NCBI GenBank assembly: GCA_029204225.1 | Contig: CM055104.1 | Location: 38,680,527-38,744,526 of the forward strand | Origin: Diphasiastrum complanatum | Lineage: Eukaryota; Streptophyta; Lycopodiopsida; Lycopodiales; Lycopodiaceae | Reading direction: 5' to 3' | DNA length: 64,000 nt | Program-made: the position numbers and the translations under genes | Shown: positions 1 through 64,000 of the stretch, piece after piece | Layout of the letters: every line of letters starts with the position of its first letter | How positions within the stretch are numbered: the first letter of the stretch is position 1 | The notes under the pieces: generated by a model | Database searches by the model: none | Seen by the model: only the letters and a program-made list of their open reading frames with translations | Told to the model about the DNA's origin: nothing

Positions 1-2133
1 TTGGTAAAGAAGAAGGCTGAAAGTAAGAAGCGAAAGCGACAAAGTTGCAAGGATATTCAAACGCTTTCAAAAGGAGGTTATCAAAATAGAAGGATCCGTG
101 TATTCAAGTAAGCATATTCTAAATTTTGTAAGTTTTTCAATGACATTTGGATTTAATTTCAGCTATGGTGATATTCTGTTAACCATCTGTTTTTTTTGCA
201 GATATGCATTAGTAGCTCCTCGGAATATTAAAGACAATGCTTCACTAGGAATGTCATTGGGCACAATATTGACTTGCAAATCCGTTGAGTGTATCATGAT
301 GAATAATAGGATTTCAAATGTTAAGTGTAAAATAGCAGAGTCTTTGATGGTGGACATTCAAAATATTTTAGATAAGACTATAGTTCAGGGTGCTTGTGAT
401 TTTGCAGGTATTAGTAGGGAAGCATATGCAACCAAATTTAAACTAATTAGAGAAGCTTTTAAGCAAGTTCAAATTAGAAAAGTCCCAATCCCTAGGACAT
501 ATCACTTGAAGAAAGAGAGGGATACATTAAACATAGGTATGCATAAGATCACTGGAACTCCATTTCATATTGAGGAGGTGTATAAAACTGATGGAAGATC
601 GATATTCTATAATTAATCAAACAATTTATTTGTTGATCTAAATTACTTGCTGAGATACATCGTCACATTCTATGATATAACCTATGAAAAGGTGAATGGC
701 AAAACAATCATAGTACTTAAGTTAGATGAGTCAAAAATTGTGAAAGGGCAGAAGATGGAAAGGGTTAGTATAACTCTCATGAATGGTGCTCTATCCCAAA
801 CAGAGAACCAAGAAGATTTCAAATTCAGTGTCCAGTCAGAAAATGATATATGGTGGTTGGCAGCGTTTCAGGTAACTAGCCTCATTATTACATTACATTC
901 ATTGAATAGTATTAGTACATTGTAAACTAAGTATAATTAATTCTTTGGACAGGTGCTGAAAGAGGATCATGATATATTATCATGGATATTCTCAAGGACA
1001 TCTTATCCTAGGATCATCAAGGACCATATGGATGAAGGATTTCTCAATGTTCTAGGAGTTGGAGACTTCAATGTTGAATGACACTTAGCAAGTGATTTGA
1101 AAACATTGAAATGTATGTATAATGTCTCTCACGGTGCTACATCAAAACACCCTTGTTTGTACTGCATGAAAATGGCAAAAGATGTAACTAGGAGTACAGG
1201 AATTACTAGAGAATATGCAGATCCAAACTGGAAGCCTGTGCTGCCTATCCCCTTAAAAAATGTGCATGTTTGCACTCTTCATGCAAAAGTTAGATTAATA
1301 GAAAAGATCATTTATCTTCATATAGTTTTTGCTTGGAATACTAAGCCAGCATCATTAGCAAAGGAAGCTATCTCTCGATTAGAAGATGTTTTATCAAAAG
1401 CAGGACTCCATAAAGGACATGTCAAAATTCAAAAAGATGAAAAGCTTTCAGGAAAGAATGGGAACATGCCAACTAAGCCAAGCATAGGAGGAGCAAAAGC
1501 ACGTCATTTTCTATCAAATCATACTGGTAAGGCTTCTAATATTCAACACTCAGTCTGGACAGATATTATTGCTACCACTCAAGACTTCGAGAAAGACGGC
1601 AAAACCAGAGTACTAAAAGTTGATGTATGGAAAAAGCTTGATTGTATGATTGCTATTTTAAGAAAAGAAAAATACTCTGATATTGATAAGATAGCTGTCC
1701 AGAGGACTTGTGTCAAGTTTGTTAATGCAATATCAAAAGCATAGGGAGAAGATCACATCACTCATTACGTGGTTAGTATAAAATTTTCAAAATGCTTTCA
1801 AATTTTCATATATATTTAGATCTAAACATAAGACTAACATTATGATTTTGACATATGTAGCACATACTAAGAGATCATACAACATTTTTTGCAAATACAT
1901 ATGGAAGCTTGAGTGTATGGTCATCACAAGGGATGGAGAAGTCACACTGGCAAGCACGAGCAGCATTTCATCGAAATACACAACATGGAGGAACCAATGA
2001 AAAACGAAACTACATTTGTCAATTGTTTCAGTGGTTCTACCGCAGAGTTCAGATTCGACATATAACAAAGTCCACACAATACAACAAGTTTAGAAAACCA
2101 TGCAAGTTCATACAGAAAGAGAAAATTAGATGA
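1..2133 (+). pseudogene. Transposase-like gene of an unclassified DNA transposon (broken, 5' end outside window)
   Basis: Four exons with matching phases can be read: 1-107, 202-871, 953-1771 and 1861-2133. All three introns are short (81-94 bp) and have GT-AG ends. The frame is broken by TAA at 614, TGA at 1079 and TAG at 1742, so the copy is dead. Visible blocks are KLDESK (near 720), ASDLKTL (near 1090), a HPCLYC zinc-like pair (near 1150), LHAKVRLIEK (near 1280), and a C-terminal block with WSSQGMEKSH, TQHGG and QWFYR (1915-2045). The aspartate blocks followed by a Cys pair and a conserved tail resemble RNase-H-fold transposases of poorly classified eukaryotic elements. That family link is from memory and is inference. 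No terminal inverted repeat was found, because the left end lies outside the window. Confidence 0.6.
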
Positions 2134-2174
2134 TTGCTGAGTAGAAGATCATCATTGCTGAGTAGAAGATCATC
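2133..2174. repeat. 21-bp tandem duplication at the transposase 3' end
   Basis: Two identical 21-bp units start at 2133 and 2154, directly after the TGA stop of the transposase-like gene. They look like a local slippage duplication in the 3' non-coding part. Confidence 0.7.
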
Positions 2175-2266
2175 ATGACATGTTCAGAATTGCTTTGCAA
2201 ATTCATTGAACAAGAGAGGAGCAATACCCAATGTAAATGTATTGATTGAATTATACAAAGTGTCAA

Positions 2267-3978
2267 CTATTCATCATCAGATCTTGTATCAGATTCTATG
2301 GTAGTATTGTCATGAAGAAATTCTTTGCTAGCGTATGCATCTAATAGATGTGCATTATCCTTATTTCCACTAAGCTCAATATAAGTGGAATACAATGAAT
2401 ACTGGAAGCTCCTTAAAGGAACATTCCCATCAGTAAAGCCTAAAATGTTCAAAACATAAGATCTTTTGACAAAAATGATCTTATTTGTCTTAACAAATTT
2501 ATGTCCTCCTAGATAAAATGATAAAGCTTTAACTTTCATTATAAGACTCTCCCCGACTGGGCTCAGCTTGGAATGAGCAATACAGATCTCACTCTTCAAG
2601 AAATGCCGAAGATAGTGGCCCAGTCCACTGTCCCTCTGGAACAATGATGCATGTTGTCTGAAACCACCTCGTCTCACAGCAAAAGCATCTATTATGAGAG
2701 CATGCTGCAATAGGAAATATGTTAGCAAAAATACATTCAGTGATTGAAAACATTCAAATGTAAGGAGGATTAAACACTTGCACATTCTTCATCATCAACA
2801 GCAACCAGATCAGGATGATCAATATAATGACCACGTATTGAAGTGGAATCATCAGTGAAATGTATTAATGATGGACGAGGGAAGCCCATATGGGATTGAA
2901 ATGCCGTGAATTCCTCATCGGATGGTCTGCCTCGCCCATCCTCAGCTATATTTGATAAAGTCTTCTTCAGGCATTCTTCACCGGTCATAAGACCCTCCTC
3001 ATCATCAAAATCAATACCAGCAACAAGGTCATCTGTCTCAAAATCTACAAAGTCGGAGAATTCGGAAATTGTGCCGGATAATAAACATAGAACCTCGTCC
3101 TCACGATAGTCAAAAAATTTACATAAATCAGCAATAGTAAAATATACATCGTCATTAATATAATATACAAGCAAATTGAAAAGACATTTCGAATCTTTCA
3201 TAGATTTGGATTCATCATCAGATGTATTTTGGCCAATGAAAAAATCTCGGAGAACATCAGTATTTAGATCAATGAAGTCACTTTCTTTATCAGGAGTGTC
3301 GATAAGAAAGTGACTGATATCCTTAATGGCTGAATTAACAGAGGAGGGTGCAAAAGGAGGGTCAGCAACAGGAACTTCATCATCATCTGGGATCTGAACT
3401 AAAAGAAAAAGTACGAAACCACTATGATATTCAACCAATCGACATTTCTTGTTGCAATACGGACACATAGAACTACTTTTGAAAAGATCAAACAATTTGG
3501 TGAACATTCTATCCAATCTATGTCTAAAAGCTGGGAAAAAATGAACAAGATCAGTATAATGCATGTACTGGAGTTGACCTATGGAGAAAACAGGCTTGCT
3601 AAGTATATCTCTGAATCTGACATAATGTTTATAAAATACGTTAGAATTTGGTTGTGCAGTCCTAAAAACATGTAGATATGGCCTGAATAGGCTGTGGAAG
3701 TAGTCCAGATTTTCAGTAATCCCAAATTCACTCAGAAATGAACTCAAGCCTGATTCTCGTGAGGATGATGAGGAAGAGGCATGGCAGTAGCGTGAATATC
3801 GCACTTGTGCGAGCGGGAGAACTGAACCAAAACTAGCTATCAAAATGGCGCAGAAGATGGGTATGTACGGCAGACAGATACAGAATATTGCACTTGTGCG
3901 CGAGTAGGTATACTTGCAAGCAAACAGACAACAATGAGCGCGCACAAAAGCGATATGTCGCGAATTTTGAGAACGCAA
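2267..3978 (-). CDS. Unrecognised two-exon gene of the same mobile element
   Basis: Reading leftward, one long open frame ends in a 71-bp intron (2775-2705) with a GT donor and an attgcag acceptor. Joining after the residues ECAS restores a phase-0 frame to 2267, giving about 547 codons with no internal stop. The start is uncertain: the open frame begins at a TTG, and the first 60 or so codons overlap promoter-like palindromic repeats, so the true start may be further in. The protein has a MCPYCNKKC zinc-binding-like cluster (near 3460), a long acidic stretch and no family I recognise. It converges with the transposase gene (134 bp between stops) and diverges from the histone-protease gene, so it is probably a third gene of that element. 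Unlike its two neighbours it is not visibly broken. Confidence 0.5.
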
Positions 3979-4610
3979 AAGGTAAAAAATTATTCGGCTT
4001 CCGTGCCATTTATACTAAATTTTTGCACATGTGGTCAACGGACTTATGACACGTGTCTACTTTCAATTCGACAACAGGCGCAGGCACGTGTGAGATGACA
4101 CCTGCACACGTGTGAAATGACACCTAGACACGTGTCGCACGTTCATTCGATTGCTCATAAACACATGTCGCTCTCGCATTCGATCGTACAAATCCCACAC
4201 GTGTAGTGTGACAGGGTGACACATGTCGCTCTCGCATTTGTCCGTACAACTCCCACACATGTGACAAGACGTTCTTTCGCACGTGCGAACCCCGATATAA
4301 AATCACAAATTTTGATAAATTTTTTTCACTTTTTTTTTCGCTCTGCATATCACATTTGTGCGTGCCCTTCACAATCAAAATTCCTCCTACTACCTTCCAT
4401 GCGCACAAGTCCGATACGTCTGCCTACGTGTCACCCCATATTGCACTTGTGCGTCTTTCCTAAAATCTAATCGTTCTCTCTGATATTCAGCTCGCATAGG
4501 TCCGATATACCGTACATTCTGTCCGTACATAGCGGTCCTCTGCGAGTTCTTTATCATCCCTTCTTTCTCATCCTAACCTTCACGCACAAGTCCGCTATCA
4601 CATAGTTCAC
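3790..4610. promoter_or_regulatory. Divergent promoter region dense in ACGT and CACTTGTG palindromes
   Basis: This stretch between two divergent genes holds at least six CACGTG-type cores (for example near 4032, 4086, 4107, 4128, 4199 and 4280), several ACATGT variants, and repeated CACTTGTGCG / CGCACAAG motifs (near 3802, 3892, 4398, 4443 and 4583). In plants CACGTG is the G-box bound by bZIP and bHLH factors; that these sites work here is inference. The motif density is far above that of the flanking DNA. Confidence 0.5.
4161..4261. repeat. 58-bp direct repeat in the divergent promoter
   Basis: Two copies start with ACACATGTCGCTCTCGCAT at 4161 and 4219, continue through GTACAA and TCCCACAC, and end in an ACGTGT or ACATGT palindrome. 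The repeat duplicates a palindrome cluster rather than a coding segment. Confidence 0.75.
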
Positions 4611-4614
4611 GCCC

Positions 4615-6107
4615 ATGGATAGGAGAAAGCAGACAAGGAGAGACTTCTTCTCTCCTGGCTCATCCTCATCTCCTGCGGTTGCCATCACACCACCTGCTAG
4701 ACCTAGAACGCGCAACCGAAACATGTGGCTCTCTGAGATGCGCAAGTATCAGAGGTCAACAGCTCCGTTGATCCCAAGAGCTCCATTCTACCGTGATGTC
4801 CAAAACATAACAAGAAATAATCTTGGACAGCACGTTAAATTCACACCGAGTGCTCTTTAGTGCCTTCAGGAGGCTGCTGAAGATTATATTAGCCTTTTTT
4901 TTTAGGATTCTTTTTGCTTGCCATCCATACCAAGAGGGTTACCATAATGCCCAAGGATTTTCAGCATCTGATGAGAATGAGAGATAGGTATTGTAGGTTA
5001 CATGTATCTCAGCCTGCTGCTCCTAGACCAACTCCTGTAGATAGGACTCATCTTCCTGCGAAGCGTCCTAGGAAGCAGACAGCCCCCAAGCGTGCTCCTT
5101 AGAAAGTGAAGCCTATCCTAGAATCCATTGTAGATAATGATGTTGATGATAATGTTGTAAATATAGCTACCTCTGTTTTGGATACTCCTATAATTGCTGT
5201 AGATACTACACATCCACCTCCTCCTCCTCCTCCCAATTTCTATACATATATAGATTCGGATGATTATCTTAGATTTGAGAAAGACATGTCGGATGCTATA
5301 GATACAATTGGTACTCCTTTTTGTTTTAGACTAGAAGAACTTGATTTTGGTATTAATTTTAGAGTTCTAGATTGCCTGGATCTCAAAGACAGACGAGCTT
5401 CTATCAGTGATCCCGTGATAGAGTCCGGACTAACACTCTTGCAATTTGACATTGCAAGAGATTCAGCAAACGAGTTGCTGGTGCTGAGTAACTTTCTGCT
5501 CCAGGCCTTCAAGGAGAATAATGACACATTGTCACATTGTCTGACAAGTGGATTCACACCAGCAACAAAGTATTTGGTCATTTCTTATCATACCACGTAA
5601 GATATATTAAGTGCTTCTTCTTGTTTTATGCATTAACGTTGACATTTTCAATTTAAATAGTTCTCAGAATTGCCGCTAAAGTACTTTCAATCTTATTTTG
5701 CAGTGACCACTGGAGTTTAAACCTGATCTCTATTAAGAGATCTATAAATAATATTATTAAATGTTCTTGTTTCAAGATGAATTCGGCGAGAAATACGCAT
5801 AAGGATGTAGATATATTCATTCCATACCTAAGTAAATATATTCCTACAAACGTTCCCCATTCCGTGGACTGGCAGATCGTCAGCTTGGAGGTAAACTCTG
5901 TCTTTCTTAATAGCATTTTGAAATCAGTATTCTAATGAAATATTTTCAATCTAATTCATTCTGTTTCATAATTGATTTCTTGTGTGCTGAATTATTTTGC
6001 AGTCACCCCAGCAAAATGATTCATTCAGCTGTGGGTGGTACACATTGTACAATGCCAAGCTGTTTTTTGAGTGGTCCATCCTTCAAAAAGATGTTGATAT
6101 TTCTAAG
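4615..6107 (+). pseudogene. Centromeric-histone-H3-like domain fused to a C48/Ulp1-type cysteine protease
   Basis: The ATG at 4615 sits in GCCCATGGAT. Exons are 4615-5596, 5704-5890 and 6003-6107; the GT-AG introns are 107 and 112 bp and the phases match. The N-terminus has RRKQTRR, like the H3 tail. A histone fold follows: MRKYQRST, PLIPRAPFYRDV, CLQEAAEDY, AIHTKRVTIMPKDF. LQEAAEDY and KDF, plus one extra residue in loop 1, favour centromeric H3 over canonical H3. After a basic, proline-rich linker come protease motifs: DHWSLNLIS (His at 5708) and PQQNDSFSCGW (Cys at 6030), 70 residues apart as in Ulp1-type enzymes. The expected Asp about 17 residues after the His reads Lys/Cys. Breaks are TAG at 4858, TAG at 4903 with a 1-nt shift in a T run, and TAG at 5100. 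A donor follows 6107, but no next exon was found. Confidence 0.75.
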
Positions 6108-6130
6108 GTAATAAATTCTGTGTGCCTTAA

Positions 6131-6965
6131 ATGTTAAGGAAATGACTCTGGCAAAGTGTGGAGCTACCCCAATATTAAGGAAATGAGATTTTATGACACT
6201 GTCGTCTTTTTCGCAAAAAGCCGACACTGTCACCTTTTTGCAACACTGTCGCATGTGACAGTTTTAGTTCATTTCTACAGAGTGACAGTTTTAGTTCATT
6301 TATGCAGACAGATCGTTTACGGCCAATTTTCACCAATTTTTGAGAAGGAACCGGATGAATGCCAGCGGACACCAGCCAACTGGCAATCGCATTTGACGAC
6401 CTAATTACTTAGTATAAATCAACTGTTCATACATCTCTTTTCAAGATCTGAAGCAACGAATCAACATTGTGAGTTGTGAAGGATTTGAGTGTTATTACAC
6501 GATGCTTCCTGTGCTCTTATCAAGCATATCATTCATAATCAGAAAGTATTGTTGTTAGCTCTCTATCAAGCTTTCAAGCTTGAACTCTCTTGAGCATTCT
6601 AGCTTAGTCTTTTAAGATTTATTTTAGAGTTGCTATTGCGCTACTGCTTATCAGCAGAGCTGCTTATTATCAGACTTATGCTCAGTTACTCAGAGACAAC
6701 TTAGAGTGCCCGGTTTCTATCCGCTATTGTTTTCCACTCATTAGCATCTGATTTTGTTTTTCTGAATCAATGCTATCTTCTTATTGCGTTCAGTATATAT
6801 CAGAATGCATGCATCTCTGTATTGCTTTTGTAACTGATAGAAATTGTTTGAGAATTCAATACTTTATGTTTGGCTACATAATCACTTAGTATCTAGCAAT
6901 TTCAAAGTTAGTTGCTAAAGATTGAACGTGATGTTCATCACTACTGCTTTGTTTAATTTTTTATA
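6131..6965. other. Inserted AT-rich segment, possibly LTR-derived
   Basis: The sequence changes character about 20 bp after the last protease exon and has no coding potential. It holds a directly repeated GTGACAGTTTTAGTTCATTT (near 6256 and 6281) and a TATA-like AGTATAAAT near 6411 followed by a long leader-like stretch. This could be the U3-R-U5 part of an LTR, but I found no primer-binding site or second copy, so the class is open. Confidence 0.3.
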
Positions 6966-6972
6966 GACGTAG

Positions 6973-7311
6973 TCATGCATTGGGAGGAGTAAGTTTCTGG
7001 ATTACATTATCTATCCTATTTTTGACATCACATGGCTTGATCTCTTTAGAAAGTGACTTTGGTAAGCCAATTGCTTTTGCATATTTGACCATAGAAAGCA
7101 TGAATTTGAAATTGGGATGTCCCAATCTCCTATGCCATAACTCCTCCTTAGAAATATTATTCATCAAAGCAACATCACAAGAATTTGCACTTTCATGTGG
7201 ATTCAACTTGAAAATGCCACCATATCTAGATCCATGTGCAAGTATCTCATCACCTTTCTTAATAGCACAAGTATTGATATTGAAAATTACATCAAGGCCA
7301 TTATCAAACAA
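6973..7311 (-). pseudogene. Ty1/copia GAG-pre-integrase fragment
   Basis: A 112-codon open stretch reads leftward with the typical copia order: a segment with FNINTCAIKKG, then ELWHRRLGHPNFK (the LWHxRLGH signature of the domain between protease and integrase). No integrase follows. Its upstream edge touches the LTR that begins near 7317, so the copia below may have inserted into this older fragment. Confidence 0.8.
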
Positions 7312-7316
7312 ATTTT

Positions 7317-8447
<1,131 letters not shown>

Positions 8448-8479
8448 CGCCCCCTTAAGCTTACTACTACGAATCTGAA

Positions 8480-9600
8480 TTACAAGTGAGATTTATCATA
8501 TCTACTAAAGTAGAATGTTTATCTCTTGACAATGGCTTTGTCAAAATATCAGCCAACATATTGTCGATATGACAATAACTTAGTACAATTTTATTCTGAA
8601 CTTTCTCTATAGGAAAAATTGAACTTCTATATGCTTAGTTCTATTATGAGTTCGTGGGTTTAGAGATGAGCTATGCAGCTCTAATTGTCGCACTGGAGTA
8701 TTGTTGGACCAATCTGTGGGCAGATCCTGTAGCAACCTTCTGAGCCAAACTATCTCCTTCATTGCTGATGTAGCTGCAACCTATTCAGATTCTGTAGAGG
8801 AGAGTGAAATTCATTTCTGCTTTATGATGTTTCCTCCTGTAAGGAAACAAATGTAACTTGATGTGGATTTTCTGATGTCCATGTCTCCTGCCCAATCTGA
8901 ATCTGAATAAGTGATTAGCGAAAGTGCACTTTCTATATTGCCATTATAGCTTAAAGCATAGTAGATCATAGAATACATTAAAGATCCTATGACAAACTGA
9001 TAAGGAAATCTACACATTTCTTGTTGATCTGCTTGAGTTCTGGGACACATGTCTTTAGACAGCTTGGATCCTGGATCCATGGGTGTGGCTATCGGTTTGC
9101 AGTCCTCCATGCTATATCTGTGAAGTACATTGGTTAGATAGGACTCTTGGCTTATAATAATCCTTCTGCTTGCGCGATCTATGTTGATCTCCATACCAAG
9201 TAGGTAATGAACTGGGTCTAAATCAGTCATCTCAAATTTTGATGAAAGCAAATATTTGGTTTCATGTAGCAACTGATTCAAATTGTTGATAATTAATGAA
9301 TCATCAACATATAATGCTATTATAACATAGCTTGACTCTTTACGTTTGAGATATACATTTGAGTCCGCGGAACAAGGAGTAAAATAGTGCTGCAACAAGA
9401 ACATTGATTCTTTCATACCAGGTCCTAGGAGCTTGATATAGTGCCTTATGTAATTTACATACCAAATGCTCTTGGCCTTGAAGGACGTAACCTTCTTGTT
9501 GATAAATGAATATTTCTTCTTGTATGTATATCTGAAGTAATGTTGTTTGTGTTGGAATTCGATGCTCAGCCTCAAATCCATTCATTAATGAGCATCCTGA
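8480..9600 (-). pseudogene. Ty1/copia reverse transcriptase and RNase H remnant
   Basis: Reading leftward from about 9600, the frame shows the copia RT core with LYVDD (the catalytic YxDD box, near 9310). PIATPMDPGSK and YSDSDWAGD (RNase H, near 8890) follow, then a shifted continuation with HIDNMLADILTKPLSRD just before the polypurine tract. Stops and frameshifts split the reading frame near 8811 and 9585. Gag, protease and integrase are missing: the element is cut at about 9600, close to the next LTR at 9787. Confidence 0.85.
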
Positions 9601-9786
9601 AAGCTATACAAAACCCAGAAAAAGAAGGCTAGATTTTTTTAGCAGAAGATCGAAAAATTCAAGATCGAATTTTTTAGAATTTTTCGATACCAAATCGACT
9701 CAAAAAATTCTATATTTTTTGAGTCAATGTATATTTTTCGAGTCATTGTACATTTTTTTTCGATACTTGTAAATCATGTTTGATAC

Positions 9787-10173
9787 TGTCGGTCTAAAAT
9801 CCGACCCAACGACTTTGCGTCAATAGTTCGCCTACTTTGTACATTCAAAGACGGTTGTCATAAATGAGGCACATAGCATTTAATGATAATTAGATATTTA
9901 ACAAGAAGAAGATATTTTGTAGTAGACCTATAACTGTGGATAGGAAGTTAATTAAGGACTAATCGTCATCATAATTTTTGGTTTTCTATAGCTAGCGTTA
10001 TCACGCTCAACAAACTGAAGTTATTGCTTCAAGTAATTGTACTAATTGTTGATATTAACCAGAGTACAATTTCAATCCTACTACTATATCGTTCATTTAC
10101 GCATTTGGATGAATCATTCATCTTGATTATTCTACTGCTAACTATGGCGCTTCCGATCCTACGATTTCTGACA
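9787..10173 (+). mobile_element. 5' LTR of a plus-strand copia element
   Basis: The 387-bp segment starts with TGTC and ends with GACA, matching short inverted ends, and is followed at once by TGGTATCAGAGC. No 3' LTR partner was found downstream, and a target-site duplication could not be tested. Confidence 0.6.
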
Positions 10174-10271
10174 TGGTATCAGAGCCTCTGTTGTAATCAG
10201 ACCTCCTCTAATCCGATATCAGTAAATCATCTTTGATAAACCATCAATTTTTGACATGGTATCAGAGTGGG
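10174..10271 (+). other. Primer-binding site region, duplicated
   Basis: TGGTATCAGAGC, complementary to the 3' end of plant initiator methionine tRNA, occurs at 10174. The same motif, again preceded by GACA, occurs near 10257, about 84 bp further on. The second copy suggests a local duplication or an alternative LTR edge. Confidence 0.7.
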
Positions 10272-10398
10272 TAGTTCAGTAATCTGCATTTCATTGCGGA
10301 TTATCAAGTCTTGTGTCTATCAAGACGGTGTTCTAGCAAGCGCACAACCAACAGTATTCTGAAATCGTTGTTTCTACCTACGATATCACTCAACTAGA

Positions 10399-12860
10399 AT
10401 GGATTCATCATCTAGTTCTTCTCTTATCGACAAACTCGATGGGAGTAACTACCATTTTTGGAAATTCAAAATGGAGGTCATACTACTAGCCAAAGAACTG
10501 TGGGACATCGTTGATGGCACAGAACGCAAACTTGAAGGTGATGCACCCATTATCACCAAATGAAAACCAAAAGATGACAAGGCTTTTGCCACGATCACTC
10601 TCAATAATAGGGACACACAATTCAGCCACATACATGCTGTTCAGACTGCTAAAAATGCATGGGACATCCTAGCAACTCTCTACGATATCAGGGATACCAC
10701 GTCCAAATTACATTTGAGGAAGAAATTCTTCTCCCTGAGAATGTTTGAAGCAGAAAGTGTTTCAAGTCATCTCAACAATTTTCAAAATCTTATGGAGTAG
10801 ATGACTGCAACTGGCTCAGTCGTAAAAGATATTGATGTTGTTATGACTCTATTATTGAGTCTTCCTGATTCCTATGAAAATTGGGTCCTAGCAATGTCGA
10901 CCCAGGAGCACCTCACTCTTTCAAGAGTAATTTCGATGCTTCAACAAGAGGAAGTCAGAAGATCTGTAATCTGCTCAAGCTCAGGGTCGGATACTCAAGC
11001 TATGTATTCGAAAAGAAATCAGAAGTTTAGATCAAACAGATCTACACAATCAAAATATCCTGACAAAAGCAGTCTAGGTCGAATTTTCACTCAGGGTCAA
11101 ATTTTGGCTCAGGGTCGAATTCTGGTCCAGGATCGAATTCAGATTCTTTATCATTCCAATCAAAGCAAAACCTACTCTGCAAATACTTTAAGAGAACTAG
11201 CCATCTTATCAGGTTTTGTAGAATTTTAAAATTCAACAATGAGAAGAAAATGCAGTTCCAACAACAAGCAAACTCTACTTCAGCCAGTTTTTCGATCCAA
11301 TAACAAGATGAAGATGAAGCAACCTTCTTAACCAAGGTCGGAGAACATCAGGATATCGATTTTTGGTACCTAGACTTGGGAGCAACTCAGCATATGACTC
11401 ACCACAAGGACTGGTTCAAAGATTACAAAGCATACACCCACTCTCAAATTGTGCAGCTTGGAGACAACTTAACTCATTCTATTGAGGGTGAAGGAATAGT
11501 CAGGATCGAATTTCAGAGAGGCGAAGTCAAGTTGTTGACCAACGTTCTCCACATTCCAAATCTGACCAAAAATCTGCTCTCAGTTAGCAGAATCACAGAT
11601 TTGGGTCGGAGGGTAGAATTTGACACAAACGGCTGCACCATTTTTGACAAGTCCCAAAAGGCTCTAGCTTTCGGGAGGAGTGGCAACCTTTACAAATTCA
11701 GCCACTACAATTCTTCTAATTGTCAAACTCTTTATACATCCACTTCTGAATCAGTTGATATGCTTTGGAATTTTATATTAGGCCACCTCAATTCCAATTG
11801 TATTCAACAAGTGTCAAAATAGAATTTAGTACAAGATCTGCCCACAATTAGCAAATTCAATACTCCATGTAAAAGCTGTATAATCAGCAAGCATGCTAGA
11901 AGTCCTTCCATTTTCGATACAGTCCATACTTCTAGAAATTTGCTAGATCTTGTATACATGGACATTTGTCGCCCTATGCAGACCATTTCCACAAGGGGAG
12001 CTGTCTATTTACTGACTTTTTCTGATGACTTCTCTCGAAAGACTGCAACTTATTTTTTGAAGGAAAAATCTGATATCTTCAAGTTTTTCAAGTAGTTCAA
12101 AACATCAGTAGAAAATTTGACCCAAAGAAGAATCAAAGCTCTATGTTCTGATGGAGGGGGAGTATTTATCTCCAGTGAGTTCAAAGCTTTCTACAAGGCC
12201 AACAGAATACACCTACAACAATCCACAACCAACTACTTACCTCAGTCCAATGGTGGAGCTCAAAGGAAGATTCAAACACTCATTGCAAGTGCAAAGAGCA
12301 TGATGGCCCATGCATCTCTTCCAAAGAAATTCTAGGCAGAAGTTGTTACTACAGCAGTCTATCTACAAAACCGATCCATTACAATGGCCGTGAATGGTCA
12401 GGTGTGGACATGATCAAAGCCATCACTCAAAAATATTAGAGTGTTTGGATGCAAAGCTTTCAATCAGATCTCTGTTGATCTATAGAAAAATCTAACCCAA
12501 GTATCGAACAGTCAAAACCCGATTCAGTGATCGAACAATGGTAGATCAATTATTATTAGCTACTCTCCAAATCACAAGGCATACAAGCTCTACAACCTAG
12601 ACACTCAGAAAGCATTCACAAACAGAGATGTCATCTTTTTGGAAGACCAATTTTTCGACCACAAAGAGAAAGCTACAGCAAATTTCGACCCAAGTATCGA
12701 ATAGCAAAATTCCGATTCAAGGGTCGAACAGTCAAAAATCGATACTAGCTCAAAAATTGAGTCAAAATCTCAACGGATCAAATCACATCAGAGGATCAAA
12801 TTTCAACTCAGAAGATCAAATCGATCCAGACAGCCTCCATCTAGATCTATGGATGATCTA
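10399..12860 (+). pseudogene. Ty1/copia gag, protease and integrase polyprotein (broken)
   Basis: Gag starts at ATG 10399 (DKLDGSNYHFWKFKMEV, the copia UBN2-type domain). The protease active site reads DLGATQHM near 11370 where DSGA is expected. The pre-integrase block is degraded (LWNFILGHLN). The integrase core has two acidic blocks (YMDIC near 11955, CSDGGG near 12150), but the third position reads GGAQRKI, so the catalytic Glu is lost. A hinge with VFGCKAF and NHKAYKLYN runs to about 12650. Stops lie near 10561, 10798, 11820, 12093 and 12333. Reverse transcriptase and RNase H are absent. It belongs with the LTR at 9787-10173. Confidence 0.85.
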
Positions 12861-14497
12861 GCCTGCTATTTGTGCAGGAATAAAGCTATCTTTATGCAAA
12901 TGGAATTTTCAAATCAAAGATCATCATCAAGCATGGAGGAAGCATATTAAAATAGTGGCAAATTGGTGGAATACTCTTCAAAGGTGTTGGCAAGAGATTT
13001 CTACCAAAGAGATCTTATCATGGATATGGTGAGGATGCTGCTATGATGTATTCTTTGGCTGATCTTCACTTCATATGCATACCAAAGAATCCACTAAAAA
13101 AAGTTCCTTCACCAAGCATAGGTCCAACCTTGGATTAATTCCAAGATCAATGTTCAAGTCAAATAGATAACTTTTTAGGAGTGTTGAAAATAAAAAAGCC
13201 ATCTATCTTGACTTTTGGGGTTGATAAAGTTTTTCAACATGCATGTACTTTTCCAAAGTGAAAAATCCAAATTTGGCCTAGTAGAAACTCAAGCCAATCC
13301 ACATGCATAATGTTAAGTTTGCCAAATGTGACATGCAAAGAAAACTTAGACTTGTATTGGCACATGCATGACCATTTGTCGTTTGTATTCTAGAAAATGA
13401 CACATGTAGAAAGTGGGTAGGTGTAGTTGCATATCTCTACATGCAAAGTGATAGGTGTCATATTTTAGGTAGATACTAATCTTAGAAGTGGAAAAATATC
13501 ATTGGAGGCTTGTGCTACCACGAGCTAGTACCATTTCCTATATATGTATGTGGGATCTTCACAAATTTTGATGATGAATCAAGCTTTGAAGCTATTCTCT
13601 AGTAATTTGGATTTTCTACTTGTACGCTTGAATTGCCATTCTCTCTCTAACATGAGGAGGAGGTTTTTCTCATACTTTAATTTGCTTTGTACTTTTTCCA
13701 CATGTGTGAAAGTAATCATTGTTTGATGATTAGCATGCTAGATTGTGATTTAGCCATAGAAACTCTTCAATTAATCTATGTGCTAACACAAAGCTTAGGA
13801 AGATCATTTACACATTTATTGTACATATCCCACACGTGTGAACTTGCTGGAATTTTGTCATTTTTTGCTCCAAAAATACTTGGGTTCAACGCTTGAGCTC
13901 CGTAGTGTCTATGCAATTGACGATAGTGCGTAAAACTCTAACTTTGGCATTGATAATTTTTCATTTGCTTTAAATCTTGTGAATGACTGTATGTTTTTAT
14001 TTTCATGTAGACTCCACAAAATACTCAATCACACTTAATTCGAGTGAAACTATGTGGCAATGGCATCGAAACCTCATCTAGATTGACCCTAAAGATTGAC
14101 AATGCAAAATCATGAGTTTTTGATGATATAAGCTATATATGAGCAATCCTTGGCATGTCTCACTAGGTTTGGTGCCCCAACCACCTTCATTTGAATGCCA
14201 ATAACTTTTTCAAGGCAAGTCCTTTTTGCTTGAAATCAATTGCATCACAAACTAGCTTTCCAACAAGTAATCATACACTAGATTTGGATCTATCTTGGAG
14301 AAACACCAACCATCCAAACTTGGGTGAGCGCTGTTGTCCATACAATGCCAAACATGGATCAGTTCAATATGCTTTTCACCCTTCTTGATCCAAAAATCAC
14401 TTAGATTGCTATCGAGATCCAACTACACTCCCAAACCCGAGTTTTTCAAGCTAATATTTCATCAAACTTGATGCACGCCATCCATCCTTAGGCAAGC
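12861..14497. other. Non-coding stretch, no gene recognised
   Basis: A short stretch at 12930-13130 (open in pieces, including LVEYSSKVLARDFYQRDL) looks like a decayed coding fragment, but I cannot assign it. The rest is AT-rich with no motif, repeat or splice pattern that I can support. Confidence 0.5.
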
Positions 14498-15205
14498 TCT
14501 GATACCATGTCAACTTTTTACACATGTGGAGACTCACAAATCAATGTGATTGATCTTCTAAGGAGTGTGTGATTGCACATGAATCTATCTTTTGATTGAT
14601 GAGTTTTACACACTATTGTCGTTGCACAGACATTGTGAAGCTCGAGCATTGAACCCAAGTAGTGTTGGAGCAAAAAACAACAAAAATTTGAAGTCCGAAA
14701 TTTTAAGTAGTGGTCAACTTTAAAGGACCCAATGGGCAGTTCTTGGACCAATGGCTTGTACCTAAAGCAGAAGCTAGCGAAGTAGTGACCATATTGTCGA
14801 GGGACCAAGAGGCAATTAAGAAACTTTGGTGTACGAAGCCACACACTATTACATAGTGGAACACCTTGACACTTGGACGCTCCGTCCCATTTGGCTCACA
14901 CCTTTCATAATACAATGTCATACCCAAGGCCTCGAGAGTTTGTGCCTTCCTCTGAGGTCAGGCTTTGCCTGCGGACTCATGGCTTCAAGCAAAAGCACTT
15001 CTCTTTGAAGGCATTCCCCAAAAAAAATCATGGAATGCCCGAAGGAACAGCCTCCAATCGACGGGTACAAGCTGATTTGCCCTTCAAATGACATTTTGTG
15101 GTGTGGATCCGTCCTTCAAGGCACACCCTCACCCTTCCTTGGAAGCACAGGGAGGCAGGCTTAATGGCAGCGCACTTCACCGTGATGTGTGAAGTGTCAT
15201 TGACA
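14498..15205 (-). mobile_element. Probable LTR of a minus-strand retroelement with primer-binding site
   Basis: GCTCTGATACCA at 14498 is the complement of the initiator-tRNA primer-binding site, and TGTCAACTTT follows it directly. On the minus strand this reads as an LTR ending GTTGACA followed by TGGTATCAGAGC. A matching TTGACA lies at about 15200 and could be the other end. No gag or pol was seen on the internal side (below 14498). The outer edge is a guess. Confidence 0.35.
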
Positions 15206-15328
15206 TTCAAGTACAAACTTCAGCTCCCACCTCGGACACCAGATTGAAAAGCTCTGCCCACGTCAGCCTTCACAGAGTGCGCTTTCAGGCTTTCACGGAG
15301 AAGGCGACGAGAAAAGGAAAAAGCAAGA

Positions 15329-15340
15329 CTATATATACAT
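15329..15340 (+). promoter_or_regulatory. TATA box of the PLATZ gene
   Basis: ACTATATATACA lies about 410 bp upstream of the PLATZ start codon, next to a CACGTCAG motif (15259-15266). A pyrimidine-rich leader follows. This is the only TATA-like site in the interval, so transcription probably starts near 15360. Confidence 0.5.
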
Positions 15341-15749
15341 ATCTGACTCTCGGTTTTCATCATGCAAAACCACCCACAACCAAAATACAACACAAAAGCT
15401 GCTTTTTTCTCTCATCGCCCGCCTCACAGATCATAAAGCTCAGTACACACACCCACAGCAACGATCGAGAAGAGTTTGCTTTGCTTCAGAATTTTGCTTC
15501 CATTGCTCAGCCTTCCACCCATCTTATATCTATCTAGATATTTGTTTGTGTGGCTAGCTAGATCTGTTGAGGAGATTGAGGATCGTATTCACACTGCTAT
15601 CAGCCGGCGTTTTGAAGGAGAAGAAGCGAAAGATTAAGCTAGTGACCGCAGTAGCGGGGATCGTTTGGGAAAGCCTGCCATCACAGAATTATTAACAACT
15701 TTGCCATCTCATTTCACGGCTAGCTGCAGCTTCAAAGCCTTTGGAAATA

Positions 15750-16613
15750 ATGATGTCTATCATCAAAGAGGGGCCGGAATGGCTCACACCTTTCCTTTCT
15801 GCGCAATACTTCAGTCATTGCGCATCTCACGCACAAGGAAGACGAGAAAATACTCGATTTTGCATAGATTGTCAACAAGGTCCTCTTTGTGCCACAGCCA
15901 TAGAGTCGAAGCATGTTGCTCACAATACATTGCAGATCAGAAAAGCTTCAAGGATGAATGTTGTGAAGCTAAACGAGGTAAAGAAGTATATTGATGTGTC
16001 AAATATACAGGTCTATACTATCAATGGAGCCACAATCATCTTTCTGCACGCTAGGCCACACTTGCAGCTTGCAAGGGCATGTTCTTCCTACTGTGAAGTA
16101 TGTGGTAGGAATATTGTTGATCCGGTTAGATTTTGCTCCATCGGATGTAAGGTAGAGTGTGCTAAGCAAAACAAAGACGACACATGCCTCTCTCTTTCGG
16201 AATTATATGCAGCAACACCCGACCTTGTACATGGAAAGGGAGGGCATAGATCATCTGCTAAAAATGAATGTCATAAGCCACCCACGCTCGGTGTTTCTGA
16301 ACAAATTAGCTCAAATGATCCGATTGGAAAGCCAATGAAGGAGAAACTGAAGGCTGAGCAATGGAGTATGCAACATCTAGAACTCCGCTTGCAAAAGTCT
16401 AGATCTCAAAACATATCACATGGAAGCGCTCGAGGTAGGGAAAACATGGATCATCAAAACACTCCCCTTCCTCCTGGACCATGCTCGACGTCGCAGGCTT
16501 CTGTACAAGACTTGGATGGAAGTATATTGCACACACTCTCTGAAATGGGTAACATTAGAAGTCCAAGAGTGCATAGAAGAAAGGGAATTCCTCATCGATC
16601 GCCTATGTTTTGA
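15750..16613 (+). CDS. PLATZ family zinc-binding transcription factor, intronless
   Basis: The 287-residue frame starts at ATG 15750, the first in-frame ATG of a pair. It has the PLATZ hallmarks in order: PEWLTPFL with CASH (residues 9-27), FCIDC (37-41), HVAH (55-58), LQIRK, DVSNIQVYTINGA, then CEVCGRN and FCSIGCKVE. It ends with the typical RRKGIPHRSP tail, so the length is complete. PLATZ proteins are plant nuclear proteins that bind A/T-rich DNA and repress transcription. Two oddities stand out. First, the cluster after FCIDC reads LCATAIES, with Ala at residue 50 where the second Cys of the pair is expected. Second, the gene has no introns, whereas most plant PLATZ genes have several. 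It may be a retrocopy or a lineage-specific form. Confidence 0.85.
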   Translation: MMSIIKEGPEWLTPFLSAQYFSHCASHAQGRRENTRFCIDCQQGPLCATAIESKHVAHNTLQIRKASRMNVVKLNEVKKYIDVSNIQVYTINGATIIFLHARPHLQLARACSSYCEVCGRNIVDPVRFCSIGCKVECAKQNKDDTCLSLSELYAATPDLVHGKGGHRSSAKNECHKPPTLGVSEQISSNDPIGKPMKEKLKAEQWSMQHLELRLQKSRSQNISHGSARGRENMDHQNTPLPPGPCSTSQASVQDLDGSILHTLSEMGNIRSPRVHRRKGIPHRSPMF

Positions 16614-19600
16614 GCAAGTCATCATTTTACGACCAAATTGATCACTCACATACAATTCAACATTCAATCAAACTTATTTTTAGATTTTTGGAAACATGCT
16701 ATTATTTATTGTAGGTTGTCTTTTGTGTTAGAAGATTTATAGCTGGTTGCATCATTCAAAAATGCAAACAAGCTTGAGCATAAGCTCTATTATAAGGTTT
16801 GCTTTGTGGACATGGGTTAAATTACCGGTGAGTTAAGCCAGATTATTTGTTATAGCACTATGACTTCTTATGATGTCAGGTGCATATTGGATTTTCTACA
16901 TTCTTTAATAAAAAAATATCATTCTTTATCAGTTTCCACATCATAATTGTTTTTGAGACAATTTGTCAATTAGTAGATCATCAATTTCACCAACATTAGC
17001 AATTGCATGTTGCATATTATTATCTATATTGCAAATGCTCCATATTGGGAAGTTTTCTAAGAAATTGCCGATATGCACAATTTTTGAGCAAATGTGTGAT
17101 TCGAATATTTTCTATGGTGGAATGAGAACAATGCTTGCAAGATCTATTTACAGTAGGGTGCATTGAACAAAAATCATGAAGTAATATATGTTTTTATTAT
17201 TGTTGGACCTATGTTGTTCTGTATATGGAAAGTTTACAATGTATTTGTTGCTTTATTTTGTAAGGTCTGTTAATCCTATGTTCTTTGCTGATGTTGTTGT
17301 ATTAGGTCACACCTTAAATACAATGGAACCAATTCAATTAAGCCAAGTTCTAGGGGAACCTGCTCAATCTAGAAAGTTCCATAGTGTTGCATGATCTTTT
17401 TTAAGCTTTTTGCTTTCAAGAGTGTGGTTATAAGGATTAACCAAGTTTAAACCTGTGTGAAATATGAGGGTACGCTAATAGTTTTCAACTATGATTTACA
17501 TTTGAGAAACTTTAGATTAGCTAAGATCAAATGTACATACCCAGGTGCAATCTGTGTGTCCCATATTCTTTTCTTTTCTGACATGTACCTTCAGCCCGGA
17601 AGTTGAATGTAAGGTTAAAAAAAAGGTAAATTCTTTTTTCATGATAGGGAAGGTCCGCCTCGTCGCCATCCCACCATTGAAAAGTCCTTCTGCCGCAGGC
17701 TACCGCCCTCAGCAAAAAGCCCTTCCCCATTGGAATGACCTTGGAGGGCAACCTCCCCTCTCTCTTATATGTTGGTTTTGAGTCATAGATTTGAAAGTTA
17801 TCCACTTCCAAAGCCTCCAGATCATGCACCAATTGCAATTGAGGGTTGGTGCTGATTGGTATTAGAACCCGATTCTGTTCAATTTGAATGCTTTAGATTT
17901 TTGTTGTCTCTAACATGTTATAAGATGTTAAATGTGGCACTAACACTCTAAGAGTAGATTATTGGTCCATAAAAGCGTTGTACTTGCAAATGGGATAAGA
18001 GGCTTCAACTTTTGAAATTGAAAAAGCTAATGATGCTAAGCTTGCTTCATACGACATCTTATTGAAATTCAAGAGCAATAAAAATGGTTAGATTAACTCA
18101 ATATTCCATAAAAAAGTTAACATAAAATATCAGAGAATCTCGACGACAAGTGGGATCAGATAGGATATAGACAATCTCAAGGAAGTATTGATGTTCAAGC
18201 AGATAATGAAATTCGACTTAAATCTACAACATCTTCATCCAATTATCTTAGCACTAGTATGGCATGTAGTTGTCTAATTGCTTTCTATCTCTGAGTTATT
18301 GTAGCACTTCATTTAGCACCCTTCTAACTATAGTTTGAAAATTTATTTTACGTCTCACTCCAAATGTTGTTATTTTGAATAGGGTAAGATAAACTTCATG
18401 AGTAAGGTGGCTAGGTGAAAATAGGTTGTTCATCTCTTTACTCAATTTTGACATTTATAAGAGAGCAAAGTACTTTTGGTTTTCCTCAAGCATATTGCAT
18501 ATGTATCATGATGTTATTTATAAACTTTCGTGATAGATTTTTGACCGGCAGCTAATACTTTGAAATCCATTATCCTACCTTTCCAAGAGCTTCTATATAT
18601 GTTATCTGATCTTTTTCTTTTCCGGAAAGAGCCTTTTGAAGAAGGATGCATCAAAATCCATTGATATTTATGAAATATTCTTGGTATCCATTAATCTTCT
18701 ACATTTTTTTCATTGCAAATATTGATAGCATCAATGGTTCCTCTTTGTCTTTGATTATGTGTCGCCATTAGTCCAAAATATGTCTACAGAAACTGAGAAC
18801 GGAGAGAATGAAGAGAATGAGAGATATATCTTAGAATGATGAGAAGTTCCTAAACTACAAGGATTAGTTAATGTAGTTTACGACTATTGACGTCAAATCA
18901 ACGTCGAGTGTACAAATACGGGCAGCAAAAGAGTATTCGGACAGTAACTGTGTTCCAATCACAGTCATTTGTTCTGCCCGGTGGGATTTTTGAAAATCAC
19001 GAAAATTTGGCCGAGAAAGGCAAAAACAAATTTCGTCTGTCAACCACTGTTGCAGTTCGTCACAGATGGACACCATTGATTGGGACACATAAGCGTTTAA
19101 AGCGTGTGAACTAAAAAAAAACATATTGACAAAGGGCCCATTTTGAGTTCTAATATCCCCTAATGATTCTAATCCAAGCCCTTCGTACAAAATTTAATGA
19201 TTTCCATTTAGAGAGGTGTCCTTCACATTATTCATGTGAGCTCTTTTTAGGCTTTTGATACATTCACAAGGGGCTTTGGATTCACTTTAGTTGATTAAAA
19301 TAATCTTATAGAGCACGTACATAGGTTTTTACTCTTATGGAAATGTTTTAGATCAGGTCACACTAAGCTAAACAAGATTAATCACACTTATTCCTTGTCC
19401 TCAATATGAGCTCTCATTCAATGCAAAACTCTACAAGATTATTTCTTTTCTTCAAGATCTATCTAACTCTTTCTCAGGAGTAAATAAAACTTCTATAAGC
19501 CTTAGCTAATGGCAAAAATGGCCTTCAATGACTCCAAAAGTATAGATCCAAGTTGTCCTCAAATAGATTGGCAAAAGGAATCTTGTCCTCTTGCCTAACA

Positions 19601-21480
19601 AGTAGCTAAAATATTAAGCTATAGTTCCAAATGACCAACAAATGGTGGCTTCCTTTGTGAAGTATACTAAAGTAGACACAATATATATCAACACATGTTT
19701 GACCTCAAAACATGTTCACAAAGCTTTGGCACAAATTTAAATACTCAAAAGTAACTTCTATTGCTCTTCTACATCAATACTACACATTGAAAAGTATAAG
19801 GAATGCTTCAAACGCATGGCATCACTTGGATCCGAGCCCTAATGCCATGTTGAAAATAGCTTTAAAATATCTTAATCTAATATAAAATGATGAGCAATTG
19901 ATAGAGTTTTTACAATGAATATTAGCTATCAATAACAAAGCTAGTTGCATCACATTATAACATTGGAAAGAGCTCTTGAAGGTATCAAGATTCAAGATCA
20001 CTTGTAGATCTTATCTGTACCAGCTCATAAGACCCATAAAACAAGTGAATCAAAACACAAGCTAATGTCTAGGAATAAATAAGAAACAATCTAATATTTG
20101 TCCTCCAAAGACAATGTAGATGTAGCACCAAAATCACAACTATGCATTAGTTTGTCAAAGACGTGTTGTATAGGGTTTATGATTTCTAACAGCTCTTTGC
20201 AGTCCTAATATTATTATCTAAACCCTAATATTAAGATCCCCTTATATATCCAGAAGTGACCATATATTTATTTTCTAGGAACATTGTCCAAAGTGAACTT
20301 TGTGCTTGGTCTAAGCTTGAATTTGGAGGTGCTCCCCCTTTACAAATGAGCTTACTACAGTGTGTTTGAACATATTGCAAAGTTCCTTGCCATCTTTTAC
20401 TAAAATTAGTACAAATGATTTTAGGAAGTGAAGTAGGACATTATGAATCGAAAATGGTGGCCTTCTTTATCTAGTGTAGCTTAAGAAGAACAACTTCAAA
20501 GGTGATATACACATCGAAGCTTGAAAGTAACAATGTATGTGGGAAAAAAATAATCATGAAAAGCTATTGACATTCTATGAAGAACTACTATTTTTTACAT
20601 TGCAATGATAGCTAATTACAGTAGCCTTGCTATGTACATCTAGTTATAATTATATATTTGACATAGCCACAATGGAGCACAAAGCTCCTAAGTTTTGGGA
20701 CCCCTAGGCTCTACGTGTTCTTTGCATGTGCAGACTAGGTTTTGAGACTAGTTTGTTGCCACGTCAACACTCCCATCCACAACATGGGAATGAGACGAGA
20801 TGAGTAAATTTGTTCATTAATGAAGGAGCTGAATGTGTTTGTGTGGATTCTTAATAGTCTCATGGATAAAGTATGTTATCTATAGCAGCCATAATGCTTA
20901 ACACCAACATCATTATGTACAATATCTTACCCATACATTCACAATTATAGGCCAAGCTAATGTTGGAGCCTATGCGTTCTAGATGTCCCTATTCCATGCA
21001 CATATCTAGCTAGATTTGAGCTTGGATCTCCATTGCCACATGTAAGACTCTTATTCAACTCGGTTATGATGGCCATGGATAAACATATTAAATAAAGGAG
21101 AAGTAGTCTAGGAGTTGTGGATGACTCATGAGCCTACATAATTCATGACAATCTAATATGATGAGCGTATAGGCAATCATGGTTGCCACAGAGTCATGGG
21201 TTTACGACTATCCAATGCTGGCAATTGCAATAAGAGCATCTACCAACATCTTTCAAAGCAGTGACCGATTTTCTTACGCCCTTGGAGGGTAGAGAGCTTC
21301 TGACTTGCCGTGTGATCGCCTTATAAGTATATCTTTTTGCTAAGTATAGGACCATTTTAACTTTTAGGCCAAAATCCTAGAAACCAGCCCTTATCCAATG
21401 GAGGTGGACCTGTCCCTGCCGCCAAGAGTCGCGAGAGAAGCCCAGCGACTGTCGTTGCGACTCAGAGTCCCTTCTCAGCG
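16614..21480. other. Intergenic region without recognisable genes
   Basis: This AT-rich stretch has many stops in all frames. TTGGTATTAGAACCC near 17857 and the complement of TGGCATTAGGGCTCGG near 19833 resemble diverged primer-binding sites, so old LTR elements may be present, but no gag, pol or paired LTR supports them. A 108-codon minus-strand open stretch at 18864-19190 has no recognisable domain. Confidence 0.5.
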
Positions 21481-24400
21481 ATGGCGATGGCGTCCTCGTC
21501 TCTCCTCTGCATCTCCCAACCTCTTCCTACGTCCCTCGTTGCACTTGCTTCATCCTCTCTTTCTGTATCTCGTCCATTTCCTTCTGCCTGTGCTGTTTCT
21601 ATCTCATCTCTGCCTTTTCTGCGACCGGCCTCAGAATCTGCTTCGGCTTCTGAAGCTCATTACAGCAGAAATTTGAAGCCAAAGACACCAATAGACTCTG
21701 CTCTTTGCATTGAACGTGCACAGCAGGTCGGCGAATTCTATGCACAATGCTATAATATGCTTTACTTCCATTAATTATTCAAGTCATATTGGAGAACTTG
21801 TAATTGGTGAGCTTTAATGCTGAAAGGTTCCAGTTACGTTCAAGGAGTTGTTGTTGTTATTGTGATTCGTACAGATTAAGAATGCTATAATTTTCGTTAA
21901 TTTCCATGCTAGTTTCAAGTTACGTTTAAGAACCTGGTTTTGGTATGATTCGTAGTGATGTAGAATGCTATAATGTTCTTTATCTCCTTAAAAGGTTCAA
22001 TTTACGTGTCAGAACTTTTTCTTGGTGCGATTCGTAGTTGTACAAAATACCATATTGCTCTTCATTTCCCATGAAAGGTTCACTTCCGGCTTAAGGACTT
22101 GTTGTTAACGTGATTCGTTTTGATAAAGATTGGAAGAATAAGTGTGGATAGAGTAATTATGTTGGGAATTGGGTTGATTCTACACCTAATCAATCAATAC
22201 ACCACGTGAACAACTAGATCATACATACAATAGAATGTTCACACAAAAGATAGACTTTCATGCAAATATTACATTCTATATTGAAGCACGTACAAAATTG
22301 CTCATGTGAGCTCTTGCATGATTGCATCTCTCTAACAATTATAGTTCCGTAGCGTGCATAACAGGCAAGTACAGATGGTCGTTCCATACATACTTTAAGG
22401 GTATTGTTTGTCTTTCTTTTTGTCAATTTTTTCTTTTGAAACCCCTCTTTTACAAAAATGGCTGCATATGCCGTATGAAAGTACATACCTGTATGTAGCT
22501 CGAGTTTACGCCTTCTCTAACTCAACTTAGCTTTCTTTAATAGTGTTCCAAGCCCCAAACTCATGTTTAATACCTAATACATGGCTAATTTCTAATCCTT
22601 GATTTCCAACTTAGAAATATATTCATGGGGGAAAATGACATGATCAATGGCAATGTCCAAGCAAAAATGTTTATTTCTTCTTTAACAACTCATATAACCT
22701 TATTGATCAATGTATGCATTGGAATTTATGTGAGACGTGGATTTATAATTGAAAGTTGCTAAGAGTTTTGGTGTTTACATATCCTTTCAATCTGAGTAAA
22801 GTTACGCTATATTGGACTTGTTCATCTTGACTAATCAATACAATATGTTGTCCCAGACATGTAGTTCAACAATTGAAAAATGCAGGTTTGACCTTGCCAA
22901 TGCCATCGAAAATATCTCAAGAGCAGGTGCAATTGCTGTCACTGTTGCGGGAATTTTCTTTCTGGCTGATCCTGCCCTTGCTTACAAGGTTACCATTGCA
23001 GCTATTGATTCTTGGATCACTCTAGAATCTCCAAATATTGTTGCAAATCAACATCACAGTGCCATTTCAATTGAAGATAAATTTTTTTGAATCTGGTTTG
23101 TGCTCGTGGACATTGGCTAACCTGTCACGGCTTGAATTTTTTGTGCAGGGAGGTGGTCCATATGGAACAGAAGTAACTCGTGGTCAAGATCTCACTGGAA
23201 AAGATTTTAGTGGCAAAACTCTGGTCAAGCAGGATTTCAAAACGGTACTTTACTTTCATACATTTTCTTTGTGTGTGTGATTAAAGTCTTGACAATCCCA
23301 CATGGCAACAATTCCATCCTTTAGGAAGATAGGGACATAGCTACATGCTAAAGCTTGTCAAATTGTGCACTCAGGTTTACATAGAGGATTTGCAAAACTT
23401 GTTGGGCTCTTCAAGTTGTTGCTAGATTAGATTAGTGGTGTGCAACTGCAGAATGTGCAGTATTTGTGCTTTTGAATGTTTACATGAACCATGCATAAAA
23501 ATGCTCCAGTCCATCTTGCGGCAAGCAAAGTTCAAAGGTGCTAAGCTTTTGGGTGCAAGCTTCTTTGATGCAGACCTCACTGGTAATGGTTGCTTTCCTT
23601 GCAATTTTTTTTTAAAATATTGCCTCTTATATCTTCATGCATTTTTGTGTCACTCTATTTGGTGTGGCTAGGAAGCTGCGTTAGTCTGCGTGGTTTAAAA
23701 TTTTTTTACATTGTGTCATTTATGTGGCAATCTTAAATTCATAAGAAAAGCTTGAAAACTTGTTCATGACTAGTCATTGATGCATGATACGATGGAAGTT
23801 GAATCAAGGATGTGGACTACACCCACACTTGGGTGTTGGAGACATGAGTAGGAATACTATAGTGTATAGGCTGTGCTATTCAATTTTCAATTCATAGGGA
23901 AAAACTTGGAAACTTGGTTTTATTATTGGTCATTAATATATGATGTACGTTGGATCAATGATGTGGCCTACACCTTGGATGCTGAAGATTTGAGTAGGAA
24001 TACCATGGCATATAGGTTGTGCTATGCATTATGGCATTAATAATATATGACTTTGTGGGTGGACTTTACAGGTATAAAATTTCCTACTATTTTCAGTCAA
24101 TCATTGTCCTACACATTCTTTACTTTTGATGTTTATAAGTGACAACTAATTGCAAGTAGATTGAAAATCGAAACACATATGAGGATACATAGCTAGCATT
24201 TGGAACATTGAAGTCAAAAGCGATCGCTGTAGATTTGAAAGTTATGCTATATGAGGGCCCAAGTTTTGGTTAAAGGTTGGCATCTTGATGTTATCATTAT
24301 GCATCTTGGTTTCCAAGAAGGGCATAAACTTGGGATGCCAAGCTAACCAACTAAGCCAAGCCTGTTGGGTTGATGTTATTATTATGGCCCATACCACATA

Positions 24401-24789
24401 TAAATGGTTAGATACTAGTTATGCTTCATTATGAACAGATTCACAACACTGAATACAAAGCCTTACAAGCAATGTAATTGAGTTCTCCCATGAAGAGTCC
24501 AAATATCTCAATAATCAAAAGTTAAACAATGAGTGTCTCTAGCCTCTATTCATGGTCCTTTGGGGAACATGGTTAGAATTTAGCAACTAGTTAGAAGTTA
24601 GAAGTTAGAACTTACCACTTAGAAGTTAGAAGTTAGTATCATAGTAGCTATTAGAATTTAGAATTTAGTAGTAACTTCTAAGCACTAATGTTTTTTAGTG
24701 TTTTAGGGTTTAGTGGTTACTACTTAGTTGGAACTTGGTGGTTTAGTAATTAGCATTAGAATTTAGGGCTTAGATTCTAGAAATTAGAG

Positions 24790-24886
<97 letters not shown>

Positions 24887-25007
24887 CTTTATTAATGTCC
24901 TTGAAATACCCTAAGGTACATAGGACTAACAAAAGGTACATGTCAAGTGTGCACATATAGGAGCTTAATTGCTAGTTTAATTGTGCAATGTGTGCTCCGC
25001 TAATTTC

Positions 25008-25075
<68 letters not shown>

Positions 25076-28000
25076 CACACCTCAGACTCTCAGAGGCTAA
25101 AGCTGCAACTTGCAACTTGCAAGCATAGTTACAACTTACTAAAAGCTATAACCTTAAAGCCAGAGGCTGGTTTGCAAATGCCAGCAATGTCTTAGAGAAC
25201 ACCTTGGATTAGAGTGTCCTGACCTACAGTCCACATATGTCAAGAAGCTAGATATGTAAGTCCTAAGTAGTAAGTAGGATAGTGTGCGTTAACTCTAGTT
25301 TAGCTACAAGTCAAGTGAAGCACATACTTAAGGAGATTTAGAGAATGTTTTCTAGAATAGAACGTGAGGGTTCTAATTTCGCACACGTAGGAAACTTTGA
25401 CTTCCTTATAGATATGGTGCTTATGTAGGTCAATCCACCACTTCTATTGGAGATTTGTTTTCGTCGTTATGTTTTATCCTTGTTGTATCTTCAGTGAATG
25501 CTAGTAGGATCTATACTCAAATGATAATCAAAGGATTAAATTTCTCTCAAGCTATTCTTTTTGTTTTTCTGATAAATTCGCAAATGTTTTATCTCTTGAT
25601 ATACCCATGTGATTGAAATTGTTCTTTGTAGTTCTATTTTTAATTCAGCTCCTTATCATGTCCATTACTCACAATAAAATGAATTTGCTAGCAACTTGAG
25701 TAGCTCTTTAAAAAAGTTTTTGTATGACTTCCATTTCGCTCTCCTATGTTGTTGGTTCAAAATAAAGATGGGAAGTAGCCTAAAGAGCACTCAACAAAAT
25801 CATAGTAAAAAATTGGTTTGATATACCATTCTTTTATCAAGGATAGACTACAGGGTGTCACAATCTTTAGTGGCATTGATTTAACAAGTGGATATCATCA
25901 AACAAGGGTTGTGTGAGAAGCTTAGAAACCCGGTTCGAGGTTTTGGGGTCGAAACCTACAGTAAAATGCATTCCAAAATTCATTGGTGTAGTACGTTTTT
26001 TTTTCTAATATGTAATACTTAAAAAAAACAAAAATCCCATAGTTCAAATCCTAAAATAGAACTACAAAAACATGCACATAATAACACCAAAAAATGGATC
26101 ATCTAGCAAACCACAACTTTTTTATACACACTAGAACATGACTAGAACTTGCTAAATTACGTTCACAAGAAGAAAAGCACATCATAAGACTCTCTGTTGC
26201 CTATGTAGTGCAAGCTCACAACAAATGTACAAAGCTCTCTTTGGGTCAATATCATGGCTCATGGCAGGAAGAATCACAAGAAACACATTGTTGTGCCTAA
26301 CCTACAACATAAATTTAACCTAAAAAACCTTCAATTTGAAAGTGCATCAGCCCACCCTATTCACCCACTTGAACGGACCATCCTGTACCCGAAACATTCA
26401 GCAACCTATATAAATGTACCGCGCTTAATTAGAGCTTTAATCTGATACCCATATTGCCCACAAAAAAATAAAATAAAATAAAAATGTTTCTGAGAAACGC
26501 TCCTAAAATCCAGAAATGCGTTTCTAGAAACGCAGTGCAACTATGCCTCGTACTTTTTCTCCTTCACATGAAATTGTAACAAAAGATGAAATTCTGCTAG
26601 ATGCTAAAGAAAAAGAAGTGTTTGCTTGCTTAAAGAAAGCATTAGCTATAGGTTTAGATGTTGGTGATTTTTTTAAACTAAGAAACACTTCTGTGGTAGA
26701 AGTCGATTCTAACTAAACTTGTGTTAGTGATGTTTTGAATCAAGGGGGTGATGCAATTGCTTTTTATAGTTGTCAGCATAATTGGACTAGGACATTTCGA
26801 AAAATGAATCATTGGCTATTATGAATGGCCCTATAGTTTGGAAGAATTATCTCCTAGGAAACTATTTTGTGGTGAAGATAAAACACTAGTCTTGGTTGTT
26901 TTCTCACAAAAGGGAGACCTATTTGAAATGGGCAAATTTAGTGTAAGCTTTTCATTTCTTATCTAGTACACCATTCAGGATAGGATAATAAAGTAGTGGA
27001 TGCACTATCATTTATTGTAGTGGGTGCACTGTCAAGGATGCGTAGAGACATGCTAACTAGTTTCCCTCCTTGGTGCGTTAATATCCTCCTCGGGAGTGGT
27101 GATCCTATGAGACCTGATAATTCTCGTATCATCATGATCAAGCATGTCATCGCGAAGGTGTATGGTACTATACTTCATTTTGCAATGAGTACATAGGTAG
27201 CGACCAAGAAACTCTATTCGATGGGTAAGGCTAGTTCCATGGCACACTACTCCACCACTGAACATCACACTTAGTTAGTTCCATGATTGAGCTGGTTAGG
27301 CACAGATGAGAGAGAGTATATTGGTGTTTTGTGGATTTTAGAAGAGGCTTCGACTTTGTTCCATGACCTTGTTAGAGTTAATGTTCACACTGTTACCCCT
27401 GATGTTGTCATTTAGGATTAATTAGGATTATTGGGCCATGCGTGGGGGCTAATCTAGGGGCCTTTACCTATATTTAGTAAATTCAAGTTAGAATTTAGTT
27501 AGACTAAAGTTCAAGATTCTAGTGCTTGATTTAGAGCACAATTTTTGCTATAGTTGTTGGTGCTTTTACCATATATAGGGACATTAATTAGGCAATTGCT
27601 TTTGCTTTTGCTTTTGCTTTGCTTTTGGCATAGACCAAAGCCTATACGTATGTAGTGTGCCCTAGCTCGTTTGCAATGGGACATAGTTGAAGTTTCTTAT
27701 CACTTGTGTTCTCTCTCATGTGTTTGGCTATTGTTTCATCACAATAGGAATCTTGTCTTGGCTTACTTGATGATCAAATTAGTTTTCTAACAGACACTTG
27801 TTTATTTAAAGGTTGCAGGACATAGGCTTTTCTATAGATACAATATTAGCAGTGATGGCATTAATGAGAGAGATTGGGGTTGTTGTAGGAGTGAGTTAGG
27901 AGTTTTAGATCCAATAAGGAGCACCATTGGGGTGACATAGAGATGTTTCATTTCACCTACTCTCTTTCGTGTAATGATGAGGTTGAGGAGGTTGTCGGCT

Positions 28001-31000
28001 GTGTAGGAGGCTTGGGTGGTGTAGTCTTAGGGATATACTGATCACTATGTCATTATATGTTGATGGTGTGGCTCTAGTCACACTGACTAGAGAGGGGCTT
28101 TAGAGACACCTTGACAATCTACGTGCTTTTTGTACTAGATGGGGGATTGAGGTGAACATTTTGCAGGCCAAAGTTATGGGCTTTTGGAGCCTTCATGTAG
28201 AGACATTTGCTTATCTTGGATGACCAGTGGGATTATCAATGTTGAGTTTGCAATTCCTCTGTTAGTGGCTGATGCCTTCTTCAGGCTCAGGGTCGAACTC
28301 AAACTCTTCATCTTTCCAACCAAAGCAGATACTTTTCTGCAAAATCTATTATTTGATACCCATATTGTCCACAAAAATTTTAAAAAAAGAAAAAAAATAT
28401 CCCCTAAATCAGAAACGTGTTTGTGAACTCATTTCTGGATGCATTTCTAGAAACGTGGCGTAAAAATGGCATCCATAGCAAATTGCTTCAAAGTCGAGTC
28501 TCTTGGTTGCAGTTTACATTGTGTATGTCCAAATCATCAAGGGCATACCCACCATCTTGATTGTGTATTGATATTGGGCCGGTTGTGTTTTCAAGCTTCA
28601 CTTCCTAACAAGCAGGAAATGTTTTCAAGAAACCAATAGTTCACAGTGTCAGATAATCCCCTATTCTAATTGAATCTTTGCTGGAAAAATCCAAGAGCAA
28701 TGCTAATAGGTCTTATCACCACCATTCTTATCTAAAGTTATATCGTACTTAGTTTGTTGGCAATGTTTCTGATTCCTGTTTCTATGGTTTAGGAAAAATT
28801 TCAACAAGTTAATCCAAATCTGTTCTAAACTTTGTGCTATGCATGGAGTTGATGGTCTAAGAATTTGTAGGTGGAATCCATGGGTGCTCCTTTTTGTGTA
28901 TTGAATTAGTGTATACAGAAACTGATGTCTACATGTCTACGTGATCATCAGGAGCAGATTTGTCAGATGCAGATCTTCGTGGAGCAGATTTGTCGCTCGC
29001 AAATGCAGCTAAGGAAAATATTGGTTTTCTGTTAAGAGAACAAAGAAATATGCATGTGTCTGGTCATGTTTTTTATACTAAACTCGTCAAGGCATTGGTG
29101 CAGGCAAATTTTAGTAATGCCAATCTCGAAGGGGCGCTTGTGACAGGAAACACATCATTTAAAGGTGCCAAGATTGAAGGTGCAGGTATTGATTCAATGC
29201 TTGTTACTGACTAGCCCATTGTAGTGCAAATAACGTTTGTAATTTCTTTTCAAGGCACACATACTTGTGTCCTCAAAAGCCTTGTCAAAAGAATCAAATG
29301 TTAGAACCTTGAAGAAGGTGTTCATAATCCATCTAATCCAGTAATAAGTATCTTGTGCTCTTAGTTCCTTATGTTGAAACAAGTTGACGAGTCGAACCCT
29401 GTAACAAAGGCCCTCTCTGTGTTTAAAACGTTTACACATGGAAGTGAAGTCTATGCATTCTTTTAGCCTGTTGCATATAATCAAGTCATCTGCACCTCCA
29501 AGATATATGAGCTTTCTTCAAGAATTTGTGAACGAAGCATGTATGAACTCTCAATTTGTACCAAAGTCAAGGGGTTTACATATATTGAATCAAAGTGAGG
29601 GCTGTGCCTCCTTGTAGATTGGCATTGATCATTATGGCACACCTCTTCAAGCCCCCATAAAAAAACACTGTGCTTCCCCTTCAAACCTTGTTCTCTCTTG
29701 TCCAACTATATGCTAGTTTGAAAGCTTGACTTTTGCAATGCAGTAAAACCTTTCCAGAAATATCTGTTTTGTGTATGCACTTTCAGCCATTTACATTGAT
29801 TGATGTTCAAAATCTTTGGGACATGTAGGATGTATCGGTAATCTTGTTTTCTATTTAATGATCAAATTAAAATGTATGTCAAAGCCTGGGGTGATAACTA
29901 ACAGATACTCTGTTAAGACCCCAAGTCAATATAAAATGTCATTACTTGAGAAGCTTGAGGCATTAGTTCAATAGATGGTCTTGAGGTGCTTTCTAGGTGT
30001 CAAACTCGAGCTAGTGATTAATGCTGGAGGGACATGTGTTAACATGTAGGAATAAACAGGACACGAGCTATATGGAGTATAACTGCTATTGACAAAACGA
30101 ATATTGAACAAGAGTAGCTGAATACAAATGTAACTATGATGGTAATGGTATATATATATATATGAATACGCTCATCAAATCAAGTCAAATCCTGGTGCCA
30201 CTGAAGAAAGATGTGATGGAGACTGTAGCTATAAGGATCTTCTCCGAGGATCAAAGACTAGGATGCTGAAATCCATAGAACCAAAGGGAAACGGATGGTG
30301 GACAAACCAACCCAACCAAACCTAGATCGATTGGATCTTAGCCCCCAAGCTATGGATCTACCAATCAATGCTCAATAGGAGAGATGTCACTCCGGTAGTG
30401 TTCTGCTACCAATACCTCAATCAAGCATACACTAGTGAGAGCCCAATGGGTATACTTATACCCTCCAAAGCCCATGCACCACTAGTAGTGCACTATGACA
30501 CCTCACTGGACACCTCTGTAGCCTAACTGGGCCATCTCATCCAGTTCCCCTATGACTCACTCATAATCATAATTAACTTATGGGTTGAGGTAGGCCTATT
30601 GACCTCTAATGGGATAATAAATCCAAGATCAGTTGTGGGCATGACAGTAGCTGGATGTACATCCAATGCATGTTGAGGACGTCGTCGAGGAGGTCGTCTT
30701 TGAAATGTGTCTCCTCAAGTTGATGGCTCTATGAACAACATGATCTGGGTAGTACGCCATCTCTGGTCTCTATGTTGAGAATCATCATTGACTCCACTGT
30801 CCTCTGAGTCTGGATCAATCTGTAATCTCCTACAAGAGAAGGATGTGATATGGAGCTGTGTATCAAAATGACACAGTTAAACTGGCCGACATAGATCTTG
30901 TCGTAGTAGTAACATCTCCTTGACCATGAGTGCAACACGGCGTGGATCCTCATATGCTATAATGGATCTCATTGTGACAGTTGTATCTCGATGAAGACAA

Positions 31001-31593
31001 TGATATCTCCTCTCTTTGATCTTATAATATACTAGGCATCTAAATAAGAAGTGCTCATTAGGAGATGCCGACATCACTCTGAAAGCAACCAAGGACTCGC
31101 TCATGTAGTGCCATCACTGCTAGGACTGTATCATCGGAGAAGCCAAAATCATGTAACTGCTGGATGAGAAGGGAACATGGGATAGAATCAAAGGTCTTCA
31201 TGAAGTCAACAAAACAATACTAAACTGTCTGTCTCCTCTATTTGGCTTCCTCGATGATAGCACAAAGAGTGAAGACATAACTTGTAGTGAAATAGTGAGC
31301 TCGGAAGCCAACCTGGCTTAGAGCATGTGATTTCCTGATCTCTACCTCAGAACTTACTACTGACTAAAAAATAGTGCCATATAGCTCCGCAATAATGTGC
31401 CTGATCATGATAATACGATAGTTACCAGGATTCTTGAGGTCACCATATTTGTGAATGCGATGGATAATATTAGTACACCAAGAAGATGGAAAATCGTAGA
31501 CAACAACATGATTGAGTAAAGTGGCTAGGATGGGAGAAAGTGGGTAGCAACATGAATCAACAATTCTAGCTCAAGGTCCTCAATGTCTCTAGT

Positions 31594-31668
<75 letters not shown>

Positions 31669-34600
31669 CAGAAAGAAGAAGAAGCTTTATTAATGTATTT
31701 TCTATACCAAAAGGTATATAAGACTAAAAGATACATGTCGAGTGTGGTAACAGAGGGAGCGTGTGTAACGACTCCAAGTAGTACGAAATAAAAAGTACAT
31801 GTAGAGAACTAATGTGCTCTGAATGTAAATGACTAACATGTACTATAACCGCAATATGAATGTAAGAAGAAGGTCTGAAAGACCCAAGTCAAATGCGGAT
31901 CGTGAAAAAGGATGTGATAGGCATAGTTGTTGCATGGATAGCTGAATGTTGTCTATGGTGTCGACGTCGGGATGTAGGGCCTCGCATAATGGGACGTGTA
32001 ACTCTCGTGGTCGCCTGAGGCTGGGTGGTGCGTCGTCTCTGCGTCCTAGGCCTGGGAATGTCGTCGCAATCGTTGTCAGTCATGTTTGCATCAGAATGCG
32101 ATCTTCTTCGAGAGAAGAAGGATGTAATCTAAGATTGTGTGGCTGGATAAGTATGCTGAACTGTCTGACATAGTTCATGTCGTAGGAGGGACATCTCACG
32201 TATCATTAGTGCCACACAGCGGGGGTCCTCGTATGAGATAAGGGACCGTAGTGTAACTGGTGACTGACAAAAAAGGTAGGGATATCTCCCTCTGATCTCA
32301 TAGTAAACTGGACATATGAATAGGAAATGCTCCTCGGACTCGACCATAGATAAAGAGCACAACTGGCAAAGCTGCTCCTCTCGCGGGGAACCCAAGAAGC
32401 GTCTGGTCTCAATCGCCAACTGATGTGAGGAAACTTTGAACTAGCCTAGCAGAAATCGAAGCCCATGAGATAGTCCTAAGGTAAGATAGTGTGGCAAAAC
32501 TGGGAATCCCACTGTGTCTAGCTCCATAAAGTGTGTCCTGTAATACTCATGGGTGCCCAATGGAAGGTCTGTGATAGAGATGCCATGTGTATCCAATATC
32601 TGGGAGGCTTGAGAAAACCATGATAGTCGATCCCCTGGTCATAAAGGTGTCGTGATGAGACAAGTGCCGTCTGTATGTATCTCTGCTCATATGTGGGTAG
32701 CATCATGATACGCTGATTATATAGGATAAGCTGAAAGATGGGCTAGCTATAGGGGTGGAACTGCGAACTCTGTCAGGATAATCTGATGTGGGACAGACGG
32801 CTTAGCCCGTATCATCCGAGACAGCATGAGAACCTGTAGTCGTGAAATACTGGTCCAATCAGACGATGTAAGACCCGTACACCATACCTCTACTGCATAT
32901 AGGGCTGTGGGGGTAACAAGAGTATCAAAAATCTGACATTTACTCGAGGCATTCCGAGTAAATCGTTGGAAATAGAAATGTTGACCCTTCCTGTCATGCC
33001 CATGACTGGTCTCAGGTAGCGTGTCCACGCTAGGGATCAATAGACCAACAACCCGTAAGGTAATTGTGACTATAAGGGAATTGGGGCCCTTATGTGTACA
33101 TGGTCATAATTAATGGTTGTAGGCCTAAACACATGGTGGTGGAGTTGGTATGGGTCTATCAGTGAGTCATTGGGGAACTGGATGACGTGGCCCAGATAGG
33201 CTGCAGAGGTGTCCAGTGAGGTGTCACAGTGCACTACTAGTGGTGCATGGGCCTTGGAGGGTAAAAGTATACCTATTGGGCTCTCACTAGTGTATGCTTG
33301 ATAGCATGACCGGTGGCAGGATGCTGCTGGTGTGATGCCTCATTCCTCTTTGTGATTGATCCATAGCTTGGGGGCTAGATCCGTTCGATCTAGGTTTGGT
33401 TGGGTTGGTTTGTCCACCATCAGGTTCCCTTGTGTTGCTTGTGATTGGCATGCTTAGAATAGGATCCTTGGATTGAGGACTTTATATTGGTATCAGAGCC
33501 TATCCTGTGGTTAAGGAAAGGCAATCTGCAAGCTTGAGAGTTTGGGAAAATTTGGGCAGCATCTACCCTATTTTCCAGCTATAATGAAATCTAGTGTTTG
33601 TAAATCTCTAAAAATTATTTGCTTATGCATTTGTGGTTTAAATATTTTCTAGATCCGATACAGCTCACCGAGTCAGGAGCGCTACTTCTGAGTTAGTCGT
33701 TGTAAATCAACAATAGAAATCTTACTTATGGATATTATTGTTGAAATGTATTGCTTATAAGTCACAACATTTATGAGTCGTTTTGGATTCATTTCTAGAT
33801 GGCTGTGCATAGAATACACGAGAACTTTTGGGACTTATCTTTTCCCGTTCGGAAAGGATGGAATGCTATCCCAGAAGACTCAAGAGAGTTGGATAGTTGT
33901 TTTCCAAAAGTTAGAACTTCACATAGTGAGGTTCTGGTAAATCTTAAGTTATTCTAGATTAGAACTTAAGAATAAATTCTAGACGTATTCTAGATTGGAC
34001 CCTAACTTTGGAATGACAATTTGTGCCATGTCTAAAGTAAGGGCGTTATTGGTTTACAATCCTTATATAAACACCATATGTGAGTTGGAAAAGTCTGAAA
34101 CTTTCCAGATGGAAAGGACTTTTGGAACAACTCATGTGTCTTTTAAGAATTGTGATGCACTCTTACAATATGGTATGGTCTTGGGAATCTGGAGAGTTGG
34201 GATTGGTGAATCATAACTCAGATTCTAGGAAATACCTAATCCATAGGAGAGGATAGTGTTCATACCCCGAATGAATAAACATGATAGTGGAATTTTGGTA
34301 CGAGTGATCACCTTACCAAATCAACTATGTTTATTCGGGTAAAGAGCAAGTAGTTATAGAGTGTCATAGATGCTCGGTAACTATACAATTTATCAATCGT
34401 TTAGTTCTTGTATCCAAGATCTTTTTCGGGTTCAAGACGAGATACACTCGAGATTCATCCAACAGGTCCAATTGATCTCCAGATCCAAGATGCTCTCCTT
34501 CACGTAGACTCTTCCTTCCTGTTCCCAGAAACTTAAGGAGGAACTTCCCCAGTTTTAAGTTCTGAGGACGGAACTTGAATAAGGGGGGAAGAATGTCATG

Positions 34601-36319
34601 CCCATGCCTGGTCTCGGGTAGCGTGTCCACGCTAGGGATCAGTAGACCAACAACCCGTAAGTTAATTGTGACTATAAGGGAATTGGGGCCCTTATGTGTA
34701 CATGGTCATAATTAATGGTTGTAGGCCTAAACACATGGTGGTGTAGTTGGTAGGGTCTATCAGTGAGTCATTGGGGAACTGGATGACATGGCCCAGATAG
34801 GCTGCAGAGGTGTCCAGTGAGGTGTCACAGTGCACTACTAGTGGTGCATGGGCCTTGGAGGGTATAATTATACCTATTGAGCTCTCATTAGTGTATGCTT
34901 GATAGCATGACCGGTGGCAGGATGCTGCTGGTGTGATGCCTCATTCCTCTTTGTGATTGATCCATAGATTGGGGGCTAGATCCGTTCGATCTAGGTTTGG
35001 TTGGGTTGGTTTGTCCACCATCAGGTTCCCTTGTGTTGCTTGTGATTGGCATGCTTAGAATAGGATCCTTGGATTGAGGACTTTATACTTCCCAAGTCTG
35101 GCGGAAGCTGCCTGTCGCATGCCAAAAATAGGGCATGCAAAAAGCAAGAAGAGACAACCTCCAAGGGCTGCCTATCAAAGATGAGTTCCTGGCGCTGCAT
35201 AAAAGCTCTTGATGTGTTGAAAACCATAACTTTGGTTTTCAATATGTTAACCCCCAATCCCCGTAGGCATGAAGACTATCTAGTTGTCGCTATAATTCCT
35301 CTCTGGTAGAAGATAAGAGAACCACATCATCTGCATATAAAAGTATAGCAATCAAGATACTCCCAAGCCTGCAACCTGTGCCACCACATCCCTCGATGAC
35401 TCTCTCAAGCTCGTCAACATATAGCCCGAACAGGGTTGGAGAAAGAGAACAACCTTGTTTCATGCCAATAGTGCTCCAGATATGATTTGAGATGCCGGTG
35501 TCACTCCGAAAACAGCCAAGGACTCTCTCATATAGTCCCATCACTGCCAAGATCGTGTCAGTAGAATAACCAAGTCACGTAAACGCTGAGTGAGAAGGGA
35601 TCGTGGAACAGAGTCGAAGGCTTTCCTGAAGTCAACAAAACAACAGTAGACCCTCTCTTTCGTGTGTCTAGCCTCCTCAATAATGGCCCGAAGGGTGAAG
35701 ATATGATCTGTGGTGTAGTAGTGTGCCCGGAAACCTGCCTGGCCCAATGCATGTAATCTCTTAGACTCTGCCTTAGAACTGACTGATGACTGGACGATGG
35801 TGCCGAATAACTTAGTAATGATATGCCCAATCATAATGGTGCGATAATTACCAAGGATCCATGGGGTCACCAGTTTTATGAATGGGACGGATAATGTTGG
35901 TACACGAGGAGGAAGGGAAACCGGAGACAATTGCTCGATTGAGCAAAGTGGCTAGGGTAGGCGATAGTGTGTCTGCATCATGGATTAATAGTTCAGATTT
36001 GAGGTCATCAATATGGTGGGGCGACGGGTTTTCAGTCTCTTGATGGCCATCGGGACCATGTCCGAGGTGAAGAAAGTGAAAGTAGTCGACCGAGGAGAAA
36101 TGGAGATGGGTGTGTCTGTGGGTGTAGTATATAAGGTAGTGGCGTATGTGGTCTAGGTATGAAGATTAGTGAGGGGAGGAGGTGGGGTACGGGGAATGAA
36201 TTCCCTCCAGAAGGCACTGGTGGAGGAACTGCAAAGGGAATCAACTAAGCTTTTCCCTTTTTGTGTTTCATACACCCGTTTCTTCCGATGGAGGGCATGG
36301 TGGAAAGGTCGACGAGCTT

Positions 36320-36362
<43 letters not shown>

Positions 36363-39190
36363 AGAAGAAGAAGAAGATTTCAGTAACGTCTTTTCCATGC
36401 CAAGAGGCATATAAGACAAAAGGAGTACATGTCAAATGAAATTCACCAGGACGTCATTTTAATACTAAAACTAAAACTACTAATTAAAAGCCTATGAGGA
36501 GATAAAATAGATCAGGAAAAATATGGTACTACGATCATTTTACAGATCAACTGAACCCTCCTCATTTCTCTAACTCTACTTCTACCTGTCTCCTCATCCT
36601 CTCACAAAATCTCTAAATCTGTGGAAGACCTAGGCCTCAATGTCGTGAAAAGAAAGAAGTGATGTATATCTGAATGTCTTTCTGAATCTGCTAAGCTGCC
36701 TCTAAGTCTCTCCAGAACCAAAAACATTTCTCTACAACAAGAATCCTTGTACGAGATCAATGACCAAAGTGTGGTCCAGGGATCACAAAAACAACAATGG
36801 TATGCCCCTCTGATCTGATAAGACACAGAGCATCAGAAAATGAAATGCTCCTCTCTCAACCTCCCCAAATGTGCATAAATGACAAATCCTGTCCTGGTGT
36901 GTTCCTGAAGGCATCCGGTCTCAACATATAACTGATGAGACAAGACCTTGAGTTTTTCCAAAGTGAATCTGAGGCTGTGAGATAAACCCAAGTTCAGGTA
37001 GCGGGCTAGTGTCACACCACCAAAATCGTCCATCTCAAGGGAATGAGTGCAGTAGAAGTCGAGCTTGACCCCCAGAGGCCATGTCGCACTCTGAATGTAT
37101 ACATGATAGATATATCTCCTGATATACTGACAGGACGCCATTGCAAGCTGAGCTACAGAGAATCCAAAGCTAGATAACAAACAGGCGGCCTGAGAGTACC
37201 ATGATGAGTGTTGGTCTTGGTGATACAACTGTTGGGAGGATGAAATTGCCAAAAATGGATAACTTGAGATCCTCTGAATGTATCTCATACTGAATAATGG
37301 TGCATAGAAATGGACCTCAAAGTGGGTACATGACAGCACTACTGGAAAGAACTAAGGTATCTCAACATGGTGAAAGTTGAAAGTATTTTTTTCTGTGTTG
37401 TTGGATGACTGCTGTGTTAGCATTCACTTATCAGAATAGGATGGAAACCCGTATGAAACCTGTAGAGATGGCCCCACAGGGACCTGTGAAAGTAAGTCCC
37501 TCCAAAGGTGATTTGCATGAAATACAAAGTGTCCTTTCAATTTTACACGATCAGATGAATTTAAGACCATGTTTCCTTAGTAGTCAGCGCAGGCCATAGT
37601 GGGTACTGGGTAGGGGGCAAGGTCAAGATGTTCAAGCAGACTCTTGTTGGAGACTCACCTTGTTCTGTAACAAGAGTATCCAGATTATGTTGTGGTGCAT
37701 TTCTCATGTTCCTTTTGTTTGAGATTATTTTTTTCACAGTAGCAGATCATTGATCTTCAGTGCTTGGCTCTTGATACAATCTTTGTCCAAGAGCAAATGG
37801 TCCACAGTAAGTTTATTATGTGGGTATGCATTTTGAAAGCTATTTTGACTTTCACAACGGCATCAAATCTGCAATGTTACTTACTCAACGATATTGTAGG
37901 GATTCTTGAGTGCTCTTGATCTTCTTTTGAGTCTTTTCTTGTCTGTCTCTTATGTCCTCATTGTGGCTGAGTAAGATTGATCTCCAAACCTTAAAAGGAG
38001 AGGAAAGGAGGCATTCACCAACACACCACTGGTTGGACCGTTTTATTTTTGCTGATTAAATGACATTATGCACGGTATGTTAGCATTGGAGTTTAATCAA
38101 TTCCAATAGATGTTCTCTTGGTTGTATATCTATTCTTCTCTTTGACTTGGCGCTGTAGAGGGGCACCTTTTTGTACAAATAATATATTATCGTTAGTTAA
38201 ACTTGATCTATCAAGCATTGAGATTTTGACCTGTAACTTTTACATGGAATATTGAGTGACATCAGTGTGCTACTTTTGCTCATATAATTCTCAAATCCAT
38301 CACATAGTTTCCTTCTTATGTTCCCAAAGGACAAAATGCAACACTTTCATAAAATGTTATCTTTGTATACCAAAATCGTTCTATACTGAAGGCCTTTATA
38401 CACCTTTATAAGAAGATGGGAAACTTTGCTTCTGTATGCAATAACTTCATCTTTGAGAGAGGTCAAATATGTCCTTGGACTATATATTATAAGGTATGTT
38501 CAATGCTTTTTTGACTAGCCTCACAAGTATTTGCAACCACTTCAACACGATCTTACCTTTTCAAGTTAAGTCCAAAAGCATGTTTTTGTGAGTTTGGGTG
38601 ACATTCATCAGCATAAAACTACCATATTCACCATGAGGCCTTATACCTCTTAGCAAGTTTCATACTTTTGTTAGGGAAAAGGAAGCTGAAAATGTCCTAA
38701 TTTGGCACGGCTCTGATGCCAATAGGTAGATATACTAGGCTTGGCATCGAAGTCTATGCTCAATTGGCTCATTCGTTTTAATGAACATGTTGGGGCTCAC
38801 CGCTCTATAAATATCTTTCCGGGATTGATGGTAACTATTGTTTGCTTAAAACACATGCATGGTTATTTCATATATTGTAGTTATCCAATAACTAGAAATT
38901 CCAATTTTAAAATTATCGCTGAAATTCAAAACTGTTGTATTTCCAGACTTTACTGATGTTTTTTGGAGGGATGATCAGCGCGAATACCTCTGCAAAATAG
39001 CTGATGGGTTTGTTTTTACCTTGCAGGACTCTTCTATGTTAATTTCTGTATTAAATTTCCCATCATATGCTTTGTACATCTTTCATATTATCCTTTTTGA
39101 TATTGGTTGCATAAGAAGCTGTACTTTTTTATATTCAGGGTTAACCCCACTACTGGCAATGCTACAAAGGACACACTTCTTTGTTCCTAA
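21481..39190 (+). CDS. Thylakoid lumenal pentapeptide-repeat protein (TL17 type), eight-part gene over 17.7 kb
   Basis: Exons: 21481-21726, 22857-22988, 23149-23244, 23510-23582, 28952-29185, 38947-39007 and 39139-39190. All phases match and all introns are GT-AG. Exon 1 encodes a Ser/Ala-rich chloroplast transit peptide. Exon 2 encodes a hydrophobic lumen signal ending ADPALA, an AxA-type cleavage site. The mature part opens GGGPYG and carries A(D/N)LxG pentapeptide repeats (KGAKLLGASFFDADL, GADLSDADLRGADLS, NANLEGA). It ends with REYLCKIADG and TTGNATKDTLLCS, whose Cys pair is typical of lumenal TL17 proteins. The model gives 297 residues, or 267 if a 90-nt segment (29014-29103) is removed. 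The exon 1/2 junction is the least certain; the acceptor at 22856 was chosen to keep phase. Introns of 5.4 and 9.8 kb are full of transposons. Confidence 0.85.
24793..24960 (-). mobile_element. Short 3' LINE fragment with GA/CT tail
   Basis: In intron 4, (GA)46 at 24793-24884 is followed by AGCTTTATTAATGT and the hairpin ATACCCTAAGGTAC (24906-24919). The same arrangement occurs at the 3' ends of the two LINE copies at 31.6 and 36.3 kb. In LINE orientation (minus) this is a heavily 5'-truncated copy of about 75 bp plus tail. Confidence 0.6.
25012..25071. repeat. (GA)30 microsatellite
   Basis: An uninterrupted GA run in intron 4. Unlike the one 130 bp upstream, it is not flanked by recognisable LINE 3' sequence. 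Confidence 0.97.
26038..26546. mobile_element. MITE-like element, family copy 2
   Basis: The right part (from about 26370) matches the element at 56089-56801: CCCGAAACATT, GATACCCATATTGCCCAC, GCGTTTCTAGAAACG, and the terminal GTGCAACTATG. The left end at 26038 (CCATAGTTCAAATCC) is a diverged partner. No coding capacity. It lies in intron 4 of the TL17 gene. Confidence 0.55.
26990..28230 (+). pseudogene. LINE reverse transcriptase fragment, plus strand, split by a solo LTR
   Basis: The first part (26990-27369) reads PDNSRIIMIKHVIAKVYGTI and continues, with stops, to a remnant of the FRKAFDSVP block. After an inserted LTR it resumes (27793-28230) with TILAVMAL, ISPTLF and a diverged catalytic region ending LRAFCTRWGIEVN. 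These blocks match, in order, the minus-strand LINE copies in the next large intron. Many stops and shifts are present. Confidence 0.65.
27370..27792. mobile_element. Solo LTR inside the LINE fragment
   Basis: This 423-bp segment begins TGTTAGAG and ends TCTAACA, complementary short ends, and it splits the LINE RT reading between two blocks that are adjacent in other copies. The flanks read GACCT (left) and GACAC (right), which fits a mutated 5-bp duplication. No internal genes. Orientation not determined. Confidence 0.6.
28335..28469. mobile_element. MITE-like element fragment, family copy 3 (right end)
   Basis: GATACCCATATTGTCCAC followed by AGAAACGTG and TTCTAGAAACGTGGCG repeats the right end of the elements at 26038-26546 and 56089-56801. 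The left part is missing. Confidence 0.5.
29014..29103 (+). other. Probable ancestral 90-nt intron with mutated donor, now readable as coding
   Basis: In the TL17 gene the segment between GCTAAG and the acceptor-like GGTGCAG interrupts the pentapeptide register. It is exactly 90 nt, has no in-frame stop, and begins GAAAATATT where GTAAATATT would be a good donor. Removing it joins LSLANAAK directly to ANFSNANLEG and restores the five-residue spacing. Either the intron is now retained as 30 extra residues, or this position is a sequence error. Confidence 0.55.
30110..31600 (-). mobile_element. LINE copy D, internally deleted, interrupted by a solo LTR
   Basis: Reading leftward from about 31600: an NYRIIMIRHII-like block, VGFRAHYFTT, CFVDFMKTFDS, and ALHERVLGC near 31110. 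The reading then jumps at about 31060 into the C-terminal zinc-knuckle region (NEHFLFRCLVYYKI) and continues to the 3' non-coding part near 30110. About 1 kb present in the neighbouring copy A, including the catalytic YADD region, is missing. The 5' end abuts the GA tail of copy A. Confidence 0.7.
30230..30646 (-). mobile_element. Solo LTR of the TGTCATGCCC family with GTAGC duplication
   Basis: On the minus strand this 417-bp segment starts TGTCATGCCC and ends CCTTATA. It matches the two LTRs at 32992 and 34595 through AGGTGTCCAGTGAGG, GTGCACTACTAGTGG and CGATCTAGGTTTGGT. It is flanked by GTAGC at 30225-30229 and 30647-30651, a clean 5-bp target-site duplication. The internal region was lost by LTR-LTR recombination. 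Confidence 0.85.
31593..31690. repeat. (CA)6(GA)30 plus AGAAGAAG tail of LINE copy A
   Basis: A short CA run, a GA run to 31666 and degenerate GAA units sit directly at the 3' end of LINE copy A. On the LINE strand they read as a (TTC)n(TC)n tail. Confidence 0.9.
31606..36318 (-). mobile_element. LINE copy A (largest copy), split by a 2.1-kb LTR element
   Basis: Minus-strand blocks in order from the 5' side: NYRTIMIGHIITKLFGTI (near 35840), QAGFRAHYYTTDHIFTLRA, CCFVDFRKAFDSVPR (35640-35590), IGMKQGCSLSPTLFGLYVDE, and LLYADDVVLLSS (the RT catalytic box, near 35330). A post-RT region is cut at 35088/32991 by the LTR element. After it come TALYAVEVWCTG and a C-terminal zinc knuckle, CQLCSLSMVESEEHFLFIC (32350-32300). 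The 3' non-coding part ends with a hairpin at 31704-31717 and a GAA/GA tail (31606-31690). No endonuclease domain is visible, so the 5' side is truncated where copy B's tail starts. Only scattered stops and shifts were seen. Confidence 0.8.
32992..35087 (+). mobile_element. Complete non-autonomous LTR retrotransposon nested in LINE A
   Basis: The 5' LTR is 32992-33486 and the 3' LTR is 34595-35087. Both start TGTCATGCCC and end TTTATA; I count roughly a dozen differences, about 97% identity. TTGGTATCAGAGCC (primer-binding site) follows the 5' LTR, and TAAGGGGGGAAGAA (polypurine tract, 34581-34594) precedes the 3' LTR. CTTCC flanks both sides (32987-32991 and 35088-35092). Removing the element together with one CTTCC restores the reading frame of the host LINE. 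The 1.1-kb internal region carries no gag or pol, so it depends on another element for movement. The tract and LTR start look gypsy-like. Confidence 0.9.
36320..37345 (-). mobile_element. LINE copy B, 3' portion with GA/GAA tail
   Basis: The minus strand carries the C-terminal region (MASCQYIRRY, LNLGLSHSLRFTLEKLKVLSHQL, REEHFIF near 36840, then SYQIRGAYHCC), the 3' non-coding part, the hairpin ATGCCAAGAGGCAT at 36397-36410, and a tail of (GAA)6(GA)20 at 36320-36377. RT is absent, a typical 5' truncation. It lies head-to-tail with copy A. Confidence 0.7.
37346..38940. other. Remainder of the last large TL17 intron
   Basis: No gene recognised. A GGCTCTGATGCCA motif at 38709 resembles the complement of a primer-binding site, but no LTR pair was found around it. 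Confidence 0.5.
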
Positions 39191-39918
39191 ATTTTAGCAA
39201 CGAGATCGGTGATGTGCTGTTTGACAAGGGACCTGATGAAAGTGCAAGTCTCAAATGAAGAGCCTTTGAGCTTGTTTCTCAATTTTGGCTTACGTCATAG
39301 CATCTGGAACATTCTAAAAAGAGTTTAGTCAGTGTACATAGTATTTAAAACTGTTCAAATTCTGGTCATAGAAGGTTCTTATAGAACTTATTACAATATC
39401 CTTAACTTACTTATGTTGAGGCCAAAAAGAATAAAATGCAAGGGTTTCGACTAGTAGCAGATTTGTTTTGAGAAGCTTATGAGCAAGGAAGTTGTGACCA
39501 GATTATCTGCAAATTTGTATAATATCTAGTACGTATGGCATAGTTGCAGCCTGTGATCTGGATCGAGCTTCGGACATTGGAGTTAGGGTTTTGCGGAACT
39601 GAAATTTTTTTTAAAGCTTTTCCTTCAATTTTTTTTGCATTTCCTTGAAATTTTTTTAGGTAGTATGCCACTTTATCAGCAATAGACTGTTGAACCATTC
39701 TGCACTAAGGGAAGCCCTTTTGGAATCATGAGCTATCGCAAGTAATTATCAGTCTTAATGCTAGTTGGGTCCCAAATCCATGGATGATGAGTGAGGATAA
39801 GGATGAACTTGTGAAAGACAACATAATGGCCTACGAATAAACTGTCAATAATCTAGAAATCATGACATGCATAAATGAGCTAATTCTTTTCTATGGAACT
39901 TGGATTTGACAGGCGGAT

Positions 39919-40026
39919 GAAATTCAGCCATACACAACCTCTAAACAACCCTTGACTGGAGCTCCCAAAACTGAAATTCAGCCATACACAACCTGCAAAC
40001 AACCCTTGACTGGAGCTCCCAAAACT
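39919..40026. repeat. 54-bp tandem duplication
   Basis: Two near-identical units start with GAAATTCAGCCATACACAAC at 39919 and 39973, differing at about two positions. It lies in otherwise featureless DNA (39191-40860) downstream of the TL17 gene. Confidence 0.9.
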
Positions 40027-40869
40027 AATTTATGAAGGCCTATAGACTCGTGCCATCAAGGACCAATTTACCATTGTAAATAAATCGCAAACATGGTTTA
40101 ATAGTAATCTATTAATAGGGAAACTCCAGTATTTAACTAGTTACGGAGACCAACTAGGCAAACTATCTATCTATAATAAAAGCTCCAGGCTACCTAAACT
40201 ATCAAAAAACATTCCAACCATTAGTCTCTTTTCCTAATTTTTTGTTTTTGACTGGTTGTCGAATGTAGATGATTTGGAATGTGTGTTTCAAATTGTTTTT
40301 GTAGGGGATCGTGCTACAACTGTGGTACATAGTAAATGACCGAAGCTAGAGTAGCCTTTATGAGCAAAACCTTTTTTGGGTCTATTACCATCATTATTGA
40401 CATCAAGTTTAATAAAAAGGTCTACTTATGTTATGTTCTTGCTTACATAGCAGTTTTGGAAGAAGTCTAATAGAGATGAGCTGTATAATAAGTTGTAGGC
40501 ATACTTTTCATGTCAGACTCATTGTTATTGCTAAACTTACAACACCATACCAAGAACTACATAGAATGGTCATGTTTAAGGGGCTTTGTTTAGGTCATAA
40601 AATTCAATGTACCCTTGATTTGGCCCCTATATGGCACACGACTAGTTCATATCATGGAATCCACTGAAGATTTAATATCCTCTTTTGAACTTTTGGCAAA
40701 ATCTTAAGTAGCTAGTTCATTCTTCTTTCATATGTGAGCATTTTCCCATTTTGAACTGGCAAAAAGTTGTGATATTCTTGATTGTGTATGTTTTTTTAGG
40801 CCTATAACCTGGCTAAGACAACTCGATGTGATGGGGAAATTGCTTGGTATGTCAAATTGCCCTCAACTT

Positions 40870-41638
40870 CTAACCTTTGTATGATTTTTCAATGGATGAG
40901 AGGCACGATGGACCACATCATGGTTGCTACTTTTTGGTCTTTTTGCACTTGTCATTAGAGGAGTTATGAATCCAAGTAGTAGGTTCACTTCTTGACTTGA
41001 TATTGGCAACCTTATCCTCTTCAGCCACCAATACCTCTTGCAATTCTTCAACAGATGGCAAAGTTTTTTCAATAGCAAAACTTTGAACAGATTAGCATAA
41101 CTCCTAAGCCATTTAGAAGCACTTGAACAATCTCAATGTTACCAATAGCATCACCAACACATGCTAAGTCACCATTAAGAGATTTAACCCTCATTATATA
41201 AGAGTTAGCACTTTCATCTTCCTTTTGATAGCTTTGAAGAATTTGCCTTCTTAGAGTGAGCAACCTAGATGTGGAATTTGACTCATATATCTTTTGAAGA
41301 GTCCTCCATGCCTCATAAGATGATGTACAAGCTCATACCTCCTGGAGAAGCTCATTTGAAACATTCATCTTGATGATGTGTAAAGACCTCTTGGCCTTCC
41401 TTCGATAAATGATTTGTTCTTGGATAATATCAGGCTCCTCTTTAATACCTAATACAATATCCATCAAATCATTCATAGTTAGCAAGGACTCCATCCTTAC
41501 CTTCCATATTGAGTAGTTGCTTGCATTCAACCTATCATTTCTTTCCAACAAGTACCCTCCTTGGTTTGCCATGTTGGAGAAGCTTGATCCTTGATATATA
41601 TATGAATGTGATTGTTTTTTGTGCACACCAGTACTCAC
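40870..41638 (-). pseudogene. Ty1/copia gag fragment
   Basis: Reading leftward from 41638: DRLNASNYSIWKVRMES, LMDIVLGIKEE, then TLQKIYESNSTSRLLTLRRQ and SYIMRVKSLNGDLA. This is the UBN2-type copia gag core, the same family as the plus-strand gag at 43912. Stops and a shift near 41330 and 41069 break it. No protease or pol follows before 40870, and no LTR was found beside it. Confidence 0.8.
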
Positions 41639-41975
41639 TTAAAATCATAGAAGTGGATCAAATAAATCTAGAACTTACTTTTGTTATTTGTGAATATGAT
41701 GGCATATTAATAGTCTGGCCACAAGCAACTTGCATGGGACATGTTTGTTATAAGATTGTCACTAGTTCAAGCAATATTTGGCTAAAATGTGATAGAAACT
41801 GTGAACAGTCCTCTAAAGATGTATTTATATTGATATAGTAGTGTGTGTGTGCGGTCTGACATGGTCTGAATGATATCTAAGCCTTTCTTTTCGTTTAGAT
41901 ATTGTCATGATCAACCTTGCCTCATTTCAGTCCCATATTGACACATTATAGCCCCATGGCTCTGGCAAGGCTCCT

Positions 41976-42182
41976 ATGACGTCTATTCTCGGGACACCGT
42001 CGTCATCTAGTTATCCTTGTGGCCATTTTGGTGGATCTCCCATTCCGGCTCCTCCACCTCCTGGATTTCACCCCTTTTCACGTACGACAAGTCCTGAGCC
42101 ACACTTTGCTCGTGATTTCCATGATCGGATACACCTTACTACCTATTTTGGTTCCTCTGATGGGAATCTTCTACCTAGTTGA
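41976..42182 (+). other. Short proline/serine-rich open stretch, unassigned
   Basis: 68 codons with PAPPPPGFHPF and a base composition richer in C than the flanks. It ends exactly where the next LTR candidate starts (42180), so it may be the cut end of an older coding fragment. The function is unknown. Confidence 0.3.
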
Positions 42183-43117
42183 CTAGCATGCTAGAAATGG
42201 GCAAATTTTGCTCTCAACGTAGAACAAAACTCAATGGGCAGAAATAGAATCCAACCAAGTGTTTTCTAGCACTCTTGAATTCATAAATAAAAAAGTAAAA
42301 TCATGAAACAAGAGATCTCATCAGATCTTGGAAGGAACTACTTCGATATTTTCTTGAATGCCAAAACTAGTTGCTAGAAATCTTGACAATGTCACACCAA
42401 ACTACAAAAGTTTGAAGAAATGATTTTCACAATTCTAGCTTGACCAATTTTGGTCACATGCATTGTAATTGGCAAGATGACGATGTAAATAGATGCCACA
42501 CGTGCCAAATAGCATAGGATGTTTTTCCAAGACTTCATTCCTCATATTACATTGTGATAGCATCTTTGAAATGAGGCCAAAGTGTGCTTAGATAAGCTAG
42601 AGAAATTTTAGGAGCTAAAAATAGCATGTTTTACATTGTTTTTGAATCTTGAGATCTTGACTCCATATTAGGGTGGATCCAATGACCTACTAGGTTAGAT
42701 GTTAGGGTTAGGTTATGATAAGTACAGAGATGCCCTAAGACGTTCAGATCCATGCTTGAAATGTATAAATGTATGATGGGATCTCCATCAAAATATCAAG
42801 AAAAATCGAGTTTTTTCACTTCTATCATCATTGTCTTTTGGTGGCAAGTTCTAGCTATTGGATGTGAGTGTTCTTATGCATTAATTGCTTGGTTTGGAAG
42901 GTAATGAACCTATTTACAGGTCTGAGAAGCTTGCTGTACTTTACTTTGGTTCATTTGATCAAATCTATGTGCCTAATGTGGAGTTAAATGCCAAATTTGC
43001 TAGTTTTGGTAACTAGTCTTGATTCTAGATCATAGTTTGGATCTAGATCTTTTATTTGTGCATCCTCCATCACTTTTAGAATTGATTGGGATTCATTTTG
43101 CTGTAAAATTTTGTCAT
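42180..43117 (+). mobile_element. Candidate 5' LTR of a copia element plus primer-binding site
   Basis: TGGTATCAGAGCC at 43118-43130 is a clear primer-binding site and is preceded by TTTTGTCA, an LTR end. A complementary TGAC start lies at 42180, and TATAAATG at about 42770 could be its promoter. The start is uncertain; TGTTAGGG near 42703 is an alternative. Confidence 0.45.
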
Positions 43118-43911
43118 GGTATCAGAGCCTAATCAAAAGTGAGCTTTAGATTTGATTTTCTCAAGCTTAGATCCTAGATTTGAGTAGTATTGGGTTTGCC
43201 CTTGCTACTAGTTGCTAATCTAGTGATTGTACCTTCAAATTTGGTTTCATTTGAGTAATAATAGATCAAAGGAAACTTGTTTTGCTGAGTTATAGCTGCA
43301 AGAACTGAGATTGACCCATTTCCATTCAACCAAACCAAATTAAAAAGTTTTTATGAGTTGAATCTTGTAGTACATGTCTCCTAGTAGAGACTTTCATAAG
43401 GATTTGAATGTCGCCACTCTTTAGAAGTTTGGATCAGTCATTTGAGAGCTTAATTGGGTCGTTCTTAGGCTTCTTAAGGTCCTAAAATACACCTTTTAGG
43501 TTCAGATCAAGTGTTTTGATGATTTTTTCATCCCCTAGTGAAAATTGTGTTTATATTCTACTCGGTTTTGGATAGGTTTGTGATTGAATATGTCAATGTG
43601 ATTCAACCTGAATTTAAGAGGCTTTATTTGTAAGACATTTGTGTGTTATAAAGTGCTTTTGGTTCAGTATAGGTGGATTCACCCTTCTTGTGAAGTCGAG
43701 ATCAAGGAGGAGACTAGTTTTGATCAAATCTATAGTAAATTTGGATCTAGTTTGGATCTAGAAGATAGATCAAGCTCAAGATCACCTTAGATCTTGTTGA
43801 GAAATCAGAGAGTGATTCATCTCAGGTCCCAAAAAGAGTGGGATAGCGAGTAGTGATCATATCTTGTACAATCTATCTTGTTTCTTTGAATCTATCTCCC
43901 TATCATTGAAG

Positions 43912-45475
43912 ATGGCATCCATAAGTGTCTATCTTTTGGATTCTAGTGATAGATTGAACTCTTCAAATTATTCAATTTGGAAGTTAAGAATGGAATCCAT
44001 CCTTATCATGCAAGATTTGATGGATATTGTGAATGGAGAGGAAGATGAGATTGCACTTCATTGTATTACGATGAATGTTGCAAATGATTTGCTCAAAGAA
44101 GTAGGAGCATGTACCTTAGCCCAATAGTCTTGGGAGACTCTTCAAATGATCTATGAGTCCAAGAATACCTCAAGGTTACTTTCCCTCAAGAACCAAGTTC
44201 TTCAATGCTTCTAAGAGAAGAGTGAGAGTGGACATCAATTTGTCTTGAGAGTGAAAGATTTGAACAAAGAGCTTGCTTATGTTGGTGAACCTATTAAAGA
44301 GAGTGAGCTTGCGCAAATAGTTTTGAATGGCTTATGTAGTGATTTTACTAACCTTGTCCAAAGATATGCCATCATGGAAAACTTGCCTACACTTGAAGAC
44401 CTTCAAAGTGTGTTGATGGCCGAGGAGAGTAGGAAGGCTCATATATGGAGAGGCTCTCCATCAATGATGATGATGACAAAGCCTTATTTTTCAAGAGCAA
44501 AGGCAAAGCAAGGAGCAAGGGAGGAGCATTCAAAAAGGAGCAAGCAAAGGATGGAGATTAAGGAGGATCTACATCATCATCATCACAAGTCAAGCCCAAG
44601 ATGGACAAATCAAAGATCAGGTGCTACTATTGTAGCAAGATGGGGCACTATGCCTCGGAATGCTTCAAGAGGAAGCAAGATCAAAGTCAAGCCAACATTG
44701 GACAAGAGGAGGAAGAGAGTTATCATGAGGACTCACTCATGATGTCAACTTTTTCATCATCAAATGTCAAAGGTGAAGATCCTTGGTGGATAGATAGTGG
44801 GGCTAGCTCCCACATGTCAGAAGGGAGTATTTTTCTCAACTCACACCTTATGTAGGACCTATAAAGTCCACTTTTATAGCAAATGATCATGAATGTAAAG
44901 TTGAAGGTGTGTGATCCATTCCCTTATGCTTAGGATCTTCCAAGAAGACTAAAATAGATGGTGTTCTCTGCATTCCTAGCATCACTAAGAATTTGCTTAG
45001 TGTTGGCCAACTTTTAGATCATGGTTTCATTGTGGAGTTGTCTACTAATATATGCAACATCAAGAAGAATGGGAAGATCATAGCAAGAGGAAGAGGTTTT
45101 GGGAGGTTTTTTAAGCTTGATGCTTTTGTAGATCCTAACCAATTTGTGATGGTAGCCAAGGAGGACAAATTGACCACAAATGATTTGTGGCACAAGAGGC
45201 TAGGTCACATCAACACCAAGTATATGGAAGCCACATGCAAGGAGGAGCTTGTTGTAGGCCTTCCAAGATCTATGGAAAAAGAGGAAAAGGTTTTTGAATC
45301 ATGTGCTTTGGCTAAAGCACATAGGTTGCCTTTCTCTAACACTATCACTAAGACTACTCACCCTCTTAAGTTGATTCATTTGGATGTACATTTTGCTAGC
45401 ACAAAGAGCAATGGTAGCGCCACAATGTTTGTAATCTTGAATGATGAATCCTCTAAGAATCACGCTACTCATTGA
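43912..45475 (+). pseudogene. Ty1/copia gag, zinc knuckle, protease and pre-integrase (truncated)
   Basis: Starts at ATG 43912. The gag core has DRLNSSNYSIWKLRMES and LRVKDLNKELAYVGEP. A CX2CX4HX4C zinc knuckle reads CYYCSKMGHYASEC (44620-44660), and the protease active site WWIDSGASSHMS (44788-44820) is intact. The pre-integrase block reads DLWHKRLGHINTKYM (45183-45227), followed by the first part of integrase (IHLDV) until the frame ends at 45475. Stops lie near 44128 and 44212 and a shift near 44855. Downstream of 45475 only scattered pol-like scraps remain. Confidence 0.85.
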
Positions 45476-46384
45476 TGGGCATACGAAGGCTTAACAGATT
45501 TTTATTTGCCTTTGTAACAATAGGACTTATATGGTTGAGATCAAGGAGGAGCTTGATCCAGAGGAGCAAAATCCGAGAGCTTCAACTATTCCAAGGAGAG
45601 GCACAAGAGCAAATACGGAGCTATCAATGCTCATTTTTGTGGACAAGGAAAGGCAAGTTGGAAAGGGAGGTACCATTTTGTACTTCATTTGTTGAGTTTT
45701 GTAATGAAGTCTCTTTGAATTCTAAAGTATGGAATAAAAGGTGTTTGTCATATCTGCTTACTCTTGAGTGTGCTAGAAGTAAGCATGACATTTTCATTCA
45801 TAAGTTGAAAGAATTTGACTTCATTTTCAAAGAGGCATATTGTGAACCTTGTATGAGAATAAGTGAATCATCCTTGAAGGACACTTATATCCATACAAGA
45901 GTATTTGGCCTCATTAGTTTCAAGTTCAACAAGTATGTAATGCAAAGATCATCTTGAGAAGGAGAACATTCAGGTTTGGAGACTAAAAAATAAGGTCCTT
46001 GAGAGTCTTGAAGAAGATCATGGTTTGGATGGCTGTTTTTGACGCTTGAGGAACTCACGATATCATACTGCTCTTCCATCTATTTTAGAACTAAACTTCA
46101 TATTGAATTTGATTTCCAGTAATACAACACACACAAACCATTTCTAATCTCTTTGGTGGATTGTACTCTCGTTTTTGTGAGTATGAAGTAATTTTTAAGA
46201 TCCTGTTGGGCAACTGGAACACTTAAAGTTGTGATTATACTTAGCATAAGCTTTCTATTAGACTGTTTTTGCATCTAGTAGCTGATTGTAATGGGAGAGT
46301 TGTTCCGCAATATTCCTGCTCTCTTCTCCGTTCGCGTTCTTCTATCTCCCTTGCCCCATCAGAAATCATACTTGGAGGCAAATC

Positions 46385-47010
46385 AAGGGAATTCCCATGG
46401 GTTTCTCCTGCTCACCATTATGGTGTAACTGGTATCTCTCATATTTTGAAATACAGTTTATCAAAAGGCTAGCAAAATTGAAGCAAACACAGATTATGAA
46501 TGATTTCAAGTATTCACTCAGGTATATTGATGACATATGCTTTATCAACAATCCCCTTATCGGGAAATTCCCAATATAATGCAATCTAAAACGCCAGATA
46601 ACCCTTTCTAGATTTATTTTTTAGAATATCTTAATATCGATAAAAGAAAAACAGCCAATAGTATGGTTGATTTTTTGAGTATCACCATTGCTTTTGACCC
46701 TATAAATGGTGCGGTACTCCTTTCTAAATATGACAAAAGAAGAGATTTGCCTTTCCGTTGTTTACAATAAATACATTTGGCCTCCAATAGACCAATATAC
46801 AGTTCCTATAAAATCATTGTTTCACAAGTTATTGCAGCTATGTATTGCTATAATAAGCAGCAAACGCTTTTGAAAGAGGTTAAGACTTTATGTGAAGCGT
46901 TTCAAAGAAATGGTTTTTTGAAAGACAAGGTATGTTTGATCATCGAGAAACTGCTTAAGCAAGAAACTTTTCCAGGACTATCTTTTGAGTTGCCTACAAA
47001 TTTTTACTCT
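46385..47010 (+). pseudogene. Penelope-like element reverse transcriptase fragment
   Basis: The frame from 46385 reads KGIPMGFSCSPLWCNWYLS and then FKYSLRYIDDICFINNP, the two palm motifs typical of Penelope-like RTs (GIPMG and RYIDD). After a shift at about 46577 the C-terminal part continues with LLSKYDKRRDLPF and YSSYKIIVSQVIAA, matching the conserved thumb-side region. No GIY-YIG nuclease was found. A strong hairpin and a CT tract follow directly. Confidence 0.7.
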
Positions 47011-47024
47011 TCCTTGGTGAGTTC

Positions 47025-47058
47025 TCCCTTAGGGGGGAGCTAGCTGCCCCCTGAGGGA
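47025..47058. other. Hairpin downstream of the Penelope-like RT
   Basis: TCCCTTAGGGGGG and CCCCCTGAGGGA form a near-perfect 12-13 bp stem around the palindrome AGCTAGCT. It lies 30 bp before the CT tract and could be part of the element's 3' structure. Confidence 0.6.
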
Positions 47059-47085
47059 TTCACTGACTGTGTGCCTGGTTGGTGG

Positions 47086-47214
<129 letters not shown>

Positions 47215-48898
47215 ATGAATCTTACTCAATGATATTCCGTCGGGTTATCTACGCTTTGCCGAGCGAATGCTAAGTCATCTTAACACACCAAAAAAGAGTT
47301 GCTTTTCAAATTCAAAATTCTCAATGGACTTTGCCTCATTTTTCAACGGTTAGGATATGCCCTATCATATCCAACGAACGAAATCACTTACCTCTTCCAC
47401 AAGTTAGGTTGGTGAAAGAGAAAGGCAAATGTTATAAGAGAAACTACCACTACTACAACGCTACTATGCCTCCTCTCCTCCTCTACTTTCTCTCTATGCT
47501 GGCTTACATCTTGTAGCGCCCATCTACGAGCAAACGATCATCAACGTCACTTGCTGCAGTATGATACTTTCTAGTTTTCATCATTATTGGTTGACAGTTT
47601 CCTGGTTTGTTTCAAATTTTCAGCTTGATAGAAGTGTAGGAGAAATATAGACCTTTGAAAGTGCAATTTTGCAAGTGCTCTTGCCTAACATTGTGTAGAT
47701 TTGTTTGTGCTATCACTTGGTCATAGATCAATCAAATAGATTGGTTAAGGATCATTAAATTTCAGAGCTTAGAATTGACCAAAATGTGTGTTATGATCAA
47801 GTTTGGATCAAGTTTGGAGACATATAGTGCTATAGCCTCTCATTGGTCAAGCTAGTCACCAATTTTGGTGTCATATACATGTTTGGGAAGCAAGAAAGCT
47901 TGGAGATCAAAATTCTTTGTGAACTATCTATTTTTTGGAGTTAGAATATGATGTTGATACTCTTATGCATCTGATTTTTTGAGAGCATCTAAGGTGTAGA
48001 TGGCTTAACATTCCACAAGGCAACAATTCTTGAGCTAGGTTGACAAGTTGTGAGTGATTTGATTCCAAAATATAATATTATGGAGTTTCTTCTTAAATGA
48101 AGATTTGTATCTATTTCTTATGCATTTCTAGAGTACCTAATTGAGTGGATGTGGATTAGGAGCACTTTGATCCTTTCGATAGAAAAATGCACGTTAGTTG
48201 TGATGAATCAATGATGTACAAGGACAAAGATGTTGAGAAGGGTGACACATCAAGTAGTAAAGATGTTGTTTTGAGAATTCTTTTTGATGATGGACCATTT
48301 GTGCTTTGGATTTATTGGGTGATGTTATGGCATAATTTTGAACGAACCATAATGTTGTTTTAAATAAAGAACAAATATTGAATTGTACTCTTATATTTTA
48401 TTCATTGTCTCCATATGAAATTCACATATTTGATTGACTATTGATAAAATGGATCATTTCTCAATGAGAATTCTTAACTGGGTGATTGCTTGTTGGTAAC
48501 TATGTTGGACATTTACCTTAGGTCAACAATTTGAAAAATGTATCGCAATGACCCATGGTTGCATCCCAGATTGACTTTATATATGATAACTTAGTTGCAT
48601 ACTTATTCACCAAGGATATGAGCAAATTTAGAGCACACCAATTGTTACTTAAGCTATTATGCCATAATATTATTAACTATTATAAACACCTTACCTTTTT
48701 TGTTAGCCATTTGTACTTTCTTTCACTAAACAAATTTTAAAAAGTAAGTGATGCTACATAGTTTGTGCCTGGAATCACTCAAAAATATATATACATACTA
48801 TCTTCACCATTTCGAAAATTGTATACCCTCCAAAGAAAATTGCATTTACTTTTATTTTGACACAAGCATTTTTGACGTATTTTGTAACTTTAACATAA

Positions 48899-49000
48899 AT
48901 GGCTTCTTACAACTCGAAAGAGAATAATTGGTTACCTTTTGCATACATGGCTTCTTACAACCCCAAAGAGAATAATTGGTTACCTTTTACTAGTGAATTT
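48899..49000 (+). repeat. 51-bp tandem repeat, in frame (17 codons)
   Basis: Two copies of ATGGCTTCTTACAAC...TGGTTACCTTTT start at 48899 and 48950. Each reads MASYNxKENNWLPF in the same frame, within a 63-codon open stretch. There is no other sign of a gene. Confidence 0.8.
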
Positions 49001-50573
49001 ATACTAAATAGATTTCAAGAAACTTACTTCTATATACGATATCATACAATAGTTCTATTCCTTAGTAGATTATTAAGTTTGTGTATATAGAGGAAGACTT
49101 CCTCTAACCATCCCACAAATCTTTTTTCAGAACTTTTAAAAACCCAAAGCCCACTTTAAAACTTCTCTAACATAATAAAAAATCAGCCCCTAAACAATTC
49201 TATAAGCATCACTACTCTCTTCCAAAGAGAACTAGATTCATTAAGTACTTCAACTACAAGCATTCTACAACTAGGAAAGCCAATAATCTTCTCCAAAAAA
49301 AATTTAGTTGGTGATCTTAATAGAACTTGAAGAAGGTTAGAAAGGTTACCATCCTTTGTCTAGCTCGATACCACTTTTACAAGTAGAAGTAAGGAAGTCC
49401 TCCAAATCCAAGATAGAGCCTCCAAATGTCCTCCAAGCAACCTGCAAGCTTCAAGATGCTCCCCAACTCCAAGCTAGGATGCCTCCACCTGCAAGTAAGG
49501 ATCTGCAAGCCTCCAAGGATCTCTCCTTCACCTGTATCCCTACTCTTTAATCACAAAGATAGATAACAAGCTGGCCTCAAGTATTCACCATCCAACCATA
49601 GCTAGATCCAAGCTCCAAGCAAGACCTATCTAGCACCCCCTTGCTAACCATAAAACAAATCACAAGCATACCACAACACTCCATAGCATACTCAAGATCC
49701 AAACCCTACTTATGTCCCATACCATAAGCAAGATCCAAACCTTAAGCATACTACCCAAGAAAGCACTCTACACACTAGTAGCAACACTAGAGCATAAGCA
49801 AAGCAAACAAGAGAGGTCTCCCCTTCCCAATGGGCGCTCTACTACTCTCATATAGATGGCCCATGGACCCCTCCAATGCACAATGGAGTTTCATGCTCAT
49901 CCAATGAGAGAGAGAGAAGCCTAGGGGAGTTAAAGAATCTCCAAGAGCCTCCATAGGCTTATGGAAGGTCAAGAGACTCCTTCCATGACCTATGACTCTT
50001 TGAATGCCTTTCTTGTCGGAGTTGGAAACTCAATGGACACTTTAGAAGGGTGCCCTCCTACTAGGTCCCATTGCCCAAGTTGTGCAAGTATACTTTGGTC
50101 CTAGACCAATAAAGTAATATGGTTCAAGGTTGAGGCCCAAGGTTTAGAAAAATAGTCATCCAATGACTGTCTAACACCTCTCTAGGTTCCATACCTCCAT
50201 CCAAGGCATAGACACCTGCCTGCCCTTAACCAAAGACACTAGTACCTTAATCTAAGACACGTACCCTTAATCTTAAGGGTACCCCTTATCCAAGGGTCAC
50301 GTGACTCCATACCTCCGACTAAGGTATAGTCACTTGCCTACACTTATCCAAGGGCACATACCCTTAATTCTAAGGGTACCTTCCCATTCAGCCCCCAACA
50401 CTAAATGGACCAATAGGGGTCTGAAGTACTGCTAATTACATAGGTATGTAACATCTAAGTTGTGACAAAAATTCGACACAAAAGTTTCTACCAATCATGT
50501 CCCTTACATATGATTCTTAATATATTGTAATGAATAATTTTGCACAAAAGTTCTCTAATTGCTTGGTTTTAGT

Positions 50574-50575
50574 AA

Positions 50576-50608
<33 letters not shown>
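50574..50608. repeat. (CA)n microsatellite
   Basis: About 15 CA units preceded by an interrupted ACACATACAC stretch. Confidence 0.95.
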
Positions 50609-50609
<1 letters not shown>

Positions 50610-51836
50610 ATTCCAAACAACATACAAAATGTGTAAGATTTCCACTATCCATATAGAACATACTCAATCAAAAACATTTGTAAGCTAAAAATTGAAAAGC
50701 AATCATTCATGTTTATTTCGTGTCTTATGTGTGAAGCAATGCCTGAGTTAAAAATTTACAAATCATAATCTTACAATATACATCATGGATACCCCTTCCA
50801 TTAAGTATGGAGCAGGACGAGTTCTCATGTATAGAACTATTTGTTGTTTATATTATTTTTTGTCCCTTAACCCTATATATATACATATATATATATAAGA
50901 AAATTACATCTTTTTGAAGTAATTGTCCCAATTTCTTCACGTAATTCTAACATAATTCATTTTTATTGGATGCACTCACAAAATGATCTACCTGGTCTTG
51001 ATTCGTTGAATACAACTTAGAATGTGTTTGGTGATAGTTTGCTTTGACAAGCAAGTCATTCAAAAACCTAGTCTTTCTAGTCATTATCCCTCTTTGAAGA
51101 GGTTGAACTTTTCCTCTTTCTGCTCACATTCATTTGAGTTTGGCCATGCTAACATAATTCATGGAGGTTAATATGTTACTCTTATTTAACAAGGAATTAT
51201 TTGAATCAATATTCAATATTTTTGTCAGGAAAAGCCCGTGTTCCAGAAGTGTTTGAAATTCAATCAGTATTCTTTTGAATGCTACAATCATGTGCAACTT
51301 ATAAAATGGTTTTTTTATTTGTCTAAACAGTATTTAAGGTGGCCTAATGTCATTCCCTATTTTTAGCTAATTATAAAAAAAGTTTACAATTTCAATTTTA
51401 AAATGCCTGTCAAAACAAAAAAAATTAGGTCATGTTCAGAAACGGAATGTGTTCCATTTCAAAACGTGGCCAAAAAAATACATTCAAAAAACATACATGC
51501 AATCTAAATTGTCGTAATAGAATCATTCTTTTTTTAAAACTAAGATCTCTTGATTCTATACAACATGCCCAATTGAAGATCTTATTATTTTGTTCTGTAC
51601 AAGTGCTTGTTTCTTGATCGGATTCTGCTTCAAAAGCAACTCATTTCTCTCCAAAAACAATATTAGCTATCATAGCAAATGTGCTGGACAATGGCACTAA
51701 AAAGTAGCATATTATGCTAGTTCATGATTGAAGAGTTCCTTAAATCACAAAATACCCAATTAATCAGATTGAATGCCTCTTACCATGAATAAAACAATCA
51801 CTACTGGACTTTTCTATTCTGCTACATGGAGGCCTA

Positions 51837-54310
51837 TATGATCAAACCCAAAACACATCCATCAAATCTCATTACAGTTTTCTTTTGCAGCCGGTTGGAT
51901 GGTGCTTTAGGAGCTACCGGTAGCAAGCATCTACGTGCTGCCCACCAATGCTCTGATTCTGACGAGCCCCATGAATGCCCGATCATATAGTACAGCTTGA
52001 TTATATAAGCTTTATAAAACCCTGCCAGCAATGATGATCCAAAATCAGGATGGATGACTGCTTCAAAAAATAGCAAGTAGCATTAGTCACAGACAGGTAC
52101 AGCGTTGTAGGCAATCACTCATACAGCTGTATGTATGCAATATAGTACATGGATCTGCATAATGTGTCTTGATTACTGTAAAATGATGTTGAGCAGGTGT
52201 GAGAAAAAATTTCAATCATTTCAGTTCATCAATGAGGAGATGCTGCAGATCCATGGGGCAAAGTTTACTGAACGGTTGGGAAGCACTGTTTTTGCAATAA
52301 GCATCACTGTATCGCAATTAAGTTGCACGCAAAGTGCAACTTTGCCAGTCTTAAAGGGGACCTCTTGCATGATTCTTTTTTGTGCAAGAGCTGGTCATAT
52401 CTACAAGCCCCATGGAAATACCCACGCATGCACCCACACACACATTTAAACATTCACATTAACGAAGTCACATTGCTACTGCTAGATAATAATACAGATA
52501 CTGTTGGAAACAAATTGCCAAGCATAATATTCATAAAATTATTGACTAGGAGCTTGCCATCCCTTACAACTCTATTCAACTAAGGAAAAAGCTGCAATAT
52601 TCCAAAATAGGATCCCACCGACCTCTTCAATGATAAATTTGTCCACCTGTCTTAAAAAGGGCCTTTCCCATTGAGCTTTGATTATCAAAGTTTTGTCAAC
52701 AGCATACGTAACTTCTGAACGGCTTGGATAGATAGACAAGTCAGCTAATTGTTGGTTGCTTTTCTGAGTGATTGCAATCAGGTTACAAATTGAACATCAA
52801 GCATCAAGATTGGAAAATGAAGCAGATTATTAAAAGCTAACAGATCTAGAAATGCAATGTTCAAAACTTCAAGTAGCGTTAGGTGACACAAGGATGATAA
52901 TTGGAAAATAAGTCCCATTTTAGACATATACCAATCCTCCTTAAAATGGCTAAAATGCAAAGCTTCACCTGATGCAGAACCATGAGCTCGTTGTAGTACA
53001 ATACGATGAGTCACAAAACCCTATACATGAAGCAGACTATGTAAGCTTATTGTTGATGCCAAAAACAACAGGGGATTAATGCAACAAACTATATTAGCAG
53101 TTGAATTACCTTTTAGCAGTTCTTTGATATGACATGTAGAAATGCCAGAACGACACAATTGAGGTCTTTGGTTCAACACAAAATAGCAGAAAAGCTTCAC
53201 ATTTACAGAGATGAACTATATATCTAGTACATGTCAACCAAAATTACTTGATATTTATCTACTAGCTACTAAACTACCTGCCAAACAGCCGGCATATACT
53301 CCCGGTGCGACATTTTTTCTGTTTGTTTGGAAGGTTTTTCGGTTGTAGTTCTGTAACGGAACTGCTCATTGGAAAATTCCTGATTCAAAGCAACTTCACA
53401 CAACCTGAAACACAAATAGTGCAATATAAGAGTTCTATGTGAAAGTTGAAAAGGACCTCGATGTTTACAAGAAACCCCCCACCCCACTTGACCAGAAGTT
53501 TAGCCATAAAATTTGACACAAGCTCTGATTCGCTACACCAGTTACCAGGGAAAATATGCAAAGCTTGAAAAAGTATAATGATTACAAGATAAGCAAGGTT
53601 ACCTCTCGGGGTACTCTTTCTGACCAAAGTGAGCCAAGTCACGATTTCCAGGATTATCTCTTGTTGAGGAGCTGAATATCGTGCCTTTCGAGGCTATCAA
53701 TAGAAAAGGATGAGTCTGTAGGATTTGGCGAAGTTCTCGTACAACGGCTTCAAAAACAACCTGCAAACTGAGTGTTCTGGCCGAAATCGAGAGCAGATAG
53801 TAAGTAAGTTAGCAATTAAATATCCATTTTTCCAACGTTTGATTCCAACTCCAGTTAAAGTTGTGAGAAGCAGTAAGGTGAGAAAGTTAAACAAGGCTGA
53901 AAGTGAACATATGCTTAACAGATAAGTACCTAACAACAATATAATTTGGATCAACAAAAGAATTTTGGAATGATCAGTTTGCTGATAAGGCTATAGTCAA
54001 ATCACTCAACTAATGCATTTAGCAGGTAATTGTGAGGTAAAATATCAGCCAGCGTCTACAGGATAAATGTTTACTCCTTGAATGTATCTAGTCAGAATCA
54101 GAAACTACTCACTGGTGAATAGTAACTTGATTACTTTATGGACCATTGAATGCTTTAAAACAGAACCGTCAAGTACCATAGAATTAACAATAGTATTTAA
54201 GTTTTCTGAGGCTAAATGCGAAACTTGGAATTGGGTAAAAAGGCTACTAAAATCCTGGATCAAGGGTAGACTGTGTTGGGCATAATGCATGTGACGAATC
54301 ATGCACATGC
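51837..54310 (-). CDS. Unidentified multi-exon gene, probably a host gene
   Basis: Exons can be chained on the minus strand with correct phases. 53760-53603 (TTTGCAG acceptor; starts VVFEAVVRELRQILQTHPF) joins 53404-53278 (LCEVALNQEFSNEQF, ending MPAVWQ), then 53020-52969 (GFVTHRIVLQRAHGSAS), then 52744-52647 (DLSIYPSRSEVTYAVDKT). The last acceptor is weak. Likely further exons lie at about 54308-54160 (SLPLIQDFSSLFTQF) and about 52060-51837 (VIHPDFGSSLLAGFYKAY, a Trp- and Cys-containing C-terminus). The exons carry no stops, unlike the transposon remnants around them. No domain was recognised. The joined part looks soluble and charged, without a signal peptide or membrane segment. The start and the exons between 52647 and 52060 are unresolved. 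Confidence 0.55.
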
Positions 54311-55267
54311 AGCATCAATTTCTACAGGTTGAAGGAAGAAAGGCTAAAAACTACAAGCTATTTTTGAGCAGTGCCAACTCATAAGACTCGCGCATAGCTT
54401 TTCTAGGTCTTGGGAAGCTTATTGCTCAAACAATAACCAAGACGCCATTGAAGAGTAGGGTGGACTTCTTTTGGAGCTTGCCAGGCCTCCTTAATCCCAT
54501 AACAGTTCCCCATCATTCCCCCCACTCTTCTATAAAAACAAGCCCTTGAAAGGCACTAGCTATTTCATTACTTTCACTGATGATTCTTCTGGAAAGAGTA
54601 GGGTTTCTTTCTTTTTAACTTATATCACAAGCTTTCAAGTTCTTTGTGGAGTTCAAAGATCTAGCGGAAAATCAAAAGTCGAAAGAGTGATAGAGGTTAA
54701 GAGTTCATTCCTAATGAGTTTGAAGATTTTTACGAGCATGACATCAAAAGGCAAGTGACAACATCCTATACACCATTAAAATAGTGCATCAGATAGGAAA
54801 AACCAAACAATTGTTGCATGTGCATGTAGCATGATGAAGGCATTGGAAGGCCAAATAGGTGTTTAATGGAAGCAAGCCCAGTGTTGCCCATTGGAGGGCA
54901 CTTGAATGTGAATTTTATGCTCATGTTTCCAATGAACTCTGGAAGAAACTTGATGGTAAGTAACAAAAAATATGTTTTTATGAGCTATTTTCAGAATGAA
55001 GATAATAACTAGTAAAACAAAAATGTGCTTGCTGTTTTTTTGCAGCAAAAATTTGACAAGCAACTCTATTATAACATTGATGTTTCTTGGTTAAGAAAAA
55101 AAGATATTGGTCATACAAGTGTTGGGCAGCGATTATTGATGAAGAGGAGCAAGTTACATTATCACCAAAGGCCGCCAAGAGATTACCAACGTGGTACTTG
55201 AAGAAGACTTTTTGAAGATGGGCAAATTCTAGCGCTAGTGAGTTCAGTCATCAAGGAAGCCAAAGGG

Positions 55268-55270
<3 letters not shown>

Positions 55271-55312
<42 letters not shown>
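55271..55312. repeat. (GA)21 microsatellite
   Basis: An uninterrupted GA tract within the decayed copia pol. Confidence 0.97.
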
Positions 55313-55318
<6 letters not shown>

Positions 55319-56088
55319 TCTCAAACTAATCTAAATTTTGCTTTAGTGTCCAAAGTACTCAATGATGATCAACCACACTTGTTTCAAAAAGGATCTCAAC
55401 CTAGATGCAAAGGAACAATTCTTCCATTTTGAAAAATGATAAGTGCGAGTTTGTTAAGAACGAAGCCTAGAAGTTAATCAATACCAAATGGGTGTATCAA
55501 ATCAAGTACAAATGCAATGGTGAGGTGACAAGTTCAAGGCAAGATTGGTTGCTAAACGGTACGTGCAACAAGAAGGCATCGACTAAGATGAGACTTTTGC
55601 TCCCATGGCTAAAAGGCATATCATTAAAACAATCTTAGCTATCACCTCTCATTTCAATTATCCAACAAATGGATGTAAAATCAGCTTTTCTTTTTGGTTT
55701 TCTTGAAGAAGAAGCGTGAGCAGCCTGAAGGATTTGTAGCCAAGGGGATGGAAAACTATGTTTGCTATCTCAAAAAGTCATTGTATGGCTTGAAGCAAGC
55801 ACCTCACACATGGTATTCATGCATAGATGAATACCTCACAATGTATAAGCTCAGGAAGAGTAAATTTGATCCTAACCTTATGTTTTGCAAAAAGGGGATG
55901 AGATTTTAATCATTATTTCATGTGGATGATTTTATTATTAAGGGTAGCAGCACTTCAATGTTCAAAATAAGAAAGGATAGCTTGTCACTAGAGTTTGGTA
56001 TAAAAGACCTAGGGCAACTCCAATATTGTTCAGGCATTGAAGCATGGAAGCGACCAACAAGTATATATTCTTAAATCAAAAGTACGTA

Positions 56089-56801
56089 CCATAGTTGCAC
56101 AGAAACGCGTTTCTGAGTTTCTGGACCAGAATCGTAGGAAAAAAAAACGGATATTCATGATATTGCATTGCTTTGCAAGTTATACTAAATTGTTCCTTTC
56201 CTAGTTCTATCAGTAAAAGCTACCAAACGAGGACCCATCAATGGTATTCATGGTTTCCAATAAAAGTTTCCAGCCTCCCATTCCACGACTTAACGTCTCC
56301 TTTGTAGAAATGGTTGTGCCATGCATATCAACTTGAGCCACAGCATGCATTCACATATTTTGAGGCCCCAAATGTAGCTAAATAAGGCCCTAACTTCCAA
56401 AACAACTAAAAAAGCCAATAAACTCTTACTAAAAAGCCTAGTAAGGCCCTAACTGCCAAAACAACTGGAAAAGCCAATCATAGGCCTCATTGGACCCAAT
56501 AGTAGCTCTAAATGAATTGACAAAACAGATATCAAAGTAACACCCCAAGCCACTCTGACTTTCAACCTTGACAGAATCTTACAGGCATTGTTGCACCCAC
56601 ACTGGACCACAATGCACATTGTACCCGAAACATTTGGCAACCTACATAAATGAACTGCCCTTGAAAAATGCTGTAATTTGATACCCATATTGCCCACAAA
56701 AACAAAGAAAAAAGCATTTCTCAGGAACGCTCCCCCATTTCAAAAACGCGATTCGAAAACACGTTTCTGAACTCGATTATAGAAACGTGGTGCAACTATG
56801 G
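56089..56801. mobile_element. MITE-like DNA element, full-length family copy 1
   Basis: The ends are inverted: CCATAGTTGCAC at 56089 and GTGCAACTATGG ending at 56801, with further AAACG-type similarity inside. TACGTA lies on both sides (56083-56088 and 56802-56807) and may be a 6-bp duplication; being palindromic, it could also be part of the repeats. The 713-bp body has no coding capacity and an internal duplication around AAGGCCCTAACT (56388 and 56440). It interrupts the copia RT/RNase H reading, which resumes on the other side. Confidence 0.75.
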
Positions 56802-57432
56802 TACGTATGTACATATATTACTTAAGAGATTTCATATGATGGATTGCAAAGTTGCTCCTACACTTGTTGAATATAGCTTGAAGTTGGAATCTTCTTTGGA
56901 TCATATTCGTGTCGACGAGACAATATTTGGGAGATTGTTGGAAGCTTGATTTATTCTATTATCACTTGCACATCAATTTATGGTAAGAGAATCGCACTTC
57001 AAGGCAACCAAGAGGATTGCCAGGTATCTCAAAGGAACGTTCACTTTTGGGCTTGAATACAAAATAGAAGGTAACCTTTTCTTGCAAGGGTGTTGTGATG
57101 CAAAGTGGGCAAGCAATGCTGAAACCAAGAAATCAATTTCTAGTTATGTATTTTCACTTGGCTCAAGTGCAATTTCATGGGGTAGCAAGAAGCAACTCAT
57201 GGTGGCACTTTCCTCCACGGAAACTAAAGTAGCAAGCTCGACTTATGAAATTGTTTGGTTTCAAGAACTTATTGAAGAAGTTGAGGAGTTTCAAGAAAAA
57301 GCTGCTACTATTTTTGTGCTATTTTTTTGTATTCCCATTGCTAAAGATTGTGTGCTTTTCATGCAAGGACAAAGCATCAAAGTGCATTATCAATATTTAA
57401 AAGAAAAAACTCAAGCTAGAGAAGTACTTTGA

Positions 57433-58190
57433 TTGTTCTACAGTTGATCCAAGTGGTCAACACATCCACCAAGCAAGTTACCAAACATAAATTCTAGAAG
57501 TTCCAATCTATGTTGGGGGTTCATGGGATCAAACTTTTTACCAAAGAGATAGAGATAAATACTTATGTATTATAACTTATGTTTGTTATTTCTAAGAGGG
57601 CCCCTAATCTTCTCAAAAGTTTTAGACTGTAGTTGAATGCTTCTTAGTTTCTAGCAACATAAGCATCAATCATGTTTGGTGATTAAGTCAAATCTTGAAG
57701 TAACAAAATGTTTGTTGGTGGTATACTATGGATAGAATTCAATCTACGAATTTTGATTCAAAAAGATATCTTATGATCACTCATGTGAAAACTCAAAAAA
57801 GACCTTTTTATCTTGTATGAGTCTTGTAAAGAATGATCGATCTATTATTATGCAAGAATCAATAGCTTTTCTAATCTAGATTCTCATCTACCTCTCCATC
57901 AATAGTGACGAGGATGAGGAGATTATGAAAGCTCACATTTTTCGTTGTTATGTCATTTGACATTTCATTAAGTACAAATCATGATGATGACATTTATGAA
58001 CATTTGATAGCATTATCAATTGCATGCATTGTGATATATGATGGTAACCAATAGCCCTCAACTAAAAAGCTTCATCATAGGTTTATTTAAGAGAGGGGAG
58101 AAGGTAATCTTTGATGCAGTCTTCATCTAGCCACTTGGCATTGATGGAAGGATAATCTTTAAATTTGTAATTCCCATAAATTTTTCTTCC
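57433..58190. other. Non-coding stretch after the copia remnant
   Basis: No gene, repeat or LTR pair that I can support. TGTTGGGGGTTCATGGG near 57510 could be the start of a degraded 3' LTR. Confidence 0.4.
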
Positions 58191-58199
58191 TTTTCCTTT

Positions 58200-58870
58200 C
58201 TACACCTAGTGAAAGGTCTATTTTGGCTCCAGAATTTCCTTATTGTCTATCACTTATGAAGGGCCCAAACTCAAGGCTTTCTTCCTTTATAATACTCCCA
58301 ATAAATGCTTTAAGGATAATGAAATGAAAAGCATTATGCAAGTTCCTATGAGAGGGTGATTCTAGGTAACAAGGAACATCATTGGTCATTTGTGTAACTT
58401 TGAAGGGACCATAGTAAGTGATAACTTAATATGTAGCTTTCTTTTTAACTATCTTCCTTCAGCCTCTTTTTATCAAATTTTAGCAAAACATGATCACCTT
58501 CTTGAAAGAATACCTTCTTATCTTGTTGATTGCCCTTTATTGTCGGTCTTGGGCTTTTTAAAATTTCCTTCAGCACTTGATCATTGGCAGTCTTATAATG
58601 TATAATCAGCTAGAAGCCCTTTCCTTTACTTTGAATCAAAAGGACAAAAGACATCTTTCCATAAAAAATCTCGAAGGATTTGTGCTTGTAAGAAAAACGA
58701 ATAGCATTGGTGTATGGAAACTCAATTATTGGTAGATATTTCTCGAATTATTTTTATTTTTGTAGACATATGTCTAAGAGATCAAGAATAGTGCTATTGT
58801 GATCTCTCATTGTCCATCGATTTGCGGATGGAAAGAAGATACTTTTGGTTTCTTGATCAAGGACCGTTGG
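58200..58870 (-). pseudogene. Ty3/gypsy integrase C-terminal fragment
   Basis: Reading leftward: SSFHPQIDGQ (the HPQTDGQ block, near 58835), a degraded middle, then KVFFQEGDHVLLKFDKKRLK (58518-58459), typical of the gypsy integrase C-terminal region, and GPFKVTQM further on. Several stops. No protease, RT or LTR is nearby. Confidence 0.75.
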
Positions 58871-58879
58871 CTTCAATGA

Positions 58880-60478
58880 AGAATGAACTGTGTGCTACAT
58901 TTGTAGCCTTTAATCCTAAATACCAGAATGTCCAGAGAACTTAAGGGGTTCTACAAGAAGCAAAAGTCAGGCACCAACACATACTGATTTACAGTGAAGA
59001 GCTTCTCCTTCGAGACAAGAAAACAAGTTGAGGCAAAGTACCTATAGAAATGCTATTCTCAGCAGCAACATGAAATTTCCAAGCACCAAAGTCAAAAATT
59101 CAACTGGATGTCATGTATGTACTTCGGTGAGACCCTTCTTTTGAGGACCTCTAAGGCACTCAAATGGCAATACTGTTGAGCTTTATATTTCATGAGAGCT
59201 TATATTGTTTATGGTCCATGTTATAAGGTTCAAGTGAAGCTCTTCAATTTAAATCAAGTTAATTCAAAAGATTCTGTTATGCAAAAAAGGTATATAGACT
59301 TCTATAAGCTTACAGTTGGAACATTATCTTAAGCTTCATGGTGAATGATTCCACAATGACTCTATATAGTCAATTTCTTTATATCGTTGCAATCATGTCC
59401 AAAAATGGCATGGATTAACAACTTTCCTAAGGCATACAAACTGTAACTTTCCCTTGGATTAATCACAAAATCAGCCTTCTTTTGTCAAAGTAGGTAGGAA
59501 AAAACCTCCTAACTTTACTACAGAATGTCATATGCCGATCAATCCATCCCTTTCAAAGGTAGCATGCCCTTGGAAAAAGCGACCTTTCACTTCAATGTCG
59601 GAATAATCTCTTGATGCACACTTAGACACAAGGATAGCTTGTTACAGAAGTCATATTGAGAGGAAAAATTAGCTACAATTCTCAACAAAAGACATTATGA
59701 ACTACTCATATGAACTTCCTCAGGGTTCATAAGGCTACTTAGAGATTTCATGCTCTTTAAGTGTGAATCAAAAGATACCTCGCAAGAAATCTGAATAAAA
59801 TTGTTAAATGAAGAGGTTTACGCAAGCAATCTTAGTGTGATTACTGTAATCACAAGCTGTGAAATAAGAAAAATATCAATAATTGTGTCTAGAGATAAAA
59901 CATAAACAAAACCACCACACATTTTATCCTGCATTACTTCAACTTAGAAGTAGTATGAAGCAGCTTTTGCATTAATTTGATACCTGTAAGAGTCTGAAGC
60001 AACTGGGAGGGTTGACTGACAAGCTCGATCCAACCAATAATAAGCACCAATGCTGCACACAAAGAGAACCTATGGGAAAAGTTTCTACGAACCATAAATG
60101 ATCAAACTACGAATCTTAGCTCCCATGTGCACCTTACCACAGTGGTATTGAAATGCATTGCATGGAGTTCCAAACCCATTTTAAGCATGCCCACTCCAAA
60201 TGTACTTCAAACTTCACATTTTTCAAACTTTTGTTTTGAGTTTTGAACTGTTTGGTTGCTACCTTGGTCTCTCTAGACAAGGCCAGAACAAACATTGCTC
60301 TAGGTCTTCTATCTCAGATTTGGGGAGTTAATTCCTATTTGAGCTTTACATTTGACTCAACTGTATTCCATTGGTCAGCCTCACGCTATTTGTCTAGTCC
60401 CCCTGACCATGTCATTGCTACTAGTGTACATTTACTCGTGCAAAGTCCAACTGCTTGTAGATGACAACTCTCAGCTTC
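58880..60478. other. Intergenic stretch, no gene recognised
   Basis: AT-rich with stops in all frames. A 73-codon open stretch at 60243-60464 has no recognisable motif. Confidence 0.45.
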
Positions 60479-60479
60479 A

Positions 60480-60790
60480 CTACTTACCATGTTGGAGAAT
60501 AGAGCCGTAGATCTTAGTCAATACATGTTCAATCAAGATGGTGCAATAGTTTTCAAGTCTCATGGCGCAGTTGTGAGTGGGATGGATGAGATTGGTGCAC
60601 CGAGATGAAGGGAAACCAACTATGACTGCCTTATTGAGGAGGTGTGCAATGATAGGTGATAGTAGGTCACTAGCATGAATGAGAAGTTCGGCTTCAAGAT
60701 CCTCTACATCATGAGCACGCTTACAATTCAAACTATCAATGGCGTCATGAACCATATGAACTGTGAACATAGAGAACTTTGTGGGCCTAG
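60480..60790 (-). pseudogene. LINE fragment upstream of the RT core
   Basis: The minus strand reads HDVEDLEAELLIHASDLLSPIIAHLLN, then LIHPTHN and NYCTILIEHVLTKIYGSIL. The last block matches NYRTIMIGHIITKLFGTI of LINE copy A, so this is the region just N-terminal to the RT of the same family. It ends at 60480 without the rest of the RT. Confidence 0.7.
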
Positions 60791-60850
60791 AGGTTATGCA
60801 TATGGCAATGATAGGAATGGTATAAAGAGTCGATGCGTATTGTGCCCAAG

Positions 60851-60875
60851 TATAATATATATATATATATATATA
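60851..60875. repeat. (TA)12 microsatellite
   Basis: A TA run at the edge of the LINE fragment and of a GC-rich palindromic segment. Confidence 0.95.
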
Positions 60876-60884
60876 AGGAAGCGG

Positions 60885-61049
60885 ACCCTGGACGCGGATG
60901 CGCGTCCGCATCTGCGTCCGGACGCGGCAGCCTCAGGGGTGCGTCCACGTCCAGAAGCGTCCCCCATTTTTAAAAAAAAAAAACACAGGCACTTGCCCTC
61001 GCTATCCCACATCCCCAAAGCAAAATAAAAACAATTTATGGCCCATGCG

Positions 61050-61079
<30 letters not shown>
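60885..61079. repeat. GC-rich palindromic segment followed by (C)30
   Basis: 60889-60960 repeats GACGCGG / GCGTCC motifs in both orientations, for example GATGCGCGTCCGCATC, a 6-bp stem with a 4-base loop. A poly(A) run follows at about 60971, then 30 consecutive C at 61050-61079. It could be the end of a small DNA transposon; no partner end was found. Confidence 0.55.
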
Positions 61080-61081
<2 letters not shown>

Positions 61082-61335
61082 AATTAATTATCAAAGGGTG
61101 TCTGGCACCCACCTGCCCCCTCCTATTAAAAAATAGGAAAACGATACAAAAAAAAATTTGCAACAGACCTAACCACTACCCCCATGCCTCCCATGTCTGA
61201 TATCTACAAAATCGGACACGAAAGAGCAACAATTTATATTTTTTGAGTCTCCAAAACTTTGTCTCATGCCCTCGCTATCTCTCTCTCCCTGACGAATCTA
61301 TATTATAATATGTATAAATGCAGGTAAACAATGCG

Positions 61336-61445
61336 CTCCCCGGATGAACCTCAACAACTTACTAATTACTTATGCTCCACAATGTCATTCAACACAGGGA
61401 AGTTCAAGACCTACACAGTACCATGGCCTATGTGATGAGATAGGT
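61336..61445. repeat. Detached copy of the 112-bp tandem repeat
   Basis: CGGATGAACCTCAACAACTTACTAATTACTTATGC through GATGAGATAGGTTT matches the unit of the array at 62118-62570, 650 bp away. The DNA between may be an insertion that split the array. Confidence 0.7.
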
Positions 61446-61812
61446 TTAGGGTTTTGGGAGGTACAACGTCACATGGGCAACTAATCGGGGCAGGTCCTGG
61501 AAGATGTCCGCCGGCACAACGAACGGAAGCAAGAAGCAAAATTTCACGAGCGCCAACGAGAGATAATGGCGCGACTACCGGAGCTGCAGCCACGTGCCCT
61601 GCGACTCTCGGACCTGCTCCCCCCTACCCCAGCTGGCGAGGGCCTGGTGCAAAGCGTGCTTGGTGTATTGCAATGTAATGTATGTGTTTATGGAATGCTA
61701 TCAAGGGGGGGTGTATTTCTGTGAAGTGCATCTGCTATCAATCTGCTCTCAATTTTTGTTTAACTGTGTATGATGATTATGGCTGTGGGGTTTATTGTTT
61801 CCATACCACGTC

Positions 61813-61916
<104 letters not shown>

Positions 61917-62117
61917 GCACAGAGCAAGCCACTTCTAACCAACCATAAAAATTGCGTAATTCAAACCATTTCTAACTAGCCATTCAAATTTCACATACCT
62001 AACCATTTCTAACCAATCATGATAAACTAGCCATGACACGAATAGACTGTAAAAAAATATACACATCTGTTTTGATACCAGTGTCCATGATGCTAAAATG
62101 TGTACAAGCTCTCAAGA

Positions 62118-62570
62118 CAGGGAACCACAAGACCTACACACTACTATGTCTTATATGATGAGATCGGTTTCCCCCCGGATGAACTTCAACAGCTTACTAA
62201 TTACTTATGCAAAACTGTGTCATTCACTACAGGGAACCACGAGACCTACACACTACTATGTCTTATATGATGTGATCGGTTTCCCCCCGGATAAACTTCA
62301 ACAACTTACTAATCACTTATGCAAAATTGTGTCATTCACTACAGGGAACCACGAGACACTACTATGTCTTATATGATGTGATCTGTTTCCCCCCGGATGA
62401 ACTTCAACAGCTTACTAATTACTTATGCAAAACTGTGTCATTCACTACAGGGAACCACAAGACCTACACACTACTATGGCTCGGTTGACCAGATCGGTTT
62501 CTCCCCGAATGAACTTCAACGACTTACTAATTACTTATGGCACAGTACCGACACGGGGACCCCGAAACAT
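62118..62570. repeat. 112-bp tandem repeat array, about four units
   Basis: CAGGGAACCAC marks unit starts at 62118, 62230, 62342 and 62448. The third unit lacks CTACAC, so the last spacing is 106 bp. Each unit contains ACACTACTATGTCTTATATGATG, CCCCCCGGATGAACTTCAAC and TTACTAATTACTTATGC. The last unit diverges. 112 is not a multiple of three, so this is non-coding. Confidence 0.9.
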
Positions 62571-63205
62571 CTCCCAGTTTTCAGGTCCCGACCGGACAAA
62601 GTGTCCCTGAAGCCCTGTTTAACGTCGAACTTCGGATGGACGTTTTGGGCCGGTCGTCCATCCGTTCCTCGTCCTATTTGTTCCCACAGGTTTCTATTGA
62701 GGTTTTCCACTGGCCAAAACAGACGGCACCTAAAACGGATCCCGTTTGGAGAAACTGGGCCTTCGGACAGAAAGTTGCAAAACTAGTCCATTTCACGTGA
62801 GCTAATTGCGTTTCTCTCCCGTCGAAATGCCATTTTGACCGAACGATACCCAAATCGAGCCAGGCTCGATTCGTTGAGTTCGTATCGGGATCACGAACCT
62901 GTGGACTATATTCTTGGACCGTTAATGCATTTTAAGTGAATGCTACAAAAGTGCTGCACATACCTGTGGTGCAATGCCTACGACACAATGAGGACGTGGG
63001 TTTGATGATGTTTATGGTTGTGGTTATGATGATTATGGTTGTGGCTTGTTTTAATGGTTATGGCTGTGGGGTTGTGGGTTTATGCTGATTTGTTAGGGTT
63101 TAGGGTGTTATGTTGATTGTGCCATTTGTTAGGGTGTCGGGTTTAGCGTGTTATGTTGAATGGTTGAACATGATGCATATGTTATGAGAGAGATGCAGAT
63201 GTGCT

Positions 63206-63208
<3 letters not shown>

Positions 63209-63256
<48 letters not shown>
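63209..63256. repeat. (CT)24 microsatellite
   Basis: An uninterrupted CT tract ahead of the pyrimidine-rich degenerate repeat. Confidence 0.98.
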
Positions 63257-63257
<1 letters not shown>

Positions 63258-63259
63258 AT

Positions 63260-63820
63260 CGCGATGGCTCCATGGCGCCTTGCAGCGATGGATCCATCTC
63301 TCTCTATCCGCTGCCTCCATCTCCCTTGATTCGCTACCTGAATCTCCCTCTATCCGATGCCTCCATCTCCCTCAATTTGTTGCCTCCATCTCCCTTAATC
63401 CGCTGCCACCCCTACAATCCGCTACCTCCCCTTGCCCTTGAATCTGTTGCCTCCCCCATGATCCGCTTCCTCCCATGTGATCCGCTGCCTCCCCTACGAT
63501 CCACTACCTTGAAACCACTGTGATACGCTGCCTCTCCTGTCCCGCTCCATCCCTTCTCCTGTCCCACCTGTCCTCAAGGTTCTGCCCTGCCCCGCTCCTG
63601 ACCTGTCCCGCTCCATCCCTTCACCTGTCCCGCTCCTTCCCCGCTCCTGCCCCTCTCCTGTCCCGCTCTTGACCTGTCCCGCTCCATCCCCTCTCCTGTC
63701 TCGCTCCTGCCCTTGCTACCTGTCCCTCTGCCTGTCCCTCTCCTCCCCATCGTTGTCCCTCCAATCATTGTCCCTCTATCGTTGTTCCTCCAATCGTTGT
63801 CCCTCTCTCTCTTCTTGCCA
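63260..63820. repeat. Degenerate pyrimidine-rich repeat
   Basis: Two blocks of short degenerate units: GATCCGCTGCCTCC-type (63300-63530), then CCTGTCCCGCTCC-type (63535-63720). The apparent open frames on both strands are by-products of strand composition bias. It lies just upstream of an ATG that opens a proline-rich frame. Confidence 0.7.
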
Positions 63821-63822
63821 TT

Positions 63823-64000
63823 ATGGCTGATTGGCAATCAGTGAATCAGAAGGAAAAGAAGAAAACCCCTCCCCCTTCTCCCTTTGTTTTCTCAACCATC
63901 CCTACTACGGCTCCAAACCCCTTTATGTTGACCCCTCCCTCTCCTGCTTCCTCTCCCTCGCCCCTACCCTCCACTCCCGCAACCTCTACCTCTACCTCTT
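63823..64000 (+). CDS. N-terminus of a proline/serine-rich protein, runs off the window
   Basis: ATG at 63823 (CATTATGGCTGATTGG) opens 59 codons with no stop to the window end. It begins MADWQSVNQKEKKK and continues with Pro/Ser/Thr-rich sequence. The upstream pyrimidine-rich DNA could be a leader or promoter. The function is unknown: it could be a host gene or the first open frame of a retroelement. Confidence 0.4.
   Translation, partial: MADWQSVNQKEKKKTPPPSPFVFSTIPTTAPNPFMLTPPSPASSPSPLPSTPATSTSTS

Follow-up and report, generated by a model that had tools for sequence, protein, structure and literature searches.

Few eukaryotic genes are guarded as tightly as those for the core histones. 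The PHD finger of RAG2 binds H3K4me3.

The CMCT clade groups EnSpm/CACTA, Mirage, Chapaev, Transib, Plavaka, ESTA, and Lanisha and, in the available parts of the source, has as its hallmark a C(2)C and an H(3-4)H motif between the second D and the last E of the transposase (PMC12730594). Its further marks are a DDE triad on an RNase H-like fold, termini of the form 5'-CA..TG-3' with TIRs, and target-site duplications of 2-5 bp. The same parts describe DNA transposons with epigenetic cargo, TET/JBP in fungi and SET in oomycetes (PMC12730594). In Arabidopsis, VANDAL and KAONASHI are non-TIR MULEs with VANC and KIU (PMC13317346, PMC5735166, PMC10398659); as far as the accessible text goes, some VANDALs carry Ulp1, and VANC and KIU reduce silencing, VANC that of its own family (PMC13317346). 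In the main text of that 2026 review on gene capture by plant transposons, to the extent available, the word "histone" occurs 0 times (PMC13317346). None of the titles and abstract beginnings listed in searches of the openly accessible literature names a histone-carrying transposon.

The locus considered here lies in a stretch of 64,000 nucleotides, analysed as a whole (the window), on contig C13 of the 1.74-Gb genome of Diphasiastrum complanatum. The H3-C48 fusion that it holds recurs as a conserved gene in an abundant family of DNA transposons with TIRs.

The H3-Ulp1 gene in the window and in intact copies

The features of the window are as follows (S1 and S2 are the two main subfamilies of the element, and L032 is a locus with an intact gene).

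1..2133, forward strand: transposase gene, 3' part; its N-terminus is left of the window, and a stop at 614-616 breaks the copy
713-730, 1082-1102, 1154-1165, 1265-1282, and 1924-1941, forward strand: transposase motifs VLKLDE, ASDLK, C-x2-C (CLYC), H-x4-H (HVCTLH), and QGMEK, in that order
2267..4014, reverse strand: gene B, present in both main subfamilies, with a single CPYC motif at 3448-3465
4615..5596, forward strand: H3-Ulp1 gene, exon 1, with H3-like tail, H3 fold (about 4714-4997), linker, and C48 N-lobe; the counterpart in L032 is intact
5704..5890, forward strand: H3-Ulp1 gene, exon 2, which holds the active-site His of the C48 domain (DHW, from 5705)
6003..6107, forward strand: H3-Ulp1 gene, exon 3, which holds the active-site Cys of the C48 domain (QNDSFSCGWY)
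6121, no strand: end of the DNA similarity to the element; gene X and the right TIR (both in L032) are not found here
18523-18753, reverse strand: remnant of the first exon of gene X, derived from a different element lineage (45% to S1, 30% to S2)

The original prediction had joined the three exons into one reading. The joins hold, with GT..AG borders and matching phases at both introns (5597-5703 and 5891-6002), but the reading is not open in this copy: exon 1 is interrupted by in-frame TAG at 4858 and 4903, by a one-base frameshift just after, and by TAG at 5100, so the window copy is a broken, dead one. The motifs that had been named are all present, namely the H3-like tail RRKQTRR (4621-4641), LQEAAEDY (4864-4887), KDF within RVTIMPKDF (4935-4961), the extra residue in loop 1, DHW, and QNDSFSCG (6012-6035). 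An alphaN is present between the tail and the histone fold, and an extra GT stands at 6108, right after exon 3. Read through with X at each stop, the H3 part reaches an E-value of 3.6e-23 against PF00125; for the Ulp1 part, once joined, the value against PF02902 is 1.2e-7. Both matches pass the cut-off and are not due to chance. The in-frame stops of exon 1 are all TAG, and an alternative genetic code was considered; it was rejected, since in most other copies codon 82 is CAG and codon 97 is GAA or GAG.

The window copy and L055 (contig C1059) are 98% alike in the Ulp1 N-lobe, with stops in common, and are perhaps a segmental duplicate or an alternate haplotype. Beyond the element, LTR-like sequence follows 6121 and Copia-type retroelement frames occupy both strands at about 6130-12100 (both by eye), with a long CT repeat near 7780-7923. 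The relic at 18523-18753 is the only piece of gene X detected in the window.

A genome search with PF00125 gave 6,325 first-look candidates, 150 of which were scored. Among the matches listed, 13 are canonical-like H3 at 163.7 bits or more and the others reach at most 109.5 bits, many of them in long open frames. Loci of 10 kb (20) and of about 2 kb (15) were then taken for analysis. Four of them (L032, L056, L057, and L067) have 0 stops across the joined exons 1-3, and their readings match PF00125 at 1e-25, 4.1e-26, 8.6e-27, and 8.4e-28 (90.8-97.5 bits for a cut-off of 26.4, from profile position 24 or 27 to 122 of 122) and PF02902 at 2.5e-9 to 6.2e-9 (36.4-37.7 bits for a cut-off of 20.7, profile 81-192 of 217 at most). 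Intact relatives thus hold both domains in one frame above both Pfam cut-offs, and the predicted union of H3 and C48 in one mobile-element gene is borne out. A host H3 pseudogene lying beside an unrelated protease fragment is ruled out, because the two parts recur together on one strand (co-occurrence over 137 H3 places, with 58 Ulp1 matches among those listed).

The element and its transposase

Comparison of 20 loci gives a shared set of four genes: transposase, gene B, H3(-Ulp1), and gene X. Subfamily S1 (L023, L025, L032, L033, L037, L038, L039, and the window up to 6121) has the order transposase (+) in 6/7 loci, gene B (-) in 5/7, H3-Ulp1 (+) in 7/7, and gene X (-) in 6/7; at least one other element gene accompanies H3-Ulp1 in all seven S1 loci fetched at 10 kb. 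In S2 (11 loci), the order is gene X (+) in 10, H3 (+) in 11, gene B (-) in 9, and transposase (-) in 6. In the S2 H3 gene, a long low-complexity, Q/P-rich stretch lies between the initial MARTKQTAR and the histone fold, with which the gene ends; no Ulp1 match occurs within 10 kb of the fetched S2 loci. Further H3 genes are found in L036 and L040. The S1, S2, and L036 genes have only 44-47% of their residues in common, and that of L040 is 67% identical to S2. In L036 (H3-plus orientation), about 5017-5409 and 7062-7913, two different H3-type genes occur within 3 kb, one near gene B, the other decayed; the latter has the tail ARAKQTTRA and, as in S1, an end of the KDF type. Gene B matches no Pfam family over the cut-off. 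A BAH domain, suspected by eye in gene X, was discarded (no Pfam match, no PDB profile match, and a poor model with pLDDT 47).

L032 is bounded by an inverted repeat of 35 bp that is perfect (100% at either end) and begins CATTAGAGG. With up to 2 mismatches, this TIR has 968 + 1,019 = 1,987 matches in the genome and its reversed control 0; the matches are ends, not elements, and take in non-autonomous copies and remnants. The termini are 5'-CA..TG-3'. As a candidate target-site duplication, a 3-bp repeat TCA is seen at one of seven end pairs, with none at five and mirror-image flanks at one.

The transposase pieces of the window are 75-97% identical to the S1 copies. Among 35 transposase homologues, D411 is nearly invariant and D508 invariant, C528 and C531 are nearly invariant, and H586 and H591 are invariant, which gives the C(2)C and H(4)H of the CMCT hallmark; the last Glu of the DDE (in QGMEK or QGMER) is placed by eye, in a low-confidence stretch of the model. 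The predicted fold of the homologue P0003 is like RAG1/Transib (fold matches in VIA-align that rank under RAG1/Transib were treated as background). A profile of the 35 homologues matches no RAG1 or Transib PDB chain up to E 10. Pfam transposase families give no match, and no transposase relative is found in viral contigs. The transposase resembles the RAG1/Transib-CACTA (CMCT) kind.

The H3 and C48 domains and the constraint on them

The H3 domain had been called centromeric, a label that is not supported. The S1 fold is 52% identical to host H3, 48, 50, and 51% to three sequences that we take to be plant CENH3s, and 44% to a sequence taken to be human CENP-A. The PDB matches are to ordinary H3 in all 60 listed of 176. 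The H3 trees are weakly supported, and AU tests reject no grouping tried (p 0.485 with the presumed CENH3 sequences, 0.238 with host H3). With nearly equal identities, weak trees, and no rejection, "centromeric" describes a resemblance, not a result. The domain is like histone H3/CENH3 in its PF00125 fold, H3-type signatures, and H3-like tail, and unlike them in being about 50% identical to either and in having a C48 partner joined to it (S1 and Adiantum P0074) or a long low-complexity stretch ahead of the fold (S2). Relative to host H3, loop 1 is longer by one residue in S1, by up to 8 in some fern-type rows, and by 0 in S2.

A domain mimicking CENH3 could steer insertion into, or survival in, centromeric chromatin. 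The extra loop-1 residue, LLIPRAPF, LQEAAEDY, and KDF do look CENH3-like (against the presumed CENH3 sequences), and S1 TIR matches cluster on C1 at about 65-67 Mb (65.1-66.7) and 95-100 Mb (95.5-99.9), several times denser than in the rest of C1. However, the fold is no nearer CENH3 than H3 in identity, the trees are weakly supported, the 137 H3 places are spread over all of C1-C23, and two clusters on a single contig, without a control element or a centromere map, prove nothing. We judge centromere targeting improbable.

In the C48 domain, the His and the Cys are retained in most copies, with the Cys gone in L058, L059, and L068. In alignments with yeast Ulp1, its Asp is matched by Lys or lands beside Cys/Gly in the element copies, and the His-Asp-Cys triad of peptidase C48 seems incomplete. 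Since the Asp is not conserved and the Cys is lost in some copies, protease activity is doubtful; judging from these residues, the domain more probably binds or acts weakly than works as a normal SUMO protease.

Omega values were obtained from pooled Nei-Gojobori counts over 22 S1 copies (14 of them mostly picked for long open frames; L059, the same as L058, was left out) and 11 S2 copies, decayed copies included. In S1, omega is 0.38 (0.18-0.81) for the tail, 0.28 (0.21-0.39) for the H3 fold, 0.71 (0.48-1.11) for the linker, and 0.28 (0.20-0.39) for the Ulp1 N-lobe. In S2, it is 0.35 (0.19-0.64) for the H3 fold and 0.47 (0.32-0.69) for the middle; the S2 tail (29 codons) is above 1, at 2.47 (1.14-11.63), with few changes. 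Because decay after insertion drives omega towards 1, the low values indicate real constraint on both domains. There looks to be purifying selection on the H3 fold and the Ulp1 N-lobe, weaker on the linker. Synonymous divergence (pS) is higher in the S1 H3 fold, at 0.28, than in the linker and Ulp1 region beside it, at 0.17.

Five of 23 S1 copies have a TAG at codon 97 in common, and the window copy has it also, out of register. As it recurs in this way, copies whose H3 is broken may have multiplied, perhaps with help in trans. This TAG directly follows a T run resembling a splice acceptor.

Such a shared stop would suit a neutral passenger, an H3-Ulp1 host sequence captured and copied by the element without use, as would the frequency of gene capture among plant transposons given in the available part of a review (PMC13317346). 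Against it stand the constraint on both domains but hardly on the linker, H3 genes in three lineages as diverged as S1, S2, and L036, and a fern protein collinear with the fusion (P0074, below). The omega counts so far lean against a passenger, which we consider quite unlikely.

A search with the related protein P0059 gives 11 rows, query included, among them Ceratopteris richardii KP509_07G005800 (279 aa) and Adiantum capillus-veneris GOP47_0017738 (P0074, 511 aa). P0074 matches PF00125 at 2.2e-23, with a sub-threshold C48 match (0.013), and the HW exon seems to be missing from its gene model. With the L032 protein it forms one collinear segment across both domains (26%, 406 columns, 2e-27), H3 giving most of the score. 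When S1 exon 1 was compared with the fern-type group by hhalign, the H3 part alone was aligned, so the two-domain fern match comes from P0074 only. All 10 fern-type rows start with MARTK. The two top-scoring plant matches, from Actinidia and Nymphaea, turned out to be gene models of tandem ordinary H3.

The annotated Adiantum and Ceratopteris proteins, for which no transposon context was seen, might be the host version of an old fusion gene of seed-free plants, captured once or more by elements. This origin fits poorly with the other element genes held by all seven S1 loci fetched at 10 kb, with the wide differences of 8 of the 11 P0059 rows, which would fit mobile elements, and with a transposase relative annotated in Adiantum nelumboides (P0048); we give it little credence.

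A candidate chromatin factor among known systems

Both domains are apparently kept by selection, which suggests that the element uses them on host chromatin. The gene may encode a chromatin factor acting for the benefit of the element, by anti-silencing or by preparing or targeting chromatin, a reading to which we give a probability of about 0.5. The H3 fold would pair with host H4 and enter, or compete for, nucleosomes or H3 chaperones. SUMO on nearby proteins would be bound (or weakly cleaved) by the C48 domain, and the outcome would be relieved silencing, or chromatin usable by the transposase of the element. The doubtful protease, the shared TAG, the S2 tail with omega above 1, the calculation of omega over decayed and open-frame-picked copies, and the mostly missing target-site duplications speak against a chromatin factor, as do the fern H3 proteins, for which no link to the transposase was seen.

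Outside nucleosomes, the H3 tail (K4 kept) and fold could instead act as a decoy that ties up histone readers, demethylases, or chaperones. M-A-R-T-K is invariant in the fern-type rows, K4 is retained in 10/10 S2 copies with a readable tail, and a long low-complexity stretch separates the S2 tail from the fold. The S1 tail, on the other hand, is degenerate (DRRKQTRR) while the fold is conserved, and a tail decoy alone needs no such constraint on the fold. We regard a decoy as rather unlikely.

The chromatin-factor reading can be extended, tentatively and with low confidence, to RAG1-like plant transposons that specify their own chromatin. Element H3, with or without a SUMO-directed domain, would be built into nucleosomes on element DNA and mark it for transcription and for the transposase, as a selfish counterpart of the link between RAG2 and H3K4me3 kept since before the split of the host lineage and ferns. 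A transposon family whose conserved H3 occurs in three or more diverged lineages, one of them with some two thousand TIR ends, would have a direct tool in the contest over silencing. It could also give rise to new histone variants, and it would be a hazard for histone annotation: counts of "histone H3" genes in seed-free plants may include transposon genes. Whether a selfish element can alter chromatin by supplying nucleosomes becomes testable.

The element shares with the CMCT clade the C(2)C and H(4)H motifs that follow the second D, the 5'-CA..TG-3' ends, and the RAG1/Transib-like predicted fold of a homologue. It differs in carrying H3 and in lacking a Pfam transposase match, and a candidate target-site duplication is seen at only 1/7 end pairs. 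Lanisha (Repbase Reports 2020) is the nearest named lineage and could be identical with the element. With RAG1/RAG2 and ProtoRAG, the element shares the transposase fold, and chromatin is read in the RAG system too; here, in contrast, the histone is supplied by the element, and no RAG1 chain of the PDB is matched at the sequence level. No PHD finger was found by Pfam in the element genes scanned. Like the TET/JBP and SET transposons, as far as their available description goes (PMC12730594), it carries an epigenetic tool as cargo, but the cargo is a nucleosome component, not an enzyme. Like VANDAL and KAONASHI, it is a plant DNA transposon with an accessory gene, with an Ulp1 domain in some; unlike the present element with its RAG1/Transib-like transposase and 35-bp TIRs, those are MULEs without TIRs, and no histone is reported for them in the accessible parts of the sources (PMC13317346, PMC5735166, PMC10398659). 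By analogy, VANC and KIU of the Arabidopsis VANDALs would offer the nearest working model: the proposed scheme would resemble that of the VANDAL anti-silencing factors, with a nucleosome component as the tool.
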